Shown here: one piece after another, positions 1 through 64,000 of the stretch
Layout: each line of letters starts with the position of its first letter
Position numbering within the stretch: the stretch's first letter is position 1
Assembly (NCBI GenBank): GCA_947462255.1
Contig: CANHOA010000009.1
Coordinates: forward strand, 1-64,000
DNA length: 64,000 nt
Direction of reading: 5' to 3'
From: Flavobacteriales bacterium
Lineage (GTDB): Bacteria > Bacteroidota > Bacteroidia > Flavobacteriales_D > Crocinitomicaceae
Notes under the pieces: model-generated
Told to the model about the DNA's origin: nothing
The model's database searches: none
The model's input: only the letters and a program-made list of their open reading frames with translations
Translations under genes and position numbers: made by a program

Positions 1-480
1 ATAGGTTCATGTGGAAGCTTTAATTACACCAGTGGTTTGGCTGTATTCATTGACTTCAACCAAGATGGTGACTTTACGGATGCTGGAGAAAAAGTATTTA
101 CCAGTGGTGCCGTGGCTAACTTAAACTGTGTGCCAGCGAGTGCCGTTCCGATCAGTGTTACTGTGCCGGCAACAGCGGTTGGCGGACAAACCAGAATGCG
201 TGTTGTGAACCAAGAAAGTATCTCCGGTGATAACATCACCCCTTGTACCATTCAAAGTTGGGGTGAAACCGAAGACTATTTAGTCAACATCACAGGTGGA
301 TCTGTTAACATCCCTTGTCCAGGATCTACCTTCAACCTAAGCAGTACAGCAACTAACGGTGGAGCTCCTTACAGCTACGCTTGGACTGTACTCAGTGGTT
401 CTGCAACCTTATCCGCAGCAAACATTGCGAATCCAACAGCAGTGGTTAACACAGATGCGGTTCTACAACTGACTGTTACT
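1..480 (+). repeat. Segment duplicated at 8088-8567 (copy 1)
   Basis: Aligned by eye without gaps at an offset of 8087 bases, the first 360 positions differ from the second copy at about 16 sites. Similarity falls off after about position 420. The segment covers a GEVED domain and the start of the following Ig-like domain. It is part of the coding sequence of both giant genes. Confidence 0.85.
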
Positions 481-2325
481 GATGTATGTGGTTCAGTGGT
501 TACATCAACCGTTGCAGCAGATATAGCTGAAAACCCAATCACCATAACACCAGCTAATTCAGCTATTTGTATCAACAGTAGCACCACCTTAACCGCAGCC
601 AACGGCAGCAACTACACGTGGACGCCAACCAATGATTTAAGTGCTAGCAATACAGCGGTTGTTGTCGCTAATCCGACAAGTACCGTAACCTACACAGTGA
701 ATGGAACCTATGGAATCGGATGTTCGGGATCAACCAACACCACGGTTACCGTAAATCCATTACCTGTTGTAAATGCAGGTTTAGACCAAACAGTTTGTTT
801 GAATACGCCTGTAGTACTAAACGGTGCAGGTGCAACGACCTACGCATGGAATAACAACGTGAGTAACGGTGTAGCCTTTACGCCTGCTTCAACGACCATT
901 TACACGGTAACAGGAACAGATGCCAATGGGTGTGTGAACCAAGACCAAGTAACCATCTCGGTAAATGGATTACCAGGCGTAAGTGCAGGTCAAGACTTTG
1001 CTATCTGTAATGGATTTGGAGCTACTTTAACCGGTAACGGAGCAAACTCATATGCATGGAACAATAACGTAAACAATGGTGTCGTATTCTTCCCGAATAC
1101 AACTCAAAGTTATGTTGTAACTGGAACAGGAGCTAATGGTTGTTCTAACCAAGATACCATTACCATTACTGTTAATAATGCACCAGTAGTTTCGTTAACC
1201 AATGGTGGAAGTTCTTGTGCAAACGGAACTGTAGCCTTGTCTGCTACAACCACTAACGCTTATGGAGGCTTCTGGACTGCTAACAATGGAGGTGGTGTTC
1301 TTTCGCCAAACGTATCCAACAGTAATGTGGTTTATAACGCAAATCCTTCAGACCCATCAACGGTTAACTTTACCTATGTAGCCTTTAACCAATGTGGATC
1401 TACTACAGCTAATACCACCATCTCGGTCTTAGGTTTACCTACAGTGAACGCTGGTCTAAACCAAACAGCATGTGCCAACAGCAACGTTACCTTAACGGCA
1501 ACTTCTAACGGAACCGTAGTTTGGAACTCAGGTTTACTTAACGGTGTAGCGTTTTTAGCTGCACAAGGAACGACGAGTTATATAGCTACAGCGACAGGGT
1601 CTAATGGCTGTACAAATACAGATACTGTTACGGTAACAGGATTGGCACTACCTAACGTAGGAGCTGGTCAAGACCAAACAGTGTGTGCAGGTGAAAGTGT
1701 TACATTAAACGGAAGTGGTGCAAATAGCTATGCTTGGAACAACAACGTAATCGACGGTGTTCCTTTCACGCCAACTGCAACTGGACAGTACAGTGTAACA
1801 GGAACTGGAAGTAATGGTTGTTCCAATCAAGACAATGTGAATGTAACTGTGAACGCTTTACCAAATGCTATCGTTATAAGTGCAGACCCAGTTACCTTGG
1901 TAGCATCTCCTGCTGGAGCAACTTATCAGTGGATTAATTGTGCAACAGGACAGGCGATTGCAGATGCGGACAACGACAGCTTAGTAGCTACTTCAAACGG
2001 AGGTTACGCTGTAATTGTAACGAATGCAAGTGGTTGTTCAGATACTTCTGAATGTACCATAGTCGATCAAGTTGGCATCTACTTCCCAGAATCTGCCTTT
2101 ATAGGATTATATCCAAATCCAACCAATGGCATTGTAACGCTAGAGTTACCTGCAGATGATGGAGCAATTGCCAATGTATTTGATTCACAGGGTAAATTGA
2201 TTATGAGTATATCCAATGCTAAAAACGGAGAACAATTTGACTTGAGTACCTTAAGTACGGGAGTCTACACTTTCCGAGTGACCTTGAATAACTTAACACA
2301 CATTCAAAAAGTCGTTAAGCATTAA
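1..2325 (+). CDS. Giant T9SS-sorted adhesin-like protein, 3' part (5' end outside window)
   Basis: The reading frame is already open at base 1, so the true start lies upstream; an internal TTG at 37 is not a credible start. The visible part begins in a GEVED domain (calcium-loop-like DFNQDGDFTD, then GETEDYLVNI). It continues through several Ig/PKD-like repeats of about 70 residues with the pattern NAGxDQTVC...YAWNNNVxNGVxFTP...YTVTGTxxNGC. It ends in a type A T9SS sorting domain (GLYPNPTNG near residue 700, then a Gly-Val-Tyr strand and a basic tail). From family knowledge such proteins are exported by T9SS and anchored or released at the cell surface, often serving in adhesion or gliding. 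Ligand unknown. Its first ~480 bases nearly duplicate part of the next gene. A strong terminator follows directly. Confidence 0.9.
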   Translation: MGSCGSFNYTSGLAVFIDFNQDGDFTDAGEKVFTSGAVANLNCVPASAVPISVTVPATAVGGQTRMRVVNQESISGDNITPCTIQSWGETEDYLVNITGGSVNIPCPGSTFNLSSTATNGGAPYSYAWTVLSGSATLSAANIANPTAVVNTDAVLQLTVTDVCGSVVTSTVAADIAENPITITPANSAICINSSTTLTAANGSNYTWTPTNDLSASNTAVVVANPTSTVTYTVNGTYGIGCSGSTNTTVTVNPLPVVNAGLDQTVCLNTPVVLNGAGATTYAWNNNVSNGVAFTPASTTIYTVTGTDANGCVNQDQVTISVNGLPGVSAGQDFAICNGFGATLTGNGANSYAWNNNVNNGVVFFPNTTQSYVVTGTGANGCSNQDTITITVNNAPVVSLTNGGSSCANGTVALSATTTNAYGGFWTANNGGGVLSPNVSNSNVVYNANPSDPSTVNFTYVAFNQCGSTTANTTISVLGLPTVNAGLNQTACANSNVTLTATSNGTVVWNSGLLNGVAFLAAQGTTSYIATATGSNGCTNTDTVTVTGLALPNVGAGQDQTVCAGESVTLNGSGANSYAWNNNVIDGVPFTPTATGQYSVTGTGSNGCSNQDNVNVTVNALPNAIVISADPVTLVASPAGATYQWINCATGQAIADADNDSLVATSNGGYAVIVTNASGCSDTSECTIVDQVGIYFPESAFIGLYPNPTNGIVTLELPADDGAIANVFDSQGKLIMSISNAKNGEQFDLSTLSTGVYTFRVTLNNLTHIQKVVKH

Positions 2326-2331
2326 GAACAT

Positions 2332-2363
2332 AAAAAAGGCTCCCTACTTGGGAGCCTTTTTTT
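2332..2363 (+). terminator. Rho-independent terminator
   Basis: A run of six A, a 7-bp GC-rich stem GGCTCCC/GGGAGCC with a 5-base loop, then seven T. It lies 7 bases after the stop codon of the first giant gene and separates it from the second. Confidence 0.9.
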
Positions 2364-2468
2364 ATACACATCAGCAAAAAAAGAATGCTGTTCTTTTAAT
2401 CTACTGAGAAAACTTTAATACATAAGAGATAAGAAAAACGAATTTACATTAAAATTAAATTTTTAATT

Positions 2469-5400
2469 ATGACTAAAATGATACCTTGTACAAGCAGAAA
2501 TAAGCGCCAATCTTCAAGCAAATTATCTTCCCATATCCCTCACTTTATAAAAACTGCCATGTTTACCCTAGCAATTTTAGTTGCAGGGATGGGGAGTGTT
2601 TCGGCACAAACGCAACACTTTGTAGTTCCAAGTGGAGGAACAGCAGGAACCACCAATGGGAGTGGCGCAGATCCTATTTGCCGTTTTTATGGCTCTATAC
2701 GGTACCAAGTAGTCTATACGGCTGCAGAGTTAAATGCAGCAGGTATGACAGGTTCATCACAAATTACACGCCTTGCATGGAACGTAACTGAATCTTCCGT
2801 TTCATTGGCAAACTACACTGTAAAGATGGCCAATACCATTGCAACAAATTCTGCTGCCCATAACGCCACGGCAACAACTACGGTTAAAAATCCATTTACT
2901 TATGGTATTGCCTTAGGGTATAATGACATTATATTTGATGTTCCATTTACATGGGACGGCACGAGTAATTTATTAATAGAAATTTGTTCAGGCACAACAA
3001 ATCCATTCGCATCTCCCTATGGTGGGGTTCAAGCAAAAACCGCAATAACAAGTGGATCTCGTCATTACAGAGTTGATGGGTCTTCTGCCTGTGGAGTAAA
3101 TACAAACTTAGCTAATACAACGAAACCTTATGTAATGCTTACCAAGGCGGCAACAGGACCTTGTTCTGGCACTCCAAATACACCAAGTATATCAGGTGCT
3201 ACCTCAGCATGTGCTGGTGTCAACTTCAATTTATCATCTGCTGGTGCGAGCTCAGGAACGGGAATAAGCTATCAATGGCAAAGTTCAACAAACGGTGGAG
3301 CTTCATGGAGCCCTATATCAGGGGCAACTGCAACTTCATTAACAACTAACGCAAGTACCAATACACAATATCAATTGGTTACCACCTGCAGCGCTAGTGG
3401 GCTTACAAGTACATCTGCCGCTTACAGTGTAACTATTTCCTCATTTTCAGCATGCACCTGCTTTACCTACCCCGCTATTTATGCATCGAGTACTTTCGAT
3501 GAAGAAATTAGCAATGTTACTGTTGGAAGCATGAACAATTCATCAAGTTGTTCGGTTGCAGCTACTGGTCCAGGTTCAATTTTAAATCAATATGCCAATT
3601 ATGCCGGGGTGGTCACTGGTCCCTCGGCCATGCAAACAAGTGTAGTCAATTTTAGTTTAACACAAACTACATGTGGCGGAAACTATGGTTCGTTTTTCCA
3701 ACTTTATTTGGATTGGAATCAAGATGGTGACTGGCTAGATTTGGGTGAACAGGTTTATTCACAAGGTGCTAGTGTAACTGGTAACCAAACTGTAACTGGA
3801 TCTTTCACGGTTCCTGCTGGAGCTACCGTTGGGGTTACACGGATGAGGGTTGTGCATATTGAAGCAACTGCATCAACAACGAACTATGCACATACCTCGT
3901 ATTTCTATGGTGAAACAGAAGATTATTGTTTTACGGTAAGTCAATTGGTTTCCTGTTCTGGAACTCCAAATGCAGGTGTCGCAAGTATTAGTATTGCTAA
4001 CGGATGTTCTGGAGCGAGTGCCACTTTATCAGCATCAGGCTTATCTACAGGAACAGGTATTTCCTACCAATGGGCCTCTGGCCCAAGTGCTACAGGACCA
4101 TGGACGAATGGTTCAACTTCGGCCTCAACGACCGTTAATCCTACGGCAAATACCTACTACCAACTTACTACAACTTGTGCATCTAGCGGACTAAGCAATA
4201 CGAGCAATGTGGTTTCTTTTTCTGTCAATACCTGTGCAGCTTCCATTACCATGACCGATCAATTCGGGGATGGATGGAACGGTGCCAGCATGAACGTACT
4301 TGTAAACGGCTCGGTATTTCAAACCATTACATTGGCCTCAGGAAGTTCTCAAACGCTTAACTTCTGTTTTCCGACCAACTCAACCTACGCATTAGTATAT
4401 ACAGCAGGTGGATTCTATCCCACAGAAGTTGGTGTAAACATGACCGTAAACGGTTCTCTAGTTTACAATGTAGGATATGGAGGTGCCTCAGTTGGTGCCA
4501 CATTAGTTTCAGGGGTATCATGCCCACCTCCACCTACCATCAGCTCTATACCAAGTAGCGGCTGTCCCGGTGTGCCTGTAAGCATTAGTGGTGCAAATTT
4601 AAGTGGAACTACTGCCGTACAATTTGGAGGTATCAATGCCGCATCTTTTAGCGTGGTAAATTCAAGCACTATTCTAGCCACGCCAACAGCCAATGCAACC
4701 GGAACCATTACGGTAATTACAGGTACTGGTAGTGCAACTAGTTCCTCCGTATTTACCATCTTAGCGCAACCCTCTACACCCGTTATAACTGCATCACAAA
4801 ACCAATTTTGCGGAACTGGCGGCACTGTATCCTTGAGTGCATCAGGTGGTTCAGGCACCTATGTATGGAGTGCACTACAAGGTTCTCCAAGTCTAAGTAG
4901 CACCAGTGGAAGTAACATTACCGCAACACTAACTCAAACAAGCGCTATACAGTTGATATCCACGGCCGGCGGATGTAATAGCGTGGCAACGATTCAAAGT
5001 TTTGGAGTCTATTCCTTTCCATCAATAACACCATCAGCAGTTCCGAGTACGATTTGTGGAGGAACCTCCTCTAGCCTATCAACAGGGCTTAGCGCATCTA
5101 ATTTTACCACGATTTGCATCAACCCAAATCCAGAAACTATTCCAAGTACTGCCACATACCTCGTCAACAACGGTGGAGCTGCAGTGGGATTGGCATCCGG
5201 AAATTTAGATGACGGAGGATGGAGTAATGTTCCCCTAGGCTTTTCATTCAACTTCTTTGGAACGAACTATTCTACCATCAATGTAGGTACCAATGGAGTG
5301 CTCCAATTTGGAGCCTATAATGGTAGTTTTGCCGGTGGCTTAGGTGACTTTACCATTGGCAGCCTTCCAAATACAGTAGATCCGATGGGTGCCATTTACG

Positions 5401-8400
5401 GATGTGCCAACGACTTAAATTGCGCAAATCCTGGAAACAATGTAAGATACTGGACATCTGGATATGCACCAAACCGAAAGTTTATAGCAAGTTATTCTGT
5501 TAACCAATATTTTTCAAGTAATCCGGTTAATTTTCAGGTTATTCTATACGAAACCTTAGGTCAAGTAGATATTGTCGCTACAAACATCATGTCAACCAAT
5601 TCTAAATCCATTGGTGTTAATAGCCCTAATGGTACCATAGGAGCATCAGCACCAAACTGTTCAGCAACGCCCAACACGCCGAATTACTGGTCTGCACAAA
5701 CCGCAACCATTCCGGCAACTAATCCACAGGCTTGGAAATTTATTCCACCTGTCAACTACGTCCAAAACTGGAGTGTGAATCCTACTCCCAATCCTGCCAC
5801 AGGGCAAATCAATGGGGTAACCGTATCCACTCCAACAACCGTCCAGAGCCCACTGTCCACAACGAATTATCAAGTATATATTGAAGACCCTCTATCCGGC
5901 TGTTCTCAAACCTTTCAAACACCTGTCATTGTTATCGCTACCCCTCCAGCACCAACGGCACTTAACTGGAGCCAATGTGGTCCACAAGTGCCACAAGCCA
6001 GTGTAAGTTGCGCTACCTGTACAGGAAATCAAACCTTTAACTGGTATACAGCACCAATCAATGGAACCTTATATCAAGGGGTAATCAATGAAAATTTTAA
6101 TACTTCAACCACGGGAACATTATTCGGAAATGCAGCCCTTTCAGGAGCCCGTTGTGTACTTACGGAAAATGTAGCTTCTCAAAATGGAGCTTTACTTTTG
6201 GGATCTACTGGCGTTAATTCAAACGCATACAATGTCACCTTTGATTTTCAAGTAGCGCCTTCTGATGCCCTTGGCTATAATGGCGCTGATGGTTTCTCTT
6301 ATTCATTTGGAGATGACGTAAGTGCTACGGCAACAACACCAGCTGCAGAAAATGGATCTGGAACTAAGTTGAAGCTAGGATTTGTATCCTACACAAACGG
6401 AGGTAGTGTTGCAGGTATCTATTTAATGTACAATTGTACAGTAGACGAACAAACCCCAACGACTACAGGTGTCATCGCATACTCAAATGATATATCTTGG
6501 AAAAACACCTCATCACCGGTAGCTTTCAATATGAACATTAATAACCTTGGTCAAGTTACCCTAACCTTGAATGGAATCAACATCTTCAACAATATTACCT
6601 TACCTTCCATTTATTTGAATGAAAATAAAGCAAATTGGTTGCAATTGTTCAAAGCAAGAACAGGTGCAGGATTTTCAAGACATGCCATAGATAATGTCCA
6701 CGTGGAAGCACTTCCTGGTCAACAATTTACTAGCGTACAACAAACGGTGAGTAATACGGTAACCTATTATGTACAAACACTAGATGGCTTGTGTGGAAGC
6801 ATCGCGCTAACGCCAGTAACCATTACAGTGAACCAAGCACCAACATTGGCTATTACGCCCGGATTTACAGCGTGTCAAAACAGTTCAACTCCAATTGCTG
6901 TAACGACCGGCACCAGCAGTTTTAACAATTTCAGTTGGTCTCCTTCGGCCTTATTATATTCAAATGCAGCTTTAACTGTGCCGTATGTAGCTGGAAGCAG
7001 TGCGTCGACAGTTTATTTCTCTTCGTCCACTTCTGGTGTACAGCCTACTATAACTTGCACCGCTACAGATAATGGAGTTGGGCCTTTACAATGTGGCGCT
7101 TTAGCGACGACGAACATCACCGTTTTAACAAATCCTACAGCACCAACGATCACCACTTCATTAAATAATGTTTGTTTGGGAGGAACTTCAAACCTATCTG
7201 TGCAATTAGGAGCTACAGGAATTAGCTATTGCGTGCCTACCTACACTACAGGAACTATTTTTGACGATTACATCGGAAGGGTTCAGTTAGGAACCATCAA
7301 CAACGTTACCCTTGGATCGCCCGCTCCGTTTTATACTTTATATCCTAGCACCGGCAGCACCACAACATCCTTGGCTGCAGGATCTACACAAACAATTTCT
7401 TTAAGTTCTGGCACCTATCCATTCAATCAAAACATGGCTGTATGGATTGACTACAACCAAAATGGTGTGTTCTCAGATCCCGGAGAAAAATTAGGAGAAG
7501 TACTTAATGTACCTCAGTTCCCCGCAACTAGCACCATCACGTTTACAGTTCCAGGTACAGCACTTGGCGGAGCAACACGGATGAGGGTAAGAGATGCATA
7601 TTTTACCACCAACCTAGACCCCTGCCTAAGCTATTCTTATGGAGAAACGGAGGATTACGTTGTCAATATTACAGGAACTGCAACCTACTCGTATACTTGG
7701 TCTCCTGCTGTAGCTGGGAATTCAAGCGCCCCAACGGTGAGCACCTTGCCTATTTCTGGATCAACTACATTCACTGCAGTCGTTAACGACGGTACTTGCT
7801 CGAGTGCACCATCCAATGCAATTACTATTGGCATTGCTGGAACACCAATTATTACAACTGCTGCGTCTTCACCTGTTAGTGGCTATTGCGCAAGTGCTGC
7901 ACAATATACCTTCGATGAAGAAATCTTCAATGTATCACTTGGAAGCATGAATAATTCCAGTACTTGTACTACCTTAGCGGGAGGCCCAGGGTCTGCCTTA
8001 GAAACATATTCAAACTTTACTTCTGGAGCAGGAGCTCCTGCGATTCCTAACTTAGCAGCTGGATCAACCACTGCTGGATCGGTAACCGTAGGTTCATGTG
8101 GAAGCTTTAACTACACCAGTGGTTTGGCTGTATTCATTGACTTCAACCAAGATGGTGACTTTACAGATGTTGGAGAAAAAGTATTTACCAATGGTCCCTT
8201 GGCTAACGTAAACTGTGTGCCAGCTACTGCCGTTCCGATCAGTGTTACTGTGCCGGCAACAGCGGTTGGCGGACAAACCAGAATGCGTGTTGTGAACCAA
8301 GAAAGCATCTCCGGTGATAACATCACCCCTTGTACTATTCAAAGTTGGGGTGAAACCGAAGACTATTTAGTCAACATCACAGGTGGAGCTGTTAACATCC

Positions 8401-11129
8401 CTTGTCCTGGATCTACCTTCAACCTAAGCAGTACTGCAACCAACGGTGGAGCGCCTTATGCCTACGCTTGGACTGTACTTAGTGGTTCTGTAACCTTATC
8501 CGCCGCAAACATTTCAAATCCAACAGCAGTAGTTAACACAGATGCAATCTTGCAACTGACTGTTAGTGATGCATGTGGGGCTGTTGTTACTTCTACTGTA
8601 TCGGCCAACATAGACGAAAACCCAATAGCAATAGTACCTGCCAACTCGGTGATTTGTATCAACGACATAGCGACTCTAACTGCTTCTAACGGAAGCAACT
8701 ACACGTGGGCGCCAAGCAACAACTTAAGCACAACGAATGGTGCCGTGGTTTCAGCCACTCCAAGCGCAACAGAAACCTACACGGTAACTGCAAGCTATGG
8801 CATCGGTTGTACCGGGACAGCCAATACAACGATCACGGTTAACGCATTGCCAATCGTGAATGCTGGCCCAGATCAAACCTTGTGTGCTCAAAATGCTGCA
8901 ACCGTTAGTGGAAGTGGAGCATCTACCTATGCATGGGACAATAACATTAGTAACGGTGTTGCCTTCACCCCTACCGCTACCGCTACCTACACGGTTGTTG
9001 GAACAGATGCCAACGGGTGTACCAATACAGATCAAGTACAAGTGGTAGTTAATGCCTTGCCGAATGTCATTGCAGGAATCAACCAAACATTGTGTGCAGG
9101 AACTTCTGTAACCTTGAGTGGTTCGGGAGCAGTAAGCTACAGTTGGGATAACAGCATTAACGATGGTGTGGCATTTACGCCAACAGCAACCAATAACTAT
9201 ACAGTAGTTGGAACAGATGCCAATGGATGCACCAATACAGATCAAGTACAGGTGGTGGTTAATGCCTTACCAATTGTCATTGCAGGAATTAACCAAACCG
9301 TTTGTGTGGGCACTGCAGTTACTTTAAGTGGTACAGGAGCAGTTACCTACAGTTGGGATAACAGCATAAACGATGGTGTGGCCTTTACACCATCAAACAC
9401 CGCAACCTATACCGTAACCGGAACAGATGCCAACGGGTGTATTGATACAGATCAATTACAAGTGGTCGTTAATGCCTTACCTATTGTGATTGCTGGAAAT
9501 AGCCAAACTGTTTGTATCGGAACTGTAGTGACCTTGAGTGGTGCAGGTGCGGTGACCTATAGTTGGGATAACAGCATCAACGATGGTGTGGCCTTTACGC
9601 CATCAAACACCGCGACCTATACCGTAACCGGAACAGATATCAATGGTTGTATCGATACAGATCAAGTACAAGTTATTGTTAACCCTTTACCAGTTACAAG
9701 TGCCGGTAATAACCAAACAGTTTGTTCAGGAACTACAGTTACTTTGGCTGGTTCAGGTGCTACAAGCTACAGTTGGAGCAACAACATCAGCAACGGCGTT
9801 CCTTTTACGGCAACTTCAACGACTACTTACACTGTAACAGGAACCAATGGAAATGGCTGTGTTAATACGGCTCAAATGACGGTTATTGTTAATACACTTC
9901 CAGTAGTAACAGCAGGTAGTAACCAGAGTGTATGCCCAGGAACAGCCGTTACCTTGAATGGTTCAGGAGCTCTTTTTTACAGCTGGAACAATGGCATAAG
10001 CAATGGATTACAGTTTACGCCAAGTGCTACAACAACCTACACAGTAACTGGAACAGCAAGTAACGGATGCAGCAATACAGCACAGGTACAAGTGACCCTA
10101 AATGCTTTACCAACAGTAAGTGCAGGCAGTAACCAAACTATCTGTCCAGGTGCATCAGTAACTTTAAGTGGTTCAGGTGCTGCAAGCTATTCATGGAACA
10201 ACAGTGTGAGCAATGGAGTGGCTTTCACCCCTTCTGCCACCACAACCTATACAGTAACTGGTACAAATGCTAATGGATGTTCAAATACAGCACAAACCAC
10301 AGTAACTATCAATCCAATTCTAACTGTTAATGCTGGCCCAGATGTGATGAGTTGCACAGGAGAAACGGTAATTTTATCAGGACAAGGAGCAAATACGTAT
10401 ACTTGGTCAAATGGCGTACAAAATGGACAAGGATTCGTACCTACCGCCACTGGAGTATATAGTGTGAGTGGAGTCGATGGTTTTGGCTGCACGGGTACAG
10501 ATCAAGTAACCGTTTACGTTAATTCAGCAAGTAGTTCCACTGTAACAGCACTAGCCTGTAATTCCTATGTACTAAACGGACAGACATACAATCAAAGCGG
10601 AACCTATAGCCAAACCATTCCAAATGCCTTTGGTTGTGACTCTTTGATTACACTGAACCTTACCTTGGATACACCTTTAAGTACACCTATAGTAACAGTT
10701 AGTGGCGGAGAATTATTTACCAACGGGCAAGCCAACACCTCTTACCAGTGGATTTTCTGTAATTCTGGATTCCCAATTAGCGACGAAACTGACACCTTGT
10801 ATGTTCCGAATTTAAATGGACAGTTTGCAGTTACAGCGAGCAACTCATGCGGTTCATCTACTTCAGCATGTGTTACTATAAATTACATGGGAGTTGAAGA
10901 AGCTAAGGGTCCTTCACTAAATCTTTATCCGAATCCTACCTTTGATTATGTTTATTTTTCTGGAGATATCAATGAGGGAACAGACTATGAATTAACAGAT
11001 GCACAAGGCAGAATCATCTTGGTTGGCAAGTTATTATCTGATAAAAACATTAACTTATTCGGTATGACAACTGGCCTTTACTGGATTAAATTTAAAGGAT
11101 ACCAGCCATTACAAGTCGTTAAGCAATAA
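2469..11129 (+). CDS. Giant multidomain T9SS-sorted surface protein (2886 aa)
   Basis: Start ATG 2469 gives a long basic N-terminus and a hydrophobic signal core ending VSA at about residue 46. Domains seen in order: a beta-rich N-terminal region; Ig-like units; GEVED domain (~400-495); a GDGWNGA-type domain (~595-680); IPT/TIG-like domain (~686-765); a nidogen-like stretch (~905-1060); an L-type-lectin-like stretch (~1204-1400); two more GEVED domains (~1650-1735 and ~1875-1970); eight 70-residue Ig/PKD-like repeats (~2127-2687); and a T9SS type A sorting domain with LNLYPNPT near residue 2817. Expected to be exported by T9SS to the cell surface. The lectin, IPT and GEVED modules suggest carbohydrate or protein adhesion, but the ligand is unknown. 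Flanked by terminators on both sides, so probably monocistronic. No clear TAnnTTTG box was seen upstream. Confidence 0.93.
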   Translation: MTKMIPCTSRNKRQSSSKLSSHIPHFIKTAMFTLAILVAGMGSVSAQTQHFVVPSGGTAGTTNGSGADPICRFYGSIRYQVVYTAAELNAAGMTGSSQITRLAWNVTESSVSLANYTVKMANTIATNSAAHNATATTTVKNPFTYGIALGYNDIIFDVPFTWDGTSNLLIEICSGTTNPFASPYGGVQAKTAITSGSRHYRVDGSSACGVNTNLANTTKPYVMLTKAATGPCSGTPNTPSISGATSACAGVNFNLSSAGASSGTGISYQWQSSTNGGASWSPISGATATSLTTNASTNTQYQLVTTCSASGLTSTSAAYSVTISSFSACTCFTYPAIYASSTFDEEISNVTVGSMNNSSSCSVAATGPGSILNQYANYAGVVTGPSAMQTSVVNFSLTQTTCGGNYGSFFQLYLDWNQDGDWLDLGEQVYSQGASVTGNQTVTGSFTVPAGATVGVTRMRVVHIEATASTTNYAHTSYFYGETEDYCFTVSQLVSCSGTPNAGVASISIANGCSGASATLSASGLSTGTGISYQWASGPSATGPWTNGSTSASTTVNPTANTYYQLTTTCASSGLSNTSNVVSFSVNTCAASITMTDQFGDGWNGASMNVLVNGSVFQTITLASGSSQTLNFCFPTNSTYALVYTAGGFYPTEVGVNMTVNGSLVYNVGYGGASVGATLVSGVSCPPPPTISSIPSSGCPGVPVSISGANLSGTTAVQFGGINAASFSVVNSSTILATPTANATGTITVITGTGSATSSSVFTILAQPSTPVITASQNQFCGTGGTVSLSASGGSGTYVWSALQGSPSLSSTSGSNITATLTQTSAIQLISTAGGCNSVATIQSFGVYSFPSITPSAVPSTICGGTSSSLSTGLSASNFTTICINPNPETIPSTATYLVNNGGAAVGLASGNLDDGGWSNVPLGFSFNFFGTNYSTINVGTNGVLQFGAYNGSFAGGLGDFTIGSLPNTVDPMGAIYGCANDLNCANPGNNVRYWTSGYAPNRKFIASYSVNQYFSSNPVNFQVILYETLGQVDIVATNIMSTNSKSIGVNSPNGTIGASAPNCSATPNTPNYWSAQTATIPATNPQAWKFIPPVNYVQNWSVNPTPNPATGQINGVTVSTPTTVQSPLSTTNYQVYIEDPLSGCSQTFQTPVIVIATPPAPTALNWSQCGPQVPQASVSCATCTGNQTFNWYTAPINGTLYQGVINENFNTSTTGTLFGNAALSGARCVLTENVASQNGALLLGSTGVNSNAYNVTFDFQVAPSDALGYNGADGFSYSFGDDVSATATTPAAENGSGTKLKLGFVSYTNGGSVAGIYLMYNCTVDEQTPTTTGVIAYSNDISWKNTSSPVAFNMNINNLGQVTLTLNGINIFNNITLPSIYLNENKANWLQLFKARTGAGFSRHAIDNVHVEALPGQQFTSVQQTVSNTVTYYVQTLDGLCGSIALTPVTITVNQAPTLAITPGFTACQNSSTPIAVTTGTSSFNNFSWSPSALLYSNAALTVPYVAGSSASTVYFSSSTSGVQPTITCTATDNGVGPLQCGALATTNITVLTNPTAPTITTSLNNVCLGGTSNLSVQLGATGISYCVPTYTTGTIFDDYIGRVQLGTINNVTLGSPAPFYTLYPSTGSTTTSLAAGSTQTISLSSGTYPFNQNMAVWIDYNQNGVFSDPGEKLGEVLNVPQFPATSTITFTVPGTALGGATRMRVRDAYFTTNLDPCLSYSYGETEDYVVNITGTATYSYTWSPAVAGNSSAPTVSTLPISGSTTFTAVVNDGTCSSAPSNAITIGIAGTPIITTAASSPVSGYCASAAQYTFDEEIFNVSLGSMNNSSTCTTLAGGPGSALETYSNFTSGAGAPAIPNLAAGSTTAGSVTVGSCGSFNYTSGLAVFIDFNQDGDFTDVGEKVFTNGPLANVNCVPATAVPISVTVPATAVGGQTRMRVVNQESISGDNITPCTIQSWGETEDYLVNITGGAVNIPCPGSTFNLSSTATNGGAPYAYAWTVLSGSVTLSAANISNPTAVVNTDAILQLTVSDACGAVVTSTVSANIDENPIAIVPANSVICINDIATLTASNGSNYTWAPSNNLSTTNGAVVSATPSATETYTVTASYGIGCTGTANTTITVNALPIVNAGPDQTLCAQNAATVSGSGASTYAWDNNISNGVAFTPTATATYTVVGTDANGCTNTDQVQVVVNALPNVIAGINQTLCAGTSVTLSGSGAVSYSWDNSINDGVAFTPTATNNYTVVGTDANGCTNTDQVQVVVNALPIVIAGINQTVCVGTAVTLSGTGAVTYSWDNSINDGVAFTPSNTATYTVTGTDANGCIDTDQLQVVVNALPIVIAGNSQTVCIGTVVTLSGAGAVTYSWDNSINDGVAFTPSNTATYTVTGTDINGCIDTDQVQVIVNPLPVTSAGNNQTVCSGTTVTLAGSGATSYSWSNNISNGVPFTATSTTTYTVTGTNGNGCVNTAQMTVIVNTLPVVTAGSNQSVCPGTAVTLNGSGALFYSWNNGISNGLQFTPSATTTYTVTGTASNGCSNTAQVQVTLNALPTVSAGSNQTICPGASVTLSGSGAASYSWNNSVSNGVAFTPSATTTYTVTGTNANGCSNTAQTTVTINPILTVNAGPDVMSCTGETVILSGQGANTYTWSNGVQNGQGFVPTATGVYSVSGVDGFGCTGTDQVTVYVNSASSSTVTALACNSYVLNGQTYNQSGTYSQTIPNAFGCDSLITLNLTLDTPLSTPIVTVSGGELFTNGQANTSYQWIFCNSGFPISDETDTLYVPNLNGQFAVTASNSCGSSTSACVTINYMGVEEAKGPSLNLYPNPTFDYVYFSGDINEGTDYELTDAQGRIILVGKLLSDKNINLFGMTTGLYWIKFKGYQPLQVVKQ
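8088..8567 (+). repeat. Segment duplicated at 1-480 (copy 2)
   Basis: Copy 2 of the GEVED-encoding segment, inside the 2886-aa gene. The near identity includes many synonymous positions, so it reflects recent duplication or gene conversion rather than protein-level selection alone. Confidence 0.85.
8850..10529 (+). repeat. Eight tandem 210-bp repeats encoding 70-aa Ig-like units
   Basis: The phrase encoding VVVNALP or a variant recurs every 210 bases (for example near 9042, 9252, 9462 and 9671), so the period is exactly 70 codons. Each unit has the pattern AGxxQTxC...GSGA...YSWxNxIxxGVxFTP...YTVTGTxxNGC. Units 3 and 4 (about 9270-9479 and 9480-9689) are the most similar at DNA level. The boundaries given are approximate. 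Confidence 0.85.
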
Positions 11130-11155
11130 AAGCTGAAACAATAATTAAGGATTAC

Positions 11156-11178
11156 AAAGGGGCTTCGGCCCCTTTTTT
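11156..11178 (+). terminator. Rho-independent terminator with UUCG loop
   Basis: Stem GGGGC/GCCCC closed by a cUUCGg tetraloop, preceded by AAA and followed by six T. It ends two bases before the stop of the convergent DUF2279 gene. It is strong for the plus strand; the minus strand has only three T after the stem. Confidence 0.9.
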
Positions 11179-11179
11179 A

Positions 11180-12052
11180 TTAAAAATAAATGGGTTTTGC
11201 ATACACCTTACCCTGTTGAAATAACAAGGCAGGGAAAGGAATCTTTATCATGTTCAAATGAGACAAGACCTTTTTTAGCGTAGTATTCTTAATAGGAAGT
11301 CTACTTAGATCGACATCCAATGAAAATAAGAACTGTCGCGAAGCCTTAAAATCCAAGTATAGATTTTCATCTCCCACCAATTTTTGATCAACACTATAGC
11401 CAAAACTTAAACAAAGCCAATTCATTTTTTTAACCTTAGATGACCATGCGCCGATTGGTAAACTTAGCCAATACGATTGACCGTTATAATCTTTTAATAG
11501 CTGTTCTGAGAAATTAGAACCCAAAATTTCAGGGCGAACCTTAGCATATGGAGAAGGGCTAAATGAAAATTTAGGAATCATAAGTTGCTTTTTGAATACT
11601 AATTCCTGGGTTAAATAAAGAGCGCCACCAGAGAAATTTGCAACAACATCATACCCGGAAAACCCCCACTCTGAATTATAGGCATCCATTAGTTCTAGTG
11701 CAGCAAGGTAGGACATGCCGATTGAGAAACCTATCCAAGGATATGATTTTTTAGCACCTGACCATCGAAAAACCTCCCCCGTTTTTTGACTTAAGACATA
11801 AGCAGAAAAAGCATGACCACACTTATCCATTTGCAACCAATTTCTACTGTCATTAAAAAAATGAAAATTAGATTTTGGATAATCTTTATACCAGATATTA
11901 TTTAAAGCAATCAAGCTAGATGAATAGACTAACCCGGAAGAAGTTGATGTGATAATCAAGCGTTTCTTGTATTCGATAGAATCATTTTGACGCGCTTGGC
12001 CATCTGTAAAATGACAAATAAGTAAGAAAGAGAATAGAAAAATTAATCTCAT
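11180..12052 (-). CDS. DUF2279 family outer-membrane/periplasmic protein
   Basis: The start at 12052 gives MRLIFLFSF, a typical signal peptide ending DGQA; the upstream in-frame start at 12109 would add 19 residues and bury the signal, so it was not used. About 290 aa. The stretch MDKCGHAFSAY and the glycine/aromatic-rich segments after it (SYPWIGFSIGMSY, GYDVVANFSGG) match the DUF2279/YfiM-like family, whose function is unknown. Likely located in the cell envelope. It lies convergent to the giant adhesin gene and divergent from the LOG-family gene; an inverted repeat lies between the divergent starts. Confidence 0.75.
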   Translation of the reverse strand: MRLIFLFSFLLICHFTDGQARQNDSIEYKKRLIITSTSSGLVYSSSLIALNNIWYKDYPKSNFHFFNDSRNWLQMDKCGHAFSAYVLSQKTGEVFRWSGAKKSYPWIGFSIGMSYLAALELMDAYNSEWGFSGYDVVANFSGGALYLTQELVFKKQLMIPKFSFSPSPYAKVRPEILGSNFSEQLLKDYNGQSYWLSLPIGAWSSKVKKMNWLCLSFGYSVDQKLVGDENLYLDFKASRQFLFSLDVDLSRLPIKNTTLKKVLSHLNMIKIPFPALLFQQGKVYAKPIYF

Positions 12053-12082
12053 GATAATTCGAAGGTAGGAATAAATAAGAAA

Positions 12083-12104
12083 TTGCATCGTTAAGCCGAT
12101 GCAA
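12083..12104. other. Inverted repeat, possible operator
   Basis: Perfect 8-base arms TTGCATCG/CGATGCAA around a 6-base spacer TTAAGC. It lies between the divergent DUF2279 and LOG genes and immediately upstream of the -7 box of the LOG gene, in the position of a repressor or activator site. Function is an inference. Confidence 0.4.
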
Positions 12105-12108
12105 ATCA

Positions 12109-12116
12109 TACTTTTG
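12109..12116 (+). promoter_or_regulatory. Bacteroidota -7 box (TACTTTTG)
   Basis: Perfect TAnnTTTG match 19 bases before the ATG of the LOG-family gene. A TTG at 12083-12085 is a possible -33 element with a rather long 23-base spacer; it is part of the inverted repeat. Confidence 0.6.
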
Positions 12117-12135
12117 TATAAAATTAAACCTAACT

Positions 12136-12819
12136 ATGGAACAAGCAAGAAAAGATTGGAACGACATAAAGAGCAATGACAGCTGGTCAATTTTTAAAAT
12201 CATGTCTGAATTTGTCGAAGCCTACGACCGCATGTCGAAGATCGGGCCTTGCATTTCTATCTTTGGGTCAGCGCGCACCAAAGAGGAAAACCCCTACTAT
12301 GGTTTATCTGTAGACCTAGGTGAACGTTTAGCAGAAAAGGGATTTGGCATCATATCAGGTGGAGGTCCCGGTATCATGGAGGCAGCTAATAAAGGCGCTC
12401 AAAAAGGAAAAGGTCCATCGGTTGGGTTAAACATCGATTTACCCTTCGAACAACACCACAACCCATACATTGACCAACAGCACAATTTAGAATTTGACTA
12501 TTTCTTTGTCCGTAAAGTTATTTTCGTGAAGTATTCACAAGCTTTTGTTATTATGCCGGGCGGATTTGGCACCTTGGACGAGTTCTTCGAAGCCATGACT
12601 TTAATACAGACGAATAAAATTGCACGTCGTCCGATCGTATTAGTCGGCCGTAAATACTGGTCTGGACTAATCACTTGGATAGAAGAAGTAATGTTAGGAG
12701 AGGAAAATAATATTTCAGATAAAGACCTATCACTTTTTAAAATTGTAGATACCGTGGATGAGGCCGTCGCTTATATTGAAGACTTCTTCAGTTCAAATTT
12801 ATTGTCTCCAAACTTCTAA
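12136..12819 (+). CDS. LOG-family (TIGR00730) nucleotide 5'-monophosphate phosphoribohydrolase-like protein
   Basis: A 227-aa Rossmann-fold protein. Hallmark motifs are visible: GGGPGIMEAANKG at 75-87 and PGGFGTLDEFFE at 141-152, the latter being the PGGxGTxxE catalytic/nucleotide loop of LOG proteins. In characterised members this family releases base from (cytokinin) nucleoside 5'-monophosphates; in many bacteria the physiological substrate is AMP-like or unknown. Cytoplasmic. An N-terminal ~35-residue helical extension precedes the core. It has its own promoter box and no tight operon partner; the next gene carries its own box. Confidence 0.88.
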   Translation: MEQARKDWNDIKSNDSWSIFKIMSEFVEAYDRMSKIGPCISIFGSARTKEENPYYGLSVDLGERLAEKGFGIISGGGPGIMEAANKGAQKGKGPSVGLNIDLPFEQHHNPYIDQQHNLEFDYFFVRKVIFVKYSQAFVIMPGGFGTLDEFFEAMTLIQTNKIARRPIVLVGRKYWSGLITWIEEVMLGEENNISDKDLSLFKIVDTVDEAVAYIEDFFSSNLLSPNF

Positions 12820-12838
12820 AAATATCAATCACAATTAA

Positions 12839-12846
12839 TATCTTTG
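12839..12846 (+). promoter_or_regulatory. Bacteroidota -7 box (TATCTTTG)
   Basis: Perfect TAnnTTTG, 11 bases before the ATG of the PASTA gene, implying a leader of only a few bases. Probably drives the PASTA / T9SS cargo / pseudouridine synthase operon. Confidence 0.6.
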
Positions 12847-12857
12847 TTACAGAGATT

Positions 12858-13673
12858 ATGAAATTTTTACAAGAATCCAAGCTGTTTATTTTTTCCAAGC
12901 ATTTTTTAAAACATGTTGGATTAGTGCTATTGTTTTATATTTCCATTGTACTATTAATGATGCTATATCTTCATTTTTCAACGAATCATGGAGAGAAAAT
13001 AAGCATTCCTAATTTCACCGGGATGAACTCTGAAAAAGCGATAGCTATGATTGAAGAATTGGATTTAGCGTATGAAATTAGAGACTCCGTTTACCGCCCT
13101 GAATTACCGCAGGGAACGGTTATATTTCAATCGCCATTACCAACTAGCACCTCGCTATTATATGCTAAATCTGGAAGAACAATAAGTTTACGGGTATCCA
13201 AAAATTCCGATTACACAGAAATGCCTAGTTTAATTGATAAACAAATTAAATTTGCTGAGGAAATACTAACGAATCGGGGGCTCAAGTATATTATTAAATA
13301 CAAAGCTACAAGCGAAGCCAATGGTGCTGTTCTCGAGCAATTATTTAGAGGGAAGAAGGTGGCAGGTGGTTCTAAAATACCTATTGGTTCTCGTATTACA
13401 TTAATTGTTGGCCAAAATGATATGGGCGAACCTATTTTGACACCTGATTTAATTGGCAGGTCTTATTTCGAAAGCATGTCTATATTAAATTCCCTTGGGG
13501 TAAGCTATATGTTTCTTTGTAGTGACTGTTCAAGCCTGGAAGACTCTCTTGCAGCCCGCGTTATTCTTCAAAGTCCTGAATTTATTTCAGACAGTTTAAC
13601 CATCCCAAAATCTACTCCATTTACAATTACATTGCGCAAAAATATAGAGGAAGTAATAGAAAATCAAGATTAA
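12858..13673 (+). CDS. Membrane-anchored PASTA-repeat protein
   Basis: 271 aa. One N-terminal membrane segment (about residues 18-42) is followed by three PASTA-like repeats. The first begins at SIPNFTGMNSEKAI, the second at MPSLIDKQIKFAEE, the third at TPDLIGRSYFESM; each ends with the ITL/ISL strand typical of the fold. There is no kinase or transpeptidase domain, unlike Gram-positive PASTA proteins. Probably periplasmic-facing and peptidoglycan-associated, but the ligand is unknown. First gene of a tight operon: its stop is directly followed by the ATG of the next gene. Confidence 0.85.
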   Translation: MKFLQESKLFIFSKHFLKHVGLVLLFYISIVLLMMLYLHFSTNHGEKISIPNFTGMNSEKAIAMIEELDLAYEIRDSVYRPELPQGTVIFQSPLPTSTSLLYAKSGRTISLRVSKNSDYTEMPSLIDKQIKFAEEILTNRGLKYIIKYKATSEANGAVLEQLFRGKKVAGGSKIPIGSRITLIVGQNDMGEPILTPDLIGRSYFESMSILNSLGVSYMFLCSDCSSLEDSLAARVILQSPEFISDSLTIPKSTPFTITLRKNIEEVIENQD

Positions 13674-15878
13674 ATGAAAAAGATACTTGTACTTTATTTC
13701 ACGCTATTTTTTATACAAAATTGTATTTCGCAAGGCATTAGTATAGGCGAAATAAGTCAGAATTTAAGCATTATTCCACTTACTATAAAAAAAGACTTCA
13801 ATTCGATAGATAGTACATTCGTTTATGCTATTGATACGATATCCCTTCCTTTTTTTGATGATTTTTCTTCCGATAAATTTCAATCATACAGCCCGAATTT
13901 TAATGACCCCAGCACCACAAGCCAACTATACTTCCGCTTAAAAGATGCTGCAACAAATGTGGTATTAAACAACGATGCTTTATTTACTAATCAAGCAACA
14001 TTTCGGAGGATTTATAATGCAACAACGTCAACAACAAACGACATCCCTTTTTCTGACACCTTGATTAAAGTTGGTAATTTAATGCAATATCCCGTCGTTT
14101 ATAACACACTCAGTTTGTATCCCCCTTATTATATTTACGATACGATCGGCATTCCTGACATTAGTGATACAATTTGGATCACAAACCCTGCTTATTTTCA
14201 AGATTCAGCAAGGCAATTTTTTCAAACTATTACAGATTCATCTAAAATTTGGATTGACCACTTTGCTTATCATAATTATCGCTTCGGCGTGAATCCTAGG
14301 TCTTTAGGTGTTGCTACTTTTGATGGCTTGAATGAAAATGGATACCCCTACCAAATTGGAACAAATGTTACAAATTATGGCGATAAACTAACATCGAAGC
14401 CTATTAATATGGGGAATTATGACGCCTCAGATTCGGTCTATTTTAGTTTTTTATATCAACCACAAGGATTTGGCGATGTCCCCGAAAGTGGTGACTCATT
14501 GCTCTTGGAATTTTACGCACCAGATTTAAGTCAATGGTTTCATGTTTGGAGTGTTTCAGGTGGCCCTACCATTCCATTTAAGGCAGTACATGTAGATATA
14601 ATTGACAGTAAATTCTTCAAGCCTGGTTTTCAATTTAGGTTTCGCAATTATGGTGGATTATCTGGTGCACTTGACCACTTTCACATCGATTATGTTCACT
14701 TGAGAAGCTTGTCATCTTTCAACGACACAACTTTTAAAGACTTTGCTTTCTCCTATCCAATCAATTCGCTTTTGAAAACGTATACATCAGTGCCGTGGGA
14801 CCATTATAAGGCGAGCATTGGCAGCAAAATGACTGATTCATTATATGTTAATTTATACAACGGGAGTACCTCAGCTGAGAACTATCAAAATGGTCAAGTC
14901 ACCATTTATAATAATAATGTGCAGCAAGGCTTATATGTTCTTCCGGGATTTCTTTTGGCGGAAGGGCAGATTAACTATGATCCCAGCTCATTTTTAAATT
15001 CCTACCATGACCTTAGTACGGGATATGAATATAGTAGAATTTTATCGGGTATTTCACAAGAATTTGATGTCGTAAGTTTGGCGTCGGCGCAATTTCCTAA
15101 TTTATATCAAAATGACTCAACATCATTTAAGCAGCGCTTTTCAAATTACTACAGCTATGATGATGGATCAGCAGAGGCAGCATTTGGACCTACAGGAACA
15201 CAAGCGCGCTTAGCTATTCAATTTGATGCCTACGAAGCAGACTCACTAATTGGTATAGATTTATGTTTTATGCCCTCAGTGATTGATGTTTCCCAGAAAC
15301 TATTTTTGCTCACTGTTTGGGATAATGACAATGGCCAACCGGGAAATGTATTGTATGAAGACGATGCTTTTTCTCCGCGGCAACCAAGCTATGTTAATGG
15401 GCAAAATAACTACCAAACCTATTATTTCGCAGATACCGTAAAGATTGCTGTTGGAACGACATTTTTTGTGGGCTGGAGGCAATTAGATCCTGAACGTTTA
15501 AATTTAGGCTTAGATAGAAATATTGATAATCATACAACCATTCGCTATTCGGTTGATGGAGGGGACAATTGGTTTACTGCGCCCTTTAGTGGATCGGCCA
15601 TGTTGCGACCTATTTTTTCGACACAATTAGATGCAATCTTAAACAGCCCTGAAATAACGGAAAACTCCTTAACTATTTACCCTAATCCGACAAAAGACAT
15701 CCTCAAAGTATCCTTTGGGAATGGACAAATTTCCCCGATCTATGTATACAACCAACTTGGGCAACTAATTACAACTTCAGTAACAGACATCATTGACCTT
15801 TCGCCTTTTAATGCAGGGGTATATTTTATTAGTAGTCCAAGCTACACTTCGAAGGTCTATAAAGTAATCAAGCAGTGA
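13674..15878 (+). CDS. T9SS-sorted secreted protein of unknown function
   Basis: 734 aa. A signal peptide (MKKILVLYFTLFFIQNCISQ) precedes a long beta-rich body with no domain I can name. A type A T9SS sorting domain closes it (SLTIYPNPTKD near residue 662, LSPFNAGVYFISS, basic end). The ATG follows the PASTA stop with no gap, and the stop overlaps the GTG of the pseudouridine synthase gene by four bases, so translation is probably coupled. Exported to the cell surface or medium. That a secreted cargo sits between an envelope PASTA protein and an rRNA-modification enzyme is functionally unexplained. Confidence 0.85.
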   Translation: MKKILVLYFTLFFIQNCISQGISIGEISQNLSIIPLTIKKDFNSIDSTFVYAIDTISLPFFDDFSSDKFQSYSPNFNDPSTTSQLYFRLKDAATNVVLNNDALFTNQATFRRIYNATTSTTNDIPFSDTLIKVGNLMQYPVVYNTLSLYPPYYIYDTIGIPDISDTIWITNPAYFQDSARQFFQTITDSSKIWIDHFAYHNYRFGVNPRSLGVATFDGLNENGYPYQIGTNVTNYGDKLTSKPINMGNYDASDSVYFSFLYQPQGFGDVPESGDSLLLEFYAPDLSQWFHVWSVSGGPTIPFKAVHVDIIDSKFFKPGFQFRFRNYGGLSGALDHFHIDYVHLRSLSSFNDTTFKDFAFSYPINSLLKTYTSVPWDHYKASIGSKMTDSLYVNLYNGSTSAENYQNGQVTIYNNNVQQGLYVLPGFLLAEGQINYDPSSFLNSYHDLSTGYEYSRILSGISQEFDVVSLASAQFPNLYQNDSTSFKQRFSNYYSYDDGSAEAAFGPTGTQARLAIQFDAYEADSLIGIDLCFMPSVIDVSQKLFLLTVWDNDNGQPGNVLYEDDAFSPRQPSYVNGQNNYQTYYFADTVKIAVGTTFFVGWRQLDPERLNLGLDRNIDNHTTIRYSVDGGDNWFTAPFSGSAMLRPIFSTQLDAILNSPEITENSLTIYPNPTKDILKVSFGNGQISPIYVYNQLGQLITTSVTDIIDLSPFNAGVYFISSPSYTSKVYKVIKQ

Positions 15879-16900
15879 TAGAAGATGTTGGGTTAGAACC
15901 CGAAGATGAATTATTTGAACATCATCGATTTAGTGCAGATCCGGGCCAAGACCTACTTCGTATTGATAAATTTTTATTAGATCGAATTCCGAATACATCA
16001 AGAAACAAAATTCAAGTTGCAGCAAGGAACGGCAATGTATTAGTGAACGGCACTGTTGTTAAACAAAACTACCGCGTAAAGCCACACGATATTATTTCAA
16101 TAGTGATGCCCTATCCAGTGAGGGAAATTGAACTCATTGCGCAAGATATTCCCATTCAAATTGTTTACGAAGATGAAACCCTTGTTGTTGTCAATAAATC
16201 GGTTAATATGGTTGTTCACCCTGGCTATGGTAATTATTCTGGCACATTACTCAACGCCTTGATTTTTCATTTTAATAATTTGCCTTCCATGCCAAAAAAC
16301 TATTATGGAAGACCCGGACTTGTGCATCGAATAGATAAAAATACCTCCGGTGTTTTATTAGTTGCAAAAACAGAAGATGCCCTAACCCACTTGGCAAAAC
16401 AGTTTTACGATAAAACAACCGAAAGAACATATTGGGCATTAGTTTGGGGAGATGTAAAAGAAGGCGGGACAATTACAAAGCATGTAGGAAGATCCATAAA
16501 AAACAGAAAAGTAATGGCCGTCTTTCCAGATGGCGATACTGGCAAACATGCCGTTACTCATTATTCGGTATTAAAAAATTATGGTTGGGCAAGCTTACTC
16601 GAATGCCGACTTGAAACAGGCCGAACGCATCAAATTCGAGTGCATTTACAATCAATTGGTCATCCACTCTTTAATGACCCAGAATATGGGGGAAATAAAA
16701 TTTTACGCGGACCAAATACAAGTTCCCATAAAAAATTTATTGAATCTTGCTTTGAATTGCTTCCTGGACAAGCACTTCATGCGAAAACATTAGGGTTTAT
16801 ACATCCTGAAACAAAGGAAAAAATGGCCTTTTCTTCGGCCTTAAACGAAGGTATGGAAACTTTAATTCAACGTTGGGAGGGATATACAATGGTAAATTAA
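15875..16900 (+). CDS. RluA/RluD-family pseudouridine synthase
   Basis: 341 aa from a GTG start that overlaps the upstream TGA (GTGA). An S4 RNA-binding domain covers about residues 28-90, followed by the catalytic domain with HRIDKNTSG at 151-159, where Asp154 is the catalytic residue. GRTHQIRVHL further on is the second conserved family motif. Enzymes of this family isomerise uridines in 23S rRNA (RluD: helix 69) or tRNA; S4-containing members of this length are usually RluD-like, but the target site cannot be read from sequence alone. Cytoplasmic. Last gene of the PASTA operon. Confidence 0.9.
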   Translation: MIEDVGLEPEDELFEHHRFSADPGQDLLRIDKFLLDRIPNTSRNKIQVAARNGNVLVNGTVVKQNYRVKPHDIISIVMPYPVREIELIAQDIPIQIVYEDETLVVVNKSVNMVVHPGYGNYSGTLLNALIFHFNNLPSMPKNYYGRPGLVHRIDKNTSGVLLVAKTEDALTHLAKQFYDKTTERTYWALVWGDVKEGGTITKHVGRSIKNRKVMAVFPDGDTGKHAVTHYSVLKNYGWASLLECRLETGRTHQIRVHLQSIGHPLFNDPEYGGNKILRGPNTSSHKKFIESCFELLPGQALHAKTLGFIHPETKEKMAFSSALNEGMETLIQRWEGYTMVN

Positions 16901-16911
16901 TTTTTTTTTTT

Positions 16912-16919
16912 TATTTTTG
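16912..16919 (+). promoter_or_regulatory. Bacteroidota -7 box (TATTTTTG)
   Basis: Perfect TAnnTTTG, 40 bases before the ATG of the PorE-like gene, directly downstream of a 12-T tract that may act as an UP-like or bent element. Confidence 0.55.
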
Positions 16920-16959
16920 TTAGCCTTATTAAATTTTAACTGCATTTTAAAACCAATTT

Positions 16960-19110
16960 ATGAAGACAATAATACTAATCACCATTATCAATTTAGCGTG
17001 TTTTACCGTTTTAAATGCTCAGGCAGTTGTTCCTAAATATATTTCTGAAGCTGTCAAATCATTTGACGGTGGGCGTTATTTTGAAGCTTTACCAAAGTTA
17101 CAGGCGGCCTATACAAAATTAGGCGTTAAGGGTAAAAGCATTTCGCAAAAAGGCGATATGGCGTTTAAAGTGGCAGAATGCTACAGAAGCATGGAGCAAT
17201 ATGACAAAGCAAATGAGTGGTATGGTTCGTCTATCGAATTAAAATACTACGAAATTCAACCTTCGCTTTATTTTTGGCAAGCTGAAATGCAGCGAATGAT
17301 GGGTCAATTTGATAATGCCATTAAAAATTACAGAGAATATAAAAAGCGAAAGTCGGCAAGTGATCTTTCTCATGATGTAGAATCGGCAATTAAGTCTTGT
17401 GAGATGTACAAAGATTTCGATGCCGAGGAATCTCGTTTTGTCATTAAATGCGAGGTGAAATTAAATAAAAAAGAATTTGATATGGCCCCTTCTTTCGTCG
17501 ATAAGAAAGGTGCTTCATTAGTATTTGGAACAAGTAGAGAAGATATTACCTCAACAGCAAGAGATCCTATTACTGGTGAAAAATACATGGATTTATGGAC
17601 GGCGGAATTTGACGCAAAAGGAGCGCTAATTAATTTTAAGAGCATTGATAATAATATGCTTATCAATACAGCCGATAATGAAGGAACGGGATGTATGGAT
17701 TCAAAGTTTAAAACACTTTATTTCACAAGATGCCCTACGAAAGCTAAATTTAATTTAGGATGTGATATTTGGAAAGCTGATAAAATTGGTGGTGATGAAT
17801 GGGAAAATGTCACTAAAATCACCCTTAAAACCAATGATACTATATCTGTTGGTCACCCATGTATTACTGCAGATGGATTGATGTTGATTTTCGCAAGTGA
17901 TATGCCTGGTGGAATGGGCGGTAGAGATTTGTGGTACGTCATGTATGATAAAAAGAATAAGGTTTGGGACTCTATTCCTAAAAACATGGGGAAAGAGATT
18001 AATACAACTGGAAATGAACTGTTTCCGTCAATGGGACCTAATGGTAAGCTTTATTTTGCTAGTGATGGTCACCCAGGCATTGGTGGACTTGATATTTTCT
18101 ATGCTACTAGAATTAATATGAATGAAGAAAACACAAAGGAAAACCCAGCTAAATGGGAAAACCCTACCAATATGATGTACCCAATTAATTCTACTGCAAA
18201 TGATTATGCTATGGCAGATTTTGATGGTACTAAAGGCTACTTCACTTCCGAAAGAAGAATTGGAACCAATAAAGAATATACGCCTGATATTTGGAGTTTT
18301 TCTATTCCACCATTACTTTTTGATTTACGTGTAGTGGTATACGAGGCAGGAAAAAAAGTTAAAAAACTTTCCGATGCAAAAGTTGTTGTGACAGGATCAG
18401 ACGGAAGTCTTTGGGAAGGGTTAACCAATGAGAAAGGTACAACGATTAAATGGGACAAGAAACAAGATGGAACACGCTATATCAATGGTGAGGTTAGTTA
18501 TTCTGTTATTGCATCAAAAGATAAGTATTTTGAAAATAATAAAGGAGCAAAATGCACCACTGTTGGTTTAGATAAAAACCAAAGTTTTTTATTAGAAATA
18601 CCTCTTTTACCTAAATATGAACTTAGGACACCAGAAATTAGATATTATTTAGACAAGTGGACCTTTGTAGATGACAATTCCATTAAATCAACTGACTCAT
18701 TAAAGTTTTTAGATAGTCTACTTACTAATTATCCAGACATTACAATTGATTTGTACTCGCATACAGATGCTAGAGCAACAGATAAACATAATCAAGCTTT
18801 GTCAGAAAACCGCGCAAAAGCAGTATATGTATATCTAGTAGACAAAGTAGGTATTGATCCAAGAAGAATAAAGCCTTCAGGTAAAGGTGAGTCTTCTCCT
18901 GCTAAATGGATCGATGAAAGTGGAGTGGAGGTAATTCTTACAGAGGAATATATTAATCAGTTTAAGGTAAGTGACAACGAAAAATTTGAAAAATTACACC
19001 AAATTAATCGTAGAACAGAGGTTAAAATTACCAGTGAAAATTTTAATCCCCAGACAGCACCCCCTGCTGATCCAATGTGGAAAGTATTTACTGACCCATT
19101 GCCTCGATAA
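16960..19110 (+). CDS. PorE-like OmpA-family protein (TPR, PD40 propeller, CRD-like, OmpA)
   Basis: 716 aa with signal peptide (cleavage near LNAQA, residue ~22). Domains in order: TPR-like helices (~30-125); a PD40/WD40-like propeller (~165-440) with repeated PSMGPNGKLYFASD-type blades; a carboxypeptidase-regulatory-like beta domain (~450-540); and a C-terminal OmpA peptidoglycan-binding domain (~565-680; YSHTDARATDKHN...LSENRAKAV). This order is that of PorE, a T9SS component that tethers the machinery to peptidoglycan in Porphyromonas. Many Bacteroidota carry several such paralogues, so assignment to PorE itself is tentative. Monocistronic: own promoter box and a strong terminator. Confidence 0.83.
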   Translation: MKTIILITIINLACFTVLNAQAVVPKYISEAVKSFDGGRYFEALPKLQAAYTKLGVKGKSISQKGDMAFKVAECYRSMEQYDKANEWYGSSIELKYYEIQPSLYFWQAEMQRMMGQFDNAIKNYREYKKRKSASDLSHDVESAIKSCEMYKDFDAEESRFVIKCEVKLNKKEFDMAPSFVDKKGASLVFGTSREDITSTARDPITGEKYMDLWTAEFDAKGALINFKSIDNNMLINTADNEGTGCMDSKFKTLYFTRCPTKAKFNLGCDIWKADKIGGDEWENVTKITLKTNDTISVGHPCITADGLMLIFASDMPGGMGGRDLWYVMYDKKNKVWDSIPKNMGKEINTTGNELFPSMGPNGKLYFASDGHPGIGGLDIFYATRINMNEENTKENPAKWENPTNMMYPINSTANDYAMADFDGTKGYFTSERRIGTNKEYTPDIWSFSIPPLLFDLRVVVYEAGKKVKKLSDAKVVVTGSDGSLWEGLTNEKGTTIKWDKKQDGTRYINGEVSYSVIASKDKYFENNKGAKCTTVGLDKNQSFLLEIPLLPKYELRTPEIRYYLDKWTFVDDNSIKSTDSLKFLDSLLTNYPDITIDLYSHTDARATDKHNQALSENRAKAVYVYLVDKVGIDPRRIKPSGKGESSPAKWIDESGVEVILTEEYINQFKVSDNEKFEKLHQINRRTEVKITSENFNPQTAPPADPMWKVFTDPLPR

Positions 19111-19116
19111 CTTATT

Positions 19117-19146
19117 AAAAGCGTTCTTCGGAACGCTTTTTTTTTT
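19117..19146 (+). terminator. Rho-independent terminator with UUCG loop
   Basis: AAAA, stem GCGTTC/GAACGC, cUUCGg loop, then ten T; seven bases after the stop of the PorE-like gene. The T tract runs straight into the promoter box of the next gene. Confidence 0.92.
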
Positions 19147-19147
19147 G

Positions 19148-19155
19148 TATCTTTA
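19148..19155 (+). promoter_or_regulatory. Near-consensus -7 box (TATCTTTA) abutting the start
   Basis: Seven of eight positions match TAnnTTTG; only six bases separate it from the ATG at 19162, suggesting a leaderless or nearly leaderless transcript. Confidence 0.45.
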
Positions 19156-19161
19156 ATTATC

Positions 19162-20307
19162 ATGTCCGTGTTAATTAAAGAAGACTACATTCATTATTTA
19201 TGGAAAATGAAATTGCTTACCCTGTATAAATTCACGGGTAAAAATGATAATCATATTGAAGTAATTGATGTTGGTATACATAATCAGCAAAACTCAGGCC
19301 CTGATTTTTTAATGGCTAGTATCCGGATAAATGATGTGGTTTGGCACGGTCATGTGGAGATACATGTTATGGCATCAGATTGGTACAAGCATCAGCACCA
19401 CAAAGACAAAAGCTATGACAATGTGATATTACATATCGTTTACAAAGATGATAAACCAGTTGTTCAGAATGGTATTTTAATTCCGACAGTTGAAATTTTA
19501 GATGGGTTCGATTGGGTACATTATTCCAACTACCTTAATTTCTTTCAACATCGTACAGCCATCTTATGTTCCCGTGATTTACAAGGAGGATACTTAAATG
19601 AATACAAACAGCAACAGCGAAAAGTATTCTTTGAGCGTTTAGAACGAAAATCATATGTAAGGCCAGGCACATTTCATCATGATATTTTTAATAAACTTGT
19701 CGCTCGTGTTTTTGGCGGTAATACAAATGGTGATCATTTTGAAGCGCTGCTCGCGAGAGATACTGAACAATTAAAAAATCAGAATAATTCAGTACAATTT
19801 CCATTGAAAATAAATAAAGTAGCGCCCCAATGGTCCATACTATCCGTCAGCGAGCTAGATTGGGTAAGAAAGGGGCATCGACCCCAAAGCAATGCAAGTA
19901 AGAGACTCGTTGAATGGCAATTATTTTTAAAAAATTATAGAATTGAAGAAGAGATTGCCTACATAGGACGAAAAATCGATATTACAGCTACGATTATGAG
20001 ATTAAAAAGTAAGCTAAAGGGCAAGCATTCAAACTTCATAATCGATAATTTAATCATTAATGCATTGCTTCCCTATCTTTATCGATGTTCAATACTAAGC
20101 ACACAAACAGTAGATTCTTTAGAATGGATTAAAATCTATCAAAATTTACCCGCAGAAGACAATAAAATAACCCGAGAATGGCAAAAAACGGGGTTGGAAA
20201 TAAAAAACGCCTATGAAAGCCAAGCCTGTTTAGAAATTTATCAGCAATTTTGCATACGAAAACAATGTTTGACTTGTCAAGTAGGTAAAAAAATCTTGTG
20301 TAAATGA
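19162..20307 (+). CDS. DUF2851 family protein
   Basis: 381 aa, no signal peptide or membrane segment. The N-terminal third (residues ~1-140) carries the conserved DUF2851 core: EDYIHYLWKMK, then NSGPDFLMASI, then WHGHVEIHVMASDWYKHQH, with several His/Asp residues that could bind metal or act catalytically. The C-terminus ends in a cysteine-containing stretch (CIRKQCLTCQVGKKILC). The family is nearly confined to Bacteroidota and has no established function. The stop overlaps the ATG of the PspC gene by four bases. Confidence 0.85.
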   Translation: MSVLIKEDYIHYLWKMKLLTLYKFTGKNDNHIEVIDVGIHNQQNSGPDFLMASIRINDVVWHGHVEIHVMASDWYKHQHHKDKSYDNVILHIVYKDDKPVVQNGILIPTVEILDGFDWVHYSNYLNFFQHRTAILCSRDLQGGYLNEYKQQQRKVFFERLERKSYVRPGTFHHDIFNKLVARVFGGNTNGDHFEALLARDTEQLKNQNNSVQFPLKINKVAPQWSILSVSELDWVRKGHRPQSNASKRLVEWQLFLKNYRIEEEIAYIGRKIDITATIMRLKSKLKGKHSNFIIDNLIINALLPYLYRCSILSTQTVDSLEWIKIYQNLPAEDNKITREWQKTGLEIKNAYESQACLEIYQQFCIRKQCLTCQVGKKILCK

Positions 20308-20543
20308 AACGCCTCATACAAAAAATTACTTTTTTCTTTGAAATGCAATCTTACGGCGTTTGTGGATGGATTGCAAGAAAAATTGGGATTAGCACCTATA
20401 AAGTAAGGTTAGGATTTATTTATTTTTCATTTTTAACATTTGGTTCACCTGTTTTACTTTATTTAGTTCTGGCTTGGATTCTTGAGCATAAGCATTATTT
20501 TAAATTACAACGTAAAAGAAAAACATCAATTTGGGAAATATGA
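20304..20543 (+). CDS. Small PspC-domain membrane protein
   Basis: 79 aa. The middle matches a single PspC domain: GVCGWIARKIGISTYKVRLGFIYF followed by a hydrophobic segment ending LVLAWIL. PspC proteins are inner-membrane proteins; the stress-response role known for enterobacterial PspC cannot be assumed here. Its ATG overlaps the DUF2851 stop (ATGA) and its TGA overlaps the ATG of the reductase gene, so the three genes are translationally linked. Confidence 0.8.
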   Translation: MKRLIQKITFFFEMQSYGVCGWIARKIGISTYKVRLGFIYFSFLTFGSPVLLYLVLAWILEHKHYFKLQRKRKTSIWEI

Positions 20544-21424
20544 TTGTTTTAATTACAGGTAGTAATGGCCTTTTGGGACAAAAAATTGTAAAGCAATTAC
20601 TAAATTCCGGGGTTCCATTTATAGCAAGCTCTCAAGGAGAGAATCGTAATCCAGATTGTCCTCAAGAGGCTTATCGAAAGATGGACATATCTTCACATGT
20701 GGAAATTAGCACTGTTTTTCAAGAAATAAAACCAACACATGTTATTCATACTGCCGCGTTAACGAATGTAGATTATTGCGAATTAAATCCGGAATTATGC
20801 TATTCTTTAAATGTAGCTGCCACGTTAATAGTAATAAATGAGGCATCAAAAATAAATGCCCATTTTCAATTGCTTTCTAGCGATTTTATTTTTGATGGAG
20901 AAAATGGCCCGTATTCAGAAACGGATGCCCCTAACCCACTAAGTCACTATGCCAAATCCAAATGGCAGGCAGAGCAATTATTGCATTTGGGTTCTTACAA
21001 AAACTGGTCAATCGTTCGAACGATTATTGTTTATGGACAGGGGCATAATCTTTCGCGATCTAATTTAATTTTATGGGCCAAGGAATCTTTATTAGCACAG
21101 CAAGAAATCTCAGTCATAGATGACCAATTCAGAGCGCCAACTTGGGCTGATGATTTAGCGTGGGCATGCATTAAAATTTGTCAAGAAGGAAAATTAGGTG
21201 TTTATAATGCCTGCGGACCAGAAACGCTTTCGATTTATGAAATCGTATTGCGTATCGCAACTTTTTATAAATGCGATAAAAATTTAATAAAAAAAACAAA
21301 CAGCAAAGACCTAAATCAAGCGGCTATAAGACCTCCAATGACAGGGCTGGTATTAACAAAGTCCTTCAATGAATTTGGATATAGCCCCAAATTTTTAGAA
21401 GAAACACTGAAGCTTTTAGATTAA
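20540..21424 (+). CDS. RmlD-like NAD(P)-dependent sugar nucleotide reductase (SDR superfamily)
   Basis: I chose ATG 20540 (overlapping the PspC stop as ATGA) over a TTG nine bases upstream; it gives 294 aa. The N-terminal nucleotide-binding motif TGSNGLLGQ lies at 6-14. SSDFIFDG (113-120) is the RmlD-type active-site strand and Tyr137-x-x-x-Lys141 the catalytic pair. The fold and motifs match dTDP-4-dehydrorhamnose reductase-type enzymes, but no other rhamnose genes are nearby, so the true substrate is open. Cytoplasmic. Third gene of the DUF2851 operon. Confidence 0.82.
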   Translation: MIVLITGSNGLLGQKIVKQLLNSGVPFIASSQGENRNPDCPQEAYRKMDISSHVEISTVFQEIKPTHVIHTAALTNVDYCELNPELCYSLNVAATLIVINEASKINAHFQLLSSDFIFDGENGPYSETDAPNPLSHYAKSKWQAEQLLHLGSYKNWSIVRTIIVYGQGHNLSRSNLILWAKESLLAQQEISVIDDQFRAPTWADDLAWACIKICQEGKLGVYNACGPETLSIYEIVLRIATFYKCDKNLIKKTNSKDLNQAAIRPPMTGLVLTKSFNEFGYSPKFLEETLKLLD

Positions 21425-21440
21425 TTATACAAAAAAATAA

Positions 21441-21448
21441 TATCTTTA
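21441..21448 (+). promoter_or_regulatory. Near-consensus -7 box (TATCTTTA)
   Basis: One mismatch to TAnnTTTG; 43 bases before the permease ATG in the 67-base gap between reductase and permease genes. Confidence 0.4.
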
Positions 21449-21491
21449 GCACTTATAAAAACAGTTTTCGCAGGAAAAAATTTACATAACC

Positions 21492-22961
21492 ATGAAAAAA
21501 TTATTCAATAAAAAATCAATCCCTCTTTTATTACAAGAAGCGCAAGCTAATGAACACGGATTAAAAAAGACACTTGGTATGTGGTCTCTAATTGCTTTAG
21601 GGATTGGTGCAATTATTGGCGCTGGATTATTTGTAAATACTGGAAGAGCCGCCGCAGAAGCTGCTGGGTCTGGTGTTACACTATCGTTTGCGGTTGCTGC
21701 TATCGGTTGCGCATTTGCTGGTTTGTGCTATGCAGAATTCGCATCCACAATTCCGATTGCAGGAAGTGCCTATACCTATTCTTATGCAACGCTAGGAGAA
21801 ATAGTAGCATGGATTATTGGATGGTCTTTGGTAATGGAATATGCATTGGGAGCGGCAACGGTATCTATTGCTTGGAGTGAATACCTGAATAATCTCTTGG
21901 GCGGAGCCATTCCCTATGAATGGTGTCACTCGCCATTTGAACATAAGGTAGTTGGCAAGTCAACTATAAATGGCATCATGAATTTACCCGCTCTATCCAT
22001 TTTGGCGATACTTACTTTATTATTGATTAAAGGGACGCAAGAATCTGCTATCATTAATGGTATTATGGTTTTTATAAAGGTTGCTATCGTTTTGATTTTT
22101 ATCGTTGTTGGTTGGAGCTATATCAAACCCGAAAACCATACTCCTTATTTAATTCCAGAAAGCACTATCGGGCATGAAGGCATTTTTAAATGGGGTTGGG
22201 GCGGCGTTCTCGGCGGAGCAGCTATTGTCTTTTTTGCTTTCATCGGTTTTGATGCCGTATCAACAGCCGCCCAAGAAGCAAAGAATCCCAAAAGAGATAT
22301 GCCTATAGGTATCCTGGGCTCATTAATTGTATGTACTATCTTATATATTTTATTCGCGCATGTATTAACTGGAATAGCACATTGGTCAGAGTTTAGTAAA
22401 GGTGGAGCGGGCGGAGAAGCTTCAGTTTCATATGTTATAAAAAAAATGGTGGGTTTTGAATGGCTTGGGACTAGTGTTAACATTGCCATATTAGCAGGAT
22501 TTTCATCTGTAATATTAGTGATGTTAATGGGACAAACACGCGTGTTTTATTCCATGTCCAACGACGGATTACTTCCTAAACTATTTTCGGTTTTACACCC
22601 CAAATTCAAAACCCCCTATAAATCAAACTTGATATTATTACTAATGGTAGGTGGTTTTGCTGCATTTATACCAGGTAGTGTTGCAGGAAACCTTACTTCT
22701 TTTGGTACTTTATTTGCCTTTGTAATTGTTTGTGCGGGAATAATCATGATGCGAAAAAACTTTCCACAATTAGAGCGACCGTTTAAAACACCTTTGGTGC
22801 CCTTAGTTCCAATATTAGGAATACTAGTTTGTTTAGCAATGATTGTAGCACTAGATCTAACTACCTTATCAGTAGCTGCGGTTTGGATGTTAGTTGGCCT
22901 TCTTATTTATTTTGGGTATAGTAAACATCACAGTAAGTTACGAAACGATGCCGAAAAGTAA
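21492..22961 (+). CDS. APC-superfamily amino acid permease
   Basis: 489 aa, with about twelve strongly hydrophobic segments. The start of TM1 carries the family signature GIGAIIGAGLFVNTG, and the TM6 region has FFAFIGFDAVSTAAQEAKNP, both typical of the cationic amino acid transporter branch of the APC superfamily. It should import amino acids across the inner membrane by proton or exchange coupling; the substrate is not readable. Preceded by its own near-consensus box and not tightly linked to the next gene (45 bases). Confidence 0.9.
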   Translation: MKKLFNKKSIPLLLQEAQANEHGLKKTLGMWSLIALGIGAIIGAGLFVNTGRAAAEAAGSGVTLSFAVAAIGCAFAGLCYAEFASTIPIAGSAYTYSYATLGEIVAWIIGWSLVMEYALGAATVSIAWSEYLNNLLGGAIPYEWCHSPFEHKVVGKSTINGIMNLPALSILAILTLLLIKGTQESAIINGIMVFIKVAIVLIFIVVGWSYIKPENHTPYLIPESTIGHEGIFKWGWGGVLGGAAIVFFAFIGFDAVSTAAQEAKNPKRDMPIGILGSLIVCTILYILFAHVLTGIAHWSEFSKGGAGGEASVSYVIKKMVGFEWLGTSVNIAILAGFSSVILVMLMGQTRVFYSMSNDGLLPKLFSVLHPKFKTPYKSNLILLLMVGGFAAFIPGSVAGNLTSFGTLFAFVIVCAGIIMMRKNFPQLERPFKTPLVPLVPILGILVCLAMIVALDLTTLSVAAVWMLVGLLIYFGYSKHHSKLRNDAEK

Positions 22962-23006
22962 TTTCTTCGCGATAAAATAATTCAAAAAATTATCGTTTAG
23001 CAATTT

Positions 23007-23867
23007 GTGACTAATGATCCCCCTTTATATGTTTCTCCAAGGAGCCGAAAAGGGGTTGCATTCTTCTTTTTTATTTGTTTAATAATCATTTTCCTTCCAA
23101 GAATTGTCCGGTCATTTAACAAGCCATTGAAAATAACTATTTCTACATCGAAGATTGCGGATTTTGAAAAACGCAGAAAGGAATATGATCAAAAGACATC
23201 GTACGTTAAAAGCGGAAATAGATATAAAGTGCCTCCGCTGCGATTTGACCCAAATAAATATGAAAAAGTAGATTGGTTGAAACTTGGGCTTTCTGAAAAA
23301 CAAGTAAATGTCGTTTTGAAGTTTACGCGAAAAGGAATCTACTCCAATGAGGACTTACAAAAGATTTTTGTGATTCCAGCCGTTTTATTTACCCTGATGA
23401 AGGATTCTACTTTCTACCCATGCAAACCAATCGCTAATAAAATTGAAAAATCAAAAGTCCCAATAGTTAATGTTGAAATTGATTTGAATACGGCTTCTGA
23501 GAGTGAATTATTAGTGATAAAAGGCCTAGGTCCTTACTTTGCAAAAGCTATATTAAAGTACCAAAACGAATTAGGAGGATTTGTTAGAAAAAGCCAACTT
23601 ATGGAAATCTACAAAATGAATTCCGAAACTTACGATAAGATTACCCCCTACTTAAAAATCGACCCTTCAGATGTTCGGACCATGAATATAAATGAAGTAA
23701 CTGTTGAGGAACTGAATGCTCACCCCTACTTAAATTGGGGTCAAGCGAACTCTATCATTAAAATACGAATGCAAAAAAATGGATTCAAAGATCTTAATGA
23801 GATAAAACAATCACATTTAATTAATGAAGAAACATTCGAAAAACTACTTCCTTACTTATCTTTGTAG
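23007..23867 (+). CDS. Membrane-anchored helix-hairpin-helix (ComEA-like) protein
   Basis: 286 aa from a GTG start. One N-terminal membrane segment (~16-35) is followed by helix-hairpin-helix units; the clearest is IDLNTASESELLVIKGLGPYFAKAILKY (given in parts: IDLNTASESELL, GLGPYFAKAI), with flanking degenerate copies. This resembles the DNA-binding part of ComEA, which binds incoming DNA during natural transformation. No other competence gene is adjacent, so a DNA-uptake role is only suggested. Its end contains a perfect promoter box for apt. Confidence 0.8.
   Translation: MTNDPPLYVSPRSRKGVAFFFFICLIIIFLPRIVRSFNKPLKITISTSKIADFEKRRKEYDQKTSYVKSGNRYKVPPLRFDPNKYEKVDWLKLGLSEKQVNVVLKFTRKGIYSNEDLQKIFVIPAVLFTLMKDSTFYPCKPIANKIEKSKVPIVNVEIDLNTASESELLVIKGLGPYFAKAILKYQNELGGFVRKSQLMEIYKMNSETYDKITPYLKIDPSDVRTMNINEVTVEELNAHPYLNWGQANSIIKIRMQKNGFKDLNEIKQSHLINEETFEKLLPYLSL
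23857..23864 (+). promoter_or_regulatory. -7 box (TATCTTTG) abutting the apt start
   Basis: Perfect TAnnTTTG inside the last codons of the upstream gene, only four bases (TAGT) before the apt ATG. Transcription from it would begin at or next to the start codon. Confidence 0.6.
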
Positions 23868-23868
23868 T

Positions 23869-24399
23869 ATGACAATTGAAGATAAACTAAGAGAAGCTAT
23901 TCGCGACGTAGAAAACTTTCCTAAGCCGGGTATCTTATTTAAGGACATTAGTCCGATTATGCTGAATCCTATTTTATCGGGTGAGGTATTGGATCATCTT
24001 GTTGATCTTTATGCTGATAAAAATTTAGACGCAATCGCTGGTATTGAAAGTCGTGGTTTTCTTTTTGGTTACCCATTGGCGATTCGTTTAGGACTTCCAT
24101 TTGTATTAATCCGAAAAGCAGGAAAACTACCCTACGATAAAATTTCATATGCATATGACCTAGAATATGGCAATGCTGTAATCGAAATGCACAGTGATTC
24201 CTTAAAACCAGGCGATCGCGTACTCATTCATGATGATCTATTAGCGACTGGAGGTTCCGCTTCAGCAGCGGCGTCACTCATTGAAAAATGTGGCGGTGAG
24301 GTTGCTGGGTTTAGTTTTTTAGTCTGCTTAAGCTTTTTAAATGGCCGAGAAAAATTAGAAAAACATTCCGAAATTATCACTAACTTAATTACCTATTAA
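23869..24399 (+). CDS. apt: Adenine phosphoribosyltransferase
   Basis: Start at ATG 23869 (MTIEDKLREA), one base after the preceding stop codon; the longer frame from 23824 adds 15 residues that belong to the overlapping gene. 176 aa, the usual length. FPKPGILFKDISP (17-29) is the APRT N-terminal signature, and VLIHDDLLATGGSA (118-131) is the PRPP-binding loop. It converts adenine plus PRPP to AMP in purine salvage; cytoplasmic. The acyl-CoA dehydrogenase gene follows after nine bases and is probably cotranscribed. Confidence 0.95.
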   Translation: MTIEDKLREAIRDVENFPKPGILFKDISPIMLNPILSGEVLDHLVDLYADKNLDAIAGIESRGFLFGYPLAIRLGLPFVLIRKAGKLPYDKISYAYDLEYGNAVIEMHSDSLKPGDRVLIHDDLLATGGSASAAASLIEKCGGEVAGFSFLVCLSFLNGREKLEKHSEIITNLITY

Positions 24400-24408
24400 T
24401 CGCTTAAT

Positions 24409-25548
24409 ATGAATTTTGATAAAAACGAAAATCAAGAAATGATTGCACAAATGGTGCGTGATTTTGCAGAAAAAGAAATCCGTCCGTTTATGAGAAAATG
24501 GGATGACGAAGAGTTTTTCCCTGTTGACACCATGAAAAAACTGGGGGAAATGGGCCTCCTAGGTATTTTTATTCCTGAGGAATATGGAGGCGCAGGATTT
24601 TCGTATAATGAATATGCTACTGCATTAATGGAAATTGGAAAAGTTTGTGGCGGCATTGGATTAAGTGTAGCGGCGCATAACTCACTTTGCACAGGACACA
24701 TTTATTACCACGGGTCTAAAGAACAAAAAGAAAAATACCTTCCTAAATTAGCGACAGGTGAATTCATAGGAGCTTGGGGATTAACAGAGGCTAATACTGG
24801 TTCAGATGCCATGAGGATGGCAGCAACTGCTGTAAAAGATGGTAATGACTGGGTGATCAATGGTACTAAAAATTGGATTACACACGGATTATCTGGAGAT
24901 GTCTCCATCGTTCTAATACGCACAGGAGAATTATTGGATAGCAACGGAATTACCAGTTTTATCATTGAAAAAGGCACTCCTGGTTTTTCCGCGGTTAAAA
25001 TAAAAGATAAACTTGGTGTTCGCGCAAGCGAAACAGCCGAATTGATTTTTGAGAATGTTCGGATACCAGAAGAGAACGTGATCGGTGAAGTGGGGATGGG
25101 TTTTAAACAAGCGATGCAAATACTAGATGGTGGTCGAATTTCAATAGCGTCCCTAAGTTGCGGCATTGCTCGTGGGGCGTACGAAGCATCTGTAAAATAT
25201 GCAAAAGAACGCGAGCAATTTGGTCAGCCGATTGCACATTTTCAAGCGATTGCATTTAAATTAGCCGATATGCTCACACAAATTGAAGCGGCAGAGTTAT
25301 TAACTTTTCAAGCGGCATATCTTAAAGATAACAATCAACCTTTAACAAAGCAAGGAGCATACGCAAAATACTACGCTTCTGAGGTAGCCGTTAAGTGTGG
25401 AAATGAGGCTGTTCAAATTATGGGTGGCTACGGATATACCAAAGAGTATCCAGCTGAAAAGTTTTTGAGAGATGCAAAATTAATGACGATCGGCGAAGGA
25501 ACATCTGAAATACAAAAGATTGTAATATCGCGAGAAATATTAAAATAA
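24409..25548 (+). CDS. Acyl-CoA dehydrogenase (short/medium-chain type)
   Basis: 379 aa, the standard length. GLTEANTGSDA (124-134) is the FAD/acyl-CoA signature and GEGTSEIQ at 362-369 carries the catalytic base Glu363; GGYGYTKEYPAEKFLRD (339-355) is the C-terminal FAD-contact region. It catalyses the first FAD-dependent alpha-beta desaturation in fatty acid or branched-chain acyl-CoA breakdown, passing electrons to ETF. Chain-length preference cannot be set by eye. No promoter box in front; probably read from the apt transcript. Confidence 0.93.
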   Translation: MNFDKNENQEMIAQMVRDFAEKEIRPFMRKWDDEEFFPVDTMKKLGEMGLLGIFIPEEYGGAGFSYNEYATALMEIGKVCGGIGLSVAAHNSLCTGHIYYHGSKEQKEKYLPKLATGEFIGAWGLTEANTGSDAMRMAATAVKDGNDWVINGTKNWITHGLSGDVSIVLIRTGELLDSNGITSFIIEKGTPGFSAVKIKDKLGVRASETAELIFENVRIPEENVIGEVGMGFKQAMQILDGGRISIASLSCGIARGAYEASVKYAKEREQFGQPIAHFQAIAFKLADMLTQIEAAELLTFQAAYLKDNNQPLTKQGAYAKYYASEVAVKCGNEAVQIMGGYGYTKEYPAEKFLRDAKLMTIGEGTSEIQKIVISREILK

Positions 25549-25551
25549 TTC

Positions 25552-25581
25552 TTGCATTTTACTGAATTTGGTTTATCTTTG
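25552..25581 (+). promoter_or_regulatory. rpsU promoter (TTG-N19-TATCTTTG)
   Basis: TTG at 25552-25554, 19-base spacer, then a perfect -7 box at 25574-25581; the rpsU ATG is 32 bases further on. This is among the best full matches to the Bacteroidota sigma factor consensus in the window, as expected for a ribosomal protein gene. Confidence 0.75.
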
Positions 25582-25613
25582 CCTCCCGAAGTTTTATTTA
25601 AATAAAAGTAATT

Positions 25614-25805
25614 ATGTTAATTATTCCGATCAAAGAAGGCGAAAACATTGAAAGAGCGTTAAAAAAGTACAAGAAAAAGTACGAAAAAACGAACATGATG
25701 AAACAACTGCGTGCAAGAAAAGAGTTTCAAAAACCTTCCATTGCTCGTCGTCAAGAAATAATTCGTGCGGCATACAAGCAAAGAATGCAATCAGAACAGA
25801 TGTAA
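25614..25805 (+). CDS. rpsU: 30S ribosomal protein S21
   Basis: 63 aa, the family's normal length. MLIIPIKEGENIERALKKY and the basic stretch up to RKEFQKPSIARRQEI match S21. It binds the 30S platform near the anti-Shine-Dalgarno region; in Flavobacteriia S21 is one of the proteins thought to help hide the anti-SD, in line with the near absence of SD sequences here. Followed by a terminator and the recombinase gene, the common Bacteroidota order rpsU-xerC-hpf. Confidence 0.97.
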   Translation: MLIIPIKEGENIERALKKYKKKYEKTNMMKQLRARKEFQKPSIARRQEIIRAAYKQRMQSEQM

Positions 25806-25826
25806 CTAAATCATACTATAATCGTT

Positions 25827-25850
25827 AAAGGAGCATTAGCTCCTTTTTTT
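25827..25850 (+). terminator. Rho-independent terminator after rpsU
   Basis: Stem AAAGGAGC/GCTCCTTT with ATTA loop, T tract ending at 25850. The next ATG begins at the very next base, which is unusual. Confidence 0.88.
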
Positions 25851-26720
25851 ATGCTCGATAAATTCATTTCCTATTTACAATTTGAAAAACGCTATTCAGA
25901 GCATACCGTAATTGCCTATACAAATGATCTTTCCCAATTTATTTCTTTTGCTGAACTCGTTTCTATAAATGAGTTTTCAAGCCTTAGCCCTGCTTTTTTA
26001 AGATCTTGGATTGTTGAATTAATTGAAAATGGGTGCACCAACAAAAGCGTAAACAGAAAACTTGCTAGCCTTCGTACTTTTTACAAATGGCTGCGAAAAG
26101 AAGGTTTGGCCACAACAAATCCGCTCTTAAAATTAAAGGGGCCAAAAAGTGAAAAGCGCTTGCCCTCTTTCGCCAAAGAATCTGAGTTACAAGAAAGCAA
26201 ACTATCAGTTTACTTTTCAGATGATTTTAATGGTTTACGCGATGAATTAATGGTGGAAATATTTTATCAAACGGGGATTCGATTAAGTGAATTAATCCAT
26301 TTAAAAGATATGAACGTAAGCAAGGATTCCATTAAGGTACTTGGGAAGCGCAATAAAGAACGAATTATACCCATTATGCCGGCTTTATTCAAGAAAATAA
26401 ATACGTATAGAAATTTGAGAAATAATACCTGTGGACCAACACCGACATTGTTTGTACTTCAAAATGGAAATATTCTTTACCCTGCTTTTGTTTATCGAAA
26501 AATAAATCAATATTTAGGTTCCGCAACACAATTAGATAAAAAAAGCCCCCATGTTCTTCGCCATACTTTTGCTACCCACATGCTAAACCGTGGGGCAGGA
26601 TTAGAAACGTTAAAAGATTTATTGGGACATGCTAATCTTGCCGCGACACAAATTTATACCCATAATTCGTTTGCTCAATTAACTAAAGTATATTCACAAG
26701 CTCACCCACGAGGAAAATAA
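25851..26720 (+). CDS. Tyrosine recombinase, XerC/XerD type
   Basis: 289 aa. An N-terminal SAM-like core-binding domain (~1-90) precedes a catalytic domain with the full set of residues: Arg144 (TGIRLSEL), Lys166, His234-x-x-Arg237 (HVLRHTFATH), His260 (LLGHANLAAT) and the nucleophile Tyr269. It would resolve chromosome dimers at dif with a partner recombinase; the second Xer is not in the window. Placement between rpsU and hpf is the conserved position of the chromosomal Xer in Bacteroidota, so it is not a mobile-element integrase. The ATG abuts the rpsU terminator. Confidence 0.92.
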   Translation: MLDKFISYLQFEKRYSEHTVIAYTNDLSQFISFAELVSINEFSSLSPAFLRSWIVELIENGCTNKSVNRKLASLRTFYKWLRKEGLATTNPLLKLKGPKSEKRLPSFAKESELQESKLSVYFSDDFNGLRDELMVEIFYQTGIRLSELIHLKDMNVSKDSIKVLGKRNKERIIPIMPALFKKINTYRNLRNNTCGPTPTLFVLQNGNILYPAFVYRKINQYLGSATQLDKKSPHVLRHTFATHMLNRGAGLETLKDLLGHANLAATQIYTHNSFAQLTKVYSQAHPRGK

Positions 26721-26730
26721 AAATATAACT

Positions 26731-27030
26731 ATGCAAAAACAAGTACACACCATTCATTTCAAGGCTGATAAGGACTTACTAAAATTTATCGATGAAAAAT
26801 TAGATAAGCTCACTTTGTTTTCCCAAGGTATTACAAACTGCGAAGTTTATTTAAAGCTAGAAAAAGACGTCAACCACGAAAATAAATTAGTGGAAATTAA
26901 ACTTCATGTGCCTGGCAAAGAGCTATTTGCCAAAAAGCATAGTGCTAGTTTTGAAGAAGCTACTAACCATGCCTTGGAGGCATTGAAAAAACAATTAATA
27001 AAAGAGAAAGAGCAGGGCTTAGATGGATAA
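26731..27030 (+). CDS. hpf: Ribosome hibernation-promoting factor (HPF/RaiA family)
   Basis: 99 aa, short-form HPF/YfiA. The beta-alpha fold pattern starts IHFKADKDLLKFIDEKLDKL; VEIKLHVPGKELFAKKHSASFEEATNHALEALKKQL carries the conserved DxxxAI-like helix (here FEEATNHALEAL). It binds the decoding region of idle 30S/70S ribosomes in slow growth. Ten bases after the recombinase gene; its last 12 bases overlap the convergent reverse gene. Confidence 0.9.
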   Translation: MQKQVHTIHFKADKDLLKFIDEKLDKLTLFSQGITNCEVYLKLEKDVNHENKLVEIKLHVPGKELFAKKHSASFEEATNHALEALKKQLIKEKEQGLDG

Positions 27031-27390
27031 AATCCTATCTATAACCATGCTGAGAATGCGTTTATTTAATTCTGTCCGATTAGCAAGATAAAACGAATAT
27101 TCATCGCTCGTCATAAGACCAGTAACCATACCGAAATAGCGATTTTTTAGATCTGGAGATCGTGAAATACCACTCTGAATAGCTTGTCTAAATTCAGCGC
27201 CATTCCATCTTTTTTCCTTTATTTGAAGGAAGAATTGATTTTGTTTTAACTCTAGTACCCAGAGTTCATGCTGATATTTTAATATCGGACGCAAGACTTG
27301 GTTTTGGAATTTCTCCAATGGTTTTTCGTTCCCCCCATCCAAAAATAATAGTGGGCGGAGAGCTAATAATTCCTCGCTTCGATTTTCCAT
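27019..27390 (-). CDS. Conserved-looking hypothetical protein, 123 aa
   Basis: No family recognised. No signal peptide or membrane segment. The N-terminal part (LLALRPLLFLDGG) is followed by amphipathic helices with a mixed-charge pattern and a C-terminal helix ending NKRILSMVIDRILSI. Likely cytoplasmic and helical. It lies 14 bases after the degenerate DEAD-box-like gene in the same reverse cluster, so a joint role is possible, and it overlaps the 3' end of hpf by 12 bases. Codon use looks like the neighbours. Confidence 0.75.
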   Translation of the reverse strand: MENRSEELLALRPLLFLDGGNEKPLEKFQNQVLRPILKYQHELWVLELKQNQFFLQIKEKRWNGAEFRQAIQSGISRSPDLKNRYFGMVTGLMTSDEYSFYLANRTELNKRILSMVIDRILSI

Positions 27391-27404
27391 GTTGATACTA
27401 GCGT

Positions 27405-27977
27405 TTATAATTCCGTTTCGATAATTAGTTGATGGGGAGGCATAAATTGATCAACATAATTCGTGATTCGCTCATCAGCGAAACTTGTTAGAAACAATAA
27501 TTGCTTACATTTAGGTAAGCTTTCAGCGATTCGACCAATGAAGCCTAACCATCCGTATTTTACTTGTTCGTCAAGTTTTAGCACTACGAATAGTTTTAAT
27601 TTACTAATGTTAAATCCATTTTGAAAATACATTTCACAAACTCGTCTAGACGTTCCTACGATTATTTCTGTACCATCGTAAAGATCGTTTCGCTGTTTCA
27701 CCTTGTTCCCTTTTTCCAAAAGCAAATCTAGTGTTAAGTCCCTTTCTTTAATAAATGGTGCCAATTGATTCGCTAACTCTTGGGCAAGTGTATTATCCGG
27801 GCAAAGTATGATCATGCGTGGCGCCCCTTCTTCAGGCTCAGGTATGGTTTGAACGATAAGTTCTTGGATTAATGAAATAGAGGGCGATAAAATCGACACA
27901 CAAATTGCCGACTGACCTGACTTTATGGCCTTTACTATTTTCAAATGGTGTGCTTCGCTATTCTCTGTACTGCTCAT
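27405..27977 (-). CDS. Degenerate DEAD-box-like protein (single RecA-like domain, catalytic motifs lost)
   Basis: 190 aa, about the length of the first RecA domain of a DEAD-box RNA helicase with no second domain. The framework survives: LCPDNTLAQEL (58-68) resembles motif Ia PTRELAQQ, IIVGTSRRV (105-113) resembles motif Ib, and LPKCKQLLFLTSFADE resembles the strand carrying motif III. The Walker A loop reads KSGQSA (19-24), with Gln in place of the ATP-binding Lys; the DEAD position reads LKLD (133-136), and SAT reads LTS (163-165). It therefore should not hydrolyse ATP. Start ATG overlaps the stop of the MazG-like gene (4 bases). Confidence 0.75.
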   Translation of the reverse strand: MSSTENSEAHHLKIVKAIKSGQSAICVSILSPSISLIQELIVQTIPEPEEGAPRMIILCPDNTLAQELANQLAPFIKERDLTLDLLLEKGNKVKQRNDLYDGTEIIVGTSRRVCEMYFQNGFNISKLKLFVVLKLDEQVKYGWLGFIGRIAESLPKCKQLLFLTSFADERITNYVDQFMPPHQLIIETEL

Positions 27978-28297
27978 AACTTAGGGTTATTGAGATGCCT
28001 TTGATGATCTCTTTTCGTTTTTTTTGTTAAATTTAATTCCATCGCTTTAGTTAAATCAACGCCTGTTTGATTGGCGATGCAAACAAGCACAAAGAGTACA
28101 TCGGCTAATTCATCGGCTAATTCCAAATTTTTCTCTGATTCCTTTTCGCTTTGTTCGCCATATCGTCGTGACATGATTCGAGCTACTTCCCCTACTTCTT
28201 CCATAAGGATAGCAGTATTTGTTAATTCATTAAAATACCTGACACCATGGTCTTTTATCCAATTATCAACTAATTTTTGCGTTTCTTCGATCGTCAT
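27974..28297 (-). CDS. MazG-like nucleotide pyrophosphohydrolase
   Basis: I chose the ATG at 28297 (MTIEETQKLV), giving 107 aa; the upstream frame runs into ribE. The all-alpha NTP-PPase motif is visible as EEVGE (33-37) and ELADELADVLF (59-69), the ExxE/ExxD metal-binding helices. Such enzymes hydrolyse (d)NTPs to the monophosphate and pyrophosphate, usually for house-cleaning. The substrate is not known. Four bases after ribE and overlapping the DEAD-like gene by four, so clearly cotranscribed. Confidence 0.88.
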   Translation of the reverse strand: MTIEETQKLVDNWIKDHGVRYFNELTNTAILMEEVGEVARIMSRRYGEQSEKESEKNLELADELADVLFVLVCIANQTGVDLTKAMELNLTKKTKRDHQRHLNNPKL

Positions 28298-28301
28298 TGC
28301 A

Positions 28302-28895
28302 TTAAATTTTTGATGACAAAAGCCACTTAGATACATACTTTCCAATAATATCAAATTCTATGTTAACGCTATCTCCAACCTTCAGCTCGTGAAAATTAGT
28401 ATTGTGATACGTATAAGGAATGATACAAACTGAGAAGGATTCGCTACCAGAATTCACTACGGTTAAGCTTGTTCCATTAATAGTTATTGACCCTTTTTCC
28501 ACCGTAATTTCCTTAGAGTGATGCGAAAAATCATATTTCCAACTTCCATTTTCTTCCGAAATATTGGTACAAGTTGCGAGGCCATCTACATGGCCCTGAA
28601 CGATATGCCCATCGATACGCCCATTCATCAACATTGAACGCTCGAGGTTTACCTTCGTTCCTACTATCCAATTCGATAAATTGGTCACGGACAATGTTTC
28701 TTTTATTGCTGTTACTACGTAAGATAAGTTGGTCTTATCAAGATCAACTACGGTAAGGCAACAGCCATTATGGGCAACACTTTGGTCTACTTTTAATTGG
28801 TCAGAAAAGGCCGCTTGTATGGTAAAGTTTACATTATCTTTTTCGATTTGAATGGCGACTACCGTACCCATTTCCTCAATTATTCCTGTGAACAT
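28302..28895 (-). CDS. ribE: Riboflavin synthase alpha chain
   Basis: The start at 28895 gives MFTGIIEEMG, the invariant N-terminus of the family; the in-frame start 27 bases upstream is discarded. 197 aa, with two lumazine-binding repeats (first ~1-90, second starting near GHIVQGHVDG). It dismutates 6,7-dimethyl-8-ribityllumazine to riboflavin. The other rib genes are elsewhere, and there is no room for an FMN riboswitch in the 46-base upstream gap. First gene after its own promoter box. Confidence 0.95.
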   Translation of the reverse strand: MFTGIIEEMGTVVAIQIEKDNVNFTIQAAFSDQLKVDQSVAHNGCCLTVVDLDKTNLSYVVTAIKETLSVTNLSNWIVGTKVNLERSMLMNGRIDGHIVQGHVDGLATCTNISEENGSWKYDFSHHSKEITVEKGSITINGTSLTVVNSGSESFSVCIIPYTYHNTNFHELKVGDSVNIEFDIIGKYVSKWLLSSKI

Positions 28896-28919
28896 AACTC
28901 GCATTAATTTAATAATCCT

Positions 28920-28927
28920 CAAAAGTA
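28920..28927 (-). promoter_or_regulatory. Bacteroidota -7 box (TACTTTTG) for ribE
   Basis: Perfect TAnnTTTG on the reverse strand, 24 bases before the ribE ATG, in the gap after the response regulator gene. Confidence 0.55.
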
Positions 28928-28941
28928 AGGGGATAATTGGA

Positions 28942-29628
28942 CTATCCCAAAGTTAATTTATACCCAACTCCTCGAATAGAATGAAAAAACTTGCCTTCTT
29001 TATGATCAGCCTCAAAAATTTTACGATATGATAAAATATAATTATCAATTGTTCGCGGGGTTGGAAATTGATCCATGCCCCAAATTTTATCTAAAATCTC
29101 ATCTCGGGACAATACTTTTCCGATGTTTTCAGCAAATAGATGCAATAAATCAACCTCTCTTTTTGAAAAAACATGCAGGCTTTTCCCCTGCGAATCAAGT
29201 ACTTCAAAGGTGTTAAAATCAATTGATTTATTCCCAATATTAATAACGTTATGGATGGTTTTTTTTGATGGAATCGCCAATAAAATTTTGACTTTCAAAA
29301 GTAATTCTTCTAAATCGAATGGCTTAGGTAAATAATCATTTGCTCCTGCTTTCAATCCGATTACTCGGTCTGAGGTCATTCCTTTTGCAGATAAAAATAA
29401 AATGGGGACTTCACTGTGTTTTCTGATTTCCTTACAGACCTCGATACCATTTACACCTGGCAACATAACGTCTAAAATAACTAAGTCGCTGGAAGCTAAT
29501 TCTGCTGCTTTTTCAAAAGCAAGATGCCCGGATTGATAGCCAATTACATCGTACCCTTCATAGCTTAAATTCATCTTAATAGAATCTAATAAGACTGACT
29601 CATCTTCCACCAAATAAATCCGCTTCAT
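28942..29628 (-). CDS. OmpR/PhoB-type response regulator
   Basis: 228 aa. A receiver domain (1-~115) has the acidic pair near residues 8-10, phosphoacceptor Asp53 (LVILDVMLPG), Ser80 and Lys102; a winged-helix DNA-binding domain follows (~130-228; ends FFHSIRGVGYKLTLG). Both are complete, so it should be a phosphorylation-controlled transcription factor. No histidine kinase gene is adjacent, so the partner is unknown. Divergent from the T9SS protease gene with a 62-base gap, so the two could share regulation. Confidence 0.92.
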   Translation of the reverse strand: MKRIYLVEDESVLLDSIKMNLSYEGYDVIGYQSGHLAFEKAAELASSDLVILDVMLPGVNGIEVCKEIRKHSEVPILFLSAKGMTSDRVIGLKAGANDYLPKPFDLEELLLKVKILLAIPSKKTIHNVINIGNKSIDFNTFEVLDSQGKSLHVFSKREVDLLHLFAENIGKVLSRDEILDKIWGMDQFPTPRTIDNYILSYRKIFEADHKEGKFFHSIRGVGYKLTLG

Positions 29629-29653
29629 TGAAAGTATAATTAAACAATTATGC

Positions 29654-29661
29654 TATTTTTG
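29654..29661 (+). promoter_or_regulatory. Bacteroidota -7 box (TATTTTTG)
   Basis: Perfect TAnnTTTG 29 bases before the protease ATG. A TTG at 29628-29630 lies 23 bases upstream. Confidence 0.5.
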
Positions 29662-29690
29662 TTGTGAAATTACTTAATTCTTACTCAACT

Positions 29691-32102
29691 ATGAAAAAAC
29701 GTCTTCTATTATTGCCCGCTTTATTGTTTTTGGTGCTTTCTTTCGGCTTTTCTCAAAGCCAACTTCCCAGCTTAACAAAAGTTATTTTTGACAAAAATAT
29801 TCCATTAACCATCATTTCGGCCCCTGATTTAAATGCCATTCAGCAAGAAGACATAACACGCGATAAAAATGGTGTGCTGTATCGAATTGGTGTTGATCGG
29901 GCCGCAAATATTACCTTAAGCAATACAGGTCTTTGGAAAACGCTTCCAAACGGCGACCGACAGTGGCAAATGCATGTCAAATCTCCGGGGGCTGAGGCCA
30001 TCAGCTTTCTTTTTGAGGTGTTTAAGATCTATGGTGGAACCACTTTGAATATTCAGGATGTAACTGGAAAACCATTACATAATACGCTTACATCGAAAGA
30101 TGTTGAGTCGCACTTTATGCAAAATGCGGCATTATGCTTTGGTGATGAAATGATATTGACGCTTCATGAACCTGCCTATACAAAAGCTTCTGAAATTCTT
30201 ATCGATCGAATCATTTATAATTACCGCTCCACCGGAAATCCATCTGTTCAAAAAATCAACGAGTCGGACGCATGCGAAATCAATGTGAATTGTAGTCCAG
30301 TTGGTGATAATTGGCAAGACGAAAAAAAGGGCGTGGCGAGAATCTATGTGGTAGAAGGCGGAGGTGCAGGCTGGTGTACTGGTTCTGTAGTAAATAATAC
30401 CGCTTTGGATTGCAAACCTTTATTTTTAACAGCATTGCATTGTGGCGTTAGCGCTACTACGGCGAATATGAACCAATGGAAATTTTATTTTCGATATGAA
30501 TCACCAAACTGTACCAACCCATCTACGGCAGGTACTTTAGATGATTATTTTATTACGGGATGTGTTCGTTTAGCTGACGCCGCTGACGGTGGCGGAACTA
30601 CTGGTTCGGATTTTTTACTGGTTCAAATGGGAACACTTGCCAATCAAGCAACTACCATTACAACCATGAAATCTACCAACTTCAGTTGTTATTGGAACGG
30701 CTGGGATGCCAACAATACGGCAACAACTGGTGGCGCGGGTATTCACCACCCGGCAGGTGATATTAAGAAAATATCCACGTTCAATGGAACGACTGTTTCA
30801 ACAACTTGGGGTTCTGTTTCAAACACGCACTGGAGAATTACTTGGTCCGCAAATTCAAATGGACATGGCGTTACAGAAGGAGGGTCATCTGGTTCTCCAT
30901 TGTTTAATAACAGCTCTGGTAGAATTATTGGAACCCTCACTGGTGGTGGTTCTTTTTGTACTGCCTTGACCTCTCCTGACATGTATGGAAAAATGTCTTA
31001 TCACTGGACGAGTAATGGAACGCCGAACAACGAAAGATTAAAAACATACCTTGATCCAGGGAATACTGGCTTACTGGTTCTTAACGGATCTGCTGACCCT
31101 TGTACAGTGGTTAATCCTACTGCACCTATCGCTCAATTTACTGCTACACCTACAACAGTTAATACAGGTGGGACCGTTAGTTTTACCGATTTGAGTTCTG
31201 GTTCTCCTACATCATGGGCTTGGACCATTTCAGGTGGTGGCTGGACCTACAGCGGTGGTAGTAGCGCCACATCGCAAAATCCAACAGTAACCTTTAATAC
31301 AGTTGGGCAATATACTATTACGCTTGTAGCAACCAATTCCATGGGTAACGATTCTGAAATTAAAACCAATTACATCACAGTAACACAACAAACAGGCCCA
31401 TGCACGCCGTCATCCACCCAATGTGATGAATACATAAGCACAGTCCAACTCAATACCATCAACAATACGTCAACGTGCGCAACAGGAGGCTATTTGGATT
31501 ATGCCAATATCTCTACCTCCCTTGCTAAGAATAGCGCTTATTCCGCTACCATCACACCTGCTATTCCTGCCGGACCTGGCGCCTACACCAATGATGAAGT
31601 AGCCATTTGGATAGACTACAATAACGACCAAGATTTTGCCGATGCAGGAGAACAAGTTGGGTATGTCTTAGTAGCTGCAGGTTGGTCCAATGTGTTTAAC
31701 TTTACTGTTCCTTCAACGGCGACTGTTGGTACGACCAGAATGCGCGTTAGGATTTCCTACTCTGTTGATGGTGCCATAACGCCATGTGGAAATGCCAGCT
31801 ACGGAGAAACAGAAGATTACCGAATTAATATTACTGCTACGTCGGGTCTAGATGCATTAATGGAGCTACAAGTTCCGATGTATCCCAATCCGACTGCAAA
31901 CGAGGTGTCTATCGATTTAAAAGATATCCACGATATTACTACCCGAGTGAGCGTGAAAGATCTCTTTGGAAAAGTCCTTTATGAGAACCTTCAACCAGAA
32001 GCACTTTTGAATATACCAATGGCATCACATGCAAAGGGTTTATACCATGTCATAATTGAAACGACCCAAGGACGCATCGTTAAAAATCTAATCAGAAACT
32101 AA
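29691..32102 (+). CDS. T9SS-secreted trypsin-like serine protease with PKD and GEVED domains
   Basis: ATG 29691 puts the signal peptide (MKKRLLLLPALLFLVLSFGFS) at the very N-terminus; the in-frame start 27 bases upstream is less likely. 803 aa. A propeptide-like region (~30-205) precedes a chymotrypsin-fold domain with His250 (LTALHCG), Asp307 (GSDFLLV) and Ser400 (GGSSGSPLF). A PKD domain (~480-570), a GEVED domain (~625-715; GETEDYRINI) and a T9SS sorting domain (MYPNPTANE) follow. The protease resembles lysyl-endopeptidase-like enzymes; cleavage preference unknown. Secreted. It ends at a clear terminator. Confidence 0.92.
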   Translation: MKKRLLLLPALLFLVLSFGFSQSQLPSLTKVIFDKNIPLTIISAPDLNAIQQEDITRDKNGVLYRIGVDRAANITLSNTGLWKTLPNGDRQWQMHVKSPGAEAISFLFEVFKIYGGTTLNIQDVTGKPLHNTLTSKDVESHFMQNAALCFGDEMILTLHEPAYTKASEILIDRIIYNYRSTGNPSVQKINESDACEINVNCSPVGDNWQDEKKGVARIYVVEGGGAGWCTGSVVNNTALDCKPLFLTALHCGVSATTANMNQWKFYFRYESPNCTNPSTAGTLDDYFITGCVRLADAADGGGTTGSDFLLVQMGTLANQATTITTMKSTNFSCYWNGWDANNTATTGGAGIHHPAGDIKKISTFNGTTVSTTWGSVSNTHWRITWSANSNGHGVTEGGSSGSPLFNNSSGRIIGTLTGGGSFCTALTSPDMYGKMSYHWTSNGTPNNERLKTYLDPGNTGLLVLNGSADPCTVVNPTAPIAQFTATPTTVNTGGTVSFTDLSSGSPTSWAWTISGGGWTYSGGSSATSQNPTVTFNTVGQYTITLVATNSMGNDSEIKTNYITVTQQTGPCTPSSTQCDEYISTVQLNTINNTSTCATGGYLDYANISTSLAKNSAYSATITPAIPAGPGAYTNDEVAIWIDYNNDQDFADAGEQVGYVLVAAGWSNVFNFTVPSTATVGTTRMRVRISYSVDGAITPCGNASYGETEDYRINITATSGLDALMELQVPMYPNPTANEVSIDLKDIHDITTRVSVKDLFGKVLYENLQPEALLNIPMASHAKGLYHVIIETTQGRIVKNLIRN

Positions 32103-32123
32103 GCAGTCTCTGACTTATCATTC

Positions 32124-32153
32124 AAAAGCCTCGCTCATTGGCGGGGCTTTTTT
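32124..32153 (+). terminator. Rho-independent terminator
   Basis: AAAAGCCTCGC pairs with GCGGGGCTTTT (one G-T pair), 6-base loop, six T. It lies between the protease gene and uvrC. Confidence 0.9.
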
Positions 32154-32156
32154 GTT

Positions 32157-32164
32157 TAATTTTG
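32157..32164 (+). promoter_or_regulatory. -7 box (TAATTTTG) abutting the uvrC start
   Basis: Perfect TAnnTTTG, four bases (TAGC) before the uvrC ATG; a leaderless transcript is expected. Confidence 0.6.
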
Positions 32165-32168
32165 TAGC

Positions 32169-33956
32169 ATGAAGGTTTATATTCGAAGTACTGACTTCAC
32201 TGCTCAAATTCCCTCTTCTCCGGGTGTTTATAAATACTTCGATACAGAAGGTGTCATACTCTATGTTGGGAAGGCTAAAAATCTCAAAAAACGCGTTTCC
32301 TCCTATTTCATAAAAAAGCATCTCGACGCCAAAACTCAAGTATTGGTAAAAAAAATACACGCCATAGAAGTGGTGGTCGTTGATTCTGAAATAGATGCCT
32401 TATTATTGGAGAACAACCTCATCAAACAATACCAACCACGTTATAATATTCTACTGAAGGATGACAAAACTTTCCCATGGCTATGCATAAAAAATGAGCC
32501 TTTTCCACGTTTATTCAGTACAAGAAAAAAAATCAATGACGGCAGCAAGTACTTTGGCCCTTATCCCAAAGGAAGGAGCATGCATGCCATCTTAAATTTA
32601 ATTAGAGAGCTATATCCACTTCGCACCTGTCATTTAGACCTAAGTGATCAAGCGATTTTGGGTAAAAAACACAAAGTTTGCTTGGAATTTCATTTGAAAA
32701 GATGCTTAGGCCCTTGCGAAAACATAGCCCTGAAAGAAGCATACAAAGCAAACATTCAAGACATCGAGTGGATTTTGAGTGGAAAAACCCATTCTTTAAT
32801 TCAACTTTTAAAAGGAAAAATGCAGGAAGCGGCAGAGATACTTGAATTTGAAAAAGCGGAAATCATCAAAAGGAATATCAATGCCATTCAAGAATACCGA
32901 TCGAGCTCAACTATTGTGAACGATGGCCATTTCAATATAGATGTCTTAACATTAGTGAATAAAGAACACGTATGGTATTTCAACTACTTGTGGGTGCGAG
33001 AAGGACACATCACCTTTACATATTCCGATAAGATTGAACCCAAACTCAATGAAACAGAAAGCGAGTTGGCCCCTACATTACTTCAGCATTTACAAGGATT
33101 ATACGGCAGTCAAGAAAGAGAGATTGTGAGTAATTTAGCACTTGATGATGCGCTGGGTCCCTATCGTTTTATTTTACCTAAAATAGGCCCGAAAGCCAAG
33201 ATTGTAGAATGGTCCCTCAAGAACATCCAGCTGGAAATCATACAGCAACTCAAAACCGAAATCAAGCCTACTAATCCACCCAAGAGCCAAGTCACCTTAG
33301 CATTACAAGAAGCACTGGGATTAAAAAATAACCCCATCCATATCGAATGCTTCGATAACTCCAACATCCAAGGGACTTCTGCCGTTGCAGCCTGCGTTGT
33401 TTTCAAGCATGGTGTTCCAAGTAAAAAAGAGTATCGACATTTCAATATCAAAACAGTTGTAGGGCCCGATGACTTCGCCTCGATGGCTGAAATTATTTTT
33501 CGACGTTACAAAAGACTTTTAGAAGAAGGGGGGGCGCTCCCCGATCTAATAATCATTGACGGGGGAAAGGGCCAACTCAGCGCAGCCCTTCAATCGATTG
33601 ATCGGCTAAATTTAAGAGGTAAAATAGCCATCATGGGTTTAGCCAAAAGGCTTGAGGAAATCTATTGGCCCGAACAAGCCCATCCAGTGATGTTGGATAA
33701 AACCAGTGAGGCAATGAAACTTGTCCAACACCTTAGAAATGAGGCCCACCGTTTTGGTATCAGTCACCACAGAAACCAGCGAAGCGCCAACTTTATACAG
33801 TCAGAATTAGAACAAATTAAAGGAATAGGGCCTGTAACGATTGCCCAATTGTTCCAAACATTTAAAACCATCGGTGCTATTAAATCGGCAACTATAAATC
33901 AGCTAGAGACGTGCGTAGGCGAAGCCAAGGCAAAGATTATCAAAGATCAGCAATGA
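32169..33956 (+). CDS. uvrC: Excinuclease ABC subunit C
   Basis: 595 aa, normal length. The N-terminal GIY-YIG-type nuclease (GVYKYFDTEGVILYVGKAKN, about 18-37) makes the 3' incision; a UVR motif (~213-245) contacts UvrB. The C-terminal RNase-H-like nuclease begins near IECFDNSNIQGT and contains DLIIIDGGKGQL, and tandem helix-hairpin-helix motifs end the protein. It works with UvrAB in nucleotide excision repair. Transcribed alone from a promoter box that touches its start; convergent with the M43 protease genes (3-base gap). Confidence 0.97.
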   Translation: MKVYIRSTDFTAQIPSSPGVYKYFDTEGVILYVGKAKNLKKRVSSYFIKKHLDAKTQVLVKKIHAIEVVVVDSEIDALLLENNLIKQYQPRYNILLKDDKTFPWLCIKNEPFPRLFSTRKKINDGSKYFGPYPKGRSMHAILNLIRELYPLRTCHLDLSDQAILGKKHKVCLEFHLKRCLGPCENIALKEAYKANIQDIEWILSGKTHSLIQLLKGKMQEAAEILEFEKAEIIKRNINAIQEYRSSSTIVNDGHFNIDVLTLVNKEHVWYFNYLWVREGHITFTYSDKIEPKLNETESELAPTLLQHLQGLYGSQEREIVSNLALDDALGPYRFILPKIGPKAKIVEWSLKNIQLEIIQQLKTEIKPTNPPKSQVTLALQEALGLKNNPIHIECFDNSNIQGTSAVAACVVFKHGVPSKKEYRHFNIKTVVGPDDFASMAEIIFRRYKRLLEEGGALPDLIIIDGGKGQLSAALQSIDRLNLRGKIAIMGLAKRLEEIYWPEQAHPVMLDKTSEAMKLVQHLRNEAHRFGISHHRNQRSANFIQSELEQIKGIGPVTIAQLFQTFKTIGAIKSATINQLETCVGEAKAKIIKDQQ

Positions 33957-33959
33957 AAC

Positions 33960-36116
33960 TTATTTCTTAATAAAAGGCAAAATAGTCTGACCTTTGGCGC
34001 TGCTCAATTTAACCATGTAGGAACCTTGAGCCAAGGCTTGTATATCAAACACCACCATGTTTTCACCAGAATTACTTTTGATGAAATAGTGTTGAAGTAT
34101 TTTACCATTCAAGTCCAAAATACTTACATTGACATCATCAACATCTTGTGAATGGTAGGATACATGAACCTCTTCGTTGGATGGATTAGGATAAAGCACA
34201 GGATTAGAAAAAGACGCTTCATCATTCACTCCTAAAACCAAGGTGTTTGAAGGTGCACCAGCGTAAAGGTTGATGTCATCTAAGTAAAAATTATTACCGC
34301 CTTCACCTTCAAAACGGAATCTCATTCGAAAATCAGCGGTAAAATAATTGCTCGTAACATTTGGCATATGCACGGTTACCCAATCTTGGCTTGATGATGG
34401 CGCCCATGAACTTGCTGTAGCAATATTTGATAATTGATTGCCCCCTATTGTTTTACGTTGGACCCATGTATCGCCACAATTATTTGTAATAAAAACTTTA
34501 AGGTAATCAAAATCTTCAATCATTTTTTTACGATAGGCATATCGAAAACTCAAGGTTACCGCACCACCCAAAGGGATGGTTGAGAGGTCAATCGGAGCAC
34601 TCATTAATTCGTCGATATTGGACGGGGCGTCGTCAAAATTTACAAGTTTTGCACACTTTATCCCAGAATGGGCCGTGTTTGATTCCAACACAAATGCGTT
34701 GTTGTTATTTAGGTTATATACTTCCCAGTTTGGCAGATTAGCAAGTGAAGTATATGCTTCAAATCCTTCCCAAAAAGGCAAAGAAGTGGGTGATGGAAGT
34801 ACACGTATGTAAGATGTTTTTGTTTCAATGTCATTCGTCGTTCCATCTGAAGCGCTTAGCGTCACAGAATATAATCCTGGTTGACTATACGTGACACTCG
34901 GGTTAGAAATGGTTGATGATGATGGATTGCCACCTGAAAAACTCCAAACTCGATTAGTAACCAAGTTATAAGAAACATCTAAAAACTCTACTGATTGCCC
35001 TTGACAAATGGTCGTTCGATTAGAAGTGAAATCTGCATTGCACAGAATTAAATCACCAGTAATACCTGTAGCAATTATATTAGCGGGAGACCATAAATTT
35101 GATCGGCCTGTATTATTGGACAGTAAAGCTGTTCTAATTCTTGTTTTTTGGCCTTCAGTAAACATCTTAGAACAATAAGAATAATCCATATAATTTTCAA
35201 CGTTATCATGAATATTAAATCCCCAATAAGCGTCATCAGAATTACAAGTGTTTGAATTTAATGCACATGATTGCACACCAATGCAATTGGGAGTATCAGC
35301 TACGCCGTCATCTGTATCGCAATTGGTCGGAATATTTGGATTATTCGTCGAACCCCAAGTATGCGGGAGATTTAACCAATGACCAACCTCGTGCGTTAAA
35401 ACTCTTCCGTGCGAAGCAGAACTTGTCCCGATAGAACCTAAATAATCATGCAAAAGCCAAATGCCATTCGACATAGAAGTTGCGGTATTCCCAGATGGAT
35501 AATAGGTATAACCTGCCGCACCGCCTATACTTCCACAAACGAAAATATTAAGGTATTTATTCCCTGGCCATTGCCCTTGATATACATTATTGTTGGAGAT
35601 GATTTCATTCACTTGGCTACCGCCATCATCACCTTGGTAACTCAAGAAAGAGAAGGTACGCGTAACACCATTAAAGCAAGATCCATCAGGTGCTTTGGTG
35701 GCCAACACGAATTCTACCTCTACATCAGCGGGCATGCCCTGAAAATCTTGATGAACGGTTGATGCATCCAAATTCTGAAGTCTAAAGTCGCGATTTAAAT
35801 TGGCTAGCCCACTCAAGATTTGCTCGTGCGTAATGTTTTCAATTCCATTATTATGAAGCACATGAAAGACCACAGGTATTTTATAAACGGTTCCCTTTGG
35901 TACTGGAATTTTTGATAGCTTTTGACTTTCGGCTTGATCTTTTTCAAACTGCCGTGCAAAAACAGAATCCTTCAAGGCCTCGATTAATTTTATATGCTGG
36001 TGACAATACTCAACACTTTCACCTTCCCTTGCATTGGAAGCATCGAATGGTTTTTTTTGCGCTGATACCGTAATAAATGATGCAATCAAAGAAGAAAATA
36101 AAAGGATGTTTTTCAT
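33960..36116 (-). CDS. T9SS-secreted M43-family zinc metalloprotease (paralogue 2)
   Basis: 718 aa with signal peptide (MKNILLFSSLIASFITVSAQ). The M43/pappalysin-type catalytic site HEVGHWLNLPH is at 242-252, with the Met-turn YMDYSYCSKMF further on and paired cysteines typical of this family. A PKD domain (~365-440), a MAM/jelly-roll-like beta domain (~445-625) and a T9SS sorting domain (LYPNPSNE) follow. Secreted by T9SS; likely degrades extracellular protein. Closely similar in full length to the adjacent upstream gene; 38 bases separate them, in the same orientation. Confidence 0.93.
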   Translation of the reverse strand: MKNILLFSSLIASFITVSAQKKPFDASNAREGESVEYCHQHIKLIEALKDSVFARQFEKDQAESQKLSKIPVPKGTVYKIPVVFHVLHNNGIENITHEQILSGLANLNRDFRLQNLDASTVHQDFQGMPADVEVEFVLATKAPDGSCFNGVTRTFSFLSYQGDDGGSQVNEIISNNNVYQGQWPGNKYLNIFVCGSIGGAAGYTYYPSGNTATSMSNGIWLLHDYLGSIGTSSASHGRVLTHEVGHWLNLPHTWGSTNNPNIPTNCDTDDGVADTPNCIGVQSCALNSNTCNSDDAYWGFNIHDNVENYMDYSYCSKMFTEGQKTRIRTALLSNNTGRSNLWSPANIIATGITGDLILCNADFTSNRTTICQGQSVEFLDVSYNLVTNRVWSFSGGNPSSSTISNPSVTYSQPGLYSVTLSASDGTTNDIETKTSYIRVLPSPTSLPFWEGFEAYTSLANLPNWEVYNLNNNNAFVLESNTAHSGIKCAKLVNFDDAPSNIDELMSAPIDLSTIPLGGAVTLSFRYAYRKKMIEDFDYLKVFITNNCGDTWVQRKTIGGNQLSNIATASSWAPSSSQDWVTVHMPNVTSNYFTADFRMRFRFEGEGGNNFYLDDINLYAGAPSNTLVLGVNDEASFSNPVLYPNPSNEEVHVSYHSQDVDDVNVSILDLNGKILQHYFIKSNSGENMVVFDIQALAQGSYMVKLSSAKGQTILPFIKK

Positions 36117-36154
36117 TTAATTGTTTCCGTGATTAATGACTTTATTGTTTAAAA

Positions 36155-38317
36155 TCATTTTATTACAAAAGGTAAGGTCTTAAAATGATCATCTGATATG
36201 ATCTTCAAAAAGTAAGAGCCTGCAGCAAAGATCTGCGTGTCAAGCAAAACCAAATTTGATCCCTGTACAGCATTCACCAAATTGTTTTGAATTATTTTTC
36301 CTGTAATATCCAATACCTGAAATTGCATGTCTTTATTTTTTGAAGCACTAAAACTAACATTCAATTCACCATCAGTTGGATTAGGATAAAGCGAAATGTC
36401 ATTAATGCTTTCATTTAATTCATTTATACCCAACACTATTTCATTCGATGGCGCACCTGCATATAAATTAATGTCATCTAGATAAAAGTTATTGCCACCT
36501 TCCCCTTCAAATCGGAATTTAAATTTAAAGTTTTGACTAAAATAATTGCTGGTCACATTGGTTACATGAACCGTTACCCAATCTGCTTGAGAGGTAGGCG
36601 TCCAAGAGGAAGTAGTAACCAAAGAGCTTAACTGATTACCTCCTAATGTTTTTCTTTGCACCCAAGTGTCACCACAATCACCCGTAATGAAGACCTTTAA
36701 GTATTCGTAATCAGCGCTTGTTTTTTTGCGGTATGAGTAACGGAAACTTAGTGTAACCGCTCCAGTCTGAGGGATGACAGATAAATCCATTGGGGAAGAT
36801 ATCAACTCATCCACATTGGAAGGAGCTTGGCCGAAGTTCACCAACTTGGCACATTGACTACCACTATACCCTGTAGTATTTTCAATGGTAAACGCATTAT
36901 TATTTTCTTGGTTAAGTACTTCCCAATTCACAAGGTTGTTCAAAGAAGAATATCCCTCGAATCCTTCCCAATAAGGGATGGTGCTTGATGTAGGTAATAC
37001 CCGAATATAATTGGTTTTAACCTCAGAATCGTTGGTTGCTCCATCGGTAGCGGAAAGAGAAACACTGTATAAACCAGGCTGAGAGTACGTCACGGTAACA
37101 TTTTGTGCAGTAGAAGTAGCGGGCTGACCTCCGTTGAAGCTCCAATTCCATCCAGTTACAGCATTGTAAGAATCATCTTCAAATGAGATGGCGTCACCAA
37201 CACAAATGGTAGTTCGATTGGTTGTAAAATCGGCCTTACACAAATATGGTGTTATTCCTGCCCCTACAGCTGTTAAATTAGTCGAAGAAATTACATTGGC
37301 ACGCCCAGTTGAATTGCTTTGAAGCGCTGTTCTCATTCTAGTTTTTTGACCTAGGGTAAACATTTTTGAACAATAAGAATAATCCATATAATTCTCAACA
37401 TTATCCTTCATGTTCACACCGCCCCAATAGGCATTGTCTGTACTACAAGTATTGGAATTCAACACGCAAGCAGTTACGCCAATACAATTCGGTGTATCTT
37501 GCACATTATCATCTGTAGAACAGCTTGTCGTATTACCCGGATTATTGTTTCCACCCCAAGTGTGGTCTAAATTCAACCAATGTCCTACTTCATGAGTAAG
37601 GGTTCGACTAGTTCCTGTAGAACTCGTACCTATAGAGCCTACATAATTATGTAAGACCCAAATTCCGTTGGTCATTTGGTTGGCAGACCAATTTGAAGGC
37701 TTTGTCGTATACCCTGCGGCACCCCCAATTTCACCACAAATAAAAATGTTTAGGTATTTATTTCCAGCCCAACTGCCTTGGAAGACATCATTTCCTGCTA
37801 CAATAGCATCCACTTGATTCCCACCATCAGAACCATCGTAACTAATGGCATTCATGGTTCGGGTAATTCCCTTAAAACATGCTCCATTAGGCGCTTTGGT
37901 AGCCAAAAGGAATTCCACCTCAATGTCTGCAGGCATACCTGCGAATTCAGCCTGAACATTATTGGCATCTGCATTTAGTAAACGATAATCACGATTTAAA
38001 ATAGTGAGCGCATCGAAAATTTGCTCGTCAGAAATATTCTCGATACCATTGTTGTGAAGTACGTGAAAAACGACAGGAATTTTATACACTGTTGCTTTTT
38101 CCGTAGACCCTTTTGGTGGCTCAATCACTTCAAGCGCATCCAACTCCAATGACTTCACATATTCAGGAATTTGCATCAAAGCAGCCATTTTTTTGTGAGT
38201 AAGGCAATACTCCACTGCCTCTCCATCTCTGGCATTGGTTGGATCGAAGGGCTTAACTTGAGCAGTTAAAAAGAAAACCTGGCTCAGCAATAAGGTAGAA
38301 AATAAAATTTTAATCAT
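36155..38317 (-). CDS. T9SS-secreted M43-family zinc metalloprotease (paralogue 1)
   Basis: 720 aa with signal peptide (MIKILFSTLLLSQVFFLTAQ). HEVGHWLNLDH occupies 242-252, exactly the same positions as in the downstream paralogue, and the blocks KIPVVFHVLHNNGIENI, GNKYLNIF and YMDYSYCSKMF are shared. The domain order is the same: M43 catalytic, PKD, MAM-like, T9SS sorting domain (LYPNPTDGE). The most different parts are the propeptide (~35-75) and the sorting domain. A tandem duplication is the simplest origin. First gene of the pair; only a weak TATATTTA box upstream. Confidence 0.93.
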   Translation of the reverse strand: MIKILFSTLLLSQVFFLTAQVKPFDPTNARDGEAVEYCLTHKKMAALMQIPEYVKSLELDALEVIEPPKGSTEKATVYKIPVVFHVLHNNGIENISDEQIFDALTILNRDYRLLNADANNVQAEFAGMPADIEVEFLLATKAPNGACFKGITRTMNAISYDGSDGGNQVDAIVAGNDVFQGSWAGNKYLNIFICGEIGGAAGYTTKPSNWSANQMTNGIWVLHNYVGSIGTSSTGTSRTLTHEVGHWLNLDHTWGGNNNPGNTTSCSTDDNVQDTPNCIGVTACVLNSNTCSTDNAYWGGVNMKDNVENYMDYSYCSKMFTLGQKTRMRTALQSNSTGRANVISSTNLTAVGAGITPYLCKADFTTNRTTICVGDAISFEDDSYNAVTGWNWSFNGGQPATSTAQNVTVTYSQPGLYSVSLSATDGATNDSEVKTNYIRVLPTSSTIPYWEGFEGYSSLNNLVNWEVLNQENNNAFTIENTTGYSGSQCAKLVNFGQAPSNVDELISSPMDLSVIPQTGAVTLSFRYSYRKKTSADYEYLKVFITGDCGDTWVQRKTLGGNQLSSLVTTSSWTPTSQADWVTVHVTNVTSNYFSQNFKFKFRFEGEGGNNFYLDDINLYAGAPSNEIVLGINELNESINDISLYPNPTDGELNVSFSASKNKDMQFQVLDITGKIIQNNLVNAVQGSNLVLLDTQIFAAGSYFLKIISDDHFKTLPFVIK

Positions 38318-38394
38318 TTGTATAAATTAAGAGTTGGTAAATATAAAAAATTAATTATATTTTATAAAACATATTAGTCCTAACCATTAAAACT

Positions 38395-38402
38395 TAATTT
38401 TG
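38395..38402 (+). promoter_or_regulatory. -7 box (TAATTTTG) abutting the thioesterase start
   Basis: Perfect TAnnTTTG, four bases (TTCT) before the ATG at 38407. Confidence 0.6.
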
Positions 38403-38406
38403 TTCT

Positions 38407-38928
38407 ATGAAAGAAAAAACAGCAAAAGAGACCTTATCAATAACAACCATTATTGTGTTACCAAATGATACCAATACACAGGGAAATTTATTTGGGGGTC
38501 AATTATTAGCTTGGATGGATGTGATATCAAGCGTGGCTGCTCAGCGCCATTGTAAACGAGTTGTTGTAACGGCTTCCGTTAATAATGTTTCTTTTAAAAA
38601 ACCAATTCCGCACGCATCCATTGTAACCTTAGAAGCTAAAGTATCACGCGCATTCTCTACATCCATGGAGATTTTTGTAGATGTATTTTTAGAAAATGCC
38701 ATTACTGGTGATCGCGAAAAGTGCAATGAAGCCATCTACACCTTTGTGGCTGTGGATCAAAATGGTGCTCCCATTAATATTCCAGTACTCATTCCAGAAA
38801 CAGAAGAAGAGAAAAAACGCTACGAAGGAGCCTTAAGAAGAAAACAACTGAGTTTAATTCTTGCAGGTAAAATGAAACCATCGGAAGCTTTGGAGCTAAA
38901 AAAAATATTCATTGAAGATGCGATTTAG
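38407..38928 (+). CDS. Hotdog-fold acyl-CoA thioesterase (YciA-like)
   Basis: 173 aa. The hotdog signature PNDTNTQGNLFGGQLLAWMD lies near residues 20-39, followed by the beta strands of the fold (VTASVNNVSFKKPI). It hydrolyses acyl-CoA to fatty acid and CoA; chain specificity is not readable. A charged C-terminal extension (EEEKKRYEGALRRKQ) follows the domain. Its last 11 bases overlap the start of the alpha/beta hydrolase gene, so the two are cotranscribed. Confidence 0.9.
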   Translation: MKEKTAKETLSITTIIVLPNDTNTQGNLFGGQLLAWMDVISSVAAQRHCKRVVVTASVNNVSFKKPIPHASIVTLEAKVSRAFSTSMEIFVDVFLENAITGDREKCNEAIYTFVAVDQNGAPINIPVLIPETEEEKKRYEGALRRKQLSLILAGKMKPSEALELKKIFIEDAI

Positions 38929-40324
38929 GCTAATTATATTTTTTAGCCTCCTTGGGTCTTCGCTTTTAAGTCAAACATTTCCGGGCACCTGGTACGCCAC
39001 ATTAGACGTAATGGGCGAGAAGTTACCCTTGGTTATTCATTTAAAAGATAGTTCAAATAGCTGGCTTGGGACCTTAGACAGCCCCAAACAAAAAGCATTT
39101 GGAATTCCGATGAATTCTGTTGAGGTTAATGGATCCAAGTTGGTTTTTACAATAGAAAAATTAAATGTGTCTTATCAAGGCATACTTACCGATACTGCCG
39201 TTATCGTTGGCACTTTTAAACAAGGCGCCTTTAAGGCCAATTTAAATTTCAAACAAACAATAAGTGCTCTTCCATCCCAACGCAAAATACAAGACCCTAA
39301 AGAACCAACTCCTTATATACAGGAAGAGGTGTCTATTTTCAATGCTAAGGGTCAATTCAACTTGAGCGGCACCGTGACCCGCCCCGAAACTGAAAAACTA
39401 ATCAAGGTGCCATGTGTCATTTTAATTACCGGAAGTGGGGCCCAAGACCGTAACGAAGAGATTTTAGGCCATCGGCCGTTTTTAGTCCTTGCAGACCGCC
39501 TTACCCTTGCAGGTTACAGCGTATTAAGAATGGATGATCGGGGAACAGCGCAATCAGGAGGAATCTTTGAAGGCGCCACATCCTTAGATTTTACAGAAGA
39601 TATTGCGGCAGCTATACAGTTTGTAAAAACCCTTGCTTATGTAGACACCCAACGCATTGTATTAATGGGCCACAGTGAAGGCGGGATGATTGCCAACATG
39701 GTAGCAGCTAGATATCCAGAAATATACGCAGTGATTTCTTTAGCCGGACCTGGAGTTTTAGGTTCCACCCTACTCCAAGAACAACAGCAATTAGTAACTA
39801 AAGCAAATGGCGCGAGCAAAAAAGAACGTAGAGCGCTACAAAAGTTTTCAAGGTCCTTTTACCCGATTTTAACCTTAGATAGTTTAGTTAGGGTTCGAAA
39901 AAATGCAAAAATATTTTTAGACAACCACGCTCAAAAAATCAACGAAAAGGAACTCCGAGAAAATGGGGTCCCGGACCGCGAAACTTGGGTTAAATTGAAT
40001 TTAGATGCGTATGTCAATCCTTGGATGATTTACTTCCTGAATTACAATCCCAAGAGTGATCTCCAAAAAGTAAAATGTCATTATCTAGCCCTCAACGGTA
40101 GTAATGATTTACAAGTTCCCGCAAAAATGAACCTAGATGCGATAGCCTTATATTGCAATCCTGGAGCCAAAAAAATAAAACGCATTAAAAATATGGACGG
40201 ACTGAATCACTTATTTCAGCCTTCGGTAAGCGGGAATCCTGCCGAATATGGAGCGAATGAAATCACCTTTGATCCCTCAGCTATTCAGGAAATTCTGCTA
40301 TTTCTTGGTGATATAAGGCGGTGA
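38918..40324 (+). CDS. Secreted/periplasmic alpha/beta hydrolase
   Basis: I chose ATG 38918 (MRFRLIIFFSLLGSSLLSQ, a signal peptide) over a TTG six bases upstream; 468 aa. An N-terminal beta domain (~22-120) is followed by an alpha/beta hydrolase core with nucleophile Ser253 (GHSEGG), Asp397 (NGSNDLQ) and His431 (MDGLNHLF), and an oxyanion strand ITGSGAQDRNE. The layout is that of secreted esterase/peptidase-like hydrolases of Bacteroidota; the substrate is unknown. Its 3' end overlaps the convergent glycosyltransferase gene by 44 bases. Confidence 0.88.
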   Translation: MRFRLIIFFSLLGSSLLSQTFPGTWYATLDVMGEKLPLVIHLKDSSNSWLGTLDSPKQKAFGIPMNSVEVNGSKLVFTIEKLNVSYQGILTDTAVIVGTFKQGAFKANLNFKQTISALPSQRKIQDPKEPTPYIQEEVSIFNAKGQFNLSGTVTRPETEKLIKVPCVILITGSGAQDRNEEILGHRPFLVLADRLTLAGYSVLRMDDRGTAQSGGIFEGATSLDFTEDIAAAIQFVKTLAYVDTQRIVLMGHSEGGMIANMVAARYPEIYAVISLAGPGVLGSTLLQEQQQLVTKANGASKKERRALQKFSRSFYPILTLDSLVRVRKNAKIFLDNHAQKINEKELRENGVPDRETWVKLNLDAYVNPWMIYFLNYNPKSDLQKVKCHYLALNGSNDLQVPAKMNLDAIALYCNPGAKKIKRIKNMDGLNHLFQPSVSGNPAEYGANEITFDPSAIQEILLFLGDIRR

Positions 40325-41282
40325 TTTGATCGGCAATTTTTACGGCGTCTTGCCTGAGCATGCAATCGAAATGTCCTTTTGGACAAGCTTGATGACCTAT
40401 TTTCGAACAAGGTCTACACGAAAGATCAGGTACTTCAGCATAAAAAACATTGCTTTTTTGATAAGGATACATCCCAAAGTCACGCGTTGTATTTCCCCAA
40501 ATAGTTACTATGGGTGCCGGATAAAACGACGCCAAATGCATCAATCCAGTATCGTTGCTTACTGTAACCTTTGCGTCGCGCAACACATCGGCAGATTGCC
40601 ACAATGATGTTTTACCAACCAAGTTCGTAGCTTGCGGAAAAGCGTGAAGTAGTTCCATGGCCATGGCGTGTTCTGAGTTACCTCCTAAAAAGACCACAGG
40701 CACATTAAGGAGAGAAAGGATTTCTTTTATTTTCTCAACAGGCAGTTGCTTCGTGGCGAATTTGGCGCCAAGTACCCAAGCCACATAGGATTGTTTCTGC
40801 AAACCGAATTCCTCTACCGAATGAGACGAAGGCTTGAGGATATTACTAGAATGATTCAGGTTGAGTTGTAATTTCGTACAAGCCTCCAAGTAGCGATCTA
40901 CCACATGCATTTGAGGCAGAGTATTTAGTTTAAATTGGGTCAGTAGCCATTTTCTAATATTCCACTTTTTAAAACGAGACCATTCCCACCTCAGCATGGC
41001 GAATTGGAGAAATCGCGTACGCAAGTTGTTGTGAAGATCTATGACGTGGGTAAAATGTTCTTTTTGCAGTTGGCGAGCTGTTTTATTCAAGGATTGGTTT
41101 AAGGGATGAACCACAATAGGGACATCTATTCCCTCAAAAATAGAGGCGTTTTCTGCTTTGGTAAGGACGTGAATGTCAGCTTCTGGGTGAGTATTACGAA
41201 TGGCTTTCAACACATGAAAAGTTAGCAGAATATCCCCAATGGCACTAAAGCGAATAACTAATACTTTTAGTTTTTTCGCCAT
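40281..41282 (-). CDS. Glycosyltransferase family 9 (heptosyltransferase-like)
   Basis: 333 aa. The N-terminal Rossmann part starts KVLVIRFSAIGDILLT, the GT9 signature; the C-terminal donor-binding part has TVSNDTGLMHLASFY and PIVTIWGN. Family members add heptose or related sugars to the lipopolysaccharide core at the cytoplasmic face of the inner membrane. The C-terminus has four cysteines (CRPCSKIGHQACPKGHFDC), common in GT9 proteins of this phylum. Seven bases after the receiver-kinase gene. Confidence 0.9.
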   Translation of the reverse strand: MAKKLKVLVIRFSAIGDILLTFHVLKAIRNTHPEADIHVLTKAENASIFEGIDVPIVVHPLNQSLNKTARQLQKEHFTHVIDLHNNLRTRFLQFAMLRWEWSRFKKWNIRKWLLTQFKLNTLPQMHVVDRYLEACTKLQLNLNHSSNILKPSSHSVEEFGLQKQSYVAWVLGAKFATKQLPVEKIKEILSLLNVPVVFLGGNSEHAMAMELLHAFPQATNLVGKTSLWQSADVLRDAKVTVSNDTGLMHLASFYPAPIVTIWGNTTRDFGMYPYQKSNVFYAEVPDLSCRPCSKIGHQACPKGHFDCMLRQDAVKIADQITALYHQEIAEFPE

Positions 41283-41289
41283 TAGCTTA

Positions 41290-42645
41290 TTAGTTAAAAA
41301 TCATTTTAATGGCCACCCCTTGCCCTAATATTGCGGTGTATTCGCTTTCTATGTTCAACATTTTCATTCTATATTGAATGTTTTGGATTCCCATTCCGGC
41401 TTGTGCCTTTTCGAATTCAAAACCTACTCCGTTATCTTTTAATAAAATAGAAACCTGATTTTTATTTTTTTCCATTAAAAAATAAATTTGCGTAGCCTTA
41501 GCATGTTTAAGCGTATTATTTACTAATTCCTGAATAATCCGATATAAATTAACGCGGTCTATATGATTGAGTGTTTCCTCGACAATTCCCTTCTGTATTT
41601 CAATCTTAAAATCGATTAGTCCAGTTGAATTAATCCGATTAGCGAAACGATGAATAGCATGTAGGAAACCATTTTCTAATTCTGGGGGATTGAGGTTATA
41701 GGAAATTTCCCTCAACTCACGAATGCTCTCCTTGAGCAAATTTGAAACAGTATGGTGCGCTGTTTCCTGATCTTTAGTAGGCGTGATATTTTGAAAAAGA
41801 AGGTTTACAAGTGTTAATTGTTGCCCCAAACCATCGTGCAACTCCCTAGCTATCTTTTTCTTTTCTCTTTCCTCAGCTTGTGAAATAACACTGAATTTTT
41901 GTTTTTCAAACTTCAACTCTTCCGTTCTATCAATAACCAAGGCAATGTATACCCCCTCCTCTTGTTCCAATTTATTGATTACTATTTCATTTATGATTTC
42001 AACACCATTTAAAGTTTTTTGCTTTAGGTATTTTTTTAACGTACTCGAATTGGAATCGATTTCAATGCGTTGATCATTAAAATAATTGAAACTATAAATC
42101 GATTTTCCCAAAATTTCCTCTGCCGTTATTTCATAGAGCGCTAAGGCGGCAGGATTTGCCATAGTAATCTTCATGGTTTCACCAAAAAGGCGAAGCATAG
42201 GCATAGGTGAATTATTAAAGACATCCCTATATGTTTTTTTAGACTTGGCAAGTTCTAATCGAACAGACCTTCGTAGCATCGCGAAACGAATTGTTCTGCC
42301 TAATAATTCCGCATTTACATCCGATTTTTGAAGATAATCCTGAGCTCCTTTTGAAACAAGTTGAATCGCCAGTTCTTTATCATCTAAACCTGAAAGAATG
42401 ATAATGGAAGCGTTGAAATACATTTTATTAATGGCATCGTAGGTAGCCAATCCACTAGAATCTAAAATGGTTAGATCTAACAATACAAGATCGGGATCAA
42501 TTTCATCGCGAAAGGAATTAGCCTCGCTTAAGGAAGTGGCAATAAAGACATTTTGAATATCAATGCCCAACATTTCGAGTTGATGTTGAACAAGCTGGGC
42601 AAATGAGGGCTCATCTTCTACAATGAGAATTTTTAATGCTTCCAT
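41290..42645 (-). CDS. Receiver-PAS-histidine kinase (NarX/DesK-type kinase core)
   Basis: 451 aa, soluble. An N-terminal receiver domain (~5-120) has phosphoacceptor Asp57 (VLLDLTI). A PAS domain (~138-245) follows, then a HisKA_3 dimerisation helix with phospho-His270 (IARELHDGLGQQL) and an HATPase_c domain (QELVNNTLKHAKA, DNGVGF, GMGIQN). No DNA-binding output and no membrane segment. It may take phosphate on the receiver from another kinase, or autoregulate. It overlaps the membrane protein gene by 13 bases, so that protein may be its sensor partner. Confidence 0.9.
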   Translation of the reverse strand: MEALKILIVEDEPSFAQLVQHQLEMLGIDIQNVFIATSLSEANSFRDEIDPDLVLLDLTILDSSGLATYDAINKMYFNASIIILSGLDDKELAIQLVSKGAQDYLQKSDVNAELLGRTIRFAMLRRSVRLELAKSKKTYRDVFNNSPMPMLRLFGETMKITMANPAALALYEITAEEILGKSIYSFNYFNDQRIEIDSNSSTLKKYLKQKTLNGVEIINEIVINKLEQEEGVYIALVIDRTEELKFEKQKFSVISQAEEREKKKIARELHDGLGQQLTLVNLLFQNITPTKDQETAHHTVSNLLKESIRELREISYNLNPPELENGFLHAIHRFANRINSTGLIDFKIEIQKGIVEETLNHIDRVNLYRIIQELVNNTLKHAKATQIYFLMEKNKNQVSILLKDNGVGFEFEKAQAGMGIQNIQYRMKMLNIESEYTAILGQGVAIKMIFN

Positions 42646-43307
42646 GCCTCCATGTTGGTAAACATCACCTTTTTTTTATCCACTAGATCATTTAGGCCAT
42701 TAATAATTTCTGCTTTATCCTCCATTCGCACACAATTCGTTGGGAATGAAAGTTGCAATTCTTTTATGTAATCAAAATAGATCGTTTGCTGATCGACACT
42801 TATTTTTCTAAGTCCCTCGAAATACAAAACGGTTACTTCTCGATCGCTAATAATCAAGGCTTTTGAGCTTAAGCCAATTCGAAATCTTTTATTGTACCCA
42901 ATCAAAAGGAAAAGAAAGTTGTCGAGCGAAAATGCAAAGAGCACTAGAGCAGGAACGATTGCTTTTGGAGTTAAATAATAAACCGAATAGCCAATAAATA
43001 TCATCACAACAGCTTCAAGAATAGTATAAACAAGCACCCTGTTTTTTCGCGCCGAGCTCACCTCAAAATTAAAAAGAAATCTAGCGGTGGTATTAACTAT
43101 TTTCATTCCCATCCATCTCTTCACACTTCTACGCATAGCAATAAGCCCCATTAAAACTGCCAAAATAAGAAAGCCCTCATTTGTAAACGTTAAATTATTG
43201 CCAGATGTTTTTAAAAACTCAACAGGTAGGTCAAATCCAATAATAATTGAAAGCGTCATTAAGGGAAAGGTAAGTGCTAATAAAATTACATTTACAAAGC
43301 TATTCAT
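42633..43307 (-). CDS. Unknown membrane protein with about four TM segments
   Basis: 224 aa. Hydrophobic segments lie near 7-25, 47-60, 92-112 and 117-137; the rest is a soluble C-terminal domain of about 85 residues (from KRFRIGLSSKALII) with alternating strands that looks PH-like in pattern, but I cannot assign a family. It overlaps the kinase gene at its 3' end (13 bases) and the DUF349 gene at its 5' end (8 bases), so it is locked into this operon. A sensor or membrane adaptor for the soluble kinase is a plausible inference. Confidence 0.75.
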   Translation of the reverse strand: MNSFVNVILLALTFPLMTLSIIIGFDLPVEFLKTSGNNLTFTNEGFLILAVLMGLIAMRRSVKRWMGMKIVNTTARFLFNFEVSSARKNRVLVYTILEAVVMIFIGYSVYYLTPKAIVPALVLFAFSLDNFLFLLIGYNKRFRIGLSSKALIISDREVTVLYFEGLRKISVDQQTIYFDYIKELQLSFPTNCVRMEDKAEIINGLNDLVDKKKVMFTNMEAWKH

Positions 43308-45009
43308 TTGGGATAAGTTTTAACTTTCCTCGAAGTTGAAGAATTTCTTGTTTTATTTTTTCGATTTTTTGCTCAACTTCTTTTTTCAAAATGTCTGCTC
43401 CTTTTGATTTGGCAAAGAAACCCAAATTCGTTTCATATTGCAAAGCTTCTTGATTCAATACATCCATTTGCCGCTTAATCTCTGCACGTTCTTTTTGGTA
43501 GAGCTTCGTTCGATCTGGGCTGGAATTTATAAGGTCTAGCTTGGCAGTAAAAAGTAACTTTACCCGTTCATCTCCTTCTAATTTTAAATCATTGTATTTG
43601 GAATCTAGCGCTTTTTTAAAGCGCATGTACACCGCCTCTTTTTTATTTAATGGAACATGACCGATTTCGGAAAACGATTGGCTAAAGCTTTTGAAGGCTA
43701 AAAGGGCTGAAGATTTATCAGAAATTACGAACGTTTCTATTTGCTCAATCAAGGCTTCTTTCAATGTCAAATTATTCGTTAATTCATCAACTTGATCTTT
43801 TGCAAACTGCTCTCGAGCCTGAAAGAAAACATCGCAGGCTGATCTAAATTCCGACCAAAGTCTATTTTCAAATTTATGCCCAGCTGATCCTATGGATTTC
43901 CAACGCTGTTGAATTTTAATAATCTTATCCGCTGTTAATTTCCAATCCTTCTCCTGATGGATCGCTTTCACCTCTTCAATAAGGCCTTTTTTCAAGGCTA
44001 TATTTTCTTGCAAATGCCCATCTATTTTTTTACTTACGGCTTTCTTTGCGCCAAAAAAGGTGTTGCATAACTCACGAAAAGTAGTCCAAACAGCATCGTT
44101 CTCTTTTTTTGACCCAGCGCCAATTTTTTTCCACTCCTCTTGTAATTTTAATACTTCAGCGGTTTTCCCTTCCCAAAATTTAGGAGATTCATTGTCCTCT
44201 ATTTGAGTAAGAATGACACTTAGGGAATCAATGAGAACTTTCTTTTTTGATATGTTTTCACTTAAAAGTGATCGCTGACCTTCATAATGCGCGTTTATTT
44301 TATCGTAGATAGATCGGACAGCTTCCCAATAACTATTTTTCACCACTTCCCATTCATCGTTCGCGACCGGCCCAATTTCCTCCCATTCATCTTGGAGTAC
44401 TCGTAAACTAGTTTCTAAATTCCGGACCAATTCATTACTGTTTCTTAGTTTTTGAAGGCGATGAATAATGCCTTGTTTTAGTTGTGCATTTCGTTTGTAG
44501 TCATGGTCTTTTATTTCCCGATAAATTTTCATCGTGTAAAAGAATATCTCTAAAATTCGCGAATATTCACGCTGAATTTCATCTCTTTTTTCACGTGGGA
44601 TATCCCCAATTTTTTTCCATGTCTCATGAATTTCTTTGTACGCTTGAAAAGCTGTTGAAATATTTTCTTCACTTTCAATCACTTCTTTTAAGCGACCCAT
44701 CAATGACTTCTTAAGCTTTAGATTTTCCGCTTCAAGCGTATTTTTTAAGGATACTTGTTGCTTCCGTATTTCTTGAAATTTCTTAAATACTGAATAAAAC
44801 CCTTCTTTTACAGATTCGAAATCAACTTCTTCTATTTCATTCCCAGCTTCTTTAGCTTCGATTTTAGCAATTTGATGAAGTCTTTCCTGCTCGAGTAAAT
44901 AATCATCAAAGTGACTTCTTAGCTCCGATACCTCCTTCCCTAACACCACTAAATCGTCAGCAGCAATCAGTTCGTTTATTTTATCAATATAAGACTGGAA
45001 CTCAATCAT
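43300..45009 (-). CDS. DUF349-repeat protein
   Basis: 569 aa, highly charged and almost entirely helical. Five DUF349 repeats are visible, each with a W-x-x-I-G-x-x-P/G turn: KIGDIPREKRDEI, EIGPVANDEWEVV, KIGAGSKKENDAVW, SIGSAGHKFENRLW and EIGHVPLNKKEAVY. The C-terminus is a coiled coil. The family is common in Bacteroidota and has no firm function. Cytoplasmic. Its ATG overlaps the stop of the PfkB gene by four bases. Confidence 0.9.
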   Translation of the reverse strand: MIEFQSYIDKINELIAADDLVVLGKEVSELRSHFDDYLLEQERLHQIAKIEAKEAGNEIEEVDFESVKEGFYSVFKKFQEIRKQQVSLKNTLEAENLKLKKSLMGRLKEVIESEENISTAFQAYKEIHETWKKIGDIPREKRDEIQREYSRILEIFFYTMKIYREIKDHDYKRNAQLKQGIIHRLQKLRNSNELVRNLETSLRVLQDEWEEIGPVANDEWEVVKNSYWEAVRSIYDKINAHYEGQRSLLSENISKKKVLIDSLSVILTQIEDNESPKFWEGKTAEVLKLQEEWKKIGAGSKKENDAVWTTFRELCNTFFGAKKAVSKKIDGHLQENIALKKGLIEEVKAIHQEKDWKLTADKIIKIQQRWKSIGSAGHKFENRLWSEFRSACDVFFQAREQFAKDQVDELTNNLTLKEALIEQIETFVISDKSSALLAFKSFSQSFSEIGHVPLNKKEAVYMRFKKALDSKYNDLKLEGDERVKLLFTAKLDLINSSPDRTKLYQKERAEIKRQMDVLNQEALQYETNLGFFAKSKGADILKKEVEQKIEKIKQEILQLRGKLKLIPNE

Positions 45010-45929
45010 ATTTCTTTCATTTGAAAATGTGACAATTCAACAAATCGAGCAATTCGATTATTCAATTCGGTTGTTGTAATTTCTTTCAAGCGATTTGTTC
45101 CAAATTTCTCAACACAAAAAGAGGCTAATGCAGAGCCTGCAATGATGGCACTTTTCATATTCTCGAAACTAAAATCGTCTGTGGAAGCAATGTATCCCAT
45201 AAATCCACCAGCAAAAGTATCTCCTGCACCCGTTGGATCAAAGACCTCTTCCAAGGGAAGAGCTGGCGCATAAAATATTTTTTCTCCATGGAACAACAAT
45301 GCACCATGTTCACCTTTTTTAATAATCACGATTTTGGGTCCCATAGCTTGAATAATCGAAGCGGCCTTAACCAAAGAATACGTGCCTGATAATTGCCTTG
45401 CTTCTTCATCATTAATGATAATTACGTCTACTAATTTAATGGTTTTTTTCAATTCCTCCAAAGCGATGTCCATCCAAAAATTCATCGTGTCCATTGCGAT
45501 CAATTTTGGTCGCTTAACTAAGCGCTCAATAACCGTTCGCTGCACTTCTGGGCTTAAGTTTCCTAATAATAGATACTCTACATTTTGATAGTTTTCTGGC
45601 ACAATTGGGTCAAAGGTCCCTAGTACATTAAGCTCTGTTGCCAAGGTATCTCTTGAATTCATATCGTTGTGATACTTACCTGACCAAAAAAATGTCTTAC
45701 CTCCCTGAATTATTTGTAACCCGTCTAAATCAACTCCTTTTTCCTTTAATTCTTGAAGTGTTTCCGAAGGAAAATCTTCACCCACAACAGAAATTATACC
45801 TTGTTCTTTTAAAAAAAATGCAGCAGAAAAACAGATATATGTACCTGCCCCACCTACAATTTTATCTGTTTTACCAAAAGGGGTTTCAATAGCATCGAAT
45901 GCAACACTACCTACCGTTAATAATTTCAT
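45006..45929 (-). CDS. PfkB-family carbohydrate/nucleoside kinase
   Basis: 307 aa. The two family signatures are present: the N-terminal di-Gly region IVGGAGTYIC (24-33) and DPTGAGDTFAGG (231-242) with catalytic Asp237. It phosphorylates a sugar, nucleoside or related metabolite with ATP; the ribokinase/adenosine kinase-like length fits but the substrate cannot be told. First gene of the reverse operon PfkB, DUF349, membrane protein, receiver-kinase, GT9, with a promoter box 14 bases before its ATG. Confidence 0.9.
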   Translation of the reverse strand: MKLLTVGSVAFDAIETPFGKTDKIVGGAGTYICFSAAFFLKEQGIISVVGEDFPSETLQELKEKGVDLDGLQIIQGGKTFFWSGKYHNDMNSRDTLATELNVLGTFDPIVPENYQNVEYLLLGNLSPEVQRTVIERLVKRPKLIAMDTMNFWMDIALEELKKTIKLVDVIIINDEEARQLSGTYSLVKAASIIQAMGPKIVIIKKGEHGALLFHGEKIFYAPALPLEEVFDPTGAGDTFAGGFMGYIASTDDFSFENMKSAIIAGSALASFCVEKFGTNRLKEITTTELNNRIARFVELSHFQMKEI

Positions 45930-45943
45930 ACAATTTTTTTTGG

Positions 45944-45951
45944 CAAAGATA
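45944..45951 (-). promoter_or_regulatory. Bacteroidota -7 box (TATCTTTG) for the PfkB operon
   Basis: Perfect TAnnTTTG on the reverse strand; a reverse-strand TTG (CAA at 45969-45971) lies 17 bases upstream. The box is 14 bases before the ATG. Confidence 0.65.
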
Positions 45952-46002
45952 AGGAATTACACTTTTATCAACCTATGAAATAAAGCAATTAAACAATAAT
46001 TG

Positions 46003-46010
46003 TAGCTTTG
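46003..46010 (+). promoter_or_regulatory. Bacteroidota -7 box (TAGCTTTG)
   Basis: Perfect TAnnTTTG, 37 bases before the methyltransferase ATG; no TTG at the -33 distance. Confidence 0.5.
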
Positions 46011-46047
46011 AAAAATAGAATAGTTAAACATATTTAAAAATAATTAA

Positions 46048-46872
46048 ATGAGTAAATTGCCGGAAGCTGATAATTACAAAGAAATCAACCAAATTGCTTG
46101 GGATGAAAAAGTGGCAGTTCATCTCCAATCTGATTTTTATAATGTAGCTGCATTTAAAAAAGGTTGGTGTTCTTTAAAAACTCCAGAGCTCGAACTCCTA
46201 GGGGATATTAAAGGTAAAAAAATACTCCACTTACAATGCCATTTTGGTCAAGACTCCATCAGTTTAGCAAGAATGGGCGGACAAGTTACCGGAGTTGACT
46301 TTTCACCAAAGGCTATACATGCAGCACAATCTTTAAGCAGTGAATTGGATATTGACATTAAGTTTATATGTTGTGATATTTATTCATTAAAAGAAAAATT
46401 GAACGAAAAATTCGATCTAGTATTTACAAGTTATGGAACCATTGGATGGCTGCCTGATGTTTCAAAATGGGCGGAGATTGTAGGTCATTTTTTAAAACTA
46501 GGCGGTAATTTTATTATGGCGGATTTCCATCCCTTTATTTGGACTTTTGACGACAAGTTGGAATTTCTTGCCTTCGACTATTTTAATACTGGACCTATTG
46601 TCGAGGAGGTGGCAGGTACTTATGCAGATTCAAAGGCTGATATTTGCAACAAAACGATTGGTTGGAATCACAGCTTAGCATCCCTATTTCAGGCGCTAAT
46701 TGATCAAGGAATCAACATAAAAAAGTTCGATGAACACGATTATTCTCCCTATAGTTGCTTTCAAAACCTCGAGGAACAAAGTCCAGCAGAATTTCGCTTC
46801 AAACATATTAAGTTTAGAATACCAATGATGTATTCCATACTCGGCGAAAAAACTTCTATAAATCAAATTTAA
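46048..46872 (+). CDS. Class I SAM-dependent methyltransferase
   Basis: 274 aa. Motif I reads ILHLQCHFGQDSISLARMG (about 59-77), with VTGVDFSPKAI as the acidic strand, the SAM site; FDLVFTSYGTIGWLPD is motif IV/post-IV. No substrate-specific feature recognised; small-molecule methyltransferases of Bacteroidota look like this. Cytoplasmic. Its 3' end overlaps the convergent aldehyde dehydrogenase gene by 17 bases. Divergent from the PfkB operon across a 118-base gap holding both promoters. Confidence 0.88.
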   Translation: MSKLPEADNYKEINQIAWDEKVAVHLQSDFYNVAAFKKGWCSLKTPELELLGDIKGKKILHLQCHFGQDSISLARMGGQVTGVDFSPKAIHAAQSLSSELDIDIKFICCDIYSLKEKLNEKFDLVFTSYGTIGWLPDVSKWAEIVGHFLKLGGNFIMADFHPFIWTFDDKLEFLAFDYFNTGPIVEEVAGTYADSKADICNKTIGWNHSLASLFQALIDQGINIKKFDEHDYSPYSCFQNLEEQSPAEFRFKHIKFRIPMMYSILGEKTSINQI

Positions 46873-48385
46873 TCCCCTGAGCCAATGGTAAGCTATCAGA
46901 ATAATTAATTGTATTTGTTTGTCTTCTCATATAAACTTTCCAAGCATCGGATCCCGATTCACGCCCACCTCCTGTTTCCTTTTCGCCACCAAATGCACCC
47001 CCAATTTCGGCACCAGAAGTACCAATATTAACATTTGCTATACCGCAATCAGATCCAGATGCTGCTAAAAAAGCTTCCGCTTCTTTTAGATTATTGGTCA
47101 TGATTGCAGATGAAAGCCCTTGTGGAACGTTGTTTTGAAGCGCAACGGCATTGGAAACATCGCCCTTATATTTCATTAAATATAAAATCGGAGCAAAGGT
47201 CTCATGCTGAACCATGGAAAAATGATTTTCCGCTTCAAGAATAACGGGTTTCACATAGCAACCTGATGTATATTGATCTCCTGTGAGTACCTCGCTATCA
47301 ATTAAAACAGTGGCTCCTTCCGCCTTCGCTTTTTCAATCGCTACTAAATAATTGTTTACAGCATCTTTATCGATTAATGGCCCAACATGGTTATCCGTAT
47401 TAAGAGGATCCCCTATTTTTAATTGTCCATACGCTTTTACAATGGCATCCCTTACCTTTTCATAAATGTCTTCATGAATAATTAATCGGCGAGTTGAGGT
47501 ACAACGTTGACCAGCGGTTCCTACAGCGCCAAAAACTGCACCAGGCACCACCACTTTTAAATCGGCAGAAGGGGCAATAATGATCGCATTATTTCCTCCA
47601 AGTTCTAGAAGGGCTCTTCCAAGTCTTGCGCCAACTAAAGCACCGACACTTTTTCCCATTCTTGTTGATCCAGTAGCTGAAATAAGAGGCACTCTTGCAT
47701 CACTTGCCATTAACTTCCCAATTTCAGCATCTCCAATGACTAGAGAAGATACGCCCTCTGGAACATTATTTTCTTTAAATACTTCATTCGTAATAAATTG
47801 ACACGCAAGAGCCGTAAGCGGAGTTTTTTCAGATGGTTTCCAAACACAAACATCACCACAAACCCAGGCTAGGGCAGTATTCCAATTCCAAACAGCAACA
47901 GGAAAATTAAAAGCAGAAATAATACCTACAATTCCTAAAGGATGATATTGCTCATACATACGATGACTAGGTCTTTCAGAATGCATGGTTAAGCCATAAA
48001 GTTGGCGTGATAAGCCGACTGCAAAATCACAAATATCTATCATCTCCTGTACCTCACCTAAACCTTCCTGAAGTGATTTTCCCATTTCATAGGAAACTAA
48101 TTTTCCAAGGGGCTCTTTATAAAACCTAATTCTTTCTGCTAACTGACGAACTACTTCACCGCGTTTAGGCGCAGGTATTTGACGCCATTCTAAAAATGCT
48201 GCTTGAGCTGTTTTGATGACCATATCATAATCTGATGCATTTGCTGATTTAACAGACGCTATTAATTTTCCATCGACAGGCGAATACGAATCGATGAGTG
48301 CTCCTGTAGTAGTCCAGCAATCTTGACCAGTTGACGCGCCATTATTTATTGACTGAATATTGAATGTCGTTAAAATATTATCCAT
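46856..48385 (-). CDS. Aldehyde dehydrogenase, ALDH7/antiquitin type
   Basis: 509 aa. ALDH active site: Glu261 in LELGGNN and nucleophile Cys295 in AGQRCTSTRR. The run GIVGIISAFNFPVAVWNWNTA and the length match ALDH7A1-type enzymes, which oxidise alpha-aminoadipate semialdehyde (in equilibrium with piperideine-6-carboxylate) to alpha-aminoadipate in lysine breakdown. No other lysine catabolic gene is adjacent, so the pathway is inferred from family only. NAD-dependent, cytoplasmic. Own promoter box; monocistronic. Confidence 0.9.
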   Translation of the reverse strand: MDNILTTFNIQSINNGASTGQDCWTTTGALIDSYSPVDGKLIASVKSANASDYDMVIKTAQAAFLEWRQIPAPKRGEVVRQLAERIRFYKEPLGKLVSYEMGKSLQEGLGEVQEMIDICDFAVGLSRQLYGLTMHSERPSHRMYEQYHPLGIVGIISAFNFPVAVWNWNTALAWVCGDVCVWKPSEKTPLTALACQFITNEVFKENNVPEGVSSLVIGDAEIGKLMASDARVPLISATGSTRMGKSVGALVGARLGRALLELGGNNAIIIAPSADLKVVVPGAVFGAVGTAGQRCTSTRRLIIHEDIYEKVRDAIVKAYGQLKIGDPLNTDNHVGPLIDKDAVNNYLVAIEKAKAEGATVLIDSEVLTGDQYTSGCYVKPVILEAENHFSMVQHETFAPILYLMKYKGDVSNAVALQNNVPQGLSSAIMTNNLKEAEAFLAASGSDCGIANVNIGTSGAEIGGAFGGEKETGGGRESGSDAWKVYMRRQTNTINYSDSLPLAQGIKFDL

Positions 48386-48415
48386 GATTATAAAAGTTGA
48401 ATGGTGTTTAGACTA

Positions 48416-48423
48416 CAAATTTA
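48416..48423 (-). promoter_or_regulatory. Bacteroidota -7 box (TAAATTTG) for the aldehyde dehydrogenase
   Basis: TAnnTTTG match on the reverse strand, 30 bases before the ATG. Confidence 0.45.
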
Positions 48424-48476
48424 ATCGCTTTTTGTGTAGTAATTAGAAAAGGTTATTAAACTAGAAATATTTAGCT

Positions 48477-48510
48477 AAAAAAAAACCGTTAAGAGTTCAT
48501 CCTAACGGTT
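48477..48510 (-). terminator. Rho-independent terminator of the prs-rplY operon
   Basis: On the reverse strand AACCGTTA pairs with TAACGGTT around an 11-base loop, followed by a run of nine T. It lies about 20 bases after the rplY stop. Confidence 0.85.
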
Positions 48511-48531
48511 CGTATTTTTGTTACAAGAAAC

Positions 48532-49221
48532 TTATGCCTCTTCTTGAGTATCAGCTTCAGTATTAGTGTCAGCTTTAGCTTCAGTATTAGTGTCAACTTC
48601 AGTATTAGCTTCAGTATTAGTTTCAGCTTCAGTACTAATATCTTCTTCGTCTTCGTCAGTATCTGTAGGCTTAACGGCTCCTCTTGCCATCTTAACCGAA
48701 ACGACCACTGCGTTAGCAGGATCTAAAAAGGTAATACCTGGAATGGAAATGCTATTTACCCTAAAAGATTGACCGATTTTCAAAGTAGAAATATCCAGCG
48801 TAATTGCATCAGGAATTGCTGAAGGCAATCCTACGCATGATAAAGTACGGAACACTTGCATTAATCGACCACCCGCCAAAACACCTCGTGCTGATCCTAC
48901 CAGTCTGACAGGTAATTTTACACTCACCACCTTAGCATCGTTTAACTCGTAAAAGTCAACATGTTGAATGGTGTCTTTCGTTGGATGCTGCTGCAATTCA
49001 CGAATAATTCCCATTGCTTTTTTACCTTCAATATCCAAGGCAACTTGGTACACCTCAGGTGAAAAAACGATTTTATCTATGTCTACTCGTTTTACGGAAA
49101 AGTGGGTTTGATCACCTTGTCCGTAAAGTACACATGGAACCCTACCTTCATTTCTTAGAAGTGTAGCATCCTTTTTCCCTACGTTCGTTCTAAGCGAACC
49201 GCTCAATTGTGCTGTTTTCAT
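48532..49221 (-). CDS. rplY: 50S ribosomal protein L25/Ctc family
   Basis: 229 aa. An N-terminal L25 domain (~1-90; MKTAQLSGSLRTNVGKKDATLLRNEGRVP in parts: LRTNVGKKDA, LRNEGRVPCVLYG) binds 5S rRNA; a CTC/TL5 beta domain follows (~95-180). After VKPTDTDEDEED there is a 44-residue tail made only of Thr, Glu, Asn, Asp and Ala, encoded by short repeats and probably disordered. Acidic tails on L25 are frequent in Bacteroidota, but their length here may vary by slippage. Eleven bases after prs; the pair ends in a terminator. Confidence 0.95.
   Translation of the reverse strand: MKTAQLSGSLRTNVGKKDATLLRNEGRVPCVLYGQGDQTHFSVKRVDIDKIVFSPEVYQVALDIEGKKAMGIIRELQQHPTKDTIQHVDFYELNDAKVVSVKLPVRLVGSARGVLAGGRLMQVFRTLSCVGLPSAIPDAITLDISTLKIGQSFRVNSISIPGITFLDPANAVVVSVKMARGAVKPTDTDEDEEDISTEAETNTEANTEVDTNTEAKADTNTEADTQEEA
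48544..48640 (-). repeat. Low-complexity repeats encoding the L25 acidic tail
   Basis: Imperfect copies of an 18-base unit (encoding D-T-N-T-E-A) and shorter 12-base pieces (N-T-E-A) in frame. This is a candidate site for replication slippage; changes in multiples of three would keep the frame. Confidence 0.75.
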
Positions 49222-49232
49222 TTATTATATAG

Positions 49233-50162
49233 TTAAGAGATTACAAAATGTGAACTTATTGATTCATTATTAATCAATCTTTTTATTACATCGGCGAATA
49301 AATCAGAAATGGCAACCACTCTAATTTTAGGACTCGATTTCGCCAAGGGAATAGTATCAGTTACGATAAGTTCGGTAAGTTTAGAATTAGCGATTCTTTC
49401 ATAGGCAGGACCGGACAAAACCGCATGCGTACAAAACGCACGAACGCTTAGCGCGCCCTTTTCCATTAACAGATCTGCTGCTGTCGTAAGCGTGCCTGCT
49501 GTATCGCACATGTCATCGACAATAATTACATCTTTTCCTCGAACATCACCAATTACCGTCATTTCAGCTATCTCATTTGCTCGCTTTCTATTTTTATGGC
49601 ATAGAGCGAGGCCGCAATTGAGATTTTTCGCATACGAATTGGCTCTTTTAGCCCCACCAACGTCTGGCGCAGCCATGATGATATTTTTAGTGTCTAGTAA
49701 TTGTATTTCCTTAAGAAAAAGAGAAGATGCGTATAAATGATCAACAGGAACTTCAAAAAAGCCTTGAATTTGATCTGCATGTAAATCCATCGTCATTACT
49801 CTATCAACACCTGCAGCCATTAGCATATTCGCTACTAATTTCGCTCCTATTGCTACTCTTGGCTTGTCTTTTCTGTCTTGACGAGCAAAACCAAAATAGG
49901 GGATGACAGCAATAATTTTACGTGCTGAGGCTCTTTTGGCCGCGTCGATTAATAATAATAATTCAAATATATTTTCCGTCGGGGGCATAGTAGACTGCAC
50001 AATAAATACATCCTGGCCCCTAACTGTTTCTTCGAAGGAAGGTTGAAATTCACCATCACTAAAAACAGTAACGTTCACATCCCCTAAAGGCTGGCCAAAA
50101 TGCTCAGCAATTTGAGTTGCTAAATTCAGTGAAGCTCTTCCAGAAAATATCTTAACGCCCAT
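49233..50162 (-). CDS. prs: Ribose-phosphate pyrophosphokinase
   Basis: 309 aa, normal length. IPYFGFARQDRKDKPR (87-102) is the ATP-binding flap region, DLHADQIQGFF (126-136) the PRPP synthase signature and DVIIVDDMCDTAGTL (211-225) the ribose-5-phosphate/PRPP loop. It makes PRPP, the substrate of apt in this window and of nucleotide, His and Trp synthesis. Cytoplasmic. A near-consensus box TAACTTCG lies on the reverse strand at 50187-50180. The linked order prs-rplY is widespread in bacteria. Confidence 0.97.
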   Translation of the reverse strand: MGVKIFSGRASLNLATQIAEHFGQPLGDVNVTVFSDGEFQPSFEETVRGQDVFIVQSTMPPTENIFELLLLIDAAKRASARKIIAVIPYFGFARQDRKDKPRVAIGAKLVANMLMAAGVDRVMTMDLHADQIQGFFEVPVDHLYASSLFLKEIQLLDTKNIIMAAPDVGGAKRANSYAKNLNCGLALCHKNRKRANEIAEMTVIGDVRGKDVIIVDDMCDTAGTLTTAADLLMEKGALSVRAFCTHAVLSGPAYERIANSKLTELIVTDTIPLAKSSPKIRVVAISDLFADVIKRLINNESISSHFVIS

Positions 50163-50283
50163 TATTTTATTTAAGAGTGCGAAGTTAGGGATTTAAAAGA
50201 AAATAAAATAATTTTAGGAATCAATTTAATTTAGAAAATTTCGTATTGATTTTTTTGTAATTTGCACAAAAAAACCGATTTCA

Positions 50284-52908
50284 ATGAAAATATTAAAAAT
50301 ACAAGCGTTACAAGGTCCAAATATTTGGAGTATTTCAAGAAAAAAACTTATCCAAATGCGTTTAGATTTGGAGGAATTAGAAGAATTGCCTACGAATAAA
50401 ATTGAGGGGTTTAGAGAACGCATTGAGCTCTTGATACCATCGTTAATCACACATCGTTGTTCTGAGGGTTGCCATGGCGGATTTTTTATGCGAATTGATA
50501 ATGGAACGTGGATGGGACATGTGATCGAACATATTGCCTTAGAGATTCAAACACTTGCCGGCATGGATGTCGGATATGGTAGAACGAGAGAAACCAAAAC
50601 GAAAGGCGTATATAACGTTGTTTTTAATTATATCGAAGAAAAAGTAGGTGTATTTGCTGCTGAAGCATCTGTAAATATTGCTCAGGCACTTATCGATAAC
50701 GTTCCGTATGATTTACAGCGGGACATTCAAAACATGCGAGAAATTCGTGAAAAAGTTCGCCTAGGACCGAGCACAGGAAGCATCGTTGATGAGGCAAAAG
50801 CAAGAGATATTCCATGGATTCGCTTAGGGACTAATTCATTAATTCAATTGGGGTACGGGATAAATCAAATGCGTTTCCAAGCAACAATTACCTGTAAAAC
50901 CAGCAATATTGCGGTGGATATTGCTTGCAACAAAGAGCAAACAAAAAAAATGTTGGACGCGGCCTCAATTCCAGTTGCGAAAGGATCTATTTGTGTAGAT
51001 GCTGAAGACCTTGAAGCTACCATTAAATCGATTGGATATCCGATAGTACTAAAACCACTAGATGGGAATCATGGAAAAGGCGCATCCATCAACGTAACCA
51101 AATGGGAAGATGCCTTATTGGGCTTGGAATATGCACAAAAATATTCAAGGAAAGTTATTGTTGAACGTTTTATAAGTGGGTATGATTTCCGGGTTTTAGT
51201 AATCGATAATAAACTAGTTGCTGCCGCCCAAAGAGTTCCTGCCCATGTAGTTGGAGACGGAAAACATACGATTAATGAATTAATTGCTCAAGTAAACGAT
51301 GATCCTCGCAGGGGCTACGGCCACGAAAACGTATTAACTGAAATTGAAATTGATAGAGACAGTTTAGAATTATTAGACAAAAGAGGTTTTACTGTTGATA
51401 CAATTCCAGAAAAAGCTGACATTGTCTATCTAAAATCAACCGCAAATTTGAGTACCGGAGGAACATCGATTGATGTTACCGATATGATGCACCCGGAAAA
51501 TATTTTTATGGCGGAAAGGATCTCTAGAATTATTGGATTGGATATTTGCGGAGTAGATATTATGGCGCGCAATTTAACAGAATCATTAAAAGAAAATGGC
51601 GGTGTTATTTTGGAGGTGAATGCTGCTCCAGGATTTAGGATGCATTTAGCCCCTTCTGAAGGATTGCCTAGAAATGTTGCTGCTCCAGTTATTGATATGC
51701 TCTATCCTCCGGGGAAACCCTCACGGATTCCAATAATTGCTGTAACAGGGACTAATGGAAAAACCACAACAACTCGTTTAATTGCGCACATTGTTAAAAA
51801 TAATGGCTTCCGCGTTGGTTTTACGACCTCTGACGGAATCTATATTCAAAACCATTTAATGGAAAAAGGAGATACAACCGGCCCTATTTCTGCCGAGTAT
51901 ATCCTAAAAGATCCAAATGTTGAGTTTGCTGTACTAGAAACAGCCAGAGGAGGAATTTTGCGATCCGGCCTAGGATTTAGTAAATGTGATATTGGTGTCA
52001 TTACAAATATTCAGGAAGACCATTTAGGAATAAGTGATATCCATGATCTTAAAGATTTATCACGCGTAAAATCAGTGGTTGTTGAGAGTATAAAAAAAGG
52101 AGGGTGGGCAGTTTTAAACGGAGAAGATGAATATTGTTTAAAGATTGCTGAAAAACTCGATTGTAATGTTGCGTTATTTAGCTTAAACGAAAACAACGAG
52201 GCTATTGTTGAGCATTGTAAAAAGGGGGGCATTGCAGCCATTTATGAAAATGGATTCATTACTATAAAAAAGGGAGATTGGAAGATTCGAGTCGAAAAAG
52301 CGACCGTTATTCCATTAACGATGAGTGGGAAAGCTAAATTCATGATTGCAAATGTTCTGGCAGCTACGCTTGCGTCTTATATTTATGGATTTAAAATCGA
52401 GGACATTAAATTATCCTTAGCCACCTTTATTCCTGGCGCTGCACAGACTCCAGGACGCATGAATGTTTTTGAATTTTCAAAATTTAAGGTGATGATCGAT
52501 TTTGCACACAATCCTATGGGATACCGTGGCATTGAAGATTACCTTCAAAGTGTTGATGCAAGCCGAAAAATTGGCATTATATCCGGCATTGGAGACCGTC
52601 GAGATGAAGACATTAAAGAATGTGCGAGAATAGGCGCGAGAATGTTTGATCATATCATTATTCGACAGGAAAAATACTTGCGAGGCAGAACAGAAAAAGA
52701 AATAATTGACCTCATCATTGAAGGAATAATTGAATCAGATCCTACAACAACGTATGAAGTAGTCAACCTCGAGATAGATGCTATTCGACATGCTATTTCT
52801 TTAGCAAAAGAAGGAACGTATATTGTTGCACTGAGCGATGTAGTGGCAAATGCTATTGAGATTGTCCAAGGGTATTTAGATGAGGAAATCGAAAATGTTG
52901 CGGGCTGA
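50284..52908 (+). CDS. cphA: Cyanophycin synthetase
   Basis: 874 aa, normal for CphA. An N-terminal CphA-specific region (~1-160) has CSEGCHGGFF and MGHVIEHIALEIQ. An ATP-grasp domain (~210-470; KPLDGNHGKGASINV) adds aspartate to the backbone, and a Mur-ligase-like domain starts near 487 (VTGTNGKTTTT, then NIQEDHLG) and adds the arginine side chain. It polymerises Asp-Arg storage polymer in the cytoplasm without a ribosome. No cyanophycinase gene lies in the window; in this phylum it is often adjacent. Divergent from prs; xseA follows after four bases. Confidence 0.95.
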   Translation: MKILKIQALQGPNIWSISRKKLIQMRLDLEELEELPTNKIEGFRERIELLIPSLITHRCSEGCHGGFFMRIDNGTWMGHVIEHIALEIQTLAGMDVGYGRTRETKTKGVYNVVFNYIEEKVGVFAAEASVNIAQALIDNVPYDLQRDIQNMREIREKVRLGPSTGSIVDEAKARDIPWIRLGTNSLIQLGYGINQMRFQATITCKTSNIAVDIACNKEQTKKMLDAASIPVAKGSICVDAEDLEATIKSIGYPIVLKPLDGNHGKGASINVTKWEDALLGLEYAQKYSRKVIVERFISGYDFRVLVIDNKLVAAAQRVPAHVVGDGKHTINELIAQVNDDPRRGYGHENVLTEIEIDRDSLELLDKRGFTVDTIPEKADIVYLKSTANLSTGGTSIDVTDMMHPENIFMAERISRIIGLDICGVDIMARNLTESLKENGGVILEVNAAPGFRMHLAPSEGLPRNVAAPVIDMLYPPGKPSRIPIIAVTGTNGKTTTTRLIAHIVKNNGFRVGFTTSDGIYIQNHLMEKGDTTGPISAEYILKDPNVEFAVLETARGGILRSGLGFSKCDIGVITNIQEDHLGISDIHDLKDLSRVKSVVVESIKKGGWAVLNGEDEYCLKIAEKLDCNVALFSLNENNEAIVEHCKKGGIAAIYENGFITIKKGDWKIRVEKATVIPLTMSGKAKFMIANVLAATLASYIYGFKIEDIKLSLATFIPGAAQTPGRMNVFEFSKFKVMIDFAHNPMGYRGIEDYLQSVDASRKIGIISGIGDRRDEDIKECARIGARMFDHIIIRQEKYLRGRTEKEIIDLIIEGIIESDPTTTYEVVNLEIDAIRHAISLAKEGTYIVALSDVVANAIEIVQGYLDEEIENVAG

Positions 52909-52912
52909 CTAA

Positions 52913-54313
52913 ATGAGCGAACGACAGATTTTCACCCTAAAGCAGGTGGTGTCTTCAATAAAGAAAACCATTGAAGATCGCTACCAAAGTCCTTATTGGG
53001 TTAAAGCGGAAATGCATAAGCTAAACCTTTACCCAAGTGGGCACGCATTTCCTGAATTAGTTCAAAAGGAAGGCGATAAAATCGTTGCTCAAATTAATGG
53101 CACTATTTGGAAAACTCAATTTAATCAGATTAACCGACGTTTTATTGAGGTTGTTAAAGAACCTTTAGATGAGGGTAAAAACTTACTGTTGTATGTTAAA
53201 ATAGTATTCAATGAATCCTATGGATTAAGCCTACAAATTTTAGACATCGACCCCTCGTTTTCCTTAGGAGAATTGCAAAAAGAACGTGATGAATCAATAA
53301 AAAAATTACACGAATTAGGTATTTTGAATAAAAATCAAAACCTACCTTTCCCCTTATTACCCAAACGAATTGCTATCATTTCGGCAGAATCCAGCAAAGG
53401 ACTTTCGGATTTTATACAGATGTTGGCCGAATCAAGCCATAAATACATCCTTGAAACCCATTTATTCCCCGCCTATCTTCAAGGTGATGTCGCTGTAAAT
53501 TCAATTGTGCAAGTATTAACTAAAATAAAAAAGGTGCAACACCATTTTGATGTTGTCCTTATTATTCGAGGTGGTGGTGGTGAAGTAGGTCTTTCTTGCT
53601 ATAATAATTTTGAACTTTGCAAAAGTATTGCTGAGTTTCCTCTTCCTGTTTTAACCGGCATTGGTCATTCAACCAATTTAACCGTGGCGGAAATGGTTTC
53701 GTTTAGGCATGCCATAACTCCAACTAAATTAGCAGAGTTTTTATTGGTAAACTTTAAAGAATATGATGCTGAAATTCAAAATGCTTGCTACATTCTAAAG
53801 ACAAAAAGCATAAACTGTCTGGCGCATTCAAAAACAGCCTTTAAAAATACGGCAGGCATGCTGAAACAATTAACGCTAAACTTAAGTCTCTCTGCACGAA
53901 ACAACCTTAGTATTTGTTCTACTAAAATATCGTATTCAACAGCACAAATGATAGAACGAGCGAATGGAAAAATCGATCGAGTTGTCTTTACAATTGAGCG
54001 AACTGCCAAAAATCAGCTAACAAATTACGCTGCCATTTTTGATGGATATAATACCCGAATTTTGTTGGCTATAGTGCATAAAAATGAACAAGAAGCGAAG
54101 CAATTAGTTGCTTTTGAAAATATTATTAATGCCCTAAATCCAGAAAACGTTCTCAAAAGAGGCTACTCAATGACCTTGCATAAAGGTAAATTGATAAGCA
54201 AAGCAACACCGTTAAAAGAAGGCGATATTTTGCTGACTAAGACGGAAGATTTATTGATTACATCTACTTGGATAAAAACTGAATTACCTACCGATCAAGA
54301 ACAAATTGAATAA
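52913..54313 (+). CDS. xseA: Exodeoxyribonuclease VII large subunit
   Basis: 466 aa. An N-terminal OB-fold (~5-105; IFTLKQVVSSIKKTIEDRY, with the P-S-G-H-A-F-P-E-L element) is followed by the nuclease domain (LPKRIAIISAESSKGLSDFI, RGGGGEVGLSCYNN, GIGHSTNLTVAEMV) and a coiled coil. The C-terminal motif is NVLKRGYSMTLHKGK. With XseB it degrades single-stranded DNA to oligonucleotides in repair. No xseB follows; the next gene has its own promoter box. Probably cotranscribed with cphA. Confidence 0.93.
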   Translation: MSERQIFTLKQVVSSIKKTIEDRYQSPYWVKAEMHKLNLYPSGHAFPELVQKEGDKIVAQINGTIWKTQFNQINRRFIEVVKEPLDEGKNLLLYVKIVFNESYGLSLQILDIDPSFSLGELQKERDESIKKLHELGILNKNQNLPFPLLPKRIAIISAESSKGLSDFIQMLAESSHKYILETHLFPAYLQGDVAVNSIVQVLTKIKKVQHHFDVVLIIRGGGGEVGLSCYNNFELCKSIAEFPLPVLTGIGHSTNLTVAEMVSFRHAITPTKLAEFLLVNFKEYDAEIQNACYILKTKSINCLAHSKTAFKNTAGMLKQLTLNLSLSARNNLSICSTKISYSTAQMIERANGKIDRVVFTIERTAKNQLTNYAAIFDGYNTRILLAIVHKNEQEAKQLVAFENIINALNPENVLKRGYSMTLHKGKLISKATPLKEGDILLTKTEDLLITSTWIKTELPTDQEQIE

Positions 54314-54325
54314 TAGATAGAATTA

Positions 54326-54356
54326 TTGCAAGCAGCTAACAAGTTGATTACCTTTG
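54326..54356 (+). promoter_or_regulatory. rnpA promoter (TTG-N20-TACCTTTG) abutting the start
   Basis: TTG at 54326-54328, 20-base spacer, perfect -7 box at 54349-54356, five bases before the rnpA ATG. Both elements and the spacing fit, so this is the best-supported leaderless candidate. Confidence 0.7.
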
Positions 54357-54361
54357 TAAGT

Positions 54362-54751
54362 ATGAACTTCACCTTTGGAAAAGCATATCATTTATGCGGA
54401 AAGAAAAAGATTGATGCCGTCTTTCAAGGAGGTGTTAAAATCCATGGATTCCCATTTCTTTCGTATCATTTGCCCCAGCCAAAAGATGATTCAACGTTCA
54501 AGATTTTAGTGAGTGTTCCAAAAAAATTTATCAAGAAAGCACACGAACGTAACTACATAAAACGTTGTATGCGAGAGGGAATTAGAAAAAACAAGGAGCT
54601 GTTAGAAGAATTGCTACTTTTGAAAGGATTTGGACTGGATATTGCCTTGGTGTATGTTTCCCGAGAAAGAAATGAATCAAATGAAATAGAACTAAAAATC
54701 GTTAGTCATTTAAAAAAAATCAGAAATGAATTACAAAATCAACTTAATTAA
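54362..54751 (+). CDS. rnpA: Ribonuclease P protein component
   Basis: The start at ATG 54362 (MNFTFGKAYHLCGKK) fits the family N-terminus and follows directly on a promoter box; the frame upstream to 54326 would overlap the promoter. 129 aa, basic. RNYIKRCMREGIR is the RNR signature that contacts the RNase P RNA. It helps mature the 5' ends of tRNAs. It is not beside rpmH here. The last 26 bases overlap the S41 protease gene. Confidence 0.92.
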   Translation: MNFTFGKAYHLCGKKKIDAVFQGGVKIHGFPFLSYHLPQPKDDSTFKILVSVPKKFIKKAHERNYIKRCMREGIRKNKELLEELLLLKGFGLDIALVYVSRERNESNEIELKIVSHLKKIRNELQNQLN

Positions 54752-56372
54752 GCAATTACTTTTTAGCGTAGTCTTGCTTTTTTCGCTCCAAGCGAAAGCC
54801 CAATCCAATGGTTTTGAGGTTATAAAAAGCCTTGAATTAATGGACCAAATTTATGAAAATCTCGATCTTTATTTTGTCGACGATGTTCAGCCTGGGAAAT
54901 TATCAAAAGTTGCTATTGATGCGATGCTAAAAGAACTTGATCCCTACACGGTTTACTATGCTGAAGCGAATATCGAAGATTATCGCCTAATGACAACGGG
55001 ACAATATGGTGGAATCGGATCTTTAATAAAAAAAGCAGATGAGTATGTATACATCAGCGAGCCATATGAAGGAAACCCTGCTCAAAAAAGTGGTTTGAGA
55101 GCTGGCGACAAAATCTTAGAAATTGATGGTAAAACGATGTTTAACAAACCAAGTGACCAAGTTTCCGATGCTTTAAAGGGGCCAAAAGGAACGGTGGTAA
55201 AAATACTAGTGGAACGATTCAATGAAGGAAATAAATTAATCGAAATAACACGTGATGAAATTAAAATCCCTGATGTTCCATATTACGGAATAATTAAAGA
55301 AAAGGTCGGTTATATTTCATTAAATAGCTTTACCCAAACTGCTTCTGAAGAAGTTAAAAAAGGAATCATAGCCATGCAAAAAGAGGGCATGGAGCAATTA
55401 ATTTTAGATTTAAGAGGAAATGGTGGGGGCTTATTAATTGAGGCGGTAAAAATTGTAAATTTCTTTGTGCCCAAGGATAAGGTTGTCGTTTTTACAAAGG
55501 GACGAGTAAAAGAGGAAAATCATGTTTATAAAACGATGGAGGAACCTATTGCCTTGGGATTGCCCCTGATTGTATTGATAGATGAGGGTTCTGCATCCGC
55601 AAGCGAAATTGTTGCAGGAAGCTTACAGGATCTAGACCGTGCCGTGATTATTGGAGAGCAAAGTTATGGAAAGGGATTAGTTCAACGCACCTATGATTTG
55701 AAATACGGATCTAAAGTTAAGATAACCATTGCGAAATACTATACCCCTTCTGGGCGCTGTGTGCAACGCTTGGAATACTATGATAAAGAGTCAGGGGCCA
55801 AGCCGAAAGAAATTTCAGATTCTTTATTGCGTAAATTTAAAACGCAAAATGGCAGGGATGTCATTGATGGTCGCGGAATAGATCCAGATCTTGCCATTGA
55901 AAAAGAAGACTTAAGTCAATTTAGTGCCCTACTGTTTAGCAAAAACATATTCTTTAATTATGCCACCCAATACCATGCTAATAAAAAAGAAATCGCTACA
56001 GCAGATAAATTTCAATTATCTGATGATGAATACGCTTTGTTTAAAACGTATGTCTTAAATGCTAAATTAAGTTACTCGACGGCAGCACAAAATGCATTAA
56101 AAAAATTGAAACTAGAAGCCGAAAAGGAGGGCACGTTTGACGACCTTAAAGCAGAATACGAAAATATACTTTTGAAAATAAGTCCTGACCCCGCGAAGGA
56201 CCTTGATAAATATCGAATTGAAATTGCTGAAATGCTAGAAAATGAAATTGTTTCTCGGTACTATTTCCAAAAAGGACGTACAATAAATTCCTTTGAACAT
56301 GATCCAGCAGTCATCAAAGCAATTCAAACGGCATTGGATAATAATTCCTATAATGCCATTCTGAAAAATTAA
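54726..56372 (+). CDS. S41-family C-terminal processing protease with PDZ domain
   Basis: 548 aa with signal peptide (FSVVLLFSLQAKAQ, ~residue 26). A PDZ domain (~90-175; GGIGSLIKK...GLRAGDKILEIDGK) is followed by the S41 catalytic core with the Ser motif GSASASE (288-294) and Lys316 (YGKGLVQ), the Ser-Lys dyad. The C-terminal ~170 residues are a helical extension. Periplasmic; likely trims misfolded or lipoprotein substrates. The start lies 26 bases inside rnpA; a rnpA-S41 pair is common in this phylum. Confidence 0.93.
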   Translation: MNYKINLIKQLLFSVVLLFSLQAKAQSNGFEVIKSLELMDQIYENLDLYFVDDVQPGKLSKVAIDAMLKELDPYTVYYAEANIEDYRLMTTGQYGGIGSLIKKADEYVYISEPYEGNPAQKSGLRAGDKILEIDGKTMFNKPSDQVSDALKGPKGTVVKILVERFNEGNKLIEITRDEIKIPDVPYYGIIKEKVGYISLNSFTQTASEEVKKGIIAMQKEGMEQLILDLRGNGGGLLIEAVKIVNFFVPKDKVVVFTKGRVKEENHVYKTMEEPIALGLPLIVLIDEGSASASEIVAGSLQDLDRAVIIGEQSYGKGLVQRTYDLKYGSKVKITIAKYYTPSGRCVQRLEYYDKESGAKPKEISDSLLRKFKTQNGRDVIDGRGIDPDLAIEKEDLSQFSALLFSKNIFFNYATQYHANKKEIATADKFQLSDDEYALFKTYVLNAKLSYSTAAQNALKKLKLEAEKEGTFDDLKAEYENILLKISPDPAKDLDKYRIEIAEMLENEIVSRYYFQKGRTINSFEHDPAVIKAIQTALDNNSYNAILKN

Positions 56373-56379
56373 GCGCCTA

Positions 56380-57831
56380 GTGAGCAGCACGATAAAAGGT
56401 ATTTCGAAACGAACAAGCGATAGGATTCACCTTTTCCTTATTGGGATTATGCTAATAGGTATAGTTTGCAGTAAGTTTCTTATGTCTATCACCCTATTTC
56501 TATGCATTGGAAATCTACTTCTAGAAATGGGTTTTCGTGCCTATTGGAAACGAATTAAAGAAAATCATCTTTTACATCTAATTCTTGGTTTTTATCTATT
56601 ACATCTTCTAAGTCTTTTTTGGAGCGAAAACATCGCATACGGCCTTAATGATTTGAGGGTCAAGGCCCCCTTATTGGTTATTCCTGTCATTCTAATTGCT
56701 AAACCGATTGCTAAAGCCAATCTCAAATGGTTGTATTTACTATTAATTGTTAGTTTGTTGATTACGTCGCTTATCAATTTCTTTAGCTATCAATTTTCCT
56801 TAGCTAACCATACCGCAATAGATATTCGAGAACTTTCATTATTTGGATCACATATCCGATATGGAATTTTATTATCATTTGGTCTTGGCGTCTGTTTTTT
56901 TCTAAGCCGCGAACTCAAGAAATATTCTCTTATTTGGATATGTATCGGGGCTTGGTTTATTTTCTATACCTATTATAGCCAAATACTTTCAGGGCTTATT
57001 GCCTTACTTGTTGTTATTACCATTTTGGTAATTTTTCACCTGAAAGAAAGGAAATGGATCTTATTTAGTGGCTTTACGCTGGTAATCATGGGAATAAGTG
57101 CCATCCTCTTTTTTATTTTTACACCAAAAACCACTGCGCATAAACAAGCAAATAATATCGCTGAGATGCGCACGGCATGGAATAAAAGATCACCGTATGC
57201 ATTCGATAGCCTTGACCTAAAAAAACAACCATTAAAAACCACACTAACAAGGTATTTAGATTCAAAAGAACTGCCGCATAATGATCTTGGGCTAAGTAAA
57301 CTTAGCCAAAATGATATGCATAATGTTGAAAATGGATATGCTGATGTTCATGAAACAGGGTTCGGGTTTATGGCAAGAATGTACGGATTGAGGTATCAAA
57401 TACAGCATAGCCAAAATCCAAACGGACATTCTTTGCTACAACGATTGGAATCATGGCATACAGGATGGCAAATCATTCAAAAAAATTGGTTGTTCGGAGT
57501 AGGTGCTGGGGATGTCGCCGACGAATTTGAGAAGAAATATAACGAGAATAGATCTCTTTTAATCAAAGAAAATAGAATCCGTGCACATAATTCATACCTT
57601 ACCTATTGGTTAAGTTTTGGTGTTTTTGGGATCCTCTTATTTGTCTATTTACAATTCGCCTTCTTTTTCAAGCAGTATAAGGAAATGAACTATTTAGGTA
57701 TCTTATTCCTCAGCGTTTCAATTGTTTCTTTTCTATTAGAAGATACCTTAGAAACACAAACCGGTGTTACTTTTTTCGCCTTTTTCTATGCCCTTTATGC
57801 TATAAAAGAAACAAGACTAAACGACAATTAA
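56380..57831 (+). CDS. O-antigen ligase-like polytopic membrane protein
   Basis: 483 aa from a GTG start seven bases after the S41 gene. About ten to eleven membrane segments, with a large soluble loop (~255-375) between TM pairs; AHNSYLTYWLSFGVFG near 403-418 is the Wzy_C/WaaL signature with its conserved His. Family members join O-antigen or other polysaccharides to a lipid or protein acceptor at the periplasmic face. The donor is unknown, and no polysaccharide cluster is nearby. Probably cotranscribed with the protease. Confidence 0.83.
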   Translation: MSSTIKGISKRTSDRIHLFLIGIMLIGIVCSKFLMSITLFLCIGNLLLEMGFRAYWKRIKENHLLHLILGFYLLHLLSLFWSENIAYGLNDLRVKAPLLVIPVILIAKPIAKANLKWLYLLLIVSLLITSLINFFSYQFSLANHTAIDIRELSLFGSHIRYGILLSFGLGVCFFLSRELKKYSLIWICIGAWFIFYTYYSQILSGLIALLVVITILVIFHLKERKWILFSGFTLVIMGISAILFFIFTPKTTAHKQANNIAEMRTAWNKRSPYAFDSLDLKKQPLKTTLTRYLDSKELPHNDLGLSKLSQNDMHNVENGYADVHETGFGFMARMYGLRYQIQHSQNPNGHSLLQRLESWHTGWQIIQKNWLFGVGAGDVADEFEKKYNENRSLLIKENRIRAHNSYLTYWLSFGVFGILLFVYLQFAFFFKQYKEMNYLGILFLSVSIVSFLLEDTLETQTGVTFFAFFYALYAIKETRLNDN

Positions 57832-57842
57832 TCTTTTTTAAT

Positions 57843-57850
57843 TACCTTCG
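57843..57850 (+). promoter_or_regulatory. Near-consensus -7 box (TACCTTCG) abutting the gldA start
   Basis: Seven of eight positions match TAnnTTTG; six bases separate it from the ATG at 57857. Confidence 0.4.
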
Positions 57851-57856
57851 TCGAGC

Positions 57857-58756
57857 ATGTCAATAGAAGTAAAAAATCTTTTTAAATATTACGGTCAACA
57901 AGCCGCTGTGAACGATGTTTCGTTCTCTGTTAAGCAAGGCGAAATTCTTGGTTTTCTTGGTCCGAACGGAGCAGGTAAATCGACCACCATGAAAATAATT
58001 ACGGGATTTATCCCCTCACATTCAGGCGAGGTGACAGTTTGTGGTCTAAAAGTAGATGTAGATAATCTAGAAGCAAGAAAGTTGATTGGGTATCTTCCGG
58101 AAAATAACCCTTTATACCTCGACATGTATGTGAAAGAATATCTTGAATTTGTTGGAGGGATTTATAAAATAAAAAAGGTAAAAAGCAGAGTGAATGAAAT
58201 GATTGATGCTGTTGGTTTAGGCATTGAGCAAAATAAAAAAATTGGCGCATTATCCAAAGGATATCGGCAACGAGTTGGTTTAGCTCAAGCAATCATTCAC
58301 GATCCAAAAGTGCTAATTCTAGACGAACCAACCTCTGGATTAGACCCCAATCAATTAGTGGAAATTCGCGAACTAATCCGAACCATTGGCCAGCAGAAAA
58401 CCGTGATGTTCTCTACACACATTATGCAAGAAGCTGAAGCTATTTGCGATCGTTTGGTCATTATAAATAATGGCCGAATTGTAGCAAATGACAGAGCACT
58501 AAGCTTGCAAGAAAAAAATGAAGAGCAAACCAGTTATATAGAATTTGATCAAGTTGTTTCCAAAACGCAATTGGCAAAAATTGTAGGCGTAAAAAAAGTA
58601 GAAGCTATCAAAAATGGATGGTTAGTATCTGCTGATCAAAAAATTGATTTGAATAAAGAAATAGCGCTGCATGCGCAACAAGAAGGGTGGCTTATTTTAA
58701 CCTTAAAGACCGAAAAGAAAACCCTTGAAGAAGTGTTTAGAAACTTAACCAAATAA
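57857..58756 (+). CDS. gldA: Gliding-motility-type ABC transporter ATPase, GldA
   Basis: 299 aa. Walker A GPNGAGKST (35-43), signature LSKGYRQR (132-139; Lys in place of the usual Gly is normal for GldA) and Walker B VLILDEP (152-158). A C-terminal ~80-residue extension (from about 215) is typical of GldA. GldA pairs with membrane proteins GldF/GldG; these are not in the window. Gliding requires them only in some species, so motility is not proven. The tyrS gene follows three bases later. Confidence 0.85.
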   Translation: MSIEVKNLFKYYGQQAAVNDVSFSVKQGEILGFLGPNGAGKSTTMKIITGFIPSHSGEVTVCGLKVDVDNLEARKLIGYLPENNPLYLDMYVKEYLEFVGGIYKIKKVKSRVNEMIDAVGLGIEQNKKIGALSKGYRQRVGLAQAIIHDPKVLILDEPTSGLDPNQLVEIRELIRTIGQQKTVMFSTHIMQEAEAICDRLVIINNGRIVANDRALSLQEKNEEQTSYIEFDQVVSKTQLAKIVGVKKVEAIKNGWLVSADQKIDLNKEIALHAQQEGWLILTLKTEKKTLEEVFRNLTK

Positions 58757-58759
58757 ATA

Positions 58760-60043
58760 ATGCCGTCTAATTTTATTGCTGAATTACGTTGGAGAGGAAT
58801 GATACATGATATCATGCCAGGCACTGAAGAAGCGCTAAATAGGCAGGTCTCTGCTGGATATATCGGATTCGATCCTACTGCCGATTCACTTCATGTTGGA
58901 CATCTAGTACAAATCATGACCTTAGTTCATTTTCAACGCGCAGGACATAAACCATTTGCATTGGTTGGCGGAGCAACAGGAATGGTTGGAGATCCCTCCG
59001 GAAAGTCAAAGGAGCGAAATTTATTGAATGCCGAAACATTAAACCACAATGTGGCCTGCGTAAAAAAACAACTTGAGAAGTTTTTAGATTTTGAGCGTGG
59101 TGAAAATGCAGCAGAATTGGTTAACAACTTCGATTGGTTTAAGAATTTTTCTTTTTTAGATTTTATCCGCGATGTAGGAAAACACATTTCGATTAATTAT
59201 ATGCTATCAAAGGATTCTGTTAAATCAAGGCTCGAAACCGGTATGTCTTTTACTGAATTTAGTTATCAGTTAGTGCAGGGGTATGATTTCTATTACCTCA
59301 ACCAACATAAAAATTGCATCTTACAATTGGGAGGATCAGATCAATGGGGAAATATAGTGACAGGAACTGAATTGATTCGACGAAAATCGGGCAATGAGGC
59401 CTATGCAGTAACCACTCCACTTATCAAAAAAGCTGATGGGACAAAATTCGGCAAAACAGAAGGGGAAAGTGTATGGCTTGATCCGATGAAAACATCCCCC
59501 TATCAATTTTATCAGTTTTGGTTAAATACAAGTGATGCAGATGCGCCAAATTACATTCGAATCTTTACCCTAAAAACGAATAAAGAGATTGATGAAATAA
59601 TCAGCCTTCACGAAGTCGAACCGCACGTGAGATTATTACAAAAAGCACTGGCCGAAGACATTACTTTAAGAGTCCATGGAAAGGATGATTTAGCAAATGC
59701 TATTCTTGCATCTAAAATATTATTTGGAAATTCGACTACAGCAGAATTAATGGAGATAAATGAGCGTGATTTTTTAACTATTTTCGAAGGCGTTCAGCAG
59801 GTAGATATTCCCAAAATTGAACTGGAAAATGGCTTAACTATTGTTGACGCCCTATGTTCAAAATCTGGGTTTCTATCGTCTAATGGAGAAGCACGTAGAG
59901 AATTGAAGGCCAATGCAATTTCAGTTAATAAGCAAAAGGTAAACGAAGAATTTGTACTAACAAATAAGGATTTAATACAAGGTAAATTCATCCTTTTAGG
60001 AAAAGGAAAAAAAACCAACTACATTCTGACGATTAGTGATTGA
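58760..60043 (+). CDS. tyrS: Tyrosyl-tRNA synthetase
   Basis: 427 aa. The class I signature HIGH appears as HVGH (45-48) and KMSKS as KFGKT (229-233), the usual bacterial TyrS form. GGSDQWGNIVTG lies between them and a C-terminal S4 domain (~350-420; SSNGEARRELKANAISVN) binds the tRNA. It charges tRNA-Tyr. Three bases after gldA; convergent with queA across a single base. Confidence 0.97.
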   Translation: MPSNFIAELRWRGMIHDIMPGTEEALNRQVSAGYIGFDPTADSLHVGHLVQIMTLVHFQRAGHKPFALVGGATGMVGDPSGKSKERNLLNAETLNHNVACVKKQLEKFLDFERGENAAELVNNFDWFKNFSFLDFIRDVGKHISINYMLSKDSVKSRLETGMSFTEFSYQLVQGYDFYYLNQHKNCILQLGGSDQWGNIVTGTELIRRKSGNEAYAVTTPLIKKADGTKFGKTEGESVWLDPMKTSPYQFYQFWLNTSDADAPNYIRIFTLKTNKEIDEIISLHEVEPHVRLLQKALAEDITLRVHGKDDLANAILASKILFGNSTTAELMEINERDFLTIFEGVQQVDIPKIELENGLTIVDALCSKSGFLSSNGEARRELKANAISVNKQKVNEEFVLTNKDLIQGKFILLGKGKKTNYILTISD

Positions 60044-60044
60044 T

Positions 60045-61103
60045 TTATAAAATCAACATGGCATCGCCGTACGAATAAAATCGATACTTTTCTTGAATCG
60101 CTTCATGATATGCCTTCATCATTAATTCGTGACCGCAAAAAGCAGAAATCATCATTAACAAGGTCGAAAGTGGCGTATGAAAATTCGTTATCAAACTATC
60201 CGCTATCGAAAAGTCGTAAGGAGGAAAAATAAATTTATTCGACCATCCATCAAAAGGTTTCAAGTCACCAGTAGTTGAAACAGATGTTTCAATGGCACGC
60301 ATAGAGGTTGTTCCCACAGCGCAAACTCTTTTCTTGTTTTTCTTTGCTTCATTTACAATTCTTACGGCTTCTTCAGAAATAATGACCTGCTCTGAATCCA
60401 TTTTATGTTTGGTTAAATCTTCCACTTCAACCGATCGAAAGGTACCAAGACCTACATGAAGAGTTACCTCAGCAAAATTAACTCCTTTAATTTCTAATCT
60501 TTTTAATAATTCTCTAGAAAAATGAAGCCCTGCAGTTGGAGCTGCAACAGCACCTTCCTCTTTTGCATATATAGTTTGGTAACGCTCTTCGTCTGATTCT
60601 TCCACTGCCCTTTTTATGTATTTTGGTAATGGTGTTTCACCAAATTCAGTTATTTTGGCTTTAAATTCCTCATAAGGCCCATCAAATAAAAATCGCAGAG
60701 TACGACCACGAGACGTTGTATTATCAATCACCTCAGCAACTAATGAATCATCTTCTCCAAAATACAATTTATTGCCAATTCTGATTTTCCTCGCTGGATC
60801 AACAAGGACGTCCCATAATAGGCTTTCGCGATTTAATTCGCGCAATAAGAAAACTTCTATTTTAGCACCCGTCTTTTCTTTGTTACCATACATTCGGGCA
60901 GGAAAAACACGTGTATTATTCCTTATCATCACATCACCTTCACTAAAATAAGACAAAACATCTTTAAATAATTTATGCTCGATTTTTCCAGTTTTTCGAT
61001 GAATGACCATTAACCTTGCTTCATCGCGATTATCTGATGGGTATTCTGCTATCAACTCTTCTGGTAAATCAAAGCTAAACTCTGATAATTTCATTTTACT
61101 CAT
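60045..61103 (-). CDS. queA: S-adenosylmethionine:tRNA ribosyltransferase-isomerase
   Basis: 352 aa (start ATG 61103; 61094 is also possible). [22 protein letters not shown] (in parts: [17 protein letters not shown]) is the QueA N-terminal signature, and [14 protein letters not shown] plus [13 protein letters not shown] are the core motifs. It transfers the ribosyl group of SAM to preQ1 at tRNA position 34 in queuosine synthesis. No other que gene is in the window. Monocistronic with its own promoter box. Confidence 0.96.
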
Positions 61104-61137
61104 ATCTATTTTTTAAGGGGCATTTTTGAAATGCTTG

Positions 61138-61145
61138 CAAAGATA
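61138..61145 (-). promoter_or_regulatory. Bacteroidota -7 box (TATCTTTG) for queA
   Basis: Perfect TAnnTTTG on the reverse strand, 34 bases before the queA ATG. Confidence 0.6.
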
Positions 61146-61206
61146 CACTATCTCACCCCCATTTGTCAAGCGATTAGGCAAGTTTTATTACTATTCTCGT
61201 TAAATT

Positions 61207-61224
61207 GTTCAAAAATGGTTGAAC
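61207..61224. other. Short inverted repeat in the gap before the toxin remnant
   Basis: Arms GTTCAA/TTGAAC around a 6-base spacer. The 61146-61258 stretch around it holds no coding signal I can recognise; it may be a scar of the event that removed the toxin gene's 5' end. Confidence 0.3.
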
Positions 61225-61258
61225 ATAACTACACATAAGGCCTTCGTTGTGCACGTAG

Positions 61259-61674
61259 AGTGATTATCAAATTGTAGTAAATAATCAACTTTCACAAACG
61301 CTAATTACAACAATTAATCACGTTAAAGTTGACTTTATAAAGTTTCATTATCCGTTTATTAGACCTTTTTTAGTAATTGAAAATATTCGAATGGCTTCCC
61401 TTGAAGACATTGCTGCCATGAAGTTAGATGCTATAACAGGAAGAGGGAGTAAAAAAGATTTTTATGATTTATTCTTCCTTTTACAACACTATTCAATAGA
61501 TGAATTGTTTTCCTTTTACACCGAAAACATCCCCATCAAACTACTTTTTGTGTAGCAAGAAGCCTTATTTATTTTGATGATGCCGATATACAACCAAGCC
61601 CAATTGATTTTGACAAAACTATAACATGGGAAGCGGTTAAGAAGAAAATAATAAGTGTAATAAAAGCCTTATGA
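61259..61674 (+). pseudogene. Decayed nucleotidyltransferase AbiEii/AbiGii-type toxin gene (C-terminal half)
   Basis: A reading frame from 61259 to the stop at 61553 encodes FIKFHYPFIRPF, then IRMASLEDIAAMKLDAI, then TGRGSKKDFYDLFFLL, the hallmark of the AbiEii family. After that stop the frame shifted by one base continues ARSLIYFDDADIQPSP, then ITWEAVKKKIISVIKAL, and ends at 61674; this is the family's normal C-terminus. A one-base deletion near 61536-61540 would explain the break. The N-terminal nucleotidyltransferase half and an AbiEi antitoxin are missing. In intact systems AbiEii is the toxin of a type IV toxin-antitoxin pair with phage-abortive activity. Here it cannot be functional. 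Confidence 0.85.
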
Positions 61675-61686
61675 TTGAACGGAAAA

Positions 61687-63585
61687 CTATTTCGATTTAT
61701 TTCGTTTTTCTTCAAGCCAAGTAGGCACTTTGGAAGGTGACTTTTCAGGAGAATTCCCTAATAGTTTTTCTATCAAATCTGGTCGCTTTGCTTTTTCTAA
61801 TCGTTGTTTTATCCACCCTTGATTTTCACGTTTATACCAAAAGAAAAAACGATTTTGATTAATTTTCTCTTCTTTTGTTTTTACAGTATTGATTGGCTTT
61901 AAGGTATATGGATGGACGCCTGTGTAATAAATCACCTCAGCAACAGTCATTGGTGTAGGTGTAAAATCCTGCACTTGTTCCAATTGAAAACCCATGTCTT
62001 TCGTTTCTGCTGCCAAATTTGCCATGTCTTCTTCTTCGCAACCAGGATGAGAAGAGATAAAATAAGGGATAAGTTGCTGCTTAAGCCCATGCTTTTCTGA
62101 AATCTTATCGTATTTCTCCTTGAATTTATGGAAATACTTAAACGAAGGCTTTCGCATTACCCTTAATGTTGCATCAGATGTATGTTCTGGTGCTACCTTT
62201 AAACGTCCGCTCACATGGCGTGTAATCACTTGTTCAATGTACTCGTCGTGATTTCCATCCTCATTGTTTTTATTGAAATCATCCACTAATAAATCATAAC
62301 GAATTCCAGATCCCACAAATGCCTTTTTTACCTTTGGATGGGCATCCACTTTTTTGTATAACTCGGTCATTGGTTTATGAGAGGTATCCAAATTATTACA
62401 AATAACAGGATGGATACAACTTGGCGAAGTGCAACGGGCACAAATTGCCTCGTCTTTCCCTTTCATTTTATACATGTTTGCAGAAGGACCACCTAAATCA
62501 GAAATGTATCCACGAAATTCTGGGTGCGCAACTACCTCTTCCACTTCCGCCAAAATAGATTTTTCACTTCTTGAAGCAATAAACTTTCCTTGATGCGCAG
62601 AAATGGTGCAAAAGCTACACCCACCAAAACAGCCTCTGTGCATATTAATCGAAAACTTAATCATGTCGTAGGCTGGAATTGCCCCACGCTTTTTATATTT
62701 TGGATGTGGTAAGCGCGTATAAGGCAAATCAAAAGAGCGATCTATTTCATTTTCATCCATTGTTTTGTATGGAGGATTAACGACTAAAACTACGTCTCCA
62801 ACCTCCTGAGTAATTCGATTTGCTTCCCATTTATTGGATTCAACTTCCACAATTTTAAAGTTTGCCGCATATCTTATTTTATCTTCAAGACATACTTCAT
62901 GACTTGCTAATTCAACCGTTTCCCAATTTTTATTTTTCGGCAAGGGAAGTGCTTTATCTTGAAGAAAGGCAACTTGCTTTAAGGTTTTTGCTTGATCAAA
63001 AGGAACGCCTTTTTTTAGTAGACGGAGTAACTCTCGCAAGGGCTGATCTCCCATTCCATAAACCAATAAATCGGCTTTTGAATCAACTAAAATACTAGGC
63101 ATTAATTCATCTTTCCAATAATCATAATGAGTTACGCGTCGCAAGGAAGATTCGATACCACCAAGAACAACGGGGACATCTGGATAAAGGTCTTTTAAGA
63201 TTTTTGAATAAACAATAGAGGCATAATCTGGTCGAAAGCCAGCTTCACCCCCTGGTGTGTACGCATCCGTGGAGCGTAATCTCTTATTTGCGGTATAGTG
63301 ATTGACCATGGAATCCATGCAACCAGCGGTGACACCAAAAAACAAACGTGGTTTTCCTAATTTCTTAAAATCCCTTAGATCGTCTTTCCAATTTGGTTGA
63401 GCAACAATTCCGATACGTAATCCTTCATCTTCAATGATTCTACTCACCACCGCTGTTCCAAAAGCAGGATGATCCACGTACGCATCTCCAGAAATTAAAA
63501 TGACATCAAATTCTTCCCAAGCTCTTTTTTGAGCTTCTTTTAAAGACATTGGAATCCAATCGGAAATAGGTCGTTCAATTATCAT
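61687..63585 (-). CDS. YgiQ-family radical SAM protein
   Basis: 632 aa. An N-terminal UPF0313-type domain (~10-280; SDWIPMSLKEAQKRAWEEFD, in parts DWIPMSLKEAQ) precedes the radical SAM site C-x3-C-x2-C at Cys319, Cys323, Cys326 (RGCFGGCSFC). A C-terminal region contains VKKAFVGSGIRYDLL, RLKVAPEHTSD and QDFTPTPM, all family signatures. The reaction is not established. Cytoplasmic, with one 4Fe-4S cluster and possibly more. Its promoter box sits four bases before the ATG. Confidence 0.92.
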   Translation of the reverse strand: MIIERPISDWIPMSLKEAQKRAWEEFDVILISGDAYVDHPAFGTAVVSRIIEDEGLRIGIVAQPNWKDDLRDFKKLGKPRLFFGVTAGCMDSMVNHYTANKRLRSTDAYTPGGEAGFRPDYASIVYSKILKDLYPDVPVVLGGIESSLRRVTHYDYWKDELMPSILVDSKADLLVYGMGDQPLRELLRLLKKGVPFDQAKTLKQVAFLQDKALPLPKNKNWETVELASHEVCLEDKIRYAANFKIVEVESNKWEANRITQEVGDVVLVVNPPYKTMDENEIDRSFDLPYTRLPHPKYKKRGAIPAYDMIKFSINMHRGCFGGCSFCTISAHQGKFIASRSEKSILAEVEEVVAHPEFRGYISDLGGPSANMYKMKGKDEAICARCTSPSCIHPVICNNLDTSHKPMTELYKKVDAHPKVKKAFVGSGIRYDLLVDDFNKNNEDGNHDEYIEQVITRHVSGRLKVAPEHTSDATLRVMRKPSFKYFHKFKEKYDKISEKHGLKQQLIPYFISSHPGCEEEDMANLAAETKDMGFQLEQVQDFTPTPMTVAEVIYYTGVHPYTLKPINTVKTKEEKINQNRFFFWYKRENQGWIKQRLEKAKRPDLIEKLLGNSPEKSPSKVPTWLEEKRNKSK

Positions 63586-63589
63586 AGTG

Positions 63590-63597
63590 CAAAAATA
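63590..63597 (-). promoter_or_regulatory. -7 box (TATTTTTG) abutting the YgiQ start
   Basis: Perfect TAnnTTTG on the reverse strand, four bases (CACT) before the ATG at 63585. Confidence 0.55.
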
Positions 63598-63628
63598 CGC
63601 AAAGAGAATTGGAAACTACTAGTAAGCG

Positions 63629-64000
63629 TTAATCTGCGACGGTCACATTGATAGTTTGCTGCTGATTTCCTTCGCCAATTTGAATAATATACTGTCCGCT
63701 ATAGACTGTACTTACATCAAAATAAGCGATTGTGCTTCCCTGATAAATGATCTTTGTATCAAGTACTTTTCCTGTCAAATCAACTAACTTAATCGTAACA
63801 TTTTCTTTGACTAAGTTACTTAATTGAACCATTAGCACATCATTGCTTGGATTTGGAAAAACTTTTACCTCGACCACTGTATTTTCAGAGAGTTCACTAG
63901 TTGAAGTATAAGTGGTAACTGTTTCAGTAATGGAAGTAACTTTCGAACCTGTTTTTGTTCCATAAAAAGTTGGACCTACTACATAAGGATAAGCAGAGTT
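63629..64000 (-). CDS. T9SS-sorted secreted protein, 3' end only
   Basis: The frame is open to the end of the window, so this is the last 123 codons of a longer gene; a GTG at 63877 is internal. A Thr/Ser-rich linker (SKVTSITETVTTYTSTSE) leads into a type A sorting domain: VEVKVFPNPSND, VDLTGKVLDT and a Tyr-Ser-Gly-Gln-Tyr strand before a short end. The upstream domains and function cannot be seen. Confidence 0.85.
   Translation of the reverse strand, partial: NSAYPYVVGPTFYGTKTGSKVTSITETVTTYTSTSELSENTVVEVKVFPNPSNDVLMVQLSNLVKENVTIKLVDLTGKVLDTKIIYQGSTIAYFDVSTVYSGQYIIQIGEGNQQQTINVTVAD

Follow-up and report, generated by a model that had tools for sequence, protein, structure and literature searches.

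A gene in the 64,000-nt window (the whole stretch of DNA analysed) encodes a protein with the outline of one half of a DEAD-box RNA helicase and with replacements at the sites where the catalytic motifs are expected. The locus raises the question whether this is the remnant of a helicase or a protein that has been kept for another task, and, in the latter case, for which one. The features on which the analysis is based are the following, all on the minus strand:

27405..27977, minus: one-domain DEAD-box-derived pseudohelicase, 190 aa (ORF, Pfam, predicted fold)
27873..27896, minus: site of the vanished P-loop, SILSPSIS, residues 28-35, with Ile34 in the column of the Walker lysine (alignment)
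27606..27716, minus: conserved segment, residues 88-124 (EKGNKVKQRNDLYDGTEIIVGTSRRVCEMYFQNGFNI), with the lowest mean entropy among six stretches compared
27570..27581, minus: motif II position, LKLD replacing DEAD, residues 133-136 (L133-D136; alignment)
27483..27491, minus: motif III position, LTS replacing SAT, residues 163-165 (L163-S165; alignment)
27974..28354, minus: MazG-like nucleotide pyrophosphohydrolase ORF, upstream (Pfam MazG, E=1.7e-14)
27019..27390, minus: 123-aa protein, downstream, predicted to be helical, with an LRP..FQN..LRPILK motif (no Pfam family)

The pseudohelicase gene and its predicted fold

The ORF runs from ATG to stop, is intact and occupies exactly positions 27405-27977 of the minus strand. 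The gene order, all on this strand, is a riboflavin-synthase-like ORF (recognised by eye), mazG, the pseudohelicase gene and the 123-aa gene. The pseudohelicase ORF overlaps the MazG-like ORF by 4 nt and is separated from the 123-aa ORF by 14 nt, in agreement with the intact 190-aa frame and the tight operon described in an earlier note on this DNA.

A Pfam scan of the protein returned a single family, DEAD (PF00270), with 39.4 bits versus a cut-off of 26 (E=6.5e-10, residues 41-164), and therefore the match is not due to chance. Among the NCBIfam models, DbpA, RhlB, CshA and other helicases were matched, all far under their cut-offs, and a phmmer search of the PDB retrieved DEAD-box sequences from E=9.9e-9. 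AlphaFold2, applied to the window protein together with 19 relatives, yielded a pLDDT of 85.3 and a pTM of 0.86. The top ranks of a Foldseek search were taken by DEAD-box domain-1 structures, i.e. the Hera N-terminal domain, BstDEAD, and a DEAD-box RNA helicase (E 2.0e-11 to 6.5e-11), and VIA-align gave Z scores of 20.3-23.3 with 168-186 aligned residues among the 50 matches listed. The predicted fold is that of the first RecA-like domain (RecA1) of a DEAD-box protein; the framework that the earlier note had recognised in the sequence was thus recovered by structure prediction and fold search alike.

The window protein shares the fold and the ancestry of domain 1 with the canonical helicases RhlE, CshA, DeaD, and eIF4A. 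In contrast to them, it has no domain 2, P-loop, DEAD, SAT, or GG motif. The features that define a DEAD-box helicase are therefore only in part present: PF00270 homology and the RecA1 fold were found, whereas Walker A (GxGKT), DEAD, SAT, and the second RecA domain are all absent. The alignment with canonical domains confirmed LKLD at the DEAD position and LTS at the SAT position. The Gln that had been proposed to replace the Walker A lysine turned out to be a misalignment. Gln22 (in SGQSAI) aligns just ahead of motif I, opposite the canonical GGQEVI, and precedes the strand that leads into motif I in both the alignment and the predicted structure. The column of the Walker lysine is occupied by Ile34, within SILSPSIS, so that the entire P-loop has been lost rather than one lysine exchanged for Gln. 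The T..R of motif Ib is retained. Taken from the sequence, the architecture is that of a pseudohelicase; helicase activity is very unlikely, and the window lineage very probably does not bind ATP. The Pfam label "DEAD/DEAH box helicase", although assigned above the cut-off, is misleading for this P-loop-less protein.

With 2.67 Mb on 42 contigs and a completeness of 95.34%, the window genome contains one copy of the pseudohelicase gene and six full-length DEAD-box-family ORFs that match it. A split helicase with its domain 2 encoded elsewhere is unsupported, as all 14 Helicase_C matches above the cut-off in this 95.34% complete genome reside in ORFs that are 388 aa or longer. A profile search found no Helicase_C match on the window's contig (C9), so that the absence of a second domain, as claimed earlier, holds.

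Distribution of the family and history of its motifs

One-domain relatives were found in five families (f1, f6, f41, f43, and f46), all from one bacterial class; "f1-type" denotes the window's own family. A one-domain ORF of 181-247 aa (E<=1e-10) is present in 66 of 100 genomes of f1, the window genome included, and in 42 of 120 genomes of f6 at E<=1e-25. At least 14 of the 198 genomes of a phylum sample have such an ORF, only from f1 and f6 among the matches listed, and an order sample added 11 further genomes from f41, f43, and f46. The named relatives are metagenome-assembled genomes labelled Flavobacteriales or Crocinitomicaceae; a few are labelled Chryseobacterium gleum or Polynucleobacter, and these labels are probably wrong. 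Eight f6 relatives (L059-L065 and L067) combine a P-loop and a DDAD-like motif II with an acidic tail at the C terminus.

For the alignment, only part of the family genome matches were taken as loci. One fragment-like sequence (L105, 181 aa) was removed from the alignment and the trees, leaving 99 of 100 one-domain rows, which were drawn only from f1, f6, and genome-contig loci. One sequence with a very long branch (L007) was left out of two of the three trees, and the motifs of ten rows from f41, f43, and f46 were scored outside the trees.

Exact DEAD, SAT/TAT, and GG motifs each occur in none of the 99 rows, and GK[T/S] occurs in 60. The ten further rows likewise have no DEAD, SAT, or GG motif, and all ten have GK[T/S]. 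The retention of GK[T/S] in so many rows that have none of the other motifs indicates that the P-loop was lost later and, among the rows seen, only in the f1-type. Loss of the helicase motifs is thus family-wide and loss of the P-loop lineage-specific. Of the orthologues with intact GKT and DEAD that, according to the earlier note, would refute its reading, those with an intact P-loop thus exist, and none with DEAD was found among these rows. At the second position of motif II, 68 of the 99 rows have Asp and 4 have Glu. In motif Ib, T is found in 89 rows and the basic position is R in 86 and K in 9; for motif Ia the values are 5 (P), 12 (T), and 31 (E).

In the tree, a single branch with a support of 100/94 separates the 99 one-domain rows from all other sequences, and the group remained whole when the P-loop and motif II columns were removed (SH-aLRT 92). 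Five two-domain proteins of f3 (L069, L070, L072, L073, and L074) adjoin it with a support of 100/99. Like the one-domain family, this sister group has no SAT (0/5) and no GG (0/5). Unlike the window protein, its members have a P-loop (5/5) and a second domain, and their motif II reads DDAD, DDAE, or DNAE. The C-terminal part scored 30.8 and 24.1 bits against Helicase_C (cut-off 23.5) in two of the three proteins scanned and was unrecognised in the third; no HRIGRTGR was seen by eye in the four inspected at full length. These five proteins appear to be full-length pseudohelicases that have kept the P-loop and have no SAT.

The best tree implies about four losses of the P-loop, and the well-supported branches of the three trees, which are not decisive on this point, force three, three, and two, respectively; according to a program warning, the long-branched L035 may have been joined wrongly to one of the P-loop-less groups. 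An acidic pair at motif II is present in 57 of the 60 rows with a P-loop versus 4 of the 39 without it. These raw counts are strong, and a tree-aware comparison of the joint loss offered only two independent pairs, on starred branches. Together, these distributions suggest an order of events. An ancestral two-domain DEAD-box protein would have lost its helicase competence with SAT of motif III, motif GG, and exact DEAD; the one-domain lineage would then have lost the entire second RecA domain; and several branches, that of the window included, would have lost the P-loop thereafter, usually along with the acidic pair of motif II.

Selection on the gene was estimated from NG86 dN/dS values of sequence pairs, excluding pairs whose dS was saturated or undefined; the pair medians do not include L044, L050, and L054. 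The whole-gene median for the window clade, from 11 usable pairs out of 28, is 0.136; the sister clade, with 34 of 36 pairs usable, has 0.044. The core (residues 49-135) has medians of 0.063 (11 of 28) and 0.020 (31 of 36), and residues 1-48, which once included the P-loop, have 0.340 (23 of 28) and 0.110 (35 of 36), the highest of the three parts of the gene. Selection on the gene is purifying, and the gene is not decaying. The claim of a maintained gene is in accord with dN/dS values well below 1 and with the occurrence of the one-domain ORF in about two thirds of the f1 genomes.

The column entropies reveal where the constraint lies. For residues 88-124, the mean entropy is 1.51 bits in the family and 1.50 bits in canonical helicases. 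In contrast, the family values are much higher than the canonical ones for the N-terminal part (2.38 versus 1.37 bits), the motif II region (2.21 versus 1.17 bits), and the motif III region (2.46 versus 1.60 bits). Therefore, conservation has left the ATP site and has stayed around motif Ib, where the pattern QRN...G[TA][ED]I..GT.[KR]R...[YF].QNG.N is found. The most constant residues of the 99 rows include Q95 (89), G102 (99), T109 (89), R112 (86), N120 (84), G121 (92), N123 (84), R149 (96), and S153 (96). Residues 91-100 have a pLDDT of <50 even though they lie within the segment that varies least in the family, so that the case for a role of this loop comes from conservation and not from the model.

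Comparison with proposed pseudohelicases and related proteins

Utp25/Def is described as a pseudohelicase of the eukaryotic SSU processome and is reported to be essential; the respective paper calls it only the second proposed pseudohelicase, Deinococcus radiodurans PriA being the first (PMC9539457). Utp25 resembles the window protein in having a DEAD-box fold with vestigial, non-catalytic motifs and in being conserved; in contrast to the one-domain bacterial protein, it is eukaryotic and combines two RecA domains with a disordered N-terminal region. The argument made for Utp25, i.e. vestigial motifs within a conserved helicase fold, applies equally to the window protein as predicted, and its architecture is similar to that of the eukaryotic pseudohelicases. 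The UTP25 profile (PF22916) did not match the window protein at E<=5 and is absent from the best 25 of the 37 Pfam families listed for A1; it was matched at E<=1 by 7 of 15 canonical helicase domains.

Cms1, a small DEAD-like protein, is a component of the 90S pre-ribosome. During formation of the SSU processome, it is described as acting early, on the 3′ major domain (PMC6579516). The CMS1 profile (Cms1/CMSS1, PF14617) was matched weakly (E<=1) by 11 of 25 family members, the best one seen reaching 21.6 bits versus a cut-off of 35, and the window protein was unmatched at E<=5. Membership was rejected: 8 of 15 canonical helicase domains also match the profile, and therefore the similarity is generic. 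In none of the 20 genomes searched and none of the 14 controls did the profile score above the cut-off.

PriA belongs to the PriA-type DNA helicase lineage and is not known to be a DEAD-box protein or a single RecA1 domain. The likeness of the D. radiodurans protein to the window protein is that of a bacterial pseudohelicase from a helicase family, reported to have negligible unwinding and ATP hydrolysis (PMC4504706; PMC9539457). Among the open-licence literature matches listed, no title concerned the one-domain bacterial family, which thus appears to have gone unremarked there.

Gene neighbourhoods and possible functions

The pseudohelicase is kept by selection and therefore presumably binds something. 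In canonical helicases, the motif Ib side of domain 1 contacts RNA, as do motifs Ia and GG. With T..R of motif Ib kept, motifs Ia and GG gone or nearly so, and no positive charge, RNA binding is plausible from the sequence. The net charge of -4 and the acidic tails of several f6 relatives do not favour it. On balance, we favour a maintained pseudohelicase in which the remaining RecA1 domain probably serves as an ATP-independent binding module of an RNA-protein complex, or, put more generally, as a binding or scaffold protein of some RNP kind. Its working surface would most likely be the conserved stretch around motif Ib, and its probable role would be in the assembly or regulation of such a complex, where it could hold RNA or dock to the ribosome or an active DEAD-box helicase.

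A more specific proposal is that the widespread one-domain pseudohelicases of Bacteroidota are ATP-independent factors of ribosome or RNP assembly, or regulatory factors, and a convergent counterpart of Utp25 and Cms1; we regard this as a tentative idea. If true, the binding face would have stayed constant through repeated losses of the ATP site, a natural experiment that separates the role of RecA1 as a scaffold from that as a motor. The graded states, from two-domain proteins without SAT via one-domain proteins with a P-loop to those that have lost it, would allow stepwise tests of binding versus catalysis.

Gene neighbourhoods were surveyed at 70 loci, 68 of which have a family member, 64 with one domain and 4 two-domain f3 proteins; no family ORF was recovered at L105 and L178. 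At both f43 loci, the pseudohelicase gene is immediately preceded by a DEAD-box ORF whose motifs are canonical (L194:4550-6301, L188:3312-5110). In L188 this helicase gene is split into two ORFs, and in L194 the stop-to-start spacing is 12 nt. This arrangement is compatible with a regulator of an active DEAD-box helicase, i.e. a lone RecA1 domain that would stimulate or inhibit the enzyme by docking on it or on its RecA2. Docking on a helicase has been proposed for Utp25 (PMC9539457), and candidate partners are present in the window genome with its six full-length DEAD-box-family ORFs. However, a comparison of ORFs of the same similarity cluster detected the adjacency at only 2 of the 64 one-domain loci, and we consider a dedicated helicase regulator rather unlikely.

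Among 24 f1-type loci, 12, several of which are from the same genus, have mazG directly upstream, and 5 have rsgA-dtd-mazG upstream. The 123-aa gene is directly downstream at 8 of these 24 loci and is downstream at 19 of 19 genome-contig pseudohelicase loci, which belong to close relatives. This linkage, and the 4-nt overlap in the window, could reflect a function in nucleotide metabolism, in which the pseudohelicase would cooperate with both operon neighbours, the MazG-like pyrophosphohydrolase and the helical 123-aa protein. In contrast, no mazG-cluster ORF was present at the f6, f41, f43, and f46 loci inspected. Neighbours vary by clade, and the linkage of mazG and the 123-aa gene is confined to f1-type loci. 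Therefore, the mazG link cannot explain the whole family, and we judge such a function improbable. The use of neighbours as a clue to function was rejected for the same variation between clades; the presence of rsgA-dtd and of the helicase next to the f43 genes points at most weakly to translation, RNPs, or helicases.

A nucleotide-binding switch, in which ATP or another nucleotide would still be bound via non-canonical residues, is suggested by the many relatives that have kept the P-loop, nearly all of the 60 aligned ones together with the acidic pair. Nevertheless, the window lineage has neither, and its N-terminal part is the least constrained of the gene, so that we regard a switch as highly doubtful for this protein. 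A decaying gene or a truncation artefact, compatible with the loss of domain 2 and the catalytic motifs, is already contradicted by the median dN/dS of 0.14 and 0.04, by open frames in many genera, and by the lack of a domain-2 match on the contig.

Of the products of the neighbouring genes, the 123-aa protein was characterized further. It is predicted to be helical (pLDDT 84.0, pTM 0.75), and FQN.VLRP.LK.Q is invariant in 18 aligned rows. Its fold had no match in the PDB at E<=0.001, a profile search of PDB sequences gave a best E of 0.21, and Pfam matches were weak, with E values of 0.075 or worse. The number of sigma-70-like sites, 11, is close to the 10.6 expected by chance, and that of terminator-like sites is 4 versus 1.7. 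On the plus strand, a gene of the ribosome-hibernation type (Pfam S30AE, 26731-27030) converges on the 123-aa gene with an overlap of 12 bases.
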